Shown here piece by piece: positions 1 to 44,947 of a stretch of 44,947 nucleotides of DNA; positions within the stretch are counted from its first letter, which is position 1, and every line of letters begins with the position of its first letter. The notes under the pieces were generated by a model. That model had not been told where the DNA came from. It made no database searches and saw only the letters and a list, made by a program, of their open reading frames with translations. Origin of the DNA: Oscillospiraceae bacterium. Its GTDB lineage: Bacteria > Bacillota > Clostridia > Oscillospirales > Oscillospiraceae. The stretch lies in assembly GCA_902765595.1 (NCBI GenBank), contig CACXAQ010000014.1, positions 1 to 44,947 on the forward strand. Reading direction: 5' to 3'. The position numbers and the translations under genes are program-made.

Positions 1-161
1 TAGCGCCCGTCGATCACGTCATATACGGTTTCCAGGCCGAATTTGGTGTCCCGTTCCATGCCCAGATCGTCCAGGATCAGCAGTGGGCAGGAGCAGAGCC
101 TGCGAATGTATTCCTCTCGACCCTCAAACCCGTGATTGATAACAGCCGCCAGATTGATCAT
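1..161 (-). pseudogene. IstB/DnaC-like AAA+ ATPase fragment, runs off the left edge
   Basis: On the minus strand an open frame from an ATG at 161 down to the window edge encodes about 53 residues. It contains a Walker B motif (PLLILDDLGMER) and downstream spacing (TVYDVIDGR) typical of the IstB/DnaC helicase-loader family, which loads DnaB or assists IS21 transposition. The residues expected upstream (Walker A, GKTHLA-type) are absent: upstream of the ATG the frame reads a sequence with no resemblance to the family and base composition turns AT-rich. I infer a truncated remnant whose 5' half was lost at about position 165. Whether the C-terminus is intact lies outside the window. It probably came from a mobile element or a prophage replication module. 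Confidence 0.6.
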
Positions 162-540
162 ACATTGTTGGCATAGATTGGCTGTATACCACCAGTGAAA
201 GCAAAGCCGTAAAGGAAACGGGCTTTTTTGGCAATCAAAACACAATATGCCGACCCACATCTTCCAAATGGGAGTTCACCGTTGGAAGGTTGAAACAGTT
301 GTGGAACATTAATTGAGCATCTTCCTCTGGTATCAATAGAACAAGAACTTCATCCTAATTCCCTTATGTACCCGGAGCAGGTTTCGGCCTGCTCTGTTTT
401 TTATTATGTCGGCTCGCAGGAGACGTACTCCACCGCCACGCCCTGGCGGAGATCGGCCTTGACCTTCTTTTTCAGTCCCTCCCGTTCCTTGGTCTGTTCA
501 GGTGGGCATGATTACCCGAATGAAGGGGGGCAAACAATTT
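162..540. other. Intergenic scar, AT-richer than surroundings, no gene recognised
   Basis: No convincing gene is visible here. The first 200 bp are clearly AT-richer than the GC-rich genes around them. Two short minus-strand frames look like broken coding sequence: one at roughly 225-355 (about 38 codons) and one from about 509 to a stop at 404 (about 33 codons, ending YVSCEPT). Neither resembles a family I can name. Together with the truncated IstB/DnaC-like gene to the left, this reads as debris of a mobile element. Confidence 0.4.
375..403 (+). terminator. Rho-independent terminator
   Basis: GAGCAGG (375-381) pairs with CCTGCTC (388-394) across a 6-nt loop and is followed by a T-rich tract (TGTTTTTTATT). 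No plus-strand gene ending just upstream is recognisable, so it may be left over from a lost gene. Confidence 0.6.
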
Positions 541-550
541 CAAAGCGTTA

Positions 551-599
551 TTGACACAGTGTCAGAATGATGATATAGTATGTTTTGACATCGTGTCAA
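551..599 (+). promoter_or_regulatory. Promoter with two TetR-type operators
   Basis: A consensus -35 TTGACA (551-556) and -10 TATAGT (574-579) are separated by 17 bp. The perfect 13-bp palindrome TGACACAGTGTCA (552-564) covers the -35. A second copy, TGACATCGTGTCA (586-598, one imperfect pair), lies just past the -10, at or next to the start site. The centres are 34 bp apart, about three helical turns. The only local regulator of matching type is the TetR protein at 1888-2517 in the same operon, so autorepression is inferred. Confidence 0.75.
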
Positions 600-625
600 T
601 ATAGTCTTTGAAAGGAAGCGTCCCC

Positions 626-1192
626 ATGAAAAAGAATACAGGAGCGCAGCTGGCGCTGTATCCCTCTCCGGTGATCGTAGTGGGAGCGATGGTGGACGGG
701 AAGCCGAACTGGACCCTGGTTGCCCACGCGGGCATCATGGCGCACAGCCATGTGATGCTCTCCATGGCGAAAGCCCACTATACCAACAAGGGCATCCGGG
801 ATAACAAGGTGGTTTCCGTCAACGTGGTGGACCCCTCCTGGCTGAAGGAGGCCGACCGGATGGGCTGCGTCAGCGGCAACAAGACCGACAAATCCGAGGC
901 CTTTGCGTATACTCTGGGGGAAAAGGGCGCGCCGATGATCGACGCGGCCAAGGTCAGCATGGAGTGCGAGGTGGAGGATATTTACGATCTTCAGGGCTTT
1001 GACAACTTCATCTGCCGCATCTCGGGAACCTATGTGGACGAGGAGATCCTAACCGAAAAGGGCAAGATCGACTACCGCAGCTTTAAGCCCGTGCTGTTTC
1101 AGTTCCCAACCTATGAGTATCTGGCGACGGGTGAGATCTTGGGCGCCTGCATGAAGATGAACGCGGAAGAAAACGAGGGAGGCAGAAAATGA
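626..1192 (+). CDS. Flavin reductase-like (flavoredoxin family) protein
   Basis: The 188-residue product belongs to the flavin reductase-like split-barrel family, whose members bind FMN and reduce flavins or act as small electron carriers. Typical features are the N-terminal ALYPSPVIVVGA strand, a central VVSVNVVDPSWLKEAD stretch and a C-terminal FKPVLFQFPTYEYLATGE segment that resembles the flavoredoxin C-terminus. It has no signal peptide, so it is cytoplasmic. The ATG at 626 is preceded by AAAGGAAG (611-618); an upstream in-frame TTG at 608 has no such site. It is the first gene behind the operator-promoter at 551-599 and overlaps the next gene by 4 bp. A second flavin reductase-like gene is at 37556. 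Confidence 0.85.
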   Translation: MKKNTGAQLALYPSPVIVVGAMVDGKPNWTLVAHAGIMAHSHVMLSMAKAHYTNKGIRDNKVVSVNVVDPSWLKEADRMGCVSGNKTDKSEAFAYTLGEKGAPMIDAAKVSMECEVEDIYDLQGFDNFICRISGTYVDEEILTEKGKIDYRSFKPVLFQFPTYEYLATGEILGACMKMNAEENEGGRK

Positions 1193-1869
1193 AAAAGATC
1201 CTTGCCATACTGCTGCTGGCGGCCCTGGCGCTGAGCTTCGCCGCCTGCGGGCAGGAGAAGGTCCCGGCCCCCGAGGCCGCGCCCGCAGCGGAGACCGCCG
1301 CGCCTGAGAGCGGCTCAACGGAACCGGATACGTCCGCCGCGGAAGCGGAGACCCCGGAGACCACGCCGGAGCGCCCCAAGGTGCTGGTGGCCTATTTCTC
1401 CCAGACCGGCAACACCCGCCCCCTGGCGGAGCGGGCGGCGGAGCTGCTGGGGGCGGATCTGTATGAGATCACGCCGGAGCAGCCCTACACCGGCCCGGAC
1501 ATCAACTACAACGACCCGGATTCCCGCTCCACCCGGGAGCAGAACGACCCCACCGCCCGCCCGGCCATCGCCGGCGGGGTGGAGAACATGGAGCAGTACA
1601 GCGTCGTGGTGCTGGCCTATCCCATCTGGTGGGGCCTGGCGCCGCGCATCGTGGACACCTTCCTGGAGAGCTATGACTTTGCCGGGAAGACCCTGGTGCC
1701 CTTCTGCACCTCCGCCTCCAGCGGCGTGGGCCGCAGCGTGGAGGAGCTGAAGGAGCTGTGCGACGGGTCCGCGCTCTGGGCCGAGGGAAAGCGCTTTCCT
1801 GCCCAGGGTCTGGAAGAGCTGGAGCGCTGGCTGCGGGAAGTGCCGGAGCTGAGCGGCCTGGTCTCCTGA
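1189..1869 (+). CDS. Flavodoxin-domain lipoprotein
   Basis: A 226-residue protein with a lipoprotein signal (hydrophobic residues 5-17, lipobox SFAAC with Cys20). A Pro/Ala/Glu/Thr-rich linker (about 21-62) leads to a flavodoxin domain (about 64-215). The domain begins with strand KVLVAYFSQTGNT, whose SQTGNT is the FMN-phosphate loop, and carries AYPIWWGLAP, a common flavin-contacting loop in this subfamily. It should hold FMN on the outer face of the membrane, an uncommon place for flavodoxin. The start overlaps the upstream stop (ATGA), indicating translational coupling. The partner is unknown; the cytoplasmic flavodoxin at 3627 is a paralogue. Confidence 0.85.
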   Translation: MKKILAILLLAALALSFAACGQEKVPAPEAAPAAETAAPESGSTEPDTSAAEAETPETTPERPKVLVAYFSQTGNTRPLAERAAELLGADLYEITPEQPYTGPDINYNDPDSRSTREQNDPTARPAIAGGVENMEQYSVVVLAYPIWWGLAPRIVDTFLESYDFAGKTLVPFCTSASSGVGRSVEELKELCDGSALWAEGKRFPAQGLEELERWLREVPELSGLVS

Positions 1870-1887
1870 GGACAGGGGGGCAGAGAG

Positions 1888-2517
1888 ATGCCGAAAGGAT
1901 CCGCGGAACTGACCAATGCGCGGCGGGAGGAGATCCTTGCCGCCTGCCGGAAGCTCTATGAGACCATGAGCTTCAAGGAGATCACGCTCAAGGAGATCGG
2001 GCAGCAGACCTCCTTTACCCGCACCTCGATTTACAATTATTTTGAGACGAAGGAAGAGATCTTCCTTGCCCTGTTTCAGCGGGAATATGAGTTGTTCGCC
2101 GAAGAGCTGGATGACCTGTGCGGACGGGAGGACGCGCTGTCTCTCGATGAACTGGCCGCAGAACTGGCTCGCGCGCTGGATAACCGACCGCTGATGCTCA
2201 AGCTGTTGAGCATGAACCTCTATGACATGGAGGCCAATTCCCGCATGGAGCGTCTGGTGGAGTTCAAAACGGCCTACGGGGCGTCAAAGGACGCGCTGGA
2301 CCGCTGCCTGATCAAGTTCGTACCCGGGCTCGGAGAAAAGGGCCGCCAGACCTTCCTGTATGCTTTTCTCCCCTTTGTCTACGGTCTGTACCCCTATACC
2401 ATCGTGACGGACAAGCAGCGGGAGGCCATGAAAGAGGCCGGGATCTCCTATGTCTATATGAGCACCTACGAAATGGCATATTCCTTTATCCGCACGATTT
2501 TGGGGGGACTGCAATGA
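1888..2517 (+). CDS. TetR/AcrR-family transcriptional regulator
   Basis: The 209-residue product has an N-terminal TetR helix-turn-helix (about residues 8-60), with the diagnostic stretches TLKEIGQQTSFTRTSIYNYF and the following ETKEEIFLAL. An all-helical ligand domain fills the rest. Such proteins are dimeric repressors released by a small ligand. It lies inside the operon it probably controls: palindromes TGACAC-N-GTGTCA overlap the promoter at 551-599. Given its neighbours (flavin reductase, flavodoxins, ABM oxygenase), a quinone or electrophile inducer is plausible but only inferred. The start is the ATG at 1888 behind an AGGGGGG site; it ends overlapping the next gene by 4 bp. Confidence 0.9.
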   Translation: MPKGSAELTNARREEILAACRKLYETMSFKEITLKEIGQQTSFTRTSIYNYFETKEEIFLALFQREYELFAEELDDLCGREDALSLDELAAELARALDNRPLMLKLLSMNLYDMEANSRMERLVEFKTAYGASKDALDRCLIKFVPGLGEKGRQTFLYAFLPFVYGLYPYTIVTDKQREAMKEAGISYVYMSTYEMAYSFIRTILGGLQ

Positions 2518-2843
2518 TCACCGTAAATCTTTATTACACAGGTAAAAACGGCGCAGCCCGTGCCTTTGCGGAGGAGATGGTCCGCAGCGGCACCGTATCC
2601 GCCATCCGCGCGGAGGGCGGAAATCTGCGCTATGAATACTTTTTCCCGATGGACGATCCCGAGACCGTGCTGCTTATCGACCAGTGGCGGGATCAGGCGG
2701 CTATCGATGCACACCACGCCTCGCCCATGATGGGCCAGATCGCGGCGCTGCGGGAAAAATATGACCTGCACATGAAGGTCGAGCGCTTCTCCTCCGACGA
2801 AACGGGGCTGCCGGAAGAGGACATGCGATATATCAAGCGATAA
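2514..2843 (+). CDS. Putative quinol monooxygenase, ABM domain
   Basis: The 109-residue protein matches the single-domain antibiotic biosynthesis monooxygenase (ABM/YgiN-like) fold, a dimeric ferredoxin-like barrel that oxidises quinols and other aromatic substrates, often without cofactor. Visible features are the first strand ITVNLYYTGKNG, a central RYEYFFPMDDPETVLLIDQW strand pair and the conserved DAHHASPMM helix start. It is translationally coupled to the TetR gene (ATGA overlap) and followed 12 bp later by the CMD-cupin gene. The substrate is unknown; the context suggests quinone or phenolic detoxification. Confidence 0.8.
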   Translation: MITVNLYYTGKNGAARAFAEEMVRSGTVSAIRAEGGNLRYEYFFPMDDPETVLLIDQWRDQAAIDAHHASPMMGQIAALREKYDLHMKVERFSSDETGLPEEDMRYIKR

Positions 2844-2855
2844 GGAGAAAGGGAA

Positions 2856-3611
2856 ATGAGCAGGAAGATCACACAAACGGCCGGGCGCAACCAGCTCGGC
2901 GAGTTCGCGCCGATGTTCGCCCACCTCAACGACGACGTGCTCTTCGGCGAGGTCTGGAACGAGGACGCCATCGACGTCAAGACCAAGTGCATCATTACCG
3001 TGGTGTCCCTGATGGCCTCGGGGATCACGGACACCTCGCTGGGCTATCACCTGCAAAACGCCAAAAACAACGGCGTGACCAAGGCGGAGATCGCCGCCAT
3101 CATCACCCACGCCACCATGTATGTAGGCTGGCCCAAGGGCTGGGCGGTGTTCCGCATGGCCAAGGAGATCTGGAACGAGGCGGAGCCTGTGACGAGCGAA
3201 AAGGACGCCTATCAGAACAGCATTTTCTTCCCCATCGGGGAGGAAAACCCCTATGGGCAGTTCTTCGTGGGGCAGAGCTATCTGGCCCCGGTCTCCACCC
3301 AGCAGGTGCCGGTGTTCAACGTGACCTTTGAGCCGGGCTGCCGCAACAACTGGCACATCCATCACGCGACCCGGGGCGGCGGCCAGATGCTCATCTGCGT
3401 GGGCGGCCGCGGCTGGTATCAGGAATGGGGCAAGGAAGCTGTGGAGATGACGCCGGGCACGGTGGTCAACATCCCGGCCAACGTCAAGCACTGGCACGGT
3501 GCGGCGGCGGATTCCTGGTTCTCCCACCTGGCCATCGAGGTAAGCGGCGAGAACGGCTCCAACCAGTGGCTGGAGCCGGTGTCCGAGGACGATTACAACA
3601 AGCTGAATTAA
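2856..3611 (+). CDS. Carboxymuconolactone decarboxylase-like / cupin fusion
   Basis: The 251-residue product joins two domains. Residues about 1-105 form a CMD (AhpD-like) helical domain (KTKCIITVVSLMASG, then ATMYVGWPKGWAVF). Residues about 125-250 form a cupin barrel with metal ligands in NWHIHHATRGGG and HWHGAAADSW. CMD proteins act as decarboxylases or peroxidase-type reductases; cupins of this kind bind a metal and often turn over small organic acids. Such fusions recur beside flavodoxin and aldo/keto reductase genes in Firmicutes, usually without assigned chemistry. It lies between the ABM gene and a flavodoxin gene with short gaps, so it is in the same operon. The reaction cannot be assigned from sequence. 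Confidence 0.85.
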   Translation: MSRKITQTAGRNQLGEFAPMFAHLNDDVLFGEVWNEDAIDVKTKCIITVVSLMASGITDTSLGYHLQNAKNNGVTKAEIAAIITHATMYVGWPKGWAVFRMAKEIWNEAEPVTSEKDAYQNSIFFPIGEENPYGQFFVGQSYLAPVSTQQVPVFNVTFEPGCRNNWHIHHATRGGGQMLICVGGRGWYQEWGKEAVEMTPGTVVNIPANVKHWHGAAADSWFSHLAIEVSGENGSNQWLEPVSEDDYNKLN

Positions 3612-3626
3612 AAAGGAGAATGCAAA

Positions 3627-4106
3627 ATGCGTAAACTGATCGCCTATTTTTCCGCCAGCGGCAGCACCGAGAAGCTGGCACAGACCCTGGCCCGCGCTGC
3701 TGACGCGGCCTTGTATGAAATCAAGCCCACGGTTCCCTATGCGCGCAAAGATCTGAACTGGATGGACAAGAAGGCCCGCAGCACCGTGGAGATGCAGGAC
3801 CCGAACTGCCGTCCCCCGCTGGCCGATACCGCCGCCCCTGTTGCGGAGGCCGACGTGATCTTCCTGGGCTTCCCTATCTGGTGGTACCGGGAGCCCAGCA
3901 TCATCGACAGCTTCCTGGACGCCTATGACCTCACGGGCAAGACCGTGGTCCCCTTCTTCACCTCCGGCGGCAGCCAGCTCGGGGAAGGTCAGGGACGCAT
4001 CGAGAAGCTGGCAAAGGGCGCGAAGGTCCTTCCCGGCAAGCGCTTCTCGGCCAGAGCTTCCGAGAACGAGCTCAGGAGCTGGATCGACGGCCTGGGGCTT
4101 CAATAA
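3627..4106 (+). CDS. Flavodoxin
   Basis: The 159-residue flavodoxin has strand RKLIAYFSASGSTEKLA (FMN-phosphate loop SASGST), the GFPIWWYREPS loop and a third FMN-contact strand VVPFFTSGGS. The length is typical of short-chain flavodoxins, and it lacks the lipoprotein signal of its paralogue at 1189. It would carry electrons for the flavin and quinone enzymes encoded upstream. RBS AAAGGAG precedes the ATG by a good distance. It is the last gene of the operon begun at 626. A decayed copy of a similar C-terminus is seen at 28644-28772. Confidence 0.9.
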   Translation: MRKLIAYFSASGSTEKLAQTLARAADAALYEIKPTVPYARKDLNWMDKKARSTVEMQDPNCRPPLADTAAPVAEADVIFLGFPIWWYREPSIIDSFLDAYDLTGKTVVPFFTSGGSQLGEGQGRIEKLAKGAKVLPGKRFSARASENELRSWIDGLGLQ

Positions 4107-4122
4107 GCGGGGATCGCCGGGC

Positions 4123-4162
4123 CGAAAAGCTTTTTCGCTATTTGCCATCATAGAATCATTAT
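4123..4162 (+). repeat. Remnant of modular hairpin repeat (right end)
   Basis: These 40 bp match 39338-39377 at 38 positions, i.e. the right-hand hairpin and terminal inverted repeat of the element copies at 34973-35141 and 39172-39379. The remaining hairpins are missing. It lies in the 147-bp gap between the flavodoxin and the aldo/keto reductase. Confidence 0.75.
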
Positions 4163-4253
4163 GGCATGGATGCTTCCCTGCACCGGCCGGCGAAAAACGG
4201 CGTTGAAAACCGTAGCAGAATAGGATAAACTACCTAAAGCAGGAGGAACTGAC

Positions 4254-5393
4254 ATGAAGAACCTGGGTTTTGGCATGATGCGGCTTCCGGTGCTGTCCGG
4301 GCCGACGGATTTTGATTACGAGCAGCTCAACCGGATGGTGGATGCGTTTCTGGACGCCGGGTACACTTACTTCGACACCAGCTTTGTCTACCATAACGGG
4401 AAAAGCGAGGAGGCCACCCGAAAGGCGCTGGTGGAACGGCACCCGAGGGAGAGCTTTACGGTCGCGACGAAGTTCCCGACCTTCATGCTGGTGCCTGAAG
4501 AGAAGATCGAATCCGTCTTCCAGAGCCAGCTGGACAATCTGGGTGTGGACTATATCGACTATTATCTGCTCCATAACATTCAGAACGTCTACTACGACGG
4601 CTATGACGGAAACGGCGGCATTGTGAAGACGACCCACCTCTTTGACCACGCGAAAAAGTGGAAAGAAAACGGGAAGATCCGCCATCTGGGCATCTCCTTC
4701 CACTCCTCCGCGAAGCTGCTGGATCGGGTGCTGACGGAGCATCCGGAGATCGAGTTCGTTCAGATCGCGCTCAACCCCATCGACTGGGACAGCGAGCTGG
4801 TGCAGGCCGGCCCCTGCTATGAGGTGATCCGGAAGCACGGCCGCAAGGTCGTCATCATGGAAGCCGTAAAGGGCGGCGGACTTGCCAGGCTGCCGGAGGA
4901 CGCGGAAGCCGTTTTGAAGGCTGTCCACCCGGACTGGAGCATCGCCTCCTGGTCTGTGCGGTTCTGCCTGGAGAAGGAGGACGTGATCGCGGTCCTCTCC
5001 GGTATGAGCACGCTGGAGCAGGTCCTTGATAACACAAAGACCGCCAATGAAGCGCAGCCGTTCTCCGAAGAGGAGAAGAAGGCGCTTGCGGAGGCTATGA
5101 GGATCTATCGGGAGAGCGCGCCCATCAAGCAGAGCGAGATCGACCGGTACAAGGGCCTCCTGTACCACGGCGTGCCCGTCAGCGCGATCCTGCAGGCCTA
5201 CAGCATCTGCCAGATCCAGCCGGACCCCGGTTTCTCTGACGACAACAACTATCTGAAAAACGCCATCGCAGAGGTCGAGCACATCGATTTTCACAAGGGT
5301 TTGGGGAAGCAGGCCGTCATCACGGCTGACGGCGCAGACATCACGGAAGCGGTGGAAAAGGCCGTGGGGTGGCTCACGGAGAACAGCTTCTGA
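4254..5393 (+). CDS. Aldo/keto reductase
   Basis: This 379-residue AKR-superfamily TIM barrel reduces aldehydes or ketones with NAD(P)H. The catalytic tetrad is visible: Asp41 and Tyr46 in FDTSFVYHNGKSEE, Lys73 in VATKFPT and His107 in YLLHNI. A C-terminal extension (about 290-379) replaces the ferredoxin-like Cys cluster found in many clostridial homologues; no such Cys motif is present here. RBS GGAGGAA precedes ATG 4254. The gene is preceded by a degenerate repeat rather than a clear promoter and may be read from its own start or from the redox operon. The substrate is unknown. Confidence 0.9.
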   Translation: MKNLGFGMMRLPVLSGPTDFDYEQLNRMVDAFLDAGYTYFDTSFVYHNGKSEEATRKALVERHPRESFTVATKFPTFMLVPEEKIESVFQSQLDNLGVDYIDYYLLHNIQNVYYDGYDGNGGIVKTTHLFDHAKKWKENGKIRHLGISFHSSAKLLDRVLTEHPEIEFVQIALNPIDWDSELVQAGPCYEVIRKHGRKVVIMEAVKGGGLARLPEDAEAVLKAVHPDWSIASWSVRFCLEKEDVIAVLSGMSTLEQVLDNTKTANEAQPFSEEEKKALAEAMRIYRESAPIKQSEIDRYKGLLYHGVPVSAILQAYSICQIQPDPGFSDDNNYLKNAIAEVEHIDFHKGLGKQAVITADGADITEAVEKAVGWLTENSF

Positions 5394-5457
5394 TCCTTCG
5401 CCGATCCAAGCGTTTGAAATAGCCGGACAGTTTGCAATTGAGAAAGGAGCCGCCATC

Positions 5458-5640
5458 ATGGATGGACGCAATGATGAAAAGAACAGGACCGTCGTTAAGA
5501 AAACGGTGAAATCGGGCATCACCTTCGGAAGCGCGTTGGCCATGGTCATCAGCTACACGGCATGGCATTCCGTGGGTTGGGCGATCTTCCACGGGCTTCT
5601 CAGTTGGGTTTACGTGATCTATTACGTGCTTGTGTATTAA
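5458..5640 (+). CDS. Small membrane protein, unknown function
   Basis: A 60-residue protein with a charged N-terminus (MDGRNDEKNRTVVKK) and a hydrophobic C-terminal two thirds (about 20-60) able to form one long or two short membrane segments, rich in aromatic residues (WHSVGWAIFHGLLSW). AGAAAGGAG precedes the ATG. It follows the aldo/keto reductase by 64 bp, probably in one transcript. I do not recognise the family. The good RBS and sensible membrane topology argue that it is real. Confidence 0.65.
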   Translation: MDGRNDEKNRTVVKKTVKSGITFGSALAMVISYTAWHSVGWAIFHGLLSWVYVIYYVLVY

Positions 5641-5705
5641 GCTCCGGTTTTCTGTCAGCTGTTCCGGGTCCCGGAAGGGAGCTTTGCAGCGGGGTGAGGA
5701 GGGCC

Positions 5706-6626
5706 ATGATGACCAAAAATCGGACGATCCGGGTGCTGGTGCTCAGCATCCTTCTGGGCTTGACGGGCTGCGCGAAAGAGCCTCCCGCCGCCCCCGCCGC
5801 TCCTGCCGCCCCCGCCCCGACGGTGGAAACGGAGCCTGTTTCCGAATCCGAGCTGATCCGGGACATGGTCCTGTATTACGGCCGCTGCGGCGACGAGGAC
5901 GGGCCGGAGAACGCCCGGCTGCTGGCCCGGCTGCGGTCCGCCGATCCGGATGCGGCTGACAGGTGGGAGCGCATCCTGAGCCTGTGGAAGTCGGTCAACG
6001 AAGAGCTTGAGATCCACCCGGAGCTTCTGCCGGAGGGGCTTTGCGATACGGACGAGCTCTGCCTTGTGGTGCTGGGCTTTCAGCTGAACCCGGACGGCAG
6101 TATGCGGGAGGAATTGATCGAGCGGCTGAATGTGGCGCTTTCCTGCGCCGAGCTGTACCCCCACGCCATGATCGTCTGCACCGGAGGCGGGACCGCCGCG
6201 CAAAACAAGGACGCCACGGAGGCCGGCGAAATGGCAAAATACCTGATCGGGCACGGCGTCGCGGCCCAGCGGATCCTTGTGGAAGACCGCTCCCTGACCA
6301 CGGCGCAGAACGCCGTCTACACCTGTGCCTTGCTGGCCGAGAAGTCGCCCCAGGTGCATCAGCTGGCCATCATCTCCAGCGATTATCACATCGCCACGGG
6401 GGTCCTGCTCTTCGACGCTCAGGCGATCCTGACGGCGGAGGAGCCCGGGAAGGAGCGCTTTACCGTGGTGTCCAACGCCGCCTATCCCGCGCCCACGGGG
6501 AGTCTTTCCCCCTCCTTCCAGGCCGGGGCGCTGATCGAGCTGTCGGGCGATGTCAAGACCGCCTTCGACGTCTATTACGGCACTTATGACGTCCACGAGC
6601 TGCCGACGCCGGGCAGCACACGGTAA
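5706..6626 (+). CDS. YdcF/SanA-like (DUF218) lipoprotein
   Basis: A 306-residue protein with a lipoprotein signal ending LTGC, an Ala/Pro-rich linker (about 22-40) and a DUF218/YdcF-type domain in the C-terminal two thirds. Domain landmarks are LCLVVLGFQLNPDGSM, the ICTGGGT loop, the helix EAGEMAKYL and ILVEDRSLTTAQNAVYT. DUF218 proteins are linked to cell-envelope functions, but the activity is not established. I start at ATG 5706, behind GAGGAGGG, where the signal peptide begins. A second DUF218 protein is encoded at 13472. A strong hairpin terminator follows at 6651. Confidence 0.85.
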   Translation: MMTKNRTIRVLVLSILLGLTGCAKEPPAAPAAPAAPAPTVETEPVSESELIRDMVLYYGRCGDEDGPENARLLARLRSADPDAADRWERILSLWKSVNEELEIHPELLPEGLCDTDELCLVVLGFQLNPDGSMREELIERLNVALSCAELYPHAMIVCTGGGTAAQNKDATEAGEMAKYLIGHGVAAQRILVEDRSLTTAQNAVYTCALLAEKSPQVHQLAIISSDYHIATGVLLFDAQAILTAEEPGKERFTVVSNAAYPAPTGSLSPSFQAGALIELSGDVKTAFDVYYGTYDVHELPTPGSTR

Positions 6627-6650
6627 GAGCGCCCTTGCAAGAAGAGAAAC

Positions 6651-6700
6651 GAAGAGCAAGAGGAAGCCGCCTCATCTGAGGCGGCTTCCTCTTGCTCTTC
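6651..6700. terminator. Bidirectional terminator, 23-bp perfect stem
   Basis: 6651-6673 is the exact reverse complement of 6678-6700, with a 4-nt loop. It lies between the converging DUF218 lipoprotein and YczE-like genes and can end transcription from both. Confidence 0.75.
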
Positions 6701-6714
6701 AAGCCGGGTCTTTC

Positions 6715-7407
6715 TCAGCCCGTTTTTTTATTCTGGAAAAACACCTTCAGCGAGTCCCGCAGCCGCTGGTGGCGGACCGCCGTGGCGTCAAAGCCCACCG
6801 TGCGAAAGGCCGTCTGCATGACGGGTCCCGCGCCGAAGGCCGAGATCAGCGTGCCGATCCCCACCGGGCCGCCCAGCAGCCAGCCCAGCAGGGTCGCCGT
6901 TGTCAGCAGGGCGATGCTCACCGCGGCGATGGGGATCCGCCTCACCCGTTTTGCAAGGCCCACCAGCAGCGTATCCCGCGGTCCGCAGCCCAGGGATGCC
7001 AGCATATAGGTGTACTGGGTGTAGGCCAGCACCACGAGGCCGGCCAGCATCATCGGGATCCCGGCCCAGAGGGACTCACAGCGGGGCACCGCCCGGATCC
7101 AACGGAAAAAGTCCACCGATTTGCCCACCACCACGGCGTCGATAAACATGGCGATGCCGATGGGCTCTCTGAGGAGGACGTCGATCAGAAGGATCAGGAG
7201 GGAGACCGCGATGGATGCGTTTCCGTATAGGATCCCCAGGGTCTTGGAGAGTCCCAGATTGAGCACGTCCCAGGGTCCCGCGCCGATGTTGGCCTGGATC
7301 GTCAGATACACGCCGAAGCCGTTGACGAAGAGGCTTACCGCCGCCAGCAGCATATTCAGGAGGATCGCCAGGGGCGAGAGGTTCTGCTGGAGTTGTTTAA
7401 TCTTCAT
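6715..7407 (-). CDS. YczE/YitT-like integral membrane protein
   Basis: A 230-residue, highly hydrophobic protein with five or six membrane segments. The repeated motifs ANIGAGPWDVLNLGLS and SLGCGPRDTLLVGLAKR are the hallmark of the YczE/YyaS/YitT-related membrane family, in which a G-x-GP-(W/R)D-x-L motif occurs in each half. The function is not established; some members sit near transporters or antibiotic genes. It is transcribed alone, from the minus-strand promoter at 7438-7466. Confidence 0.8.
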   Translation of the reverse strand: MKIKQLQQNLSPLAILLNMLLAAVSLFVNGFGVYLTIQANIGAGPWDVLNLGLSKTLGILYGNASIAVSLLILLIDVLLREPIGIAMFIDAVVVGKSVDFFRWIRAVPRCESLWAGIPMMLAGLVVLAYTQYTYMLASLGCGPRDTLLVGLAKRVRRIPIAAVSIALLTTATLLGWLLGGPVGIGTLISAFGAGPVMQTAFRTVGFDATAVRHQRLRDSLKVFFQNKKTG

Positions 7408-7437
7408 GCACTCCCTGCTTTCGTTTTGATCCCGCTG

Positions 7438-7466
7438 ATTATAGCACGGGCAGCTGCCCCGTTCAA
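7438..7466 (-). promoter_or_regulatory. Promoter for the YczE-like gene
   Basis: On the minus strand, -35 TTGAAC (7461-7466), a 17-bp spacer and -10 TATAAT (7438-7443), about 30 bp upstream of the start codon. Confidence 0.7.
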
Positions 7467-7592
7467 GATATGCCGATAATCATAGCGCGTAATCTCAAAT
7501 GACCGCCGCACCGCAAGCCTTCTCCCCGCCAGGCCTCGGCCGGAGGACCGGAGCAAGATGGGCTTTTCGCAGGATTCACATGTCCCGGCCTA

Positions 7593-7621
7593 TTGAGATA
7601 TGGCGGATTCCGTGATAGAAT
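7593..7621 (+). promoter_or_regulatory. Promoter for the cystatin-like lipoprotein gene
   Basis: -35 TTGAGA (7593-7598), 17-bp spacer and -10 TAGAAT (7616-7621), with an upstream TGA giving an extended -10. The start codon follows about 50 bp downstream. Confidence 0.6.
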
Positions 7622-7670
7622 CAGAACGACAGGCAGGCTGTCTGTCGGTTCTGAGAAGGAGGAAAACACC

Positions 7671-8288
7671 ATGAAAAAGATCATGAGCATCGTTTTGACG
7701 GTCCTGCTGCTCCTGGCACTCACTGCCTGCGGGGGCCAAAAGCAGGAAGCTCAGACGCTGGGCGGCTGGACGCTGACGGAGGACGCCGCCCTCACCCAGG
7801 AGGCGAAGGACGCCTTGGAAGGCGCGCTGGAGGGTCTCGTGGGCGTGAACTATACCCCGGTGGCGCTGCTGGGCACCCAGCTGGTCTCCGGCACCAATTA
7901 CTGCTTCCTCTGCGAGGCGGCCGTAGTCCGTCCCGATGCGCAGCCCTATTACGCGCTTGTGAGCGTGTACCAGGATCTGCAGGGCAAGGCCGAGATCCGC
8001 AGCATCGTCGCGCTGGATCTGGGCAAGATCGAAGAGAGCGGGACCATTGAGGATTCTCAGCCGGAGGGCCGGCTTCTGGGCGGCTGGCAGGTAGACCGGG
8101 AGACCAGCCTTGAGGTCCCCGACGGGGTGCTGCATCTGGCCAGCCAGACCGTTGCCGGCACCAACCATGTGGTGCTCTGCAAGGGCTGGTCGCTGTGCTT
8201 TGTCTCCGCGGACACCCAGGGCAAGACCGAAGTGGTCAAGTCGGTGCCGCTGGATATCGCCGCGCTTTCTCAGCCTGCGGAGGGCTGA
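7671..8288 (+). CDS. Lipoprotein with two cystatin-like domains
   Basis: A 205-residue lipoprotein (signal residues 1-19, lipobox LTAC with Cys20) built of two similar halves. Half one (about 31-118) starts LGGWTL and contains GTQLVSGTNYCFLCEA. Half two (about 137-200) starts LGGWQV and contains SQTVAGTNHVVLCKG. The Gly-Gly-x start, the QxVxG motif followed by TNY, and the predicted helix-then-strands order match the cystatin/stefin fold, known for inhibiting papain-type cysteine proteases. I infer a surface-anchored tandem cystatin-like protein; inhibition is not shown. ATG 7671 follows AGAAGGAGG. It has its own promoter and terminator, so it is monocistronic. Confidence 0.75.
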   Translation: MKKIMSIVLTVLLLLALTACGGQKQEAQTLGGWTLTEDAALTQEAKDALEGALEGLVGVNYTPVALLGTQLVSGTNYCFLCEAAVVRPDAQPYYALVSVYQDLQGKAEIRSIVALDLGKIEESGTIEDSQPEGRLLGGWQVDRETSLEVPDGVLHLASQTVAGTNHVVLCKGWSLCFVSADTQGKTEVVKSVPLDIAALSQPAEG

Positions 8289-8328
8289 TCAAAGCGTCTC
8301 GGCCGAACGCTTCCGGCCCGGACCCGAA

Positions 8329-8370
8329 AACCGTTCTGTTCCAATTTCTTCGGAACAGAACGGTTTTTTT
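8329..8370 (+). terminator. Rho-independent terminator
   Basis: A 14-bp stem (8329-8342 with 8352-8365) and a run of T follow the cystatin-like lipoprotein gene. The next 170 bp up to the STAS gene hold no gene, only a weak promoter-like TTGCAT (8492) and TAGAAA (8517). Confidence 0.85.
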
Positions 8371-8544
8371 CTGGACTTTTCCCCCTTATCCATTTATAAT
8401 TTACAGGTAAAACCTTTTTATGGGAACGCGCAGTTTTCGAAGCTTGGGCCGCGAAAACACGGCTGCCCGCAAAGCCCGCCGCGCGCCCCCCTTGCATGAC
8501 ATACGGAAAACAGCGATAGAAAACGCTAACAGAGGAGGTTCACC

Positions 8545-8844
8545 ATGCTGAACATCGAAAAACGAACGAACGGATCCGAGCTGGTCGTCGCGCTGGAAGG
8601 CAGGCTGGATACCATCACCGCGCCGGATCTGGAAAAGGAGCTGCAGGAGTCTCTGGATGACGTAAAGCTGCTCACGCTGGACTTTGAAAAGCTTGAGTAC
8701 ATTTCCTCCGCCGGGCTGCGGGTTCTGCTTTCCGCGCAGAAGGTCATGAACCGGCAGGGTGCCATGAAGGTCACCCATGTGAGCAGTGCCATCCGGGAGA
8801 TCTTTGACGTCACGGGTTTTTCGGATATCCTGACCATTGCCTGA
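8545..8844 (+). CDS. STAS-domain anti-sigma factor antagonist
   Basis: A 99-residue single STAS domain of the SpoIIAA/RsbV type. The conserved phosphoacceptor loop reads EYISSAGLRVLL; Ser54 or Ser55 would be phosphorylated by a HATPase anti-sigma kinase and dephosphorylated by a PP2C phosphatase. Both partner domains are encoded directly downstream (8888 and 11050). RBS AGAGGAGG precedes ATG 8545. It is the first gene of a signalling operon. No sigma factor gene lies nearby, so the output could be a remote sigma factor or a different target. Confidence 0.9.
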   Translation: MLNIEKRTNGSELVVALEGRLDTITAPDLEKELQESLDDVKLLTLDFEKLEYISSAGLRVLLSAQKVMNRQGAMKVTHVSSAIREIFDVTGFSDILTIA

Positions 8845-8887
8845 GCCGCCGCCTTCCATCGAACGAACAAGGAAAGCGAGGATCGAC

Positions 8888-11053
8888 ATGAAAAAAATCT
8901 TGGGAATCACCTTTGGCGGGCTGCAGCGGAAAGCGCTCCTCCTGGTGCTTCTGGTGTTGTCGCTGACGGTCGCCATGTTCATTGGCATCAGCGTCTACCA
9001 GAACAACCAGCTCATCCGCGTCGTGGAGGATACGCGGGTCGAGCAGCAGACCGCCATTTCCACCATCACATCCCAGACGATGCGTCAGGTGATGGACGGC
9101 ACCCTCACGGAAATGACCGCTCTGCAGGCAGAGCTGGCGGACCGCGACTTTTCGGAAGTGATCCGCAACGTCTATATGCTGCAGAGCATCGCCCAGGGCC
9201 TGCTGGGAAACCGCGGCCGTCTGGAGCCGCTGCCGGTCAGCCTTCCCCATCCCGCCATGGACGGAGAAAGCGCGGCCTATGTTTTGTGTGAGGACGGGGT
9301 CGATTATACGCAGTCCCAATGGCTGGGACTCATTTCACACATGAGCACGCCCATGATCGCCATGCACCGCAATTCCGAAAAGATCGACGGCTGCTACATC
9401 GGCCTGGCCGACGGAACGGATCTGTGCGTGGACGAGAAGGCCGGCCAAAAGCTGGACTCTGCCGGACAGCCAATCCCCTTTCCGGTGCGGCAGCGCCCCT
9501 GGTACGTGGGCGCCGTTGAGGCGGACGGGCTGTACTTTACCGATCTGGTCGAAGACGCGTTCACCAGAAAACGCATGATCACCTGTTCCCTGCCGGTCCG
9601 CCTGGACGGAGAGATCGTAGGCGTCGTGGGCCTGGATATTGTTCTGGTAAGCATGGACTCCTTCCGCAACTCCGCGACGGAGGGGACCTATTTCTATGTG
9701 ATGAACGGCCATGGCCGGATCATCCTCGGGCCGGAGGGCGGCGGCATCTTTGCCAAAGAGATCGCCGCGCAGACCGACCTTCGCGCAAGCGCAGAGCCGG
9801 AGCTTGCCCAACTGCTGACGCTGGCGCAGAAGGAGAACACCGGCTTACATACCGTCACGCTGGACGGGAAGGAATACTATATCGTGGGCGTGCCCATGCC
9901 GTCTGCCGGCTGGACGATCCTCAACATCGTGGAAAAGCACATCACAGAGCAGTCGGAGCGGACGATGCTGGGCGAATACAACGACATCAACAACGCCGCT
10001 ACCGCTCGCTTCCGGGAAGGCGTCGGAAAGACCACCCGTCTGGGGATCGCGCTGCTTGCCGCCGTGCTGATCATCTCTCTGACGGCGGGGTATATCTCAA
10101 CCAAACGGATGGTAAAGCCCATCGAAGCGATCACGAAAGAGATTCAAAACACGAGCCTCAACGGCAAGCTCTTTGTGATGAAGGACGAGTTCCGGACCAA
10201 TGACGAGATCGAGCTGCTTGCCGAGTCTTTTGCGGATCTTTCCAAAAAAACCAAGCGCTACATCGAGGAGATCACCAAAATCACCGCCGAAAAGCAGCGT
10301 ATCGGCACGGAGCTGGAGCTGGCCACCTCCATCCAGGTGGGCATGCTGCCTCATGTCTTCCCGCCCTTCCCCGGCCGGGGGGACATCGACCTGTACGCCA
10401 TTATGGACCCGGCCAAGGAGGTCGGCGGCGACTTCTACGATTTCTTCCTGATCGATGACGATCATCTGGGCCTCGTGATGGCCGACGTGAGCGGCAAGGG
10501 CGTCCCGGCTGCCCTGTTCATGATGGCCTCCAAGATCATCCTCCAGAGCGTCGCCATGCTGGGCTTCTCTCCGGCAGAGATCCTGAACAAAACCAACGAG
10601 GCCATCTGCTCCAACAACCCGGCGGAGATGTTCGTCACCGTATGGATCGGCATTCTGGAGCTCTCCACCGGAAAGCTCACGGCGGCCAACGCCGGCCACG
10701 AGTATCCGGTGTTCAAGCAGCCTGACGGCAGCTTTGCCATCTGCAAGGATAAGCACGGCTTTGTCCTCGGCGGTATGGACGGGCTGCAATATAAGGAATA
10801 CGAACTGCAGCTCCTGCCCGGCACAAAGCTGTTCCTGTATACCGACGGCGTGCCGGAGGCCACCAACGCGCGCAATGAGCTCTTCGGGACCGCGCGGATG
10901 CTGGCCGCCCTGAACGCGGACGCGGACGCCTCCCCGGAGCAGCTATTGAAAAACGTCCGCGCGGAAGTGGATAAATTCGTGGACGGCGCGGAACAATTTG
11001 ACGATCTGACGATGCTGTGCATTGAGTACAAGAAATCGGAGGGTGCAGAATGA
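8888..11053 (+). CDS. Membrane sensor phosphatase: dCache, HAMP, PP2C (RsbU/SpoIIE-like)
   Basis: A 721-residue receptor phosphatase. Order: membrane segment (about 14-36); extracellular dCache-type sensor (about 37-380, including RQRPWYVGAVEADGLYFTDL and VVGLDIVLVSMDSF); membrane segment (about 384-403); HAMP and short coiled coil (about 404-495); PP2C-type SpoIIE/RsbU phosphatase (about 500-718). Metal and catalytic motifs include EVGGDFYDFF, MADVSGKGVPAAL, AGHEYPV, YTDGVPEA and FDDLTML. It should dephosphorylate STAS antagonists on ligand sensing. An in-frame start upstream at 8837 would precede the membrane anchor and lacks an RBS, so I start at ATG 8888. It overlaps the next gene by 4 bp. 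Confidence 0.9.
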   Translation: MKKILGITFGGLQRKALLLVLLVLSLTVAMFIGISVYQNNQLIRVVEDTRVEQQTAISTITSQTMRQVMDGTLTEMTALQAELADRDFSEVIRNVYMLQSIAQGLLGNRGRLEPLPVSLPHPAMDGESAAYVLCEDGVDYTQSQWLGLISHMSTPMIAMHRNSEKIDGCYIGLADGTDLCVDEKAGQKLDSAGQPIPFPVRQRPWYVGAVEADGLYFTDLVEDAFTRKRMITCSLPVRLDGEIVGVVGLDIVLVSMDSFRNSATEGTYFYVMNGHGRIILGPEGGGIFAKEIAAQTDLRASAEPELAQLLTLAQKENTGLHTVTLDGKEYYIVGVPMPSAGWTILNIVEKHITEQSERTMLGEYNDINNAATARFREGVGKTTRLGIALLAAVLIISLTAGYISTKRMVKPIEAITKEIQNTSLNGKLFVMKDEFRTNDEIELLAESFADLSKKTKRYIEEITKITAEKQRIGTELELATSIQVGMLPHVFPPFPGRGDIDLYAIMDPAKEVGGDFYDFFLIDDDHLGLVMADVSGKGVPAALFMMASKIILQSVAMLGFSPAEILNKTNEAICSNNPAEMFVTVWIGILELSTGKLTAANAGHEYPVFKQPDGSFAICKDKHGFVLGGMDGLQYKEYELQLLPGTKLFLYTDGVPEATNARNELFGTARMLAALNADADASPEQLLKNVRAEVDKFVDGAEQFDDLTMLCIEYKKSEGAE

Positions 11054-12597
11054 ACATCAGATTAAGCGGACGCATCGATTCCAACAACGCTGCCTCGGTG
11101 GAGGAAGACCTGCTGCGGCAGGCGGCCAACGCGGACGCTGTGGTGCTGGACGCGCAGGATCTGGAATACATCTCCAGCGCGGGCCTTCGCGTGCTGCTGC
11201 GCATCCGGAAAATGCGCCCGGAAATGAAGATCATCAACGTCAATTCCGAGGTCTACGAGATCCTGGATATGACCGGCTTCACCGAGATGATGGAGGTGCA
11301 GAAGGCCTACCGCGTGGTCTCCGTGGAAGGCTGCGAGGAGATCGGGCGCGGCGCCAACGGCACCATCTACCGCATCGACAAGGACAACGTGGTCAAGGTC
11401 TACAACAATCCCGAGGCGCTGGCGGACATCCAGCACGAACGGGAGGTGGCAAAGCTGGCCCTGATCCTCGGCATCCCCACGGCCATCTCCTACGACGTGG
11501 TGAAGGTGGGCGACAGCTACGGCTCCGTCTTTGAGCTGCTCAACGCCCGCTCCTTCTCCAAGATCCTGGCACGGGAGCCGGACAAGCTGGACTGGTGCGT
11601 GCAGGAATACATCAAGATGCTCAAGCTCATCCACAGCACGCTGGTCCCCGCGGGCAAGCTGCCGGACATGAAGGAAACCGCCCTCGGCTGGGCCCGGTTC
11701 ATGCAGGACCACCTGCCCGAGGCAGCCGGAAAGAAGCTGCTGGCCCTGGTGGAGGCCATCCCTCACGATGATCACATGCTCCACGGCGACTACCACACCA
11801 AGAACCTGGAGCTGCAAAACGACGAGGTGCTGCTCATCGATATGGACACGCTGGCCGTGGGTCACCCGATCTTCGAGCTCGCCAGCATGTACAACTCTTT
11901 TGTGGGCTACTCCGAGCTGGATCACGGGGTCATCCAAAGATTCCAGGGCTTCGACTTTGAGACCGGCCGCCGCTTCTGGCGCAGAGCTCTGTCCTCTTAC
12001 CTGGGTACCCGGAACGAGCGCAAGCTCAGGGAGGTGGAAGGCAAGGCGCGTGTGCTGGGCTATACCCGCATGATCCGCCGCTCCATTCGCCGCAGGGCTC
12101 TGGAAACCGAGGAAGGCCGGGCGGAGATCGCCCACTGGACCGGCGAGCTGCTGTCGCTGCTGGAGCGCATCGACACGTTGACCTTCCAGCCCAACGAGCT
12201 GGAGCTGGAGGCGGTGCCGGAGAATCTGGAAGAGGTTCAGGCCTTTGTGGAAGAACACCTGGAGGCGGCAGACTGTCCTCCCAAAGCCCAGATGCAGATC
12301 GGCGTCGCCGTGGAGGAGATCTTCGTCAACATCTCCAGTTATGCCTATCACCCGGAAAACGGCAACGCCACCGTGCGCGTCGAGATCTCCGATGATCCCG
12401 TGAGCGTGGCGATCACCTTCCTCGATCACGGCACGCCCTACGACCCGCTGGCCAAGAAGGACCCGGACATCCATCTCCCCGCGGATGAACGCGACATCGG
12501 CGGCCTCGGCATCTTCATGACGAAAAAGCTCATGGACGACGTGGCCTACGAATACCGCGACGGGCAGAACATCCTGACCCTGAGAAAGAACCTGTAA
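11050..12597 (+). CDS. Three-domain fusion: STAS, aminoglycoside/choline kinase-like, HATPase
   Basis: A 515-residue fusion. STAS (about 1-86) has the loop EYISSAGLRVLL. A protein-kinase-like phosphotransferase of the APH/choline kinase superfamily (about 95-345) has the glycine loop GRGANGTIY (100-108), Lys116, catalytic HGDYHTKN (His245, Asp247, Asn252) and metal motif IDMDT (263-267). An RsbW/SpoIIAB-like HATPase (about 385-515) has N-box EEIFVN (422-427), DHGTPYDP (459-466) and GGLGIFM (484-490). The HATPase would act as anti-sigma and kinase for STAS domains, the PP2C neighbour as the opposing phosphatase. The middle kinase substrate is unknown. The start overlaps the phosphatase stop by 4 bp. 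Confidence 0.85.
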   Translation: MNIRLSGRIDSNNAASVEEDLLRQAANADAVVLDAQDLEYISSAGLRVLLRIRKMRPEMKIINVNSEVYEILDMTGFTEMMEVQKAYRVVSVEGCEEIGRGANGTIYRIDKDNVVKVYNNPEALADIQHEREVAKLALILGIPTAISYDVVKVGDSYGSVFELLNARSFSKILAREPDKLDWCVQEYIKMLKLIHSTLVPAGKLPDMKETALGWARFMQDHLPEAAGKKLLALVEAIPHDDHMLHGDYHTKNLELQNDEVLLIDMDTLAVGHPIFELASMYNSFVGYSELDHGVIQRFQGFDFETGRRFWRRALSSYLGTRNERKLREVEGKARVLGYTRMIRRSIRRRALETEEGRAEIAHWTGELLSLLERIDTLTFQPNELELEAVPENLEEVQAFVEEHLEAADCPPKAQMQIGVAVEEIFVNISSYAYHPENGNATVRVEISDDPVSVAITFLDHGTPYDPLAKKDPDIHLPADERDIGGLGIFMTKKLMDDVAYEYRDGQNILTLRKNL

Positions 12598-12614
12598 GGA
12601 AGGAGAACAAAGGA

Positions 12615-13475
12615 ATGCAGAGTTTGCCGTCCATCGATCTGCACATGCACAGCACCTTCTCCGACGGGACGGATACTCCGGCACAGTTGTTGAAAGCCGT
12701 CAAAGCGGCAGGGCTCGGTTGCTTTGCGCTGACGGACCACGACGCCATTGCGGGCTGCGTGGAGCTGCAGGGCCTCCTTGCCCCCGGCGACCCGCAGTTC
12801 ATTCCGGGCATAGAGTTTTCCTGTAAGGACGAGCTGGGGAAATACCATGTTCTGGGCTACCGCTACGATCCCGCATCCCCGGCCATCCTGGACGTGCTGG
12901 CTCTGGGCCACGGCTACCGGATGAAGAAGCTAGGGCTTCGGCTGGACTATCTGCGCGCGGAATATGGCTTCGTCTTCCCGGAGGAGGACCTGGAGGCGCT
13001 CTACGCACAGCCCAACCCCGGCAAGCCCCACATCGCCAATCTGATGGTAAAGCACGGCTATGCCAAAACAAAGAATCAGGCCTTTGCGGACTATCTCAAC
13101 CGTCTTCATGCGGAGGATGACTATGTCCGCCCGGAGGAGGCCATCCGGGGCATCCTGGGCGCAGGCGGCGTTCCCGTGCTGGCCCATCCCTGCTACGGCG
13201 ACGGCGACCAGATCATCCTGGGCGATGAACTGGAGCAGCGGGTCGTCCGGCTGGAGGCCTTCGGCCTGCAGGGCCTGGAGGGCTATTATTCCGGCTTTTC
13301 CAAACCGCTGCGGGAGCTGGTCCTTTCGCTTGCGGAGCGGTACGGACTGTATGTCACCGCAGGCAGCGACTACCACGGGACCAACAAGCTGGTCTCTCTG
13401 GGAGACACCGGCATCAAGGAATCTGCCGCCCCGGCCGAGGGCATCCTTCGTTTTTGGGAGGCTGTGACCACATGA
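12615..13475 (+). CDS. PHP-domain phosphoesterase
   Basis: A 286-residue PHP-superfamily metal-dependent phosphoesterase of the YciV/RnaM type. Members hydrolyse 3',5'-nucleoside bisphosphates or the ends of short RNAs. Metal ligands are visible in IDLHMHSTFSDG (His10, His12), ALTDHDAI, PGIEFSC, VLAHPC and the C-terminal GSDYHG. The length matches the family. It begins 17 bp after the fusion kinase gene with an AAGGAGAA site and overlaps the next gene (ATGA), so it belongs to the signalling operon. Any functional tie to partner switching is not evident. Confidence 0.85.
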   Translation: MQSLPSIDLHMHSTFSDGTDTPAQLLKAVKAAGLGCFALTDHDAIAGCVELQGLLAPGDPQFIPGIEFSCKDELGKYHVLGYRYDPASPAILDVLALGHGYRMKKLGLRLDYLRAEYGFVFPEEDLEALYAQPNPGKPHIANLMVKHGYAKTKNQAFADYLNRLHAEDDYVRPEEAIRGILGAGGVPVLAHPCYGDGDQIILGDELEQRVVRLEAFGLQGLEGYYSGFSKPLRELVLSLAERYGLYVTAGSDYHGTNKLVSLGDTGIKESAAPAEGILRFWEAVTT

Positions 13476-14689
13476 AGCTGTATCTGGATACGCTGCGCAA
13501 AAAGCCGAAGGTCTATAACCTTGCCGTCCTCACGGCGGCGGTGCTTGTCCTGCTGGTCATGCTGTTCGCCTTCGGCGGTGAAGCCACCGTGCGCTTCAGC
13601 TGTCTTCTCCTGGCGCTATACTTCCTCGCGGCGGCGGCACTGCTGCTGCGGGCCTTCTTCCTCCAGATGCGCTACAACCTCTACTCCTACAACACGATCA
13701 TTTATTTCGGCTTCGCGCTGTTCCTGCTTTCCGTGTCCCTGACCTATGCGCTGGCGTATTTCCAAACAGACGGCCTGAGCCAGGAGGAAATCCTGCGCAA
13801 TGTGATCGGCTGGCTGTTGGGCTCCGCCAAAACTTACGTCTTCTTCACCGCGCCGTTTCTGCTGGTGTTCTCCGTAGGGCTTGCGATCTCCAATGTGTCG
13901 CTGATCCGGCACGAGGGCTTTCGCACGGTGAACCTGCTGGGGATCATCCTGGCCTTCCTGCTGGTGGGCGGGGAGCTGCTGATCTTCCTGCGGGATTACA
14001 TGGTTTCCGGCTCTCGGACAGAGGTCATGCTCCATGACATGCTGACCAATCTTCTGGCCGCGGTGTACCTGTACTTTGAATGCATGCTGCTGGGCACCAT
14101 TGTGGCCGGTATCATCGCCTCGCGGGTCGAGCCGGAAAAGGACAAGGATTTTATCATCATTCTCGGCTGCGGCATCCGCCGGGACGGCACCCCCTCCCCC
14201 CTGCTGCGGGGGCGGGTAGACCGTGCGCTGGCCTTTGCCGAACAGCAGGAGGCCCTCACCGGCAAGCAGCCGATCTTTGTGACCTCCGGCGGGCAGGGGC
14301 CGGATGAGCCCATCTCGGAGAGCGCCTCCATGAAGCGTTATCTGCTGGAAAAGGGCATCCCGGCGGAGCGGATCCTGGAAGAGGACCGGTCCACCGACAC
14401 CTTTGAGAACATGAAGTTTTCCAAAGAAAAGATCTGGGCGGTCAATCCCCAGGGGAAGATCGCCTTTTCCACCACGAACTACCACGTTTTCCGCGGGGGC
14501 CTGAAAGCCAGACGCGTGAAAATGCGGGCGCTGGGCATGGGTGCCAGGACGAGATGGTACTTCTGGCCCAATGCCGCCGTGCGGGAGTTCGTGGGACTGC
14601 TGACGGAGCACCGGCTCAAGCAGGGTCTGATCTTCGGCAGCATGGTCATCTCCTACGTGGTGCTGACGCTGCTGGCCTATCAGAATTAG
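13472..14689 (+). CDS. YdcF/SanA-like (DUF218) membrane protein
   Basis: A 405-residue protein with about six N-terminal membrane segments (within 1-215) followed by a DUF218 domain (about 225-375). The domain opens with DFIIILGCGIRRDGTPSPLL and contains VTSGGQGPDEPISE, ILEEDRSTDTFENM and FSTTNYHVFRGG, the usual YdcF order. A final hydrophobic segment lies near the C-terminus (FGSMVISYVVLTLLAY). Such proteins are associated with envelope biogenesis. The start ATG 13472 overlaps the PHP stop by 4 bp. It is a membrane-bound counterpart of the lipoprotein encoded at 5706. Confidence 0.9.
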   Translation: MKLYLDTLRKKPKVYNLAVLTAAVLVLLVMLFAFGGEATVRFSCLLLALYFLAAAALLLRAFFLQMRYNLYSYNTIIYFGFALFLLSVSLTYALAYFQTDGLSQEEILRNVIGWLLGSAKTYVFFTAPFLLVFSVGLAISNVSLIRHEGFRTVNLLGIILAFLLVGGELLIFLRDYMVSGSRTEVMLHDMLTNLLAAVYLYFECMLLGTIVAGIIASRVEPEKDKDFIIILGCGIRRDGTPSPLLRGRVDRALAFAEQQEALTGKQPIFVTSGGQGPDEPISESASMKRYLLEKGIPAERILEEDRSTDTFENMKFSKEKIWAVNPQGKIAFSTTNYHVFRGGLKARRVKMRALGMGARTRWYFWPNAAVREFVGLLTEHRLKQGLIFGSMVISYVVLTLLAYQN

Positions 14690-14784
14690 GCCCGGTGAAG
14701 AGGGCCTGACCCAAATACTGTTCCGATAAACACCCGCGCCGAGAGATCGCCGCCGGATGATTTGAAAGATGAAAGGAGAAAAAG

Positions 14785-15807
14785 ATGAAAAAAGCAATCG
14801 GTTTGTTCCTGTGCCTTTGCCTGGTGCTGGCCCTGGTGGGCTGCGGCGCCCAGACTGACCCCGCAGAGCAGGAGATCAAGGACTGGACCCGGGAGGGCGT
14901 TTTCCAGGATGAAAACGAGAACATTCTCACGATCACCTGGCAGGAGGACGGCGACGAGCCCAGCTGGTACGCCGGCGTCATGATCGGGGAGCTGATGGCC
15001 GGATGGAAGGTCCGGCAGGTGGGCAACACCCTGCAGGGCGACCTGAACGCCTGGGATGAGAACGCGGAGCCTTATAACGTCACCATTTCCGAAGAGGGCG
15101 AGGACGGCCTGATGCTGGTGGTCGAGGGCGGCGACACCTATCACTTTGTGCCCATGGACCTGCCGGATGCCACGATCTTTGTCAGCATCAATGTGGAGGG
15201 CATGGGCAATATCGCCTATACTGAGGGCGAAGAAACGCCGGAGGTGGACCCGGAATACCCCTTCCAGTCCGCGCAGATCAATCTGGCCGAGCCTGCCACC
15301 CACACCATCCTGGCATGGCCCCAGGCGGGCAATCTGTTCGTGAAATGGACAAAGAACGGCGAAGACTTCTCCACCGAGCCCCAGATCACGGTGCTTCTGG
15401 ATGAGAGCGCGGACTATGTGGCCGTGTTTGAGGAAGACCCCGACTGGCAGAATCCCGTGATGAACTTCGTGGGCGAATACCAGTGTGACCGGGCCAACGC
15501 GAAGGTGGACTGCTTCGGCTACGATGAAGCGTGGATCACCATCGAATGGGGCAGCAGCGCCGCGGAGCTGACCCGCTGGATCCTCGTCGGTCGGCTGGAT
15601 ACGGAGACGCTGACGGTCGAGTATTCCGGCGGCACCGAGTCCATCGTCACCGTTGACGACCAGGGCGAGGAGAGCCAGGAAACGGTATCGGTGGACGGCA
15701 CCGGCACCGTCGTCTTCCACGACGACGGCACCTTCACCTGGCACAATGATCAGTCCGACTCCGGGGAAGACATGGTGTTCCAATGGCTCCCGGTCGCCGA
15801 GGGCTGA
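14785..15807 (+). CDS. Lipoprotein of unknown function
   Basis: A 340-residue lipoprotein (signal 1-19, lipobox LVGC with Cys20). The mature part is acidic and rich in aromatic strand-like stretches such as WYAGVMIGELMAGW and VWFHDDGT-type segments, suggesting repeated beta-sandwich modules. Residues about 130-215 resemble a short repeat domain ending FVKWTKNGEDFS, and the last part (about 225-340) looks like a separate beta domain. I do not recognise a named family. It follows the YdcF-like gene by 95 bp with RBS AAAGGAG, and two terminators follow. Confidence 0.7.
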   Translation: MKKAIGLFLCLCLVLALVGCGAQTDPAEQEIKDWTREGVFQDENENILTITWQEDGDEPSWYAGVMIGELMAGWKVRQVGNTLQGDLNAWDENAEPYNVTISEEGEDGLMLVVEGGDTYHFVPMDLPDATIFVSINVEGMGNIAYTEGEETPEVDPEYPFQSAQINLAEPATHTILAWPQAGNLFVKWTKNGEDFSTEPQITVLLDESADYVAVFEEDPDWQNPVMNFVGEYQCDRANAKVDCFGYDEAWITIEWGSSAAELTRWILVGRLDTETLTVEYSGGTESIVTVDDQGEESQETVSVDGTGTVVFHDDGTFTWHNDQSDSGEDMVFQWLPVAEG

Positions 15808-15845
15808 GGGAAGGCAAGAATTCTGAAAGGATAGACGCAGGCAAG

Positions 15846-15880
15846 GGCCGGCGGGGCAGATCCCCGCCGGCCTTTCTGTC
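15846..15880 (+). terminator. Rho-independent terminator of the signalling operon
   Basis: GGCCGGCGGGG (15846-15856) pairs perfectly with 15862-15872 and is followed by TTTCTGTCT. Confidence 0.8.
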
Positions 15881-15954
15881 TGGACGCCTCAGTCCGGAGT
15901 CCCCTCTCCCCTTCCCGTGCAGTCTGAGCACACACAGCACCCCTTGTTTCACTC

Positions 15955-15986
15955 GGCGCAATCCATAAAAGGATTGCGCCTTTCTT
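15955..15986 (+). terminator. Second terminator before the catabolic operon
   Basis: GGCGCAATCC (15955-15964) pairs with GGATTGCGCC (15971-15980), with a 6-nt AT-rich loop and a TTTCTT tail. It isolates the next operon from upstream read-through. Confidence 0.75.
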
Positions 15987-16026
15987 GTGCATTTAAACAA
16001 AAATATCCTGTGGTTCCGAACAATAC

Positions 16027-16090
16027 TTGACAGCCGCTTGTGCAAAATGTATTGTTGTATTACAAGCTGACAAGAACACTGAATTACAAG
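16027..16090 (+). promoter_or_regulatory. Promoter and GntR-type operator of the catabolic operon
   Basis: -35 TTGACA (16027-16032), a 17-bp spacer and -10-like TATTGT (16050-16055). Immediately downstream is the palindrome TTGTATTACAA (16055-16065), which fits the GT-N3-AC core bound by FadR/FCD-type GntR regulators. ATTACAAG recurs as a direct repeat at 16083-16090. The operon's own GntR gene (21894) is the obvious candidate regulator, and the operator position implies repression. Binding is inferred. Confidence 0.6.
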
Positions 16091-16108
16091 TTGGCAGGAG
16101 GGATCCCT

Positions 16109-17131
16109 ATGAATGTTTTGATGATCGGCACCGGTGACATTGCCTATTCCCACGGCCGCGCAGTGGTGAAGCTCGGCGGCCGCGTCTATGCCTGCTATGA
16201 CGTGAACGAAGCCGGCATGAAACGCTATCAGGCAGAGTTCGGCAGCGAGATGCTGCGCTACGAGCAGTTGGAGGACTACATCCCCCAGGCAGACTACGTG
16301 GTGCTCTGCACCCCGCCCACCAAGCGTCTGGACTATGTGGAGATGGTGCTGAAGCATCACATCCCGCTCTACATGGAAAAGCCCATCGCCACCAACCTGG
16401 AGGACGCCCGCAAGATCAAGGAGATGGAGCAGGAGTACGACGGAACGATCATCGTCGGCTTTGCCCACCGCTACCGTCCCGCCTTCCAGAAGATGGTGGA
16501 GCTGGTCCGCTCCGGCGCCCTGGGCGACCCCATCAACGTGTTCGACAACCGTGTCGGCCCCGGCTACGGCTTCCGCGGCACCTGGTTTGCCCCGTCCTGG
16601 CGCACCGACCCCCGCTTTGCCTGCGGCTTCACCATCGAGTCCATCTCCCATGAGTGGAACCTGCTGACCGCGCTGTGCGGCGAGTTTGAGACCCTGAGCG
16701 CCAACGTCTGGTGCACCATCGACACGCTCCCCACCTATGACACCAACTTCTCCGCCACCATGAAGATCAAGAAGGGCGGCGTCGCCACCATCAACGCCAG
16801 CTGGTCCAGCGACCTGGGCGGCAATTTCAAGGGCTACATCGGCACCAAGGGTACCGCCTTCCTCCGGGGCCGGGACATGTTCGAGTTTGAGGAGCTGACC
16901 TATAAGACCGCGGATATGAGCGAGCCCGTCACACTCCACTACAACGACTCCTACAAGCACAACCAGGACGGCGTGATCTTCCCAATCCACCAGCACTTCC
17001 AGGATTGCCTCAAGAACGGCACCCCGATCTGCACCCCGCTGGATGAGGGCATCAAGGTCCTCAAGCTCTCCACCCTGGCGCTGGAATCCTCCCGCGAGCA
17101 CAAGGAAATCATTTTGGACGAAAGGATGTGA
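16109..17131 (+). CDS. Gfo/Idh/MocA-family oxidoreductase
   Basis: A 340-residue NAD(P)-dependent dehydrogenase acting on sugars or polyols. The Rossmann start is VLMIGTGDIAYSHG, followed by the family's CTPPTKRLDYVEM helix and the catalytic-lysine motif YMEKPIAT. The C-terminal beta-sheet dimerisation domain spans about 125-330. I place the start at ATG 16109, behind GGCAGGAGGG; upstream in-frame codons overlap the operator. It is the first gene of the operon and overlaps or abuts the transketolase gene. It probably oxidises the imported substrate or an intermediate. Confidence 0.9.
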   Translation: MNVLMIGTGDIAYSHGRAVVKLGGRVYACYDVNEAGMKRYQAEFGSEMLRYEQLEDYIPQADYVVLCTPPTKRLDYVEMVLKHHIPLYMEKPIATNLEDARKIKEMEQEYDGTIIVGFAHRYRPAFQKMVELVRSGALGDPINVFDNRVGPGYGFRGTWFAPSWRTDPRFACGFTIESISHEWNLLTALCGEFETLSANVWCTIDTLPTYDTNFSATMKIKKGGVATINASWSSDLGGNFKGYIGTKGTAFLRGRDMFEFEELTYKTADMSEPVTLHYNDSYKHNQDGVIFPIHQHFQDCLKNGTPICTPLDEGIKVLKLSTLALESSREHKEIILDERM

Positions 17132-17139
17132 CTCCTCCC

Positions 17140-17985
17140 ATGGATCAGAAGGAACTCACCGCGCTGAAAAACACGGCGACCGAGCTGCGCATCCGCGTGA
17201 TCGACATGATCTGGAAGGCGCAGAGCGGCCATCCCGGCGGCTCTCTCTCCGTGGCGGACTTTGTGACCGCCTGCTATTTCCGCTACATGAACCTGCGGCC
17301 CGAGGAGCCCCGCTGGCCTGACCGCGACCGCTTCGTGCTCTCCAAAGGCCACGTGTGCCCCGCTCAGTATGCGGCGCTGGCCATGAAGGGCTTCTTCCCG
17401 CTGGAGGTGCTGGACACCCTGCGCAAGGAAGGTTCCCCTCTGCAGGGCCACCCCAGCATGACCAAGTGCCCCGGCATCGACATCTCCACCGGCTCCCTGG
17501 GTCAGGGTCTGGCCTGCGGCGTGGGCATGGCCCTGGCCGGGAAGCTGGACCACAAGGACTACCGCGTCTTCTGCGCCGTCGGCGACGGCGAATGCAACGA
17601 GGGCGAGATCTGGGAGGCCTGCGGCACCGCCTACAAGTACAAGCTGGACAATCTCATCGTATTCGTGGACTGGAACAACCTTCAGCTGGACGGCACCTGC
17701 GAGGAGATCATGCCCCCCATCAGCCTGGCAAAGAAGTTTGAGGCCTTTGGCTTTGAGGTCTATGAATGCGACGGCAACGACATGGCCCAGCTCGTCGAGG
17801 TCATGGACAAGGCCCTGGCGTCGAAGAACGGCCTGCCCAAGTGCATCGTGGGCAAGACCGTGAAGGGCAAGGGCGTAAGCTACATGGAAAACGTCTGCTC
17901 CTGGCACGGCACCGCCCCCAACGACGCCCAGTACAAGCAGGCAATGGAAGAGCTGAACGCGCTCTACATCAAAGAGGAGGCCTGA
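17140..17985 (+). CDS. Transketolase, N-terminal subunit
   Basis: A 281-residue TPP-binding subunit of a split transketolase. It shows the family start RIRVIDMIWKAQSGHPGGSL, FVLSKGHVCPAQYAAL, and the TPP/metal motif GDGECNEGEIWEA ending in an Asn-rich stretch (VDWNNLQLDG). With its partner at 17988 it transfers two-carbon ketol units between sugar phosphates. The start is uncertain: ATG 17140 gives the usual N-terminus, whereas GTG 17128 overlaps the upstream stop and lies only one base from the AAAGGA at 17121. The C-terminal subunit follows by 2 bp. Split transketolases in catabolic operons often act on unusual sugars. Confidence 0.9.
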   Translation: MDQKELTALKNTATELRIRVIDMIWKAQSGHPGGSLSVADFVTACYFRYMNLRPEEPRWPDRDRFVLSKGHVCPAQYAALAMKGFFPLEVLDTLRKEGSPLQGHPSMTKCPGIDISTGSLGQGLACGVGMALAGKLDHKDYRVFCAVGDGECNEGEIWEACGTAYKYKLDNLIVFVDWNNLQLDGTCEEIMPPISLAKKFEAFGFEVYECDGNDMAQLVEVMDKALASKNGLPKCIVGKTVKGKGVSYMENVCSWHGTAPNDAQYKQAMEELNALYIKEEA

Positions 17986-17987
17986 GC

Positions 17988-18923
17988 ATGGAGACGAAAA
18001 AAATCGCGACCCGCGACGGCTTCGGCGAGGCCATCGTAGAACTGGGCAAAGAAAACAAGGACATCCTCGTGGTGGACATCGACATCGGCAAGAGCTGCAA
18101 GACCGGCGCCTTCCGCAAGGAGCTGCCGGAGCAGTACCTGAACGTGGGCATCGCCGAGCAGAACGGCGCCGGCGTGGCCGCGGGGCTTGCCACCTGCGGC
18201 AAGATCCCCTTCGTGGTCACCTATGCCGCCTTCGGCTCCATGCGCATTTGCGAGATGATCCGCCAGGAGATCTGCTATCCCCATCTGAACGTGAAGATCG
18301 CCTGCTCCCACGGCGGCGTGACGCCCGCCAACGACGGCGCCAGCCACCAGGCCATCGAGGACATGGGCATCATGCGCACGCTCCCCAACATGACGGTGAT
18401 CATGCCGGCGGACTACTACGCCGCCAAGGCGCTGGTGAAGGCCGCCGCCGCCTTTGACGGGCCGGTGTACCTGCGCTTCACCCGCGACGCCATCCCCGTG
18501 ATCTACGACGAGAACGAGACCTTTGAGATCGGCAAGGCCAAAACCCTCCGCGAGGGCGGAGACGTGGCCATCATCGCCAACGGTGACACCGTCCGTCTGG
18601 CCATCGAGGCCGCCAAGGTCCTGGCCGACAAGGGCATCCAGGCCCGCGTGCTGGACATGCACACCATCAAACCCCTGGATCAGGAAGCGGTCACCGCCTG
18701 CATCGACGAGATCGGCAGGATCGTTACCGTGGAGGACCACAACATCCTCAATGGTCTGGGCAGCGCCGTCTGCGAAGTGGCGGCAGAGCTTGGCAAGGGC
18801 AAGGTCAAGCGTCTGGGCATCCAGGATCAGTTCGGTCAGTCCGCCCCCTATGAGCGTCTGCTGGCGATGAACGGCGTCACCGTGGAGAATATCGTCGCCC
18901 AGGCGGAAGCCCTGATTGGTTAA
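17988..18923 (+). CDS. Transketolase, C-terminal subunit
   Basis: A 311-residue partner of the upstream gene, carrying the pyrimidine-binding domain (about 1-165) with the catalytic glutamate in VGIAEQNGAG and the motif CSHGGVTPANDGASHQAIED. The C-terminal transketolase domain (about 185-305) includes VLDMHTIKPLD and IVTVEDHNI. ATG 17988 comes right after the N-subunit stop, with AGAGGAGG as ribosome site. The pair forms a heterotetramer in known split enzymes. A 49-bp gap separates it from the TRAP genes. Confidence 0.92.
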   Translation: METKKIATRDGFGEAIVELGKENKDILVVDIDIGKSCKTGAFRKELPEQYLNVGIAEQNGAGVAAGLATCGKIPFVVTYAAFGSMRICEMIRQEICYPHLNVKIACSHGGVTPANDGASHQAIEDMGIMRTLPNMTVIMPADYYAAKALVKAAAAFDGPVYLRFTRDAIPVIYDENETFEIGKAKTLREGGDVAIIANGDTVRLAIEAAKVLADKGIQARVLDMHTIKPLDQEAVTACIDEIGRIVTVEDHNILNGLGSAVCEVAAELGKGKVKRLGIQDQFGQSAPYERLLAMNGVTVENIVAQAEALIG

Positions 18924-18972
18924 TCATTCCGGAAAACCCGGACGATTATAAAGATTATTGAGGAGGAAGAAA

Positions 18973-19965
18973 ATGAAAAAAATCATCGCCCTGCTTCTGG
19001 CTCTGGTCATGGTGTTCGCCCTCTGCGCCTGCGGCGGCAGCGCCAAGGAAGAGCAGACCTACACCATCCGCATTGGCCACAGTGACACCACGCAGAACCT
19101 GATTCACGTCTCCCTCGAGCACTTTGCCAAGGCCGTCAACGAGCGCACCAACGGCCGCGTCACCATCGAGATCTACGCCGCCGAGCAGCTCGGCAGCAAC
19201 AAGGAAATGATCGAGATGGTCAAGATGGGCAACCTGGACGCCATGATGCTGCCCTCCGGCCAGCAGGCGGACTTCTGCCCCAAGTTCAAGGCCCTGAGCC
19301 TGCCCTTCCTGTTCTCTGACTACAAGCACGTCTACAAGGTCCTGGACGGCGAGATCGGCCAGGAACTGCTGGAAGGTCTGGAAGAGAACAACTTGATCCA
19401 GCTGGCTTACTGGGAGAACGGCCTGCGCCAGTTCACCAACTCCAAGCGCCCCATCGAGAAGCCCGAGGATCTGGCCGGCCTGAAGTTCCGTACCCCCGAG
19501 GATCAGATGACCATGGCCATCTTTGCCGCCTACGGCGCCAGCGCTTCCCCCTTCGCCTTCTCCGAGCTGTATCTGGCCCTGCAGCAGGGCACCTTTGACG
19601 GCCAGGAGAACCCCGTTGCCAACATCTACGCCAACAACTTCCAGGACGTGCAGAAGTACCTGACCATGGTGAACTACCAGTACCAGCCCAAGGACATGAT
19701 CTTCAGCCTGACCACCTGGAACAAGCTGCCCGCCGACATCCAGGAAGTCCTGCTGGAGTGCGCCAAGGAGTTCGGCGCTGAGCACCGCAAGGCCATCGTC
19801 GATTCCGAGGCGCAGATGCTCGCCGAGCTGGAGGCCGCCGGCATGGAGATCGGCTACCCCGACACCGCCCCCTTCATCGAGCAGGCCCAGAGCGTCTACG
19901 AAGACTTCTATGCTCAGAACGACTGGGCGGAGGATCTGGTCGCCCGCATCAACGCCCTCAAGTAA
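18973..19965 (+). CDS. TRAP transporter solute-binding protein (DctP family)
   Basis: A 330-residue extracytoplasmic binding lipoprotein (signal 1-17, lipobox LCAC). DctP landmarks are YTIRIGHSDTTQNLIH, AEQLGSNKEMIEMVKMGNLD, and GLKFRTPED, whose Arg normally clamps the carboxylate of the ligand. The ligand is therefore likely an organic or sugar acid. A hairpin follows at 19986-20021, before the membrane subunits, which usually allows higher expression of the binding protein. RBS GAGGAGG precedes ATG 18973. Confidence 0.93.
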   Translation: MKKIIALLLALVMVFALCACGGSAKEEQTYTIRIGHSDTTQNLIHVSLEHFAKAVNERTNGRVTIEIYAAEQLGSNKEMIEMVKMGNLDAMMLPSGQQADFCPKFKALSLPFLFSDYKHVYKVLDGEIGQELLEGLEENNLIQLAYWENGLRQFTNSKRPIEKPEDLAGLKFRTPEDQMTMAIFAAYGASASPFAFSELYLALQQGTFDGQENPVANIYANNFQDVQKYLTMVNYQYQPKDMIFSLTTWNKLPADIQEVLLECAKEFGAEHRKAIVDSEAQMLAELEAAGMEIGYPDTAPFIEQAQSVYEDFYAQNDWAEDLVARINALK

Positions 19966-19985
19966 GGCCCTTTCAGGGAACCCGG

Positions 19986-20021
19986 GGGAGACACAGCGTC
20001 AGCCGTGCCTCCCTCTCTTTT
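19986..20021 (+). terminator. Intra-operon hairpin (attenuator)
   Basis: GGGAG-CAC-GC (19986-19997) pairs with GC-GTG-CTCCC (20002-20013) with two A-C mismatches, followed by TCTCTTTT. It lies between the binding-protein gene and the permease genes and probably causes partial termination or protects the upstream mRNA. Confidence 0.55.
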
Positions 20022-20040
20022 GTAAAAAGGTGGGATTATC

Positions 20041-20553
20041 ATGAAAGTTTTCATCCGCAAGCTGAGCGGTGTTTTGGAAAAGGCGGCGGGCGTGCTCTGT
20101 GCCACGATTCTGGCGGGGCTCTGCCTGATCATCGTCTATTCCGTCATCATGCGCTCCATTTTCAATTCCCCTGTGACCTGGCAGTACGAGCTGACCCTGG
20201 TGGGTCTGTGCTGGGTCACCTTCATCGGCATGTCCATGACCTTCTCCCGGGAGGAGCATCTGCGTCTGACCTTTGTGAGCAACAAGCTCCGGCCCAAAGC
20301 CTGGCAGATCTACATGGATGTGATCGACCTGCTGCTGATCGCCTTTCTGGTGGCAGGCATCATTTGCAGCTTCTCCATCATCAAATCCACCTGGGGCACC
20401 TACTATAAGACCATTCCCATCCGCAACGGCGTTTACTATCTCTCGTTCCCCATCGGCTGCGCTTTTTCCATCGTCCATCTGATCCGACTGATCATGGACC
20501 GCAAGCCGGAGGACGCGCCGACTGCGCAGGAAGCTAAGGAGGGTACAGCATGA
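20041..20553 (+). CDS. TRAP transporter small permease (DctQ family)
   Basis: A 170-residue protein with four membrane segments (about 15-38, 48-68, 88-110, 128-150). The family signature TWQYELTLVGLCWVTFIGMS follows the first segment, and FSREEHLRL matches the usual loop. It forms the TRAP membrane complex with the DctM protein, overlapping it by 4 bp (ATGA). RBS AAAGGTGG precedes ATG 20041. Confidence 0.9.
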   Translation: MKVFIRKLSGVLEKAAGVLCATILAGLCLIIVYSVIMRSIFNSPVTWQYELTLVGLCWVTFIGMSMTFSREEHLRLTFVSNKLRPKAWQIYMDVIDLLLIAFLVAGIICSFSIIKSTWGTYYKTIPIRNGVYYLSFPIGCAFSIVHLIRLIMDRKPEDAPTAQEAKEGTA

Positions 20554-21836
20554 GCTTTGCCGGATATGTTTTGCTGCTTGTCGGCGGCTTTCTGCTGCTG
20601 ATGGTGGTGGGCGTGCCCATCGCCTATTCTCTGTCTGTCTCCGCCCTGTTCACAGTCCTCGTGACCGGAAACTTCACCTCGGTGGCCATCTTCCACCGGA
20701 TGATCGGCAACGCCAGCGGCTACACGCTGCTTGCGATCCCCTTCTTCATCCTGGCGGCCAAGCTGATGAACACCGGCGGCATCACACGAAAGATCTTCCG
20801 CGCCGCCTCCGCCTGGGTGGGCTGGATCCCCGGCGGCCTGGGCCACGCCAACGTGGTGGCCTCCATCGTCTTCTCGGGCATGAGCGGCTCCGCCGTGGCG
20901 GACGCCGGCGGCCTGGGCCAGATCGAGATCGACGCCATGAAGGACAAGGGCTTTGACGCGGACTTCTCCGCCGGCGTCACCGCCGCCTCCGCTACCATCG
21001 GCCCCATCATCCCGCCCAGCATCCCCATGGTGGTCTACGGCATGATGACCGAGGTCTCCGTCGGCTCCCTGTTCATCGGCGGCATCGTCCCCGGCCTGCT
21101 GCTGGCTCTCGCCACCAGCATCCTGGTCTACATCATTTCCGTAAAGCGCAAGTACCCCACGGAGAAGTTCAGCTGGAAGGAAGTGGGCGTCGCCACCAAG
21201 GAGGCCCTGCTCTCCCTGCTCACCCCCGTGATCATCATCGGCGGCATCTGGACCGGCATCTTCAGCCCCACCGAGGCCGCCTGCATCGCCGCCACCTACG
21301 CCTTCATCCTGGCTGTCATCGTCTATCGGGAGCTGGGCTGGAAGGACGTGGCCAAGGCCCTGGTGGAGACCGCCCGGGACAGCGCCGGCATCCTCTGCAT
21401 CATCTGCGGCGCCGCGGCGTTCTCCTGGCTGGTCACCATGCTGGGCATGACCTCCGCCATGAGCCGCGCGCTGGTGGCCCTGACGGACAACAAGTACCTG
21501 ATCCTGCTGATCGTGAACATCGCCTTCCTCATCATCGGCATGTTCATGGAAGCGCTGGCCGCCATGACCATCACGCTGCCCTTCCTGGTGCCGCTGATGG
21601 CCGCCTATGGCATCAACCCGCTGCACCTGGGCGTCGTGCTGGTGCTGAACCTGATGATCGGCCTGTGCACCCCGCCTGTGGGCACCAGCCTCTTCATCTG
21701 CGCCAAGACCGCCGGCATCACCATCGAGAAGATGTACAAGGCCATTCTGCCCTTCCTGGTGCCGCTGATCATCGTGCTGTTCCTGATCACCTACGTCCCC
21801 AGCCTGGTCACCTGGCTGCCGGGTCTGCTGGGCTGA
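20550..21836 (+). CDS. TRAP transporter large permease (DctM family)
   Basis: A 428-residue protein with about twelve hydrophobic segments. Family motifs are AIPFFILAAKLMNTGG, GMSGSAVADAGGLGQIEIDAM, IIPPSIPMVVYG and near the end GLCTPPVGTSLF. It couples substrate uptake to the ion gradient with the DctQ and DctP partners upstream. Length is normal for DctM. It is the last TRAP gene; the GntR gene begins 57 bp downstream. Confidence 0.95.
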   Translation: MSFAGYVLLLVGGFLLLMVVGVPIAYSLSVSALFTVLVTGNFTSVAIFHRMIGNASGYTLLAIPFFILAAKLMNTGGITRKIFRAASAWVGWIPGGLGHANVVASIVFSGMSGSAVADAGGLGQIEIDAMKDKGFDADFSAGVTAASATIGPIIPPSIPMVVYGMMTEVSVGSLFIGGIVPGLLLALATSILVYIISVKRKYPTEKFSWKEVGVATKEALLSLLTPVIIIGGIWTGIFSPTEAACIAATYAFILAVIVYRELGWKDVAKALVETARDSAGILCIICGAAAFSWLVTMLGMTSAMSRALVALTDNKYLILLIVNIAFLIIGMFMEALAAMTITLPFLVPLMAAYGINPLHLGVVLVLNLMIGLCTPPVGTSLFICAKTAGITIEKMYKAILPFLVPLIIVLFLITYVPSLVTWLPGLLG

Positions 21837-21893
21837 GTCCTATCCGCGCCATAGCCCGCAGTCAAAGACTCTGTCGACAGGGGGTGAAGATCC

Positions 21894-22577
21894 ATGCAGA
21901 ATTTCAGCCCGGTTACCAGCAACAAGCTCTACATTCAAATCTACAACCAGATCCGCGATGCTATTTTGAACGGCAACTATTCGGTGGGGGACAAGCTCCC
22001 CAGCGAAAAAGAGCTGTGCCAGATGTTCAACGTCAGTCGGGTGCCCGTGCGGGAAGCCCTCAGCGCCCTGGAGCTCAGCGGTCTGGTGGAATCCGTCCAT
22101 GGCGCCGGGGTCTATGTCAAGCGGCTCAATGTGGTCTCCAATGACTGGGTCCACGCCATCGATCCCCAGGAGATCATCCGCGCCCGCCAGATCCTGGAGC
22201 CTGAGGTCGCCAGAGAGGCGGCGCTGAACATCAATGATCTGGAGCGGCGACGTCTCCGGGAGATCCTGGATCGCTTCCACCGGGAGGCGGAGCAGGAGAT
22301 CTATGCCACAAGCACCGACGAGGAGTTTCATCGCTGTCTGGCCCGTGCCAGCGGCAACCAGCTCTTCACCGTGCTCTACGACATGATCTGGAAAGCCATG
22401 GAACAAAAAATGTGGCACCTCATCGAGGAGCGCAACATCCGCTCGGATTTCTACCGGCAGGGCAACTACGACGAGCACGTCCAGATCGGTCAGGCTGTTC
22501 TGGACGGGGACGCGGAAGCCGCCTATTCCATGATGAAGCTGCACATGGAGCGTCTGGAGACCCGATATTGGAAATAA
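21894..22577 (+). CDS. GntR-family (FadR/FCD subfamily) regulator
   Basis: A 227-residue regulator with a GntR winged helix (about 8-75: YIQIYNQIRDAILNGNYSVG, DKLPSEKELCQMFNVSRVPV) and an all-helical FCD ligand domain (about 85-220, with EEFHRCLARASGN holding metal/ligand residues). FCD regulators sense sugar acids and other carboxylates. It lies inside the operon, downstream of the transporter. The operator-like TTGTATTACAA at 16055 is a plausible target. RBS AGGGGGTGA precedes ATG 21894. Confidence 0.92.
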   Translation: MQNFSPVTSNKLYIQIYNQIRDAILNGNYSVGDKLPSEKELCQMFNVSRVPVREALSALELSGLVESVHGAGVYVKRLNVVSNDWVHAIDPQEIIRARQILEPEVAREAALNINDLERRRLREILDRFHREAEQEIYATSTDEEFHRCLARASGNQLFTVLYDMIWKAMEQKMWHLIEERNIRSDFYRQGNYDEHVQIGQAVLDGDAEAAYSMMKLHMERLETRYWK

Positions 22578-22583
22578 GGATCG

Positions 22584-22612
22584 CTGCCCCGGGCATAGTT
22601 CCGGGGCAGTTT
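22584..22612 (+). terminator. Weak hairpin between regulator and dehydrogenase genes
   Basis: CTGCCCCGG (22584-22592) pairs with CCGGGGCAG (22601-22609), then TTTCA. The tail is weak, so read-through into the next gene is likely. Confidence 0.4.
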
Positions 22613-22630
22613 CACAAAGGAGAAGGAAGC

Positions 22631-23596
22631 ATGAAAATCGTGATATTGGACGGTTATACGGAAAACCCCGGCGATCTGAGCTGGGATGCGCTGGCCGCCT
22701 TCGGGGAGCTGACCGTCTATGACCGCACCCCCGATGACGATGCGGAGATCGCAAAGCGCATCGGAGATGCAGAAATCGTATTCACCAACAAATGCCCGAT
22801 CCGCCGCCCGGTCCTCGAGGCCTGCCCCGAGCTCCGCTACATCTCGGTGCTGGCCACGGGCTATAACATCGTGGACACGGCCTGCGCAGCGGAGAAGGGC
22901 ATCCCCGTGTCCAACGTCCCCACCTACGGCACGGCGGCCGTGGGCCAGTTTGCCATCGCGCTGCTGCTGGAGCTGTGCCACCACGTGGCGCATCACTCTG
23001 AGGCAGTCCACCGGGGCCGCTGGGAGCACAACGCCGACTGGTGCTTCTGGGACTATCCCCTCATCGAGCTGGACGGCAAGACCATGGGCATCATCGGCTT
23101 CGGCAGGATCGGGCAGACCACCGGCCGCATCGCCAGGGCCCTGGGCATGCGCGTGCTGGCCACCGGCAGCCGGGAGAGCGAGGCGGGCCGCGCCATCGCC
23201 GACTATGTGGATCTGGACACCCTGCTGCGCGAGTCGGACGTGATCGCGCTGCACTGCCCGCTGTTTCCCAGCACCCAGGGCATCATCAACAAGGACACCA
23301 TCGCCAAAATGAAGGACGGGGTCCTCCTCATCAACAACAGCCGCGGTCCCCTGATCGTGGAGCAGGACCTGGCGGACGCCCTCAATTCCGGCAAGGTTGC
23401 CGGCGCCGGTCTGGACGTGGTCTCCACCGAGCCCATCCGGGGCGACAACCCCCTGCTCACCGCCAAAAACTGCCTGATCACCCCCCACATCAGCTGGGCT
23501 CCCAAGGAAGCCCGGCAGCGCATCCTGCAGATCTCCGCAAAGAATCTGGAGGCTTTTCTCCAGGGCGCGCCGATCAACGTGATCAACGGGCTGTGA
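22631..23596 (+). CDS. D-2-hydroxyacid dehydrogenase (glycerate/hydroxypyruvate type)
   Basis: A 321-residue NAD-dependent D-2-hydroxyacid dehydrogenase. The nucleotide motif GIIGFGRIGQTTGRIA (about 150-165) is followed by the catalytic set: Arg in INNSRGPLI, Glu in STEPIRGDN and His in TPHISWAP. The substrate half matches glycerate dehydrogenase/hydroxypyruvate reductase proteins (ISVLATGYNIVDTACA). In this operon it could reduce hydroxypyruvate or oxidise a D-hydroxyacid, fitting the two-carbon chemistry of transketolase; this is inference. RBS AAAGGAGAAGG precedes ATG 22631. Confidence 0.9.
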   Translation: MKIVILDGYTENPGDLSWDALAAFGELTVYDRTPDDDAEIAKRIGDAEIVFTNKCPIRRPVLEACPELRYISVLATGYNIVDTACAAEKGIPVSNVPTYGTAAVGQFAIALLLELCHHVAHHSEAVHRGRWEHNADWCFWDYPLIELDGKTMGIIGFGRIGQTTGRIARALGMRVLATGSRESEAGRAIADYVDLDTLLRESDVIALHCPLFPSTQGIINKDTIAKMKDGVLLINNSRGPLIVEQDLADALNSGKVAGAGLDVVSTEPIRGDNPLLTAKNCLITPHISWAPKEARQRILQISAKNLEAFLQGAPINVINGL

Positions 23597-23649
23597 TGCG
23601 GCCCGGGGGGGCATGCGAGGCTCAGATCCTCAACTTCTCTCAGAAGCAA

Positions 23650-23685
23650 GAACGCTCCGTGCTTTCATGGCACGGGGCGTTCTCC
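23650..23685 (+). terminator. Hairpin at the end of the catabolic operon
   Basis: GAACGC-CCGTGC (23650-23662) pairs with GCACGG-GCGTTC (23670-23682) with one mismatch. The T tract is poor, so its strength is uncertain. The rest of 23597-23864 holds only the next promoter. Confidence 0.45.
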
Positions 23686-23770
23686 GCTTCAGCGGAGCCC
23701 TGTCCTTTTCCTCTCCCGCCCCGCCCCATCACAGGCATGCGTCAGCTTCTGGAAACAAGCGGTTTTTTCC

Positions 23771-23799
23771 TTGAATGCGGTGTCTTTTTGTTGTATACT
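23771..23799 (+). promoter_or_regulatory. Promoter of the surface-polysaccharide operon
   Basis: -35 TTGAAT (23771-23776), 17-bp spacer and -10 TATACT (23794-23799), about 66 bp upstream of the first start codon. Confidence 0.65.
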
Positions 23800-23864
23800 C
23801 TATTCGTGGAAATGTGGGCTGCGCCCGCGGGACTGCAACAGGGATAAAAGGAGCTGCAGGAGAC

Positions 23865-24596
23865 GTGAAGACAGAGATACTGGGACTTCGCTTTGACGCC
23901 ATGACCATGGCGCAGGCACAAGCGGCCGCCGAAGCGCTGATAGACGCGGGAGCGGGCGGCTATATCGTCACCGCAAACCCCGAAATATTGCTGGCAGCCC
24001 GGGAGGACCCTGCCTATTTCGGCGCCATCGACGCGGCAGATCTGGTCCTTGCCGACGGCGTTGGTGTTCTCCACGCCGCCCGGATCCTGGGGAAAGCGCT
24101 GCCGGAGCGGGTCTCCGGTTCGGATCTGGTCCCCAGGCTTCTCCGGGAGATGGCGGCCAAGGGACGCAGCGTGTTCCTCTATGGGGCAAAGCCCGGCGTG
24201 GCGGACAGAGCCGCCCACGTCCTTGAAAAAGAGTACCCCGGCCTTCGCATGGCGGGGACGGAAAACGGATATATCCGCGACGAGACCGAACTATGGCGCG
24301 CCCTGGATCGGGAGCAGCCGGATCTTTTGCTGGTGGCCCTGGGTGCGCCGAAGCAGGAGCTCTGGATGGCTGCGAACCGGGGGCGGACAAAAGCCCTGAT
24401 GATCGGCGTGGGCGGCCTGCTGGACGTATTCTCCGGCGATGTTCCCAGAGCGCCGGAAGCCTGGCGTCGGTCGGGCCTGGAATGGCTGTACCGCACCATC
24501 AAGCAGCCCCAGCGGATCCGGCGGGTCCTGAAGCTGCCCCAGATCCTGGTCCTGGCGGCGAAGGAACACATCCTGCATTCCGGAGACAAAGCGTAA
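23865..24596 (+). CDS. WecG/TagA/CpsF-family glycosyltransferase
   Basis: A 243-residue transferase of the WecG/TagA family, which adds ManNAc-type sugars to lipid-linked carriers in wall teichoic acid or related polymer synthesis. Landmarks are YIVTANPEILLAA, DLVLADGVGVLHAARILG, ERVSGSDLVPRLL, the VALGAPKQELWM segment and VGGLLDVFSGDVPRAPEAWR. A GTG start at 23865 gives the normal family length; the longer frame upstream overlaps the promoter. A purine-rich AAGGAG lies about 11 bp upstream. It is first in the polysaccharide operon. Confidence 0.92.
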   Translation: MKTEILGLRFDAMTMAQAQAAAEALIDAGAGGYIVTANPEILLAAREDPAYFGAIDAADLVLADGVGVLHAARILGKALPERVSGSDLVPRLLREMAAKGRSVFLYGAKPGVADRAAHVLEKEYPGLRMAGTENGYIRDETELWRALDREQPDLLLVALGAPKQELWMAANRGRTKALMIGVGGLLDVFSGDVPRAPEAWRRSGLEWLYRTIKQPQRIRRVLKLPQILVLAAKEHILHSGDKA

Positions 24597-24614
24597 GATA
24601 GAGGAGAATGAAGC

Positions 24615-25691
24615 TTGAAACGATCTCCGAACCGTAAAAAATCCATCGTCGTCTGCGGGTATTACGGCTATCGCAACATGGGCGACGACGCGATCCTGGA
24701 CATGATCTGCCGGGATTTTGCCGACGACTGTGAGCTGACCGTGCTGTCCTTTCGCCCGGAAGAGACGGAACGGCTTTACCCTGTGAAGGCGGTCAATCGC
24801 TTCCAGCTGCCCCAGGTGCTGCGGGCCATGTGGAACGCGGATCTTCTGTTGAGCGGCGGCGGCAGCCTTCTGCAGGACAAGACCTCCACCCGGTCTTTGC
24901 TGTATTATCTGTCCATTCTGAGGCTCGCGCAGCTCCGCGGCGTGCCGTCCGTGCTCTATGCGGCGGGGATCGGGCCCCTCCGCTCTCCGCAAAATCAAAA
25001 GCGGGTGGCCCGGGTGCTGCGGAAGGTGGACCTGATCACCCTGCGCGAGCGTGAGTCTCTGTCGCTGGCGGAGCGGCTCTGCCCCGGCAAGCAGGTTCTT
25101 TTGACCGCTGACCCGGTCTTTCACATGGAACCCTCGCCGGACAGCACCGCCATCCAGATTCTCCGGCAGAACGGGCTTGGAGGCAGGCCCATGTTCGCCG
25201 TCTCGCTGCGGAAAACGCCCCCGGGGCTTTGGCCCCGGCTGGCTGAGCTGCTGGACCGGGTCGCAGCCGCCGGCGCCTGCACGCCGGTCTTCGTCTGCAT
25301 GCAGGATCCCTCGGATTTTGAGGCGGCGGCGGCTGTACAAGGCCTGATGAAAGAACCGTCCCGTGTTCTGCGCGGCTGCGGCACCGGGCCGGATATGATC
25401 GCCGTGCTTCGACATATGCGCGGCGTCGTGGGCATGCGGCTGCACGCGCTGATCTTCGGCGCAGTGGCGGGCATACCGCTGGTCGGCTTCAACATAGATC
25501 CCAAGCTGGAGGCCCTGCTGCACGCGGTGCACGGGCCGGAACCCATTGAATTGAACGATTTTGACCCGGCGGAGACAGCGGAACAGATCTGCCGGATCCT
25601 GGCTGCGGGCAGGGCGCCGGATTGCACAAAGCTTATCGAACTAAGCCGGCAGCTGCCCGTCGCCGTCCGCGCTCTTTTGGCGCGGCGGTAA
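24615..25691 (+). CDS. csaB: Polysaccharide pyruvyl transferase CsaB
   Basis: A 358-residue pyruvyl transferase of the CsaB type, which adds ketal pyruvate to wall polysaccharide so that SLH-domain proteins can bind. It shows VVCGYYGYRNMGDDAILDMI at the N-terminus, LSGGGSLLQDKTSTRSLLYY, LRERESLSLAE and the C-terminal GMRLHALIFGAVAGIPLVGF motif. The start is TTG 24615, 8 bp after AGGAG; the nearby ATG at 24608 is out of frame. It lies between the WecG-like and flippase genes. The name follows family resemblance. Confidence 0.88.
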   Translation: MKRSPNRKKSIVVCGYYGYRNMGDDAILDMICRDFADDCELTVLSFRPEETERLYPVKAVNRFQLPQVLRAMWNADLLLSGGGSLLQDKTSTRSLLYYLSILRLAQLRGVPSVLYAAGIGPLRSPQNQKRVARVLRKVDLITLRERESLSLAERLCPGKQVLLTADPVFHMEPSPDSTAIQILRQNGLGGRPMFAVSLRKTPPGLWPRLAELLDRVAAAGACTPVFVCMQDPSDFEAAAAVQGLMKEPSRVLRGCGTGPDMIAVLRHMRGVVGMRLHALIFGAVAGIPLVGFNIDPKLEALLHAVHGPEPIELNDFDPAETAEQICRILAAGRAPDCTKLIELSRQLPVAVRALLARR

Positions 25692-25722
25692 CCCTGTACA
25701 CTGGACAAAAGGAGGCGAGGAC

Positions 25723-26985
25723 GTGGAACAGGAACCCAACAAACGCAAAAAAACGGTGCTGCTGAAAAACACCTTCATGCTCTATGTCCTGACCTTTTCC
25801 TCCTATATCCTGGGCTTTCTGGTGATCCCCTATGAGACGCGGGTGCTCCACACCGAGAAATTCGGTCTGGTGACCCTGGCCATGGCCATCATGATCTATT
25901 TCCAGAAGACCATCGACTTTGGCTTTCTCCTGTCCGCCACCGAAGAGGTCTCCCTGCACCAGGAGGATCGGCGGGAGCTGTCCCGGATCCTCACAGCCGT
26001 CACCCTCGGAAAGCTCCTGCTGACCGTCCTGTCCGGAGGGGTTCTGTTCCTGCTGTGTCAGCTCGTGCCCCGGTGGCAGGGAAACACCGGCTTCTTCCTC
26101 CTGTATTTTGCCGCCACCGCGCTGAACTGTCTCATGCCGGACTTCCTCTATCGGGGCCTGGAGCAGATGGAGGCCATCACGGTGCGCACCGTGCTGATCA
26201 AGATCTTTTTTACCGCAATGATCTTTCTCTTCCTCCACGGGCCGGAGGACTATTACCTCATCCCCCTCCTGAACACCATCGGCAACGCCGTTGCGCTGCT
26301 GGGCGTGTTCATCCATCTCCGGAAAAAGCTGGGGCTGGGCTTTACGCGCTGCAGCTGGCGCGACACCTTTGAAAGCCTGGGCCGGTCCAGCGTCTTTTTC
26401 CTCTCCCGCATCGCCACCACCAGCTACACGGCGGTCAACACCATCCTGCTGGACCTGGTCTCCGGCGGGGCTTCCACGGCTTTTTACGGCAGCGCGGATA
26501 AAGTGGTGAATATCGCGAAGGGCGTATTCCAGCCCGTTTCGGACAGCCTGTATCCCTACATGACCAAGAACCGGGATTTCCGGCTGTTGAAAAAGGTGCT
26601 GCTCATCGCGGAGCCTGTGATCCTGCTGGGCTGCGCGGTGGTCTTCCTCTGGGCGGAGCCTCTCTGCGTGCTGTTTTTCGGGGAGGAATACGCCCCCACC
26701 GGGCGGGTGCTGCGGGCCATGCTGCCCATGATCGCGGCGCTGCTGCCCAACTATCTCCTGGGCTTCCCCACGCTGAGCGCCATGGGCATGACCCAATATG
26801 CCAATTACGCGGTGATCTTCGGTTCGCTGGTGCATGTGTTCAATCTTGTGCTGATCTTTATTCTGGGCAAGGTCAATATGGTGACGCTGGGGCTGCTGGC
26901 CTCTGCGGCGGAGCTGTCGATCCTTCTGTTCCAGATCGTTGTGATTTACCGGAACCGGGACAAGCTGGCCGCAAAAGACTCTTGA
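25723..26985 (+). CDS. Polysaccharide flippase (Wzx/MOP superfamily)
   Basis: A 420-residue integral membrane protein with about twelve membrane segments, of the oligosaccharide flippase family. The N-terminus KKTVLLKNTFMLYVLTFSSY followed by PYETRVLHTEKFGLVTLAMA is the usual Wzx pattern (Y-x-x-R-x-L-x-x-E-x-FG). It would flip the lipid-linked repeat unit assembled by the upstream enzymes. The start is GTG 25723, behind AAAGGAGG, 31 bp after csaB. A terminator follows. Confidence 0.9.
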   Translation: MEQEPNKRKKTVLLKNTFMLYVLTFSSYILGFLVIPYETRVLHTEKFGLVTLAMAIMIYFQKTIDFGFLLSATEEVSLHQEDRRELSRILTAVTLGKLLLTVLSGGVLFLLCQLVPRWQGNTGFFLLYFAATALNCLMPDFLYRGLEQMEAITVRTVLIKIFFTAMIFLFLHGPEDYYLIPLLNTIGNAVALLGVFIHLRKKLGLGFTRCSWRDTFESLGRSSVFFLSRIATTSYTAVNTILLDLVSGGASTAFYGSADKVVNIAKGVFQPVSDSLYPYMTKNRDFRLLKKVLLIAEPVILLGCAVVFLWAEPLCVLFFGEEYAPTGRVLRAMLPMIAALLPNYLLGFPTLSAMGMTQYANYAVIFGSLVHVFNLVLIFILGKVNMVTLGLLASAAELSILLFQIVVIYRNRDKLAAKDS

Positions 26986-27026
26986 GAGAAAGAAGGGAAC
27001 GCTGTGAGGATGGTTTATGCAAAAAA

Positions 27027-27073
27027 GGAAAGCCCGCTTGTGCGCCCTTCGCGCAAGCGGGCTTCCCTTTTTT
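27027..27073. terminator. Bidirectional terminator between converging flippase genes
   Basis: GGAA-AGCCCGCTTG (from 27027) pairs with CAAGCGGGCTTCC (27054-27066) with small bulges. It is flanked by A6 on the left and T8 on the right, so it can end transcription from both directions. Confidence 0.85.
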
Positions 27074-28578
27074 TATGATCGCTTCAGCTTTTTCAGTCCT
27101 TTTTCCGCCAGGCGCTTGACCTTGTCTCCGAAAAACAGCCAATTGATCCCGATCGCGGTCAGGGCCCACAGTCCCGCCGTCTCCGCCGCCAGCAGAAGCC
27201 ATGCGCCGACCGAGACGGTCCTCATGGAGATGCGGCTGCAGAGAAGGCCCGCAGGGAGCGCCGTGAGTCCATCCGCCAGCAGGTGGATCCAAAAGCCCCG
27301 GATCGGAACATGCAAAATGTGTCGGGAATCATAAAGCGCCATCCAGACGGTCTGATAGGCCATGGCGCACAAGGTCCCCAGCGCCACGCCCGCCAGGCCC
27401 CAGAGCTTTACGGTGAGCACCGAGACGGCGATGTTCAGCAGCGCGGCCGTGATATGACAGCGCTGGGTCTGCCGGAAGTGTCCCGCCGCCAGGATCAGCA
27501 GGTCGTAGGGCAGGCGCAGGCAGTGGCCCGCGTGGGCCAGGGTGATCAGCAGGGCGAACAGCGGGACCTGGTAGTTGGCGTCGTTTATCCCGCTGGTATA
27601 GACCTGAATAAAGGGCAGGATCAGCACGCCGGTGCAGCCGAAGAGAAAGACGGTCCCGGTGTGCAGCAGCCATTCGGTCCAGTCGAAAAGCTCCCGCAGC
27701 CGCTCTGTCTCCTCCTTGGCGATCAGCTCGCCCATGAGGGCCTGCACCCCGTAGGTCAGGGACAGGAAGAGGTTTTTGACCCCGTAGATCACCATGTGGT
27801 AAACGGAATAGACGGATACGTTTTTCAGGGTGGACAGCAGGGTCAGCACGATGACGTCCGTCTTTTCCAGCACATAATAGGAGACGTGCTGGGCGATGCC
27901 GTTCCACTTCTGCCGGATCGGCTCTTCTTCCGCGCGAGATCTTCTCTCGATGTGATAATGGCGCCTGACATAGAGCCGGAGGGCCATGGGGCGGATCAGA
28001 AAGATCAGGGCCGTGCTCAGCTTGACGGTCCGGATGTCGGCGCCCCATTCGATCAGAGCGGCGCTGGCGGCGGTGTTCAGAAGAAGCGCGGCCGTCTGCG
28101 CCGCGTATTGGACATAGCCCCTCTGGTCCGCGGTGAGCAGCAGTCGGTCCACCAGGCCGAGATAATACTGGGCAAAGGTGCCGACGCCGATGGCGAGGAT
28201 CAGCGCGCCCGTATAGGCCCGGTCAAAGCCGCCGGCGAACCGGGGATAGACCAGCAGAAGTCCCGCCGTGTACAGCCCCAGCGCCAGGGCGATTTTGGAG
28301 AAAAAGCGCCTTGCGGAGGAGGCGATCCGGCTGACAGCGTTCAGATCCCGCTCCGCCAGCGGCTTATACAGAGACGCCTGTACCACCGCGCCCACGCCCA
28401 GCTCCAAAAACGCGATCAGCTCCAGAAACTGCGTGATGGAGCCCACCAGGCCGTTTACCTCGGACCCGTATCGGGCAAGGATCAGCCGGGGCAGAAGAAA
28501 GCCGCAGACGATGTTGGTGACCTGAAACACCAGGGAAGCGACGGTATTTCGTTTTAATCGTTCTTTCCGATCCTGCAT
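27073..28578 (-). CDS. Polysaccharide biosynthesis/flippase-like membrane protein
   Basis: A 501-residue membrane protein with about twelve to fourteen segments, related to the MOP flippase superfamily. Its N-terminus (RNTVASLVFQVTNIVCGFLL, PRLILARYGSEVNGLVGSIT) is typical of clostridial polysaccharide transporters. It contains a basic cytoplasmic loop near residues 205-225 and a C-terminal lysine-rich tail (KVKRLAEKGLKKLKRS). It converges on the first flippase and so is transcribed separately. The start ATG 28578 has only a weak ribosome site (AGGCAGGC). Confidence 0.85.
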   Translation of the reverse strand: MQDRKERLKRNTVASLVFQVTNIVCGFLLPRLILARYGSEVNGLVGSITQFLELIAFLELGVGAVVQASLYKPLAERDLNAVSRIASSARRFFSKIALALGLYTAGLLLVYPRFAGGFDRAYTGALILAIGVGTFAQYYLGLVDRLLLTADQRGYVQYAAQTAALLLNTAASAALIEWGADIRTVKLSTALIFLIRPMALRLYVRRHYHIERRSRAEEEPIRQKWNGIAQHVSYYVLEKTDVIVLTLLSTLKNVSVYSVYHMVIYGVKNLFLSLTYGVQALMGELIAKEETERLRELFDWTEWLLHTGTVFLFGCTGVLILPFIQVYTSGINDANYQVPLFALLITLAHAGHCLRLPYDLLILAAGHFRQTQRCHITAALLNIAVSVLTVKLWGLAGVALGTLCAMAYQTVWMALYDSRHILHVPIRGFWIHLLADGLTALPAGLLCSRISMRTVSVGAWLLLAAETAGLWALTAIGINWLFFGDKVKRLAEKGLKKLKRS

Positions 28579-28643
28579 TTGCCTGCCTCGCTCCGACGTC
28601 CTCTCCGCGGTCCGGGGCTTTGATCAGGCCCCGCCCTTGTAGT

Positions 28644-28772
28644 CTGTCCAGTCCGGGGCGCCTTCAAACCGTGTCTGCCCTTCCCCGCGCCCGGGACCTG
28701 AGCGGAACGTGCTTTTCCGCCAGAGCGGGAGAAGCGAAGCTCCGCGCCCGGGTGGAGAGCCTGGGGCTGTAA
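28644..28772 (+). pseudogene. Possible remnant of a flavodoxin C-terminus
   Basis: The 300-bp gap 28579-28879 holds no intact gene. One plus-strand frame ending at TAA 28770 reads GRLQTVSALPRARDL, then SGTCFSARAGEAKLRARVES and LGL. The last 20 residues follow the pattern of the flavodoxin C-terminus at 3627 (F-S-A-R-A-x-E-x-x-L-R-x-x-[IV]-x-x-L-G-L). No start codon, RBS or FMN loop is visible upstream. I read it as the decayed 3' end of a flavodoxin gene. Confidence 0.35.
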
Positions 28773-28812
28773 GGCATCTGCGCCTCGGGACGTCACAAAA
28801 CCCCGGCAGCGC

Positions 28813-28851
28813 AAAAAGGATCCGGATCGTGTGCGATCCGGATCCTTTTTT
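28813..28851. terminator. Bidirectional terminator, 17-bp perfect stem
   Basis: AAAAAGGATCCGGATCG (28813-28829) and its exact complement (28834-28850) enclose a TGTG loop, giving A and T tracts on both sides. It ends the minus-strand aminopeptidase gene and any rightward transcript. Confidence 0.9.
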
Positions 28852-28879
28852 ATTCGACAGGTCTGATTGCAGGCCGCGC

Positions 28880-30115
28880 TCAGGCCCAGGTGCCGTTGCG
28901 GAAAATGGGTGTGACGCTGCCGTCCAGGCGGATGCCGTCGATGCTCAGGTCGTCGCTGCCCACCATGAAGTCCACATGGATGATGGAGTCGTTGATGCCG
29001 CGCTTCTGGGCCTCAGCAGCGGTGAGGGCGTCGCCGTCGGGCAGGACTTCCTTGAAGCCCGCGCCCAGGGCCACGTGGCAGCAGGCGTTTTCATCAAAGA
29101 GCGTCTCATAGAACAGGAAGCCGCAGCGGTTCACCGGGCTCTCCTTGGGGACCAGCGCCACCTCGCCCAACATGTTGGCGCACTCGTCCATGGCCAGCAT
29201 CTTCTCCAGCAGGTCCTGCCCCTTCTCCGCTCTGCAGGAGACGGCGCGGCCGTTTTCAAAGGTGATGGCAAAGTTTTCGATCAGCTGGCTGTTCCAGCTC
29301 AGGGGCTTGGTGGAGACCAGCGTCCCCTCGCAGCTTCCCGCCAGCGGGGAGGTGAAGATCTCCTCCGTGGGCATGTTGGGGATGTAGCTGGCGCCGTTGT
29401 GGGAATTGACCGCCGCGGCGCCCTCCCAGCGGGCTTCGGGGATCAGCTCCACGGTAAAGTCGGTGCCGTTGGCGCTGTGGTAGCGGAGGTGGCGGAAGTT
29501 CTGGGCGTTGAGCCAGGCCGCCTTGGCGGAGATGAACTGGGTATGGGCCTGCCAGGCGGCCACCGGGTCGTTCTCCCCGTCGATGCGCACCGTCGTCAGC
29601 ACCGCGTCCCAGAGCTTTTCAACGGCGTTTTCCACCGTCTCCTCCGGGAAGCACTTCTTTGCCCACTTCTCCGAGGGGTAGGCCGCGATGGTCCACTGGT
29701 GCTTGCCGTCAATGGCGTCCCGATAGGGCTTGAGCACCCGGGCGCGGCTGCGGCTGACGTAGGAGAGCTTCTCCGGCGCGATGCCGGCCAGGGCGTCCGG
29801 GTCCTGGGAGGCGATGAAGATCCGGCAGGGCAGGTCCATGGTCATCTGCCGGGCCTTGGCCTCTTCCCACTCCAGCACAGTCCCCAGGGTCTCCTGCTCG
29901 GCATACTGGAAGTGCAGCCGGGAGATCCCGTCGCTCTGCCACTCCACATTGACCTTTTTCGCCCCGGCCTTGTAGCATTCCTCGGTCAGCAGCTCGGCAA
30001 AGGGAGCCTGCTCCACCGCGATATTCAGCAGCACGGTCTGTCCGGGGCGGACGTTAGCGCCGGAGCGCACGATCAGCCGCGCATAGCTCTGTAAAACCTC
30101 CTGGGTCACTTTCAT
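28880..30115 (-). CDS. M29-family aminopeptidase (AmpS/PepS type)
   Basis: A 411-residue metallo-aminopeptidase of the M29 (thermophilic aminopeptidase T/PepS) family, cytoplasmic, trimming N-terminal residues from peptides. It shows the family opening LQSYARLIVRSGANVRPGQT, metal-site regions in NMPTEEIFTSPL (Glu) and the C-terminal NRCGFLFYETLFDENACCHVALGAGF and INDSIIHVDFMVGSDDLSID stretches that supply Glu/His/Asp ligands. The start is ATG 30115, preceded by GGAGGTAT; longer frames upstream cross a terminator. It is transcribed alone. Confidence 0.9.
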   Translation of the reverse strand: MKVTQEVLQSYARLIVRSGANVRPGQTVLLNIAVEQAPFAELLTEECYKAGAKKVNVEWQSDGISRLHFQYAEQETLGTVLEWEEAKARQMTMDLPCRIFIASQDPDALAGIAPEKLSYVSRSRARVLKPYRDAIDGKHQWTIAAYPSEKWAKKCFPEETVENAVEKLWDAVLTTVRIDGENDPVAAWQAHTQFISAKAAWLNAQNFRHLRYHSANGTDFTVELIPEARWEGAAAVNSHNGASYIPNMPTEEIFTSPLAGSCEGTLVSTKPLSWNSQLIENFAITFENGRAVSCRAEKGQDLLEKMLAMDECANMLGEVALVPKESPVNRCGFLFYETLFDENACCHVALGAGFKEVLPDGDALTAAEAQKRGINDSIIHVDFMVGSDDLSIDGIRLDGSVTPIFRNGTWA

Positions 30116-30204
30116 CCTGTATACCTCCTGTGATGTGGCAGTTTTCGTTTTGCCTGGCCCCATTTTACCCCATTTCCGACAGAAAGGCAAGCGGAGCGTG
30201 CAAA

Positions 30205-30236
30205 GGCCCCCGGACGGGATCGCCTGTCCGGGGGCC
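30205..30236 (-). terminator. Terminator of the Fe-S/FAD oxidoreductase gene
   Basis: GGCCCCCGGAC (30205-30215) pairs with GTCCGGGGGCC (30226-30236). On the minus strand it is followed by TTTG. It lies just past the stop at 30253. Confidence 0.65.
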
Positions 30237-30252
30237 TGCGTATGTTTTGGGA

Positions 30253-32865
30253 TCACTTCTGCTCGCGCAGCTGCTTGATGCGGATGCGATGCTCCCGGTT
30301 GGCAATGAACTCGGGCAGCACCTTGGGCCGATCCTGGTACTCGATGCTCTCCTGGAAGGTGCGCTTCTTCAGGTGGATGGCGTCGAACTTGCAGCGGGTG
30401 GTGCACACGCCGCAGCCCAGGCACTTGTTGGGATCCACGAAGCTGGCGCCGCAGCCAAGGCAGCGGGCCGTCTCGATCTTGAGCTGCTCCTCGGTAAAGG
30501 TCTTGCGGTCGTCCTTGAAGGTGGACGCCTTGCTCTCGTCCTTGCCGGGGATCTGGCGGCCGTCACGGCTGCTGTCACGGCGGACGGTGTCAAAGTCCAC
30601 GTTGTCCTTGTCAAAGGCGTGGTAGCTCAGCCGGTCGCGGCCGATCACCAGGCTCTGGCCGGGATGGACGTAGCGGTGGATGGAGATGGCCGCCTGCTTG
30701 CCCTGGGCGATGGCGTCGATGGCAAACTTGGGGCCGGTGTAGGCGTCGCCGCCCACGAAGATGTCGGGCTGCTCGGTCTGATAGGTGACGGAGTCGGCCT
30801 TGACGCGGCCCTTCTCGTCCTGGCTCAGCAGGCCCAGGTCCAGCTCGCCCAGCTCGATGCGCTGGCCGATGGCGGCCAGGACGGCGCTGCACTTGATCTC
30901 CTTGTCGCCCTCGCAGACGAGAGAGGCCACCTTGCCGTTCTTGCCCTTGATCTCCACGGGCTTGTGCTCGAAGAGGAACTTCACGCCCTCTTCCCGGGCC
31001 TCGGCCACTTCGGCGGGATCGGCGGGCATATCGCTCTCCTTCCGGCGGTAGGCCACCGTCACGTCGGCGCCCAGGCGGACTGCGGTGCGGGCCACGTCCA
31101 TGGCCACGTTGCCGCCGCCGACCACGACGACCTTCTTGCCGATTTCGGGCTTCTTGCCGGCGTTGGCCTCCCGCAGGAAGTCGATGCCGCCCCAGACGCC
31201 GTGCAGCTCCTCGCCGGGGATGCCGAGGGAAGCGGACTTCTGGGCGCCGACGGCCAGGTAGAAGGCGTCATAGCCCTGCTCGCGCAGCTGCTGGATGGTC
31301 ACGTCCTTGCCCACCTCCACGCCGCAGCGGAAGATGACGCCCAGCTCCTTGAGCACGTCGATCTCGGCGTCCAGCACGTTCTTCTCCAGCCGGAAGCTGG
31401 GGATGCCGTAGCGCAGCATGCCGCCGGGCTGGTCGTTCTTGTCGAACACGGTGACCTTGTAGTTGTCGGCCGCCAGGAAGTAGGCGCAGCTCAGGCCGGC
31501 AGGACCGGCGCCGATGATGGCGATCTTCTTGTCGCTGTAGTCGTACAGCTTTTTGGGCACGAAGCGGGTATCCCGGTTCAGCTCCTTGTCGGCGATGAAC
31601 TTCTTGATCTCGTCGATGGCCACGGCCTGGTCCAGACGGGCGCGGGTGCACTCATCCTCGCACTTGCGGTTGCAGATGCGGCCGCAGACGGCGGGCAGAG
31701 GATTCTCTTTCTTGATGAGCTCCAGGGCGTCCAGGTATCTGCCCTGGGCGGCCAGCTTGATGTAGCCCTGCACGGCGATGTGGGCGGGGCAGGCGGTCTT
31801 GCAGGGGGCGGTGCCTTCCGGGGCGATGTACTCCCGGTTGGTGCGGTGCTCGGGGTTCCAGTGCTCCGGGGTCCACTCGATGTCGTCGGGCAGCTCGTGG
31901 GGCTTGTGCTCGATGGGGGTCTTGGCGCAGAGCTTCTGGCCCATCTGGATGGCGTTGTTGGCGCAGCGGTCGGTGCACTGGCCGCAGGCCACGCACTTCT
32001 GCTGGTCGATCTCGGCCACGTAGTTGCTCTTGGAGGCGGCGGGGGTGTTGTAGTACTGGGTCATGCCCAGGGCCAGGCAGCTCTCGGGCATGCAATTGCA
32101 GATGGCGAAGGTCTCGCCCTGGTGCAGGGTGGTGATCTGGTGGACGCAGCCCCGCTCCTCGAACTTCTTGATCAGCTCCTTGGCATGCTCCACCGTGCAG
32201 GGAGTGCCCTTGCCGGTGCGGTTGAACATGTCGCCCACATGGCCCATGAAGAGGCAGTAGCCCTCGTCCAGGTCGCCGCTGCCCTCGCCCATCAGTCTGC
32301 GCACGCGGCGGCACTGACAGGGCGTGATGCTGATGTGGCCTTCGTTATCCTCGATGTACTTGTTGCAGCGCTCGTTGTCGATGGCGATCGCGTCGGCGGG
32401 GATGGCGCTCTCCACGGGGATGACGCGCATGATGCCGGCGCCCATGGGGGTGTTGGGCGCGTGCTCGATCTGGCTGGTGGTGGCATGCTGCTGGAAGCAG
32501 TAGGCGATCTCGGGGTGAGCCAGGCAGAACTTCTCGTTGATGAGCAGGAACTCAAAGATGCCGGGGGTATAGGGCGGCAGCAGGTAGATCTCCAGGCCCA
32601 CCTTGGGCACCACCACCTGTACCACCAGGCCGATCTCGGTGATCTCGTGCAGGATCTCGCGGGTCCGCTTGACGGACATCTTGGCCTTGCGGGCGATCAC
32701 GGGGACGAAGGACGGCTTCATGCTGGTCATGGCCAGCATGACGGCGATCTGCTCGTCGGTGATCCACTTCTCGAAGAGCTTGTACTCCGCGCAGTCCGGC
32801 GTGATCTTATAGTGCCGGTCGTTGATCTTCTCACAGAGTCTGATCAGATTCTCTCTAACTTCCAA
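30253..32865 (-). CDS. NAD(P)/FAD oxidoreductase with Fe-S clusters and N-terminal winged-helix-like region
   Basis: An 870-residue modular protein. About 35-100 reads like a winged helix (DEQIAVMLAMTSMK, SVKRTREILHEITEIGLVVQV). About 160-285 has extra Cys (CQCRR, CNCMPESC). A ferredoxin motif CVACGQCTDRC (Cys291, 294, 297, 301) follows. About 355-415 is the Cys-rich region of glutamate synthase small-subunit-like proteins. The GltD-like flavoprotein (about 440-770) has FAD motif AIIGAGPAGLSC and NAD(P) motif VVVVGGGNVAMD. The C-terminal ferredoxin is CLGCGVCTTRC. It probably moves electrons between NAD(P)H and a ferredoxin-type partner; no GltA partner is adjacent. The start is TTG 32865, 8 bp after AAGGAGGG. 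Confidence 0.85.
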   Translation of the reverse strand: MEVRENLIRLCEKINDRHYKITPDCAEYKLFEKWITDEQIAVMLAMTSMKPSFVPVIARKAKMSVKRTREILHEITEIGLVVQVVVPKVGLEIYLLPPYTPGIFEFLLINEKFCLAHPEIAYCFQQHATTSQIEHAPNTPMGAGIMRVIPVESAIPADAIAIDNERCNKYIEDNEGHISITPCQCRRVRRLMGEGSGDLDEGYCLFMGHVGDMFNRTGKGTPCTVEHAKELIKKFEERGCVHQITTLHQGETFAICNCMPESCLALGMTQYYNTPAASKSNYVAEIDQQKCVACGQCTDRCANNAIQMGQKLCAKTPIEHKPHELPDDIEWTPEHWNPEHRTNREYIAPEGTAPCKTACPAHIAVQGYIKLAAQGRYLDALELIKKENPLPAVCGRICNRKCEDECTRARLDQAVAIDEIKKFIADKELNRDTRFVPKKLYDYSDKKIAIIGAGPAGLSCAYFLAADNYKVTVFDKNDQPGGMLRYGIPSFRLEKNVLDAEIDVLKELGVIFRCGVEVGKDVTIQQLREQGYDAFYLAVGAQKSASLGIPGEELHGVWGGIDFLREANAGKKPEIGKKVVVVGGGNVAMDVARTAVRLGADVTVAYRRKESDMPADPAEVAEAREEGVKFLFEHKPVEIKGKNGKVASLVCEGDKEIKCSAVLAAIGQRIELGELDLGLLSQDEKGRVKADSVTYQTEQPDIFVGGDAYTGPKFAIDAIAQGKQAAISIHRYVHPGQSLVIGRDRLSYHAFDKDNVDFDTVRRDSSRDGRQIPGKDESKASTFKDDRKTFTEEQLKIETARCLGCGASFVDPNKCLGCGVCTTRCKFDAIHLKKRTFQESIEYQDRPKVLPEFIANREHRIRIKQLREQK

Positions 32866-32895
32866 AAATACACCCTCCTTGTATCAAACAATGAT

Positions 32896-32955
32896 CCGTC
32901 ATATTACGACGGCATAGTCCGTTGTTAGTTTATTCGCTTGGAGAGTGATTGTCAA
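32896..32955 (-). promoter_or_regulatory. Promoter and palindromic operator of the Fe-S/FAD oxidoreductase gene
   Basis: On the minus strand, -35 TTGACA (32950-32955), 17-bp spacer and -10 TAAACT (32927-32932). Between the -10 and the ribosome site lies a 17-bp near-perfect palindrome, CCGTCATATTACGACGG (32896-32912), with one mismatched pair. Its position suggests repression. The regulator is unknown; the protein's own winged-helix-like region is one candidate. Confidence 0.6.
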
Positions 32956-32989
32956 TGGTCGTTTTCCCCGCGGTGTCGCATAAAATCGC

Positions 32990-33018
32990 AAAAAACGGAC
33001 GGGAGCACTCTGCTCCCG
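32990..33018 (-). terminator. Terminator after the 45-aa gene
   Basis: CGGGAGCA (33000-33007) and TGCTCCCG (33011-33018) form a hairpin with a CTC loop. On the minus strand it is followed by TCCG and T6. It ends the spoVAC transcript. Confidence 0.8.
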
Positions 33019-33046
33019 CCCGGGTCACGCTATTTGCTTTTTTTCT

Positions 33047-33184
33047 TCAGGGCCAGTTGCCGCTGATCCCGTCGGGGGCCGAAGGCTCCCCGGTCCCCGT
33101 CTCATTCCGGGCCCGCTCCCGGGCACGCCGGTCGCTGTCGGTAGGCACCGGCGGCTCCTGCTTCTTCTCCTTTTCCTTTTTCAT
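33047..33184 (-). CDS. 45-residue hydrophilic protein downstream of spoVAC
   Basis: On the minus strand, ATG 33184 follows a GGGAGG site by 8 bp and opens a 45-codon frame ending at TGA 33047. The product starts MKKEKEKKQEPP and is highly charged, with an Arg-rich centre (SDRRARERARNE) and the C-terminus SGNWP; it has no membrane segment. It starts 3 bp after the spoVAC stop and is followed by a good terminator, so it appears to be the second gene of that operon. I recognise no family. Co-transcription suggests a role in the spore. Confidence 0.6.
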   Translation of the reverse strand: MKKEKEKKQEPPVPTDSDRRARERARNETGTGEPSAPDGISGNWP

Positions 33185-33187
33185 TGC

Positions 33188-33622
33188 TCAGCCTCCCAGC
33201 AGGCACAGGATCAGCCCGTAAATCACGCTGCTGCCCACGCCGAAGACGATCACCGGCCCCGCGATGACAAACATCTTGGCCGCCATGCCGGTCACAAGGC
33301 CCTCGGTCTTGAACTCCAGGGCAGGCGCCGCCACGGAATTGGCAAAGCCGGTGATGGGCACCAGGGTGCCGGCGCCGGCGAACTTGGCAATGTCGTCGTA
33401 GATGCCGAGACCCGTCAGCGCCGCGCCGAGGAAGACCAGGGTGATGGACTCGGCCGTGGCCGCATCCTGCTGCTCCAGGCCCAGCCCGCCGTACAGATTC
33501 AGCAGCATCTCCCCCAGGCAGCAGATCAGCCCGCCGACCACGAAGGCCCACAGGCAGTTTCTCCCCACATGGGAGCGGGGCATGTGCCGTCCCGCGTACT
33601 TCCGATATTCTTCATTGGTCAT
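33188..33622 (-). CDS. spoVAC: Stage V sporulation protein AC
   Basis: A 144-residue membrane protein matching SpoVAC, a mechanosensitive-type channel subunit of the SpoVA complex that moves calcium-dipicolinate in forespores and germinating spores. Distinctive stretches are LWAFVVGGLICCLGEML, LGAALTGLGIYDDIAKFAGA, TLVPITGFANSVAAPALEFK and EGLVTGMAAKMFVIAGPVIV. The hydrophilic N-terminus before the first segment argues for AC over AE. spoVAD and spoVAE, its usual neighbours, are not here; only a 45-aa gene follows. It marks the organism as a spore former. Its promoter would be recognised by a forespore sigma factor; I could not identify one. Confidence 0.9.
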   Translation of the reverse strand: MTNEEYRKYAGRHMPRSHVGRNCLWAFVVGGLICCLGEMLLNLYGGLGLEQQDAATAESITLVFLGAALTGLGIYDDIAKFAGAGTLVPITGFANSVAAPALEFKTEGLVTGMAAKMFVIAGPVIVFGVGSSVIYGLILCLLGG

Positions 33623-33709
33623 GTTTTCAGCCCGTCCCTTCGATCCGCGCGCAACCGGAGCTCCCGCGCTTTTGTGACTATTCTTTTCGCAATTGGCGTA
33701 AAATATTCC

Positions 33710-33738
33710 TTGACTTTCCCTGTACCATGCATTATAAT
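33710..33738 (+). promoter_or_regulatory. Promoter of the tRNA-Ser gene
   Basis: -35 TTGACT (33710-33715), 17-bp spacer and consensus -10 TATAAT (33733-33738), about 42 bp upstream of the tRNA 5' end. Confidence 0.85.
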
Positions 33739-33779
33739 GTCCAGGCTGACAAGTTCACAGCCAGTTTCTTGAGCAACAC

Positions 33780-33871
33780 GGAGATGTCGCGTAGTTGGTC
33801 GAGCGCGCACGATTGGAAATCGTGTAAGGGTCAAAAGCTCTTCGAGAGTTCGAATCTCTCCATCTCCGCCA
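33780..33871 (+). tRNA. tRNA-Ser, anticodon GGA
   Basis: Acceptor arms GGAGATG (33780-33786) and CATCTCC (33861-33867) pair, followed by G and an encoded CCA. The anticodon arm CACGA-TTGGAAA-TCGTG gives anticodon GGA (codons UCC/UCU). A long variable arm and the T arm GAGAG-TTCGAAT-CTCTC complete a class II tRNA. Confidence 0.95.
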
Positions 33872-33875
33872 AAAG

Positions 33876-33905
33876 AAAAGCACCCCATTCGGGGTGCTTT
33901 TTCTT
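33876..33905 (+). terminator. Terminator of tRNA-Ser
   Basis: An AAAAGCACCCC / GGGGTGCTTTT hairpin with a 4-nt loop directly after the tRNA. Similar A-flanked hairpins follow each of the two repeat units downstream. Confidence 0.9.
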
Positions 33906-33913
33906 TTGGCTCC

Positions 33914-34075
33914 GATGGGGAGATTCGAATGTGTAATCGAAACTGCCGGTGGCAGTTTCATCGTCCAGTGCGCACACTGGACGATTCCTCTATTTTTTCG
34001 CACGGGTTCACGGCCACATTCGGTGCACACTGCTCCCCTGCGAAAAAATGCATGCGAATCTCTCCATCTCCGCCA
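33914..34075 (+). repeat. tRNA-tailed structured repeat, unit 1
   Basis: A 14-bp closing stem pairs 33914-33927 with 34055-34068 (13 Watson-Crick plus one G-U). It encloses hairpins at 33939-33959 (9 bp), 33960-33985 (11 bp, CGCA loop) and 33993-34048 (10 bp, T6/A6 arms, large loop). The right end, 34055-34075, is identical to the last 21 nt of the tRNA-Ser gene including CCA. It may be a transcribed RNA or a mobile unit; no protein is credible here. Confidence 0.7.
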
Positions 34076-34077
34076 TG

Positions 34078-34112
34078 AAAAAGAACCCCCACCACAGGTG
34101 GGGGTTCTTTTT
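34078..34112 (+). terminator. Terminator after repeat unit 1
   Basis: A 16-bp perfect stem (34078-34093 with 34097-34112), an ACA loop and a T5 tail. Confidence 0.85.
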
Positions 34113-34123
34113 CATAAGTGCTT

Positions 34124-34280
34124 GGAGAGATTCGAATGTGTAGTCGCACATGCCAGTGGCATGTGCATGAGCCAGTGCGAACACTGGCGAATACATCTAT
34201 TTTTTCGCACAGGTTCACGGCCACATTCGGTGCACCCGCTCCCCTGCGAAAAAATGCACGCGAATCTCTCCATCTCCGCC
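34124..34280 (+). repeat. tRNA-tailed structured repeat, unit 2
   Basis: It has the same architecture as unit 1, about 206 bp further on. The closing stem is 34124-34134 with 34261-34271 (11 bp perfect). Hairpins lie at 34146-34166 (9 bp), 34171-34188 (7 bp, CGAA loop) and 34200-34254 (10 bp). Relative to unit 1 the first hairpin carries three paired (compensatory) changes, while the long-hairpin loop is nearly unchanged. It ends with 20 nt identical to the tRNA-Ser 3' end. Confidence 0.7.
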
Positions 34281-34286
34281 TATATG

Positions 34287-34325
34287 AAAAACCTCTTTTG
34301 CCCGGGCAGGGCAAAAGAGGTTTTT
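34287..34325 (+). terminator. Terminator after repeat unit 2
   Basis: A 17-bp perfect stem (34287-34303 with 34309-34325), a 5-nt loop and a T5 end. Confidence 0.85.
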
Positions 34326-34326
34326 G

Positions 34327-34355
34327 TTGTTTGCTTCGGTGGGGTATGGTATAAT
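34327..34355 (+). promoter_or_regulatory. Promoter of luxS
   Basis: -35 TTGTTT (34327-34332), 17-bp spacer and -10 TATAAT (34350-34355) with TGG directly upstream (extended -10). The leader before luxS is about 90 nt. Confidence 0.7.
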
Positions 34356-34451
34356 CGATAAAGCAAATCAGAACTCATACGGCAAAGCATATCGGTTTAT
34401 TCAGAAGCAAAAAGCACTTCAAAGAAGCATTGACATAAAAGGAGAAACAAA

Positions 34452-34976
34452 ATGGAATTAATTCAGAGCTTTTCGGTAGACCATACGCGCATTGTGCCCG
34501 GCATGTTCCTGAGCAGGGTCGATTCTTTGGGCGATCATTCGGTTTCGACCTATGACATCCGGCTGAAAAGGCCGAACCGGGAGCCGGTCATTGACGTGGC
34601 GGCCATGCATTCGCTTGAGCATATAATTGCAACTTTCCTTCGCAATGACCCGGATTGGAAAGATGAGGTCATTTACTGGGGACCTATGGGCTGTCTTACC
34701 GGCTTTTATCTCATCCTCAAGGGCAAGCGCGCCTCGCGGGAGCTGTATGAGCTCCTGCTGCGGGCCTTCAAGTCCGTAGAAGCTGCGCAGGAGGTGCCCG
34801 GCGCGGCCCCTGTAAACTGCGGACACTACCTCATGCACAACCTGGAAATGGCAAAGTGGTATGCAAAGGAATTTGTGGCTTATCTTGAAGCAAACGCCGA
34901 AAACAGTCAGATCTTTGAATATCCCAAGGCAGAGCGGCTCGTAACCGAAGACGGGCAGCATTTTTACGATTCATAA
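34452..34976 (+). CDS. luxS: S-ribosylhomocysteine lyase LuxS
   Basis: A 174-residue LuxS, the metalloenzyme that splits S-ribosylhomocysteine into homocysteine and DPD, the precursor of autoinducer-2, in the activated methyl cycle. Metal ligands are His53 and His57 of MHSLEH and Cys123 of NCGHY; the catalytic Cys81 lies in GPMGCLTGFY. The length is normal for the family. AAAGGAG precedes ATG 34452. It is monocistronic, and its stop codon lies within the left end of the hairpin repeat that follows, so the repeat abuts the gene without spacer. Confidence 0.96.
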   Translation: MELIQSFSVDHTRIVPGMFLSRVDSLGDHSVSTYDIRLKRPNREPVIDVAAMHSLEHIIATFLRNDPDWKDEVIYWGPMGCLTGFYLILKGKRASRELYELLLRAFKSVEAAQEVPGAAPVNCGHYLMHNLEMAKWYAKEFVAYLEANAENSQIFEYPKAERLVTEDGQHFYDS

Positions 34977-35141
34977 TGATTATATGATGGCGAAAAGCGA
35001 AAAAGCTTTTCGCCGCGCAGCTTTGCTGCGCAGCAAAACAGCATGGCTGTTTTGCCATATACTCATTGCAATGAGCATCGGCGTTTGGCAGCGAAATCAA
35101 TCGAATGCTCGATTGATTTCGCCATCCGTTGATCATAATAA
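34973..35141 (-). repeat. Modular hairpin repeat, copy A (minus orientation)
   Basis: 169 bp, the reverse complement of copy B (39172-39379) at high identity apart from a ~38-bp deletion. Successive hairpins use GCGAAATCAAT/ATTGATTTCGC, CTCATT/AATGAG, AAAACAGC/GCTGTTTT, GCGCAGC/GCTGCGC and GCGAAAA/TTTTCGC. The ends are imperfect inverted repeats (TTATTATGATCA and TTATGATTATATGA-like). It begins at the luxS stop. No coding capacity is credible. Confidence 0.85.
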
Positions 35142-35186
35142 CAACATCCGGAGCGCCAATTTGGGGCGCCTGAGCGAGGAGACACC

Positions 35187-35822
35187 ATGACGGAAAAAGA
35201 GAAAATGCTCGCAGGTCTGCTCTATGATCCCTCAGACCCGGAGCTGGACGCGCTGCGCCTGAAGGCCAGAAAGCTGGCGCGAAAGTATAATCTGACGGAC
35301 GAGGACCGGCCGGAGGCCCTCCGGGCGATCCTGACGGAGCTGCTCCCCAGCGCGGAGGAGCTGCCGGCCATGCAGGCGCCCGTCTGGTTCGACTACGGCT
35401 GCAACACCAGCTTCGGCAGGCTTTGCTTTACCAACTTCAACTTCACCTGCCTGGACGTCTGCCCGGTCCGCATCGGGGACAACGTGATGATCGGGCCGAA
35501 CGTCACCCTGGCCACCCCCATGCATCCGCTGCTCCCGGAGGAGCGAAACGTGCGCCTGCGGGAGGACGGCAGCGCCTACGACCTGGAGTACGCAAAGCCC
35601 ATCACCATCGAGAGTGACTGCTGGCTGGCCGCCAACGTGGTGGTCTGCGGCGGCGTGACCGTGGGCCGGGGCTCCGTGATCGGGGCGGGCAGCGTGGTGA
35701 CCCGGGATATTCCTCCCCACAGCCTGGCCGCCGGGAACCCCTGCCGGGTGATCCGGGAGCTGACCGAGGCGGACCGCATGGGCGCCTATGATAATGATCC
35801 GGAAGGAGGCTGCGGCAAATGA
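35187..35822 (+). CDS. Maltose/galactoside O-acetyltransferase family protein
   Basis: A 211-residue hexapeptide-repeat acetyltransferase (Maa/LacA type) that uses acetyl-CoA to acetylate sugars. The N-terminal Mac domain (about 5-60) starts EKEKMLAGLLYDPSDPEL. The left-handed beta-helix (about 70-185) includes FGRLCFTNFNFTCLDV, VMIGPNVTLATPMHPLLPEE with its catalytic His, and VVVCGGVTVGRGSVIGAGSV. RBS GCGAGGAG precedes ATG 35187. It overlaps the CAT-like gene by 4 bp, so the two acyltransferases are co-expressed. Confidence 0.92.
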   Translation: MTEKEKMLAGLLYDPSDPELDALRLKARKLARKYNLTDEDRPEALRAILTELLPSAEELPAMQAPVWFDYGCNTSFGRLCFTNFNFTCLDVCPVRIGDNVMIGPNVTLATPMHPLLPEERNVRLREDGSAYDLEYAKPITIESDCWLAANVVVCGGVTVGRGSVIGAGSVVTRDIPPHSLAAGNPCRVIRELTEADRMGAYDNDPEGGCGK

Positions 35823-36469
35823 GCTACCGCGTGATCGACCGGGAACACTACTATCGCAGGGACGTCTTCCGCCATTTCTCGGAGGACTGCAAATGCTCCA
35901 CGTCCATGACGGCCAGGGTCGACGTGACGGAGCTGGCGGCGTATTCCCATGCCACCGGGACCCGGTTCTATCTCAACTTCCTGTACCTGCTCTCCAAAAC
36001 GCTGAACGCCCGGGAGGATTACCGGATGGGCTATCTCTGGCAGACGGACCAACTGATCTGCTACGACGTGATCCACCCCACCCAGTATGTGTTCCACGAG
36101 GACACGGAGACCTGCAGCCCGGTGTACAGCCACTACTGCGAGGACTATGAGAGCTTTTACCGGGCTGCCGAGGCCGACCTGGAGCAGGCGAAGCAGAGAC
36201 GCTCCTACGGCCTGGACGCAGCGGCGCACCCCAACTGGTTCGACGCCTCCTACATCTCCTGGCTCTCCTACGATTCCCTGAACGTAGAGCTGCCGGACGG
36301 GCATCTGTACTTTGCGCCCATCGTGAACTGGGGGCGGTACCGGGAAGAAAACGGCAGGCTGCTCATGCCGGTGAGCGTCCGGCTCAACCACGCCGTGGCC
36401 GATGGCTATCAGGTGGCTCTGGTGTTCCGGCTGCTGCAGCGGGAGATCGACGCCTTCTGCCGCCGATGA
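35819..36469 (+). CDS. Chloramphenicol acetyltransferase-like protein
   Basis: A 216-residue member of the type A CAT family of trimeric acetyl-CoA transferases. The catalytic region reads VRLNHAVADGYQVA; its His matches the base of the H-H-x-x-x-D-G motif, the preceding His being Asn here. Other matches are REHYYRRDVFRHF, TRFYLNFLYLLSKTLN and FAPIVNWGRY. Whether it acts on chloramphenicol is doubtful: many chromosomal homologues do not. It is translationally coupled to the sugar acetyltransferase upstream, and a terminator follows. Confidence 0.85.
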   Translation: MSYRVIDREHYYRRDVFRHFSEDCKCSTSMTARVDVTELAAYSHATGTRFYLNFLYLLSKTLNAREDYRMGYLWQTDQLICYDVIHPTQYVFHEDTETCSPVYSHYCEDYESFYRAAEADLEQAKQRRSYGLDAAAHPNWFDASYISWLSYDSLNVELPDGHLYFAPIVNWGRYREENGRLLMPVSVRLNHAVADGYQVALVFRLLQREIDAFCRR

Positions 36470-36481
36470 AGACATAAAAAT

Positions 36482-36510
36482 AGCACCCCTGATGGGGTGC
36501 TGTTTCTTTT
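36482..36510 (+). terminator. Terminator of the acetyltransferase pair
   Basis: AGCACCCC (36482-36489) pairs with GGGGTGCT (36494-36501), followed by GTTTCTTTT. Confidence 0.8.
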
Positions 36511-36551
36511 GGTCCCGACGAAAAACAAGCGCGCCGGCCCACGGCGCCCGC

Positions 36552-36887
36552 TCATTTCGGGCGGTTCTCCAGGCCCCAGTCGCAGAGCCGGTCCAGCACC
36601 GCCACCAGAGAGTGGCCCCGGGCGGTGAGGGTGTATTCCACCTTGGGCGGGATCTCCGGGTACATCTCCCGGTGGATCAGGCCGTCCCGCTCCAGCTCCT
36701 TGAGATTGACGCTCAGGGTTTTGTCCGCGATCCGCCCCAGGTAGCGCTGCATCTCGTTGAAGCGCACCGGTTCATATTCCATCAGGCAGTAGAGAATGAT
36801 GGGCTTATACTTCCCGGAGATGAGCGAGAGGGTGTAGCTGTAGCCGGTCTGGCTGAAATCGGCCTCGGAAATGTTCTTTTTCTCCAT
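36552..36887 (-). CDS. HxlR-family transcriptional regulator
   Basis: A 111-residue single winged-helix protein of the HxlR (MarR-like) family. The core reads YTLSLISGKYKPIILYCLME, RFNEMQRYLGRIADKTLSVN, LKELERDGLIHREMYPEIPP and VEYTLTARGHSLVAVLDRLC, the standard HxlR order. HxlR proteins often respond to aldehydes, quinones or oxidants. It is divergent from the flavoprotein gene at 36994; the palindromes in between (36889-36933) are probably its sites. Confidence 0.93.
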   Translation of the reverse strand: MEKKNISEADFSQTGYSYTLSLISGKYKPIILYCLMEYEPVRFNEMQRYLGRIADKTLSVNLKELERDGLIHREMYPEIPPKVEYTLTARGHSLVAVLDRLCDWGLENRPK

Positions 36888-36888
36888 A

Positions 36889-36956
36889 ACTTACCTCTAA
36901 GTAAGTACCTATCCTTTATGATGGTACTTGCTTCTATTCTGCCCCTATGATATCAT
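36889..36956. promoter_or_regulatory. Divergent promoter region with HxlR-type operators
   Basis: AAGTAAGTACC (36899-36909) and GGTACTTGCTT (36923-36933) form an inverted repeat with one mismatch and a 13-bp centre. A second overlapping repeat is ACTTAC (36889-36894) with GTAAGT (36901-36906), next to the hxlR-type start codon. For the rightward gene, -35 TTGCTT (36928-36933) and -10 TATCAT (36951-36956) are 17 bp apart, so the right arm covers the -35. Confidence 0.7.
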
Positions 36957-36993
36957 AAGTCTATCCAAATTACAAGAGGAGCAGGAGGTCCCT

Positions 36994-37542
36994 ATGGCAA
37001 AGAAGATCGTGATCCTCAACGGCAGTCCCCGCAGGAACGGGAACACCTCGGCCCTGACCGCCCAATTCAAAAAAGGTGCCGAGGAAGCGGGCAACACCGT
37101 CACAGAGTTCCACCTGAGCAGCATGAACATCCACGGCTGCCTGGGCTGCTGGCACGGCGGCCAGGACACGGAGTGTCCCTGCGTGCAGCGGGACGACATG
37201 ATGCAGATCTACCCCGTATACCAGGAGGCCGACGTGGTGGTTCTCGCCTCGCCGCTCTACTACTGGTTTATTTCCGGTCAGTTGAAAACCGCTTTTGACC
37301 GCCTTTTTGCCGTGGCGGAGCGGGACCCCAACTACCGCAACCCCAAGAAGCAGAGCGTTCTCATCATGGCGGCAGAGGGCGCCGGTTTTGAGGAGAGCGA
37401 GCATTGGTACGACCATCTGGAGAAGCACATCGGCTGGAAGAGTCTGGGCAAGGTGCTGTGCGGATGGGTAACCCAGCCGGGAGATATTGCAGGAAAGCCG
37501 GAGCTGACCCGGGCCTATGAGCTTGGACGCTCCATTCAGTAA
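36994..37542 (+). CDS. NADPH-dependent FMN reductase / flavodoxin-like oxidoreductase
   Basis: A 182-residue flavoprotein of the NADPH-dependent FMN reductase (iron-sulfur flavoprotein-like) family. The FMN loop is ILNGSPRRNGNTSAL, then the Cys-bearing GCLGCWHGGQDTECPCVQRDDM and ASPLYYWFISGQLKTAFDR. The Cys cluster resembles the Fe-S site of related flavoproteins, but with irregular spacing I cannot say a cluster is bound. GGAGG precedes ATG 36994. Divergent from the HxlR gene and followed by a flavin reductase gene, it is probably induced by oxidants or quinones. Confidence 0.9.
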   Translation: MAKKIVILNGSPRRNGNTSALTAQFKKGAEEAGNTVTEFHLSSMNIHGCLGCWHGGQDTECPCVQRDDMMQIYPVYQEADVVVLASPLYYWFISGQLKTAFDRLFAVAERDPNYRNPKKQSVLIMAAEGAGFEESEHWYDHLEKHIGWKSLGKVLCGWVTQPGDIAGKPELTRAYELGRSIQ

Positions 37543-37555
37543 AAAAGGAGGATTT

Positions 37556-38131
37556 ATGATGAAAGATTTTGGTGTGAAGCCCTATCTGTTCCCCATGCCG
37601 GTGTACATGATCGGCACCTACAACGAGGATGACACCGTGGACGCCATGGCGATGGCCTGGGGCGGTATCTGCGCGGAGAACATGGTGGCCCTGAACCTGG
37701 AGGAGGATCACAAGACCGTGGCGAACCTGAAGGCTCGCGGCGCCTTTACCCTCTCCGTCCCCGGCCGGGACACCCTGGTGGCCTCCGACTACATGGGCAT
37801 CGCCAGCGCCAACAAGGTCCCGGATAAGTTTGCCCGCACCGGGCTCCACGCGGTAAAGAGCAGCCGGGTGGACGCGCCCGTTATCCTGGAATACCCGCTG
37901 ACCCTGGAGTGCAAAGTCCTGGAGATGCAGGAGCAGCCCTACGGTCTGCGGGTGCTGGGCGAGATCGTGAACGTGATGGCCGACGAGAAGGTACTGGATG
38001 CGGAGGGGCGGATCGACAGCGGCAAGCTGGACACCTTCCTGTTCGACCAGGTGCGCTTTGACTATTACGCCGTGGGCGAGATCTGCGGCAAGGCCTGGCA
38101 CTCCGGCGCGCCTTTGGTGAAGGGCGAATAA
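37556..38131 (+). CDS. Flavin reductase family protein
   Basis: A 191-residue split-barrel flavin reductase (flavoredoxin-like). Family stretches are PVYMIGTYNEDDTVDAMAMA, WGGICAENMVALNLEEDHKT, AFTLSVPGRDTLVASDYMG and a C-terminal FDQVRFDYYAVGEICGKAW. It starts 13 bp after the FMN reductase, behind AAGGAGG; ATG 37556 and ATG 37559 are both possible. The pair likely forms an electron-transfer couple. It is a distant relative of the gene at 626. Confidence 0.9.
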   Translation: MMKDFGVKPYLFPMPVYMIGTYNEDDTVDAMAMAWGGICAENMVALNLEEDHKTVANLKARGAFTLSVPGRDTLVASDYMGIASANKVPDKFARTGLHAVKSSRVDAPVILEYPLTLECKVLEMQEQPYGLRVLGEIVNVMADEKVLDAEGRIDSGKLDTFLFDQVRFDYYAVGEICGKAWHSGAPLVKGE

Positions 38132-38147
38132 GCCCAGGACCCATAAG

Positions 38148-38190
38148 AAAAAAGCAATGGCACCGTTGAAACCGGTGCCATTGCTTTTTC
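38148..38190. terminator. Bidirectional terminator
   Basis: GCAATGGCACCG (38154-38165) pairs with CGGTGCCATTGC (38173-38184), flanked by A6 and T5. It serves the flavin reductase gene and the converging membrane-protein gene. Confidence 0.85.
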
Positions 38191-38206
38191 TTTTCGTAAG
38201 TTTGGA

Positions 38207-39016
38207 TCAGGCGGCGGGATCTTCCACAGCCTCTTCCACGGCCTCCTCCAGGGCGCCGGTGTCCGCGTCGTCGGTCACCACACCGGTGATGGCGTCATGT
38301 TTGGCGCAGTAGGAACACAGGCGGGTGCGCCCCTCGGCAATAGCCTGCTCCACACTACCACGGGTCAACTCTCCGCTTCGGTTCAGATGGGGGCAACATT
38401 CTGTAATCTCACCATTTTCATCCACCACAACATAGGTGTGATAGACCTTGCCGAAGGGCGTCCAGTACACATTGTCGTTGCCCAGCGCTTCCATGGCGGC
38501 CTGCTGCTGCTCCTGGGAGACGGGGTTCCAGTCGTAGCTGGAAACGCCGCCGATCAGCAGCGCGATGACCGCAACCACCGTGGCGATGGCCTTGGTCTTC
38601 TTATCCACATTCTTATTGGTCAGGAGCAGGATGATGAAGGGAACAAAGGCGATGACGCAGACGATCACGCCCATGTTGTTCCACAGCCAGAAGGTGAGCT
38701 TGTTCTTCTCGGAGGCGGGCTTGATGTGGTTGGCCTTCTTCCAGAGCTGGGCGCCGATGATGACGCAGGCCAGATCCAGCACCAGGAACACGATCAGCTG
38801 GGCCAGCTGGGACATGAAGTGCAGGTCCACCTTGCCCAGGACCACCAGCAGCGCCAGCACCTCAAAGGCGATGGCGACGACCCAGAGCACAACGGCCCCG
38901 ATGCGCAGGCCCGCGGCGTTACCAACGGGGGCGGCATCCTTAATTTTATAGGCGTTGGGGGCAACTTCTTCGCCGGTATCGGCGGAAACGATCTTTTTCT
39001 TCTTCGGTTCAGCCAT
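38207..39016 (-). CDS. Membrane protein with C-terminal Cys/His motif, unknown function
   Basis: A 269-residue protein. A Lys-rich N-terminus (MAEPKKKKIV) is followed by four membrane segments (about 38-60, 70-95, 112-135, 143-160). A soluble C-terminal part (about 165-245) carries ECCPHLNRSGELTRG and RLCSYCAKHD. The Cys/His spacing (CC-x-H, then C-x-x-C-x-x-H) suggests metal binding. An acidic tail ends the protein. I recognise no family. ATG 39016 is preceded by AAAGGAG at a good distance. It is monocistronic. Confidence 0.75.
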   Translation of the reverse strand: MAEPKKKKIVSADTGEEVAPNAYKIKDAAPVGNAAGLRIGAVVLWVVAIAFEVLALLVVLGKVDLHFMSQLAQLIVFLVLDLACVIIGAQLWKKANHIKPASEKNKLTFWLWNNMGVIVCVIAFVPFIILLLTNKNVDKKTKAIATVVAVIALLIGGVSSYDWNPVSQEQQQAAMEALGNDNVYWTPFGKVYHTYVVVDENGEITECCPHLNRSGELTRGSVEQAIAEGRTRLCSYCAKHDAITGVVTDDADTGALEEAVEEAVEDPAA

Positions 39017-39149
39017 ATTTCGATTCTCCTTTATCCTCATTTTTCGCAGGACGGGGATCCTACCGATGCTTTGATTATAATGGGTTTTCCCCCTGAATAC
39101 AAGATGGTTTTTTCAAGTTTTCCGCGCCGCTGTTTTTGTCGGATAGCGT

Positions 39150-39178
39150 TTGACATTCCCGGTTGTTTTTCTTATAAT
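39150..39178 (+). promoter_or_regulatory. Full-consensus promoter abutting the hairpin repeat
   Basis: -35 TTGACA (39150-39155), exactly 17 bp, then -10 TATAAT (39173-39178). The -10 lies within the left terminal repeat of element B, so transcription would run through the element towards the DUF937 gene at 39434. Confidence 0.8.
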
Positions 39179-39379
39179 GATCATCAAATGGCGAAATCAA
39201 TGGAGCATTCGATTGATTTCGCTGCCAAACGACAGGTTTGGCAGCGAATGATTCACGGAATCATTCGCCCGATGCTCATTGCAATGAGGATATGGCAAAA
39301 CAGCATGGCTGTTTTGCTGCGCAGCAAAGCTGCGCGGCGAAAAGCTTTTTCGCTTTTCGCCATCATAGAATCATTATAA
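39172..39379 (+). repeat. Modular hairpin repeat, copy B (plus orientation, long form)
   Basis: 208 bp with imperfect terminal inverted repeats (left TTATAATGATCATC, right GATTCTATGATGG-type reverse complement). Seven successive hairpins are visible, including GCTGCCAAAC/GTTTGGCAGC (39221-39245) and GCGAATGATT/AATCATTCGC (39243-39267), which are missing or cut in copy A. Shared hairpins match copy A almost exactly. A 40-bp right-end remnant is at 4123. Confidence 0.85.
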
Positions 39380-39433
39380 TGTGAAGTAGCAAAGCAAAAC
39401 TCACGGACGAAAATGAAAAAGGAGAGCAGCAGT

Positions 39434-40384
39434 ATGGAATCGAACGAATTTCTGAGCACCCTGCTCGGCGACGACAGCGTCAAGAGCATCAGCAAGGCCA
39501 CCGGGTCCAACCAGCAAGACGTGGAAAAAGTACTGGTGGCAGCGCTCCCCAGTCTTCTGGGCGGCGCCCTGGGCCAGGCCCAGGATGAGCAGACCGCCGA
39601 GGGCTTTGCCGGGGCCCTGGCCGACCACGCCAAGGTCGATACCCGGGATCTGGGCAGCTTCATGTCCAACGTGGACATGGAAGACGGTGGCAAGATCCTG
39701 ACCCACCTGCTGGGCAGCAACGCCACCGCCACCGCCCAGGATGTGGCCACCCGTTCCGGCATGGGTCTGGGCAGCACCATCAAGATCCTGGCTGTGGCAG
39801 CCCCGCTGCTGATGAGCCTTCTGGGGCAGCACAACCAGCAGGCCCAGCCCGCGGCAGGCAGCGTTTCCCCTGTGGTCTCCCTGCTGGGCGGCCTCCTGGG
39901 CGCCGGGCAGCCCCAGCAGCAGTCCGGCCTGGGCGGCGGCCTTCTGGGCAGCCTTCTGGGCGTGAGCCAGCCCCAGCAGCAGTCCAGCCTGGGCACCGGC
40001 CTCCTGGGCAGCCTTCTGGGCGTCAGCCAGCCCCAGCAACAGCAGCAGTCCGGTCTGGGCGCCGGCCTCCTGGGCAGTCTCCTGGGCGGCGGCCAGTCCC
40101 AGCAACAGCAGCAGTCCGGTCTGGGCGCCGGCCTCCTGGGCAGCCTCCTGGGCGGCGGCCAGCCCCAGCAACAGCAGCAGTCCGGTCTGGGCGCCGATCT
40201 GCTGGGCAGCCTCCTGGGCGTGAACCAGACCGCGCAGACTACCACGACCACCGGCAAGAAGAAAAAGAAAAAGCCCGCCGCCAGCGCCAACGCCGAGCTG
40301 CTCTCCCTGGGCAACACCCCTGCCCAGTCCCAGAGCCAGCAGACGCCGGGCCTGATGGACATTCTCATGGGCCTGCTGAAATAA
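39434..40384 (+). CDS. DUF937-family protein with Leu/Gly/Gln tandem repeats
   Basis: A 316-residue protein. Residues about 1-130 match the DUF937 domain (DSVKSISKATGSNQQDVEKV, LPSLLGGALGQAQ, ADHAKVDTRDLGSFM). About 145-265 are six tandem repeats of 20-22 residues with consensus LLGSLLGxxQPQQQQQSGLG. A Lys run (GKKKKKKPAA) and a final Leu-rich motif (LMDILMGLLK) follow. DUF937 proteins have no settled function. ATG 39434 is chosen because GGAG precedes it; the earlier ATG at 39413 has no such site. The leader would contain hairpin element B. Confidence 0.85.
   Translation: MESNEFLSTLLGDDSVKSISKATGSNQQDVEKVLVAALPSLLGGALGQAQDEQTAEGFAGALADHAKVDTRDLGSFMSNVDMEDGGKILTHLLGSNATATAQDVATRSGMGLGSTIKILAVAAPLLMSLLGQHNQQAQPAAGSVSPVVSLLGGLLGAGQPQQQSGLGGGLLGSLLGVSQPQQQSSLGTGLLGSLLGVSQPQQQQQSGLGAGLLGSLLGGGQSQQQQQSGLGAGLLGSLLGGGQPQQQQQSGLGADLLGSLLGVNQTAQTTTTTGKKKKKKPAASANAELLSLGNTPAQSQSQQTPGLMDILMGLLK
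39881..40230 (+). repeat. In-frame tandem repeats of 60-66 bp in the DUF937 gene
   Basis: CCCCAGCA-type unit starts fall at 39911, 39971, 40031, 40097 and 40163, giving periods of 60, 60, 66 and 66 bp. The two 66-bp units are nearly identical. The period change comes from two extra Gln codons, so copy-number variation would keep the frame. Confidence 0.85.
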
Positions 40385-40390
40385 GGCCTC

Positions 40391-40440
40391 CGAAAGCCAG
40401 GGGCACCCGCGCCGCGGATGCTCTTGGCTTTTCGTTTTCT
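40391..40440 (+). terminator. Terminator of the DUF937 gene
   Basis: CGAAAGCCA (40391-40399) pairs with TGGCTTTTCG (40425-40434), with an inner CCGCG/CGCGG stem, then TTTTCTC. Confidence 0.7.
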
Positions 40441-40472
40441 CTGCCCAAAACAGGCTTGAAAGGAGCATCCGC

Positions 40473-41705
40473 ATGAATCTCAAAACCATGAAACAGATCT
40501 TCAGGGACACCGATTTCGTCCACCGCAGCGGCACGGCCGAGGAGCTGCGCGTGGCGGAATATCTGAAAGCCCGCTGCGAAAGTCTGGGCGTGAGCGCCCG
40601 GCTGGAGAGCTTCCCGGTGCCCATGGCCGAGATCGAAGAGGCCCGGGTCTATGCCGACGGGAAGGAGATCCCCTGCAGGGGCTTCTTTGGCTGCGGCAGC
40701 GGCGAGGTGGAGGGAGAGCTCTACAACATGCCCGGCCAGGACAAGGTCTCCATCGCCGGGGCCAGGGACAAGATCGTGCTGATGGACACCCAGGGCATCG
40801 GCTTTTTCCCCTATCATGACCTGATGAAGGCCGGGGCCAGGGCCATCCTGTTCCAGTACGGCAATCTCCACTACCCCAACCGGGACATCGACGAGCGGGA
40901 CCTGCGGGCCCACGTGGTGGGCGAGGAGCGCAAGGTCCTCTGCGCCATGATCCACAGTGAGAGCGCGGTGGCGCTGGTGAAAAACAAGGTCCGGCGGGTG
41001 CGGATCCTCATCCGCCAGCGGGAGTATGAGGGCGAATCCCACAACGTGGTCGCGGAGCTCCCCGGCAAACGGGATGAATGGATCACCCTCTCCGCCCACT
41101 ATGACACCACCGCCCTCTCCCACGGCTCCTACGACAACATGTCGGGCTGCGTGGGGCTGCTGGGGGTGCTGGACGCGCTGCGGGGCCGGGAGCACAACTA
41201 CGGGCTGCGCCTGGTCTTCTGCGGCAGCGAGGAGCGGGGGCTCCTGGGCTCCAAGGCCTATGTCCGGGACCACGAGGCGGAGCTTGAGCAGATCGCCCTG
41301 AACATCAACCTGGACATGATCGGCACCATCATGGGCAAGTTCATCGCGAAGGTCTCCGCCGAGGACAAGCTGGCCCACTATCTGAGCTACCTGGGCGCGG
41401 AGCAGGGCTTCCCCGTAGACGCGAAAACCGGGGTCTACTCCAGCGACTCCACCCCCTTTGCCGACAAGGGCGTCCCCGCCCTGTCCCTGGCGCGGCTGGC
41501 CAACACCAGCGTGGCCCCCATCCACTGCCGCTACGACCGGCCCGACGTGCTGAGCATGGAGCAGATGCAAAAGGACGTGGCCTTTATCGCGGAGTTCACC
41601 CGGCGCATGGCGGACGCGGCGGTCTGCCCGGTGTCCCGGGAGATCCCCGAGAAGGTCAAGAAGGAGCTGGACGAGTACCTGTTCCGCAAGCGGAAAGGCG
41701 AATAA
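40473..41705 (+). CDS. M28-family zinc aminopeptidase
   Basis: A 410-residue M28-type peptidase. The zinc/catalytic set is visible: His and Asp in LSAHYDTTALSHGSYDNMSG, the Glu-Glu pair in CGSEERGLLGSKAY, Asp in NINLDMIGTIMG and the final His in APIHCRYDRPDV. A PA-like insert (about 75-190) precedes the second half of the catalytic domain. No signal peptide is seen, so it is probably cytoplasmic. RBS AAAGGAG precedes ATG 40473. It has terminators on both sides, so it stands alone. Confidence 0.9.
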   Translation: MNLKTMKQIFRDTDFVHRSGTAEELRVAEYLKARCESLGVSARLESFPVPMAEIEEARVYADGKEIPCRGFFGCGSGEVEGELYNMPGQDKVSIAGARDKIVLMDTQGIGFFPYHDLMKAGARAILFQYGNLHYPNRDIDERDLRAHVVGEERKVLCAMIHSESAVALVKNKVRRVRILIRQREYEGESHNVVAELPGKRDEWITLSAHYDTTALSHGSYDNMSGCVGLLGVLDALRGREHNYGLRLVFCGSEERGLLGSKAYVRDHEAELEQIALNINLDMIGTIMGKFIAKVSAEDKLAHYLSYLGAEQGFPVDAKTGVYSSDSTPFADKGVPALSLARLANTSVAPIHCRYDRPDVLSMEQMQKDVAFIAEFTRRMADAAVCPVSREIPEKVKKELDEYLFRKRKGE

Positions 41706-41720
41706 CACGGCTATAGAGCG

Positions 41721-41750
41721 AGGAAAGCACCCCGGACGGGGTGCTTTCCT
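41721..41750. terminator. Bidirectional terminator
   Basis: AGGAAAGCACCCC (41721-41733) is the exact complement of GGGGTGCTTTCCT (41738-41750), with a GGAC loop. It separates the peptidase and the converging MATE gene. Confidence 0.8.
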
Positions 41751-41764
41751 TTTGAACTTTTGGT

Positions 41765-43243
41765 TTACATCATTTCAAGCTTTTGATCCCGCGCCTGCTC
41801 CAGCTTACGGATCTCGCTGAGTCCGATGGGGATGGCGATGAGGAAAGCAAGCAGGTCGGACATGGCCTGGACCAGCTCGATGCCCAGCAGCGGCGTGAAG
41901 CCCAATAGCTGCAGCAGTCCCGGCAGCAGCAGCACCAGCGGGATGAAGGCCAGCCCCTGCCTTGCCAGGGCCAGGAGGGTCGCCTTGCCGGTGACGCCGA
42001 TATTCTGCAGCATCATGTTGCACAGCACCACCCAGGCCGAGAGCGGGAAGGCCACAAGCTGGGCCCGGAAGGTGAAGGCCGCGATCTGCAGGGCCTCGTC
42101 GCTGGCGCCGGCCACCAGGTTGGTGATGGGCTTTGCGAAAATGAAGCCCAGGCCTGCGAGACACAGCAGCACCACCGCCGCCACCTTCACGCAGTACCAG
42201 AAGGCCCGCAGCACCCGGTCATAACGACGGGCCCCGTAGTTGAAGCCGCAGACCGGCTGGAAGCCCTGGCCGAAGCCGATAAGGGCCGAGGAGAGGAACA
42301 TCATGATCCGGTTCACGCCGGTCATGGCCGCCTGGGCCGCGTCGATGAGCAGAGGGTCCGTCAGGTAGAGACCGATGGAGTGGTTCAGGCAGGTGGTGGC
42401 GATGCTGGCCATGCCCTGCCGGGCCAGAGAGGGCAGGCCGCCCTTGAAGATGCCCTTGAAGTAGTAGAGCGTCGGCGTGAAGTTTTTCAGGCGGATCTTC
42501 ACGTTATCGCTGCGGGAGAGACCGATCAGCAAAATGCAGAAGCTGAACACCTGGCTGATGCCGGTGGCGAGGGCCGCGCCGGCCACGCCCATCCCCGCGC
42601 CAAAGCTCATGCGGACCCCGGCAACTCCGATGCTCTCCCCCGCCCGGAAGATCAGGATCGGGTCCAGGATCAGGTTCAGCACCGCACCGGAGGCCAGGCC
42701 CAGCATGGAGAAAAAGGCGTTGCCCTGCATACGCAGCTGGTTATTCATAACGATGCTGCCCATCATGAAAGGGGTGGCCAGCAGGATAAAGCGCATGTAA
42801 GCCACGGTGTAGCCCAGAGTGGCCTGGGTCTTGGCACCCAGGAGCCGGGCGAAGGGCACCCGGAACAGCAGTCCGAAGACCGCAAGCAGCAGGCCCAGGA
42901 GCACCGCCGAGAAAAAGCCCGTGGCGGCCATCTTCTCCGCCTGGGCCAGGTCCCGGCGGCCGAAGGCCCGGGAGATGAAGTTGCCGGAGCCGTGGCCGTG
43001 GTAGAAGCCGATGGCCTGGATGATGTTCATCAGCGGCAGCACCACGCCCACCGCCGCCACCATGCTGTCCTGCTGGAGCTGCCGGACGAAAAAGGTGTCC
43101 ACCAGGTTGTAAAAGGAGGTGACCAGCATGCTGATAATGGTGGGGATGGCCAGCCGCCGGATCAGCTTCTCCACCGGCTGGGTGGTCATGCGGATGACTT
43201 TTTCCTCTTTTCCGTCGGCCAGGGGCCGCGCCTGTTCGCTCAT
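41765..43243 (-). CDS. MATE-family efflux transporter
   Basis: A 492-residue twelve-segment MATE transporter that exports cationic or aromatic compounds using Na+ or H+ gradients. The first conserved region reads IPTIISMLVTSFYNLVDTFF with FFVRQLQQDSMVAAVGVVLP. The pseudo-repeat appears later as LFLSSALIGFGQGFQPVCGF and NYGARRYDRVLRAF. The substrate is unknown. ATG 43243 follows GGGAGAA. A TATAAT lies about 25 bp further upstream without a good -35. Confidence 0.93.
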   Translation of the reverse strand: MSEQARPLADGKEEKVIRMTTQPVEKLIRRLAIPTIISMLVTSFYNLVDTFFVRQLQQDSMVAAVGVVLPLMNIIQAIGFYHGHGSGNFISRAFGRRDLAQAEKMAATGFFSAVLLGLLLAVFGLLFRVPFARLLGAKTQATLGYTVAYMRFILLATPFMMGSIVMNNQLRMQGNAFFSMLGLASGAVLNLILDPILIFRAGESIGVAGVRMSFGAGMGVAGAALATGISQVFSFCILLIGLSRSDNVKIRLKNFTPTLYYFKGIFKGGLPSLARQGMASIATTCLNHSIGLYLTDPLLIDAAQAAMTGVNRIMMFLSSALIGFGQGFQPVCGFNYGARRYDRVLRAFWYCVKVAAVVLLCLAGLGFIFAKPITNLVAGASDEALQIAAFTFRAQLVAFPLSAWVVLCNMMLQNIGVTGKATLLALARQGLAFIPLVLLLPGLLQLLGFTPLLGIELVQAMSDLLAFLIAIPIGLSEIRKLEQARDQKLEMM

Positions 43244-43300
43244 AACGATTCTCCCAAATTGATTTCTGGTATTATTATACGCGTTTTGTCAACAGACGGG

Positions 43301-43327
43301 AAAAGCGGCCCAGGCAGGCCGCTTTTT
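43301..43327. terminator. Terminator of the lipoamide dehydrogenase gene
   Basis: AAAAGCGGCC (43301-43310) pairs with GGCCGCTTTT (43317-43326). A and T runs on either side allow function in both directions; it follows the minus-strand stop at 43337. Confidence 0.75.
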
Positions 43328-43336
43328 GTTTCCCCC

Positions 43337-44725
43337 TTATTTTTTTAGCTTCCCCGCCAGGTCGCTCAGCGCGTCGCTCAAGGCCTCTTCATAGGTGGGG
43401 TGGGGCCGCATGGCCAGGAGCAGCTGCTCCGGCGTCATGCGGTTGGCGATGGCCTCGCTGATCTGGGAGATCATGTCCGGCGCGCCCAGGCACATGAGCT
43501 GGGCCCCCAGGATCTCCCCGGTATCACTATGGGCCAGCACCTTCATGAAGCTGCGGCCCGGGTCCTCGATGAGGGTGCGGGCGTTGCCGCCCATGACGCA
43601 TTTGCCGGTCTTCACGGGGATGCCCTGGGCCTTGGCCTCCGCCTCGGTGAGGCCCACCACGGCGATCTCGGGCCGGCAGTAGACGCAGCTGGGCACGATG
43701 CGCATGTCCACCCGGTTCTCCAGGCCGCAGAGCAGCTCCGCAAAGGCCTGACCCTGGGCGGCGGCCACATGGGCCAGCTGGGTCTGGGAGGCCACGTCCC
43801 CGATGGCGTAGATGGAGGGGATGCTGGTCTCGTAGCGCCGGTTCACCTTCAGGATGCGGCCGTCCAGCTCGGGCTGGAGCCCCTGGGCGAAGAGGCCCTC
43901 CCAGGCGGCCCGGCGGCCTACGGCGCACAGCACCGCCTCGCCGGTGACGGAGTCGGCCTGGCCCCTGGTGCTGAAGCGGACCCGCAGGCCCTCCTCGCAC
44001 GCCTCCACCCGCTCCACCAGGGCGTTGGGGCAGACGCGCACGTTCTTCTTTTTCAAAATCAGCGCCAGGTTCTGGCCCAGCTCCCGGTCCAGCATGGGCA
44101 GCAGCCGGTCCAGCCCTTCCAGGATGGTGACCTCACAGCCCAGGTCGGAGAAGAAGCTGGCAAACTCGATGCCGATGACCCCGCCGCCGATGACCACCAG
44201 GGAGCGGTAGAGACGGTCCGGGCCCTTCAGCAGCTCCTCGCTGGTGAGCACCCCGGGCAGCTCCATCCCGGGCAGGGGCAGGCGCATGGGCGCGGCACCG
44301 GTGGCGATCAGGATGCTCTCGGCGGAAACTACCGCAAGCTCTCCGTCGGGGGCGCAGATCTCCACCCGGTGGGGCGCCAGGATCCTGGCACGGCCCCGCA
44401 GCAGGGGGATCTTTGCGCTTTTGAACATGCTCTCCACTCCCTGGGACAGGGTCTGGGCCACCCGGAGCTTGTTCTGAAAGATCTCTCCCAGGTCCGCCCG
44501 CAGTCCCTCGGCGTGGACGCCCACCGCGGCGCCCTCCAGGGCGGCGCGATAGAGGGAAGAGCTGTGGAGCAGGGTCTTGGTGGAGACGCAGCCTCGGTTC
44601 ACACAGGTGCCGCCCGGTTCCCGGGCCTCCACCACGGCGGTCTTCTTCCCCAGCTTGGCCGCCCGCAGGGCCGCGGTCTGGCCGCCGGGGCCGGCGCCGA
44701 TCACCAGAAGTTCAAAGTCGTACAT
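43337..44725 (-). CDS. lpdA: Dihydrolipoyl dehydrogenase
   Basis: A 462-residue FAD disulfide oxidoreductase. FAD motif LVIGAGPGGQTAALRAAKLG, redox-active pair Cys41/Cys46 in GGTCVNRGCVSTKTLLHS, NAD motif VVIGGGVIGIEFASFFSDLG, second FAD motif IYAIGDVASQTQLAHVA and the C-terminal His-Glu in RPHPTYEEALSDAL. It reoxidises dihydrolipoamide in 2-oxoacid dehydrogenase, glycine cleavage or acetoin systems. It begins 8 bp after the lipoate ligase stop, which overlaps its AGGAGG site, so the two genes are coupled in lipoate use. The complex it serves is outside the window. Confidence 0.92.
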   Translation of the reverse strand: MYDFELLVIGAGPGGQTAALRAAKLGKKTAVVEAREPGGTCVNRGCVSTKTLLHSSSLYRAALEGAAVGVHAEGLRADLGEIFQNKLRVAQTLSQGVESMFKSAKIPLLRGRARILAPHRVEICAPDGELAVVSAESILIATGAAPMRLPLPGMELPGVLTSEELLKGPDRLYRSLVVIGGGVIGIEFASFFSDLGCEVTILEGLDRLLPMLDRELGQNLALILKKKNVRVCPNALVERVEACEEGLRVRFSTRGQADSVTGEAVLCAVGRRAAWEGLFAQGLQPELDGRILKVNRRYETSIPSIYAIGDVASQTQLAHVAAAQGQAFAELLCGLENRVDMRIVPSCVYCRPEIAVVGLTEAEAKAQGIPVKTGKCVMGGNARTLIEDPGRSFMKVLAHSDTGEILGAQLMCLGAPDMISQISEAIANRMTPEQLLLAMRPHPTYEEALSDALSDLAGKLKK

Positions 44726-44733
44726 ATTTCCTC

Positions 44734-44947
44734 CTAAATCTCCTGCGCCGCCAGAAGGCCTCGCAGGTCTTCCCCGAACTCCGGGGCGGCCTGGGCGGCG
44801 CGGCTCGACAGCTCCGCCCGGTCAAAGCGGCAGCCGGTAAGCGCCGCTTCCAGCCTGGGGGCCAGGCTCCAGTCCATGGCGTCGGAATAGACCTTCGCGC
44901 TCCGGACGAGACCCGATTCCACCCGCAGCTCCAGCCGCGCTTCGCCC
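44734..44947 (-). CDS. lplA: Lipoate-protein ligase A, C-terminal part (gene runs off the edge)
   Basis: The frame stays open to the right edge and gives 70 C-terminal residues: GEARLELRVESGLVRSAKVY, SDAMDWSLAPRLEAALTG, CRFDRAELSSRA. This matches the accessory domain of lipoate-protein ligase (E-L-x-V-x-x-G-x-I-x-x-A-x-V-x-x-D). The ligase attaches lipoate to carrier lysines of 2-oxoacid dehydrogenases or GcvH. Adjacent dihydrolipoyl dehydrogenase supports the call. The catalytic domain is outside the window, so the assignment rests on the C-terminus and context. Confidence 0.75.
   Translation of the reverse strand, partial: GEARLELRVESGLVRSAKVYSDAMDWSLAPRLEAALTGCRFDRAELSSRAAQAAPEFGEDLRGLLAAQEI

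Follow-up and report, generated by a model that had tools for sequence, protein, structure and literature searches.

Tandem structured units behind tRNA genes of Oscillospiraceae as candidate members of a tRNA-anchored, integron-like cassette family

Two structured units behind tRNA-Ser(GGA)

The stretch of DNA analysed here (the window, 44,947 nt) is contig CACXAQ010000014.1 of an Oscillospiraceae bacterium draft genome (GCA_902765595.1; 61 contigs, 84% complete). It carries tRNA-Ser(GGA) followed by two tandem units of about 205 bp, as the initial annotation had observed. The neighbours of the array are spoVAC and luxS, the latter being the next gene, at 34452 (Pfam LuxS). The features of the locus are as follows.

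33710..33738, plus strand: promoter-like site TTGACT-17-TATAAT, 5' of the tRNA (consensus scan only, 11/12 matches)
33780..33871, plus strand: tRNA-Ser(GGA), with its 21-nt T-loop/T-stem tail at 33851-33871, the presumed attI-like attachment site
33875..33902, plus strand: terminator hairpin 3' of the tRNA (pattern scan); under the cassette model it would be the 5' part of cassette 1
33914..33927, plus strand: unit 1, 5' arm (X'), 13/14 the reverse complement of the tRNA tail
33939..33959, plus strand: unit 1, hairpin 1 (predicted fold, family alignment)
33960..33985, plus strand: unit 1, hairpin 2 (predicted fold, family alignment)
33991..34051, plus strand: unit 1, hairpin 3, with a long loop common to both Ser units (predicted fold)
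34055..34075, plus strand: unit 1, 3' arm (X), a copy of the tRNA tail including CCA, 21/21 identical
34079..34113, plus strand: middle terminator hairpin, 16 bp, loop ACA (read from the sequence; absent from the pattern-scan list); under the cassette model it would be the 5' part of cassette 2
34124..34134, plus strand: unit 2, 5' arm (X') (predicted fold)
34146..34166, plus strand: unit 2, hairpin 1 (predicted fold, family alignment)
34171..34188, plus strand: unit 2, hairpin 2 (predicted fold, family alignment)
34199..34256, plus strand: unit 2, hairpin 3 (predicted fold)
34261..34281, plus strand: unit 2, 3' arm, a copy of the tRNA tail and the array end, 20/21 identical, with the final A of CCA changed to T
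34287..34325, plus strand: terminator hairpin 3' of unit 2 (pattern scan)
33894-34361, plus strand; 33619-33888, 33755-34030 and 33958-34314, minus strand: four mechanical ORFs, taken to be spurious

The claim that each unit ends in the 3' end of the tRNA held for the last 21 nt (21/21 and 20/21), and terminators stand after the tRNA and after each unit, two of them found by the scan and the middle one by direct reading. With their terminators the two units are 86% alike by column. Closing stems of 14 and 11 bp had been described; the first is 14 bp, and the second measures 12 bp. Hairpin 1 differs between the units by three fully compensated pairs, and the near-invariance reported for the hairpin 3 loop is seen in a 24-nt stretch identical in both, both as previously described.

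The four mechanical ORFs that overlap the T-arm of the tRNA and the units (one of them of 155 aa, on the plus strand) gave no Pfam match, and the Pfam scan recognised no gene inside the units of the window. The earlier statement that no integrase or protein gene is present is correct for this locus and wrong for the family, some copies of which carry genes. No Rfam family was matched by the units at gathering score; at a permissive threshold only sub-threshold hits appeared, besides the tRNA.

Fold and distribution of the family

Folded as RNA, unit 1 reaches -78.6 kcal/mol (z -8.3) and unit 2 reaches -71.0 kcal/mol (z -6.1), with none of 200 shuffles as good in either case. Further copies in the same genome stand behind tRNA-Ala(CGC) (two), Lys(TTT) (three), Glu(TTC), Gly(CCC), Thr(GGT) and Arg(ACG), behind the 3' part of tRNA-Ser(TGA) and behind the tmRNA gene; one more, on contig C36, has the tail of tRNA-Ser(GCT), with no tRNA within the stretch examined. 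Their outer stems are written in the tail of the respective tRNA, apart from the Thr copy, whose tail has decayed. For a copy on contig C26, an assignment to tRNA-SeC was rejected: its tail is that of tRNA-Ser(TGA), which is whole in L086. Three own-genome units contain a separate element of about 120 bp (GGAATTGCGGCTTTGCGC...GCAAGGTGGAAT) inside the hairpin 1 loop, namely Lys units 2 and 3 (L054/L045, G000:C21) and L055 (G000:C36:13690-13846), and the ends of this element bear a short GGTGGAAT-like repeat.

Covariance modelling, the check that the initial annotation had proposed, was carried out with three models, which recovered relatives across the genus, family, order and class. The first model (R1), made from ten aligned own-genome copies (alignment A2), matched the own genome 24 times at E<=1, with 14 of these matches below 1e-15. 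Of 102 genus genomes 56 were positive, as were 15 of 200 genomes of the family (10 of 106 genera). Over a set of 40 genomes, 12 were positive, the own genome included, and none of the 15 in that set that come from other families of the order. Larger sets than this were searched with Infernal's stricter filters. A second model (R2; 20 copies of nine genera, alignment A5) was positive in 39 of 394 genomes of the order (26 of 169 genera), and a third (R3), built from 18 copies of a second, shorter subfamily of about 103 nt (alignment A7), in 21 of 391 genomes of the class (16 of 223 genera), each of these two sets being a sample of a larger group. This second subfamily is represented in the own genome too, by a copy behind tRNA-Tyr. 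At another locus (L346, G504:C19), three tandem subfamily-2 units without terminators, joined by a short linker, lie between tRNA-Ser(TGA) and tRNA-Ser(GCT), and the second of these tRNAs truncates a fourth.

The exact hairpin 2 pattern, searched over named genome contigs, occurred in 31 stretches, all titled MAG or uncultured bacterium and named as Oscillospiraceae, Ruminococcaceae, Clostridia, Clostridiales or Eubacteriales; several are named from ruminant rumen, omasum, cecum or colon. The distribution of the units is patchy, even inside the genus, and since most genomes are incomplete drafts, in which arrays may have been collapsed or cut, absence is weak evidence. The family is real, large and without an Rfam match, and no earlier description of it was found in the literature searched (open-licence PMC papers only).

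Covariation in the family is extensive. Two-sided compensated changes are found at 24 of the 43 predicted pairs in the alignment of ten own-genome copies (A2) and at 30 of 34 pairs in that of 20 copies (A5). In the latter, 95.4% of cells pair, versus 72.6% in shuffles, no slid register comes near, and none of 500 shuffles reaches any of five measures. Among 144 copies, hairpins 1 and 2 together show 23 G.T and 17 A.C against 2119 Watson-Crick pairs. The basal pair of hairpin 3 is T.G in 87 copies, and its other 13 pairs comprise 26 G.T, 13 A.C and 1452 Watson-Crick; the closing stem has 90 G.T versus 46 A.C, mostly in the outer five pairs. Wobble is thus rare overall, with a mild plus-strand excess. 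At one locus seen in three related genomes (L325, L103 and L116), hairpin 1 has been swapped as a block in one genome and the terminator hairpin in another, the remainder being nearly identical. Because of these block swaps, part of the covariation is whole-hairpin exchange, a warning that compensated changes by themselves are no proof of a functional RNA.

These observations bear on a reading as a family of small structured RNAs, produced by processing of tRNA transcripts and spread by duplication, in which X' would hold the tail copy off the tRNA or act on the tRNA. The rtT repeats of E. coli tyrT reportedly give such an RNA processed from tRNA transcripts. The strong fold and the covariation agree with this reading, as do the three terminator-less units of L346, which are probably co-transcribed between their two tRNA-Ser genes, and the slightly better folding of the top strand (in DNA folding, more stable in 72 of 119 cases, with the bottom strand more stable in 43). 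The initial annotation had seen selection on RNA structure, and the excess of G.T over A.C in hairpin 3 and the closing stem keeps part of that argument alive; it loses force with the whole-hairpin replacement between close relatives, seen at one locus, and with hairpins 1 and 2, which are nearly without wobble and show little strand preference. The swap and the rare wobble weaken the ordinary small-RNA reading. Terminator-like hairpins, moreover, precede the inspected units, the consensus scan found no promoter-like site between the terminator and unit 1, gene cargo is present and Rfam gives no match. We consider a small-RNA family an improbable account of the units.

Host tRNA tails, exact junctions and cargo

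The units are bound to tRNA genes. After removal of overlapping and identical matches, a first set of 110 contained 76 with a tRNA upstream within 1.5 kb, every one on the same strand, and 34 without a tRNA in the stretch examined. A larger set of 146 gave 99 with a same-strand upstream tRNA (69 of them within 75 nt), one with an opposite-strand tRNA only and 46 with none in the stretch examined; the tRNA-less matches include contig ends and four loci with tmRNA directly upstream. The order-wide search placed 24 of 25 new loci behind a same-strand tRNA or tmRNA (read from coordinates), and the class-wide search found a same-strand tRNA within 220 nt at 19 of 24 loci, upstream and downstream pooled. 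The nearest tRNAs of the larger set have 21 anticodons and 40 different tails; the sole Thr(TGT) case, L121, mismatches its tail, so that about 20 anticodons are used. Copies with the matching tail behind other tRNAs, another expectation of the initial annotation, were thus found at about 20 anticodons and at tmRNA.

The closing stem matches the tail of its particular host tRNA. X' agrees with the tail of its own tRNA at 11.15 of 14 positions, compared with 8.25 for other tails and 8.62 for the top of 500 permutations, and the 3' end of the unit agrees with its own tail at 18.6 of 21 positions, compared with 12.1 for others. In alignments A2 and A5 the 3' box is mostly C(G/A)ANTC. Tail positions 1-13 stay at 0.95-1.00, and positions 14-21 fall to 0.59 in last units (n=63) and 0.72 in internal units (n=25); since units with fewer than 11/13 tail matches were dropped, only the decay of nt 14-21 is independent. 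Among the best 50 nearest-neighbour comparisons of unit cores, every pair with at least 93% identity has its tRNA type in common, whether within a genome or between two species, and the closest pair at different tRNAs reaches 92%. Overall, the nearest neighbour of 69 of the 119 cores is in a different genome and at a different or unassigned tRNA, versus 108 expected (tRNA names being tail-based, with 24 of the 119 lacking an assignment), which makes tRNA-bound descent a trend and no rule.

Comparison of related genomes places gain or loss of cassettes exactly at the tail CCA in several genome pairs. L160 and L108 are 90% alike over 714 nt of downstream flank, and the 64 nt directly after the tRNA CCA in L160 stand at 98% behind the CCA of the unit in L178, which by length and coordinates is on the same contig as L108; L178/L108 have a gene cassette between tRNA and unit. 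At tRNA-Arg(CCT), G084 and G095 each have one cassette more than G065, and beyond it, after a perfect 21-nt tail in both, comes the post-tRNA sequence of G065 (91% over 196 nt in G084, 94% over 127 nt in G095); the two extra cassettes differ in terminators and hairpins. The displaced flank in these cases is of a type that recurs at several loci, so the L160/L108 and tRNA-Arg(CCT) cases are not fully independent of this repeat: a repeat beginning (G)CGTCAGA often stands directly after the tail at different tRNAs (L103, L116, L139, L190, L318, L108 and L160). L096 and L099 match at 99% from the tRNA across the terminator to the CCA of the unit; beyond it they diverge, one into a gene-bearing stretch and the other into a different sequence. 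In L405/L199 (80% over 132 nt) and L428/L256 (84% over 49 nt), a similar cassette start occupies the first position after the tRNA in one genome and the second position in the other, and the same tRNA-Ser is without a unit in L410 and with one in L412, with flanks 87% and 86% alike. Most other rows of the junction comparison set unit against unit and are indistinguishable from common descent. A shared terminator precedes different units in G007 and G084, which one clean insertion at the tRNA does not account for.

At the locus of the window itself, tRNA-Ser(GGA) was observed in 19 of 30 retrieved spoVAC/tRNA-Ser loci. Of those 19, 10 have a unit within the sequence examined, and so, further on, does at least one of the remaining nine (G086). 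We also tried luxS as an empty-site marker and rejected it in favour of spoVAC, since only G000 and G068 among 19 luxS loci had tRNA-Ser(GGA) in the stretch examined.

The interval from the previous tail was measured in 106 of 195 units; it is at most 70 nt in 86 of these and more than 300 nt in 10. Most measured cassettes hold no gene, only a terminator, and an empty unit is about 170-205 bp. Gene cargo was studied in 15 intervals chosen by eye, which are no census. It comprises TIGR02436 four-helix-bundle proteins, present in two species at tRNA-Arg(ACG) (L104, L085), GNAT acetyltransferases (L199, L085), HTH proteins (L072, L121), one protein resembling alpha/beta hydrolases (L077) and products that match no family (L108, L198, L189 and L096, the last in an interval that runs off the contig end). 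In G086 (L115) the unit stands about 2.1 kb from tRNA-Ser, and a DNA methylase is encoded in between. The tmRNA array of the own genome has two genes between a unit and a decayed one, the first of the sigma-70 family and the other with no match in Pfam. The L194 interval gave no convincing ORF and L202 antisense ORFs only; in L098 the automated choice was an antisense ORF, with a small sense ORF visible by eye. L311 was left out because its interval ends in a weak match of 23.8 bits. The cargo proteins scanned include no integrase. Several gene cassettes (among L072, L199, L108, L413 and L428) start with a terminator hairpin whose loop is TTTTGATAGA or TTTTRACAAR, and some end in spaced GCACCCCCT or TGAACCCCCT repeats before the last terminator.

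The tails and junctions also speak to the idea that the units are by-products of duplication, with the tRNA end and terminator duplicated in tandem, palindromes formed by replication template switching, and neither enzyme nor function involved. Near-perfect hairpins swapped whole at one locus would fit such an origin, as would L339, L342 and L350, where the unit lies between duplicates of both tail and terminator. Hairpin motifs and layout are, however, conserved across nine genera of the family, and the second subfamily across several families; gene cargo occurs with exact CCA junctions, and array ends keep tail nt 1-13 (also the filter) while nt 14-21 decay. We regard an origin as duplication by-products as very unlikely.

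A proposed tRNA-anchored cassette model and its relation to known systems

We favour the reading that the units are empty members of a tRNA-anchored, integron-like mobile cassette family, with a probability of roughly 60%. That they are cassettes gained and lost site-specifically is the firmer part of this reading and seems quite probable. Of the three possibilities put forward in the initial annotation, the non-autonomous integrating unit that uses the tRNA end is the one supported, by the matching tails, the gain and loss at the CCA and the gene-carrying copies. A cassette would comprise a tRNA tail, a terminator, optional gene(s) and a folded site, in which X, the T-loop/T-stem tail of the tRNA, pairs with X' in a closing stem around two or three near-perfect hairpins. 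In the genome pairs with gain or loss at the CCA, the tRNA stays whole and its former 3' flank lies behind the unit. Strand exchange is proposed to occur in or beside the T-loop (CGAATC), with an ordinary T-arm acting as attI, the unit folded as a single strand acting as attC, and a tyrosine recombinase encoded elsewhere in the cell as the putative enzyme. The stem of the site would then be coded by the tRNA itself, its outer stem being the T-arm's own 3' half. A T-arm as target and a stem from its 3' half would account for the tail and X' that follow the tRNA, for the intact tRNA and for the tandem, one-way arrays. That the folded single strand is the substrate is the less secure part, to which we give slightly less than even odds.

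Candidate enzymes are a host Xer-type recombinase or an enzyme brought by other elements. The integron integrase TIGR02249 was over cut-off in none of the 102 genomes of the genus, and many of its matches split at model positions ~181/237, like Xer-like proteins. PF00589 gave 11 matches in the own genome and 68 in nine genomes, part of which were retrieved for clustering. Among the 44 recombinase-like ORFs clustered from this part, no group was unit-specific, and the only group present in every unit-positive genome was also present in all three unit-negative ones. The unit-negative genomes G048 and G100 have two PF00589 matches each, both in groups common with unit-positive genomes. In G251 (L235, G251:C38), a 291-aa tyrosine recombinase (3747-4622, minus strand) lies about 100 bp behind an array of two units that is degenerate and has the tail of none of the tRNAs found by ARAGORN, possibly a platform-like arrangement. 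It was not accepted as the enzyme of the units, as its relatives in G095 have no unit nearby.

Genomic islands commonly integrate at the T-stem of tRNA or tmRNA genes via tyrosine integrases, restoring the gene, and they too use tmRNA and occur in tandem arrays (PMC4383910). Could the units be ordinary non-autonomous islands of this kind, each a double-stranded attP arm for which single-strand folding is irrelevant, moved in trans by phage- or ICE-type integrases with the T-loop as attB? The regenerated tDNA with a displaced 3' fragment, which is the mark of such islands (PMC4383910), is present, and the own genome has PF00589 matches; in G251, reading by eye shows, just before an array, a 3' tRNA fragment that includes the 5' strand of its own T-stem, of the sort left by other islands. 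A double-stranded attP, however, gives no reason for an inverted X' of 11-14 nt that follows the tail of each tRNA. The scanned cargo proteins include no integrase, and the recombinase groups of unit-negative G048 and G100, in the part retrieved, are shared with unit-positive genomes. We regard this explanation as unlikely, though it is the strongest of the alternatives to a tRNA-anchored cassette family.

Comparison with known systems locates the cassette family between two of them. As in tDNA islands of the Islander class with T-stem crossover (PMC4383910), there is a whole tRNA with a displaced 3' fragment, use of tmRNA and tandem arrays; the units differ in being about 170-205 bp when empty, in carrying an inverted tail copy that follows each tRNA and in lacking an integrase gene inside the element, in the units of the window and in the scanned cargo. 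Integrons insert cassettes via a folded attC (PMC8618304). Like integrons and CALIN, which are arrays of attC sites with no integrase, the family has tandem arrays in which some members carry small genes, several with functions unassigned, a foldable site in each member whose structure is kept while its sequence varies, and an array content that differs among relatives. It differs in that the units are anchored at many tRNA and tmRNA genes with no integron integrase over cut-off, have a branched fold of two or three hairpins, and are mostly empty where measured. The classical attC has an R box, GTTRRRY, and a favoured bottom strand; the units have neither, their outer stem being the tail of the host tRNA and the bottom strand showing no preference. 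Because one defining feature of integrons and one of tDNA islands is absent, we file the units as neither.

Two families of short repeats are also comparable. The rtT repeats, which we take to be Rfam RF00391, are tandem repeats behind a tRNA, each with the last ~19 nt of that tRNA; to our knowledge they occur at one tRNA only, with no X' arm and no terminator per unit. The units resemble them as tandem repeats behind a tRNA that end in its 3' part, and differ in being at many tRNAs, in having an X' arm and a terminator per unit, and in leaving RF00391 unmatched. REP/REPIN sequences are short palindromic intergenic repeats, recognised as hairpins and moved by Y1 transposases; the units are short palindromic intergenic repeats as well, but are tRNA-bound and matched to their flank, and we know of no REP/REPIN that is either. 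On the best reading, the units work most like an integron cassette array with a tRNA gene as the platform.

Several observations count against a cassette family: no recombinase is tied to the units, most measured cassettes are empty, the bottom strand is unfavoured, the G007/G084 terminator is shared, the displaced CGTCAGA-type flank is found again at several loci, and G.T is in excess in hairpin 3 and the closing stem. Nor did searches give a match in viral contigs (one exact pattern) or in plasmids and phages (one unit, blastn).

It is conceivable, though we hold this only tentatively, that the cassettes represent a third kind of gene capture beside integrons and tDNA islands, in which any tRNA or tmRNA gene of Clostridia may serve as a platform, crossover takes place in the universal T-loop, and tRNA identity is the address of the cassette. 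If so, the tRNA genes of a major group of gut and rumen bacteria would be gene-capture platforms with many sites per genome, which Rfam and integrase-centred searches would miss. There would be a starting list of cassette genes (acetyltransferases, a methylase, regulators and unknowns), together with the question of the recombinase, and the preference for the tRNA T-arm as an integration site would be linked with the origin of the folded single strand used by integrons.
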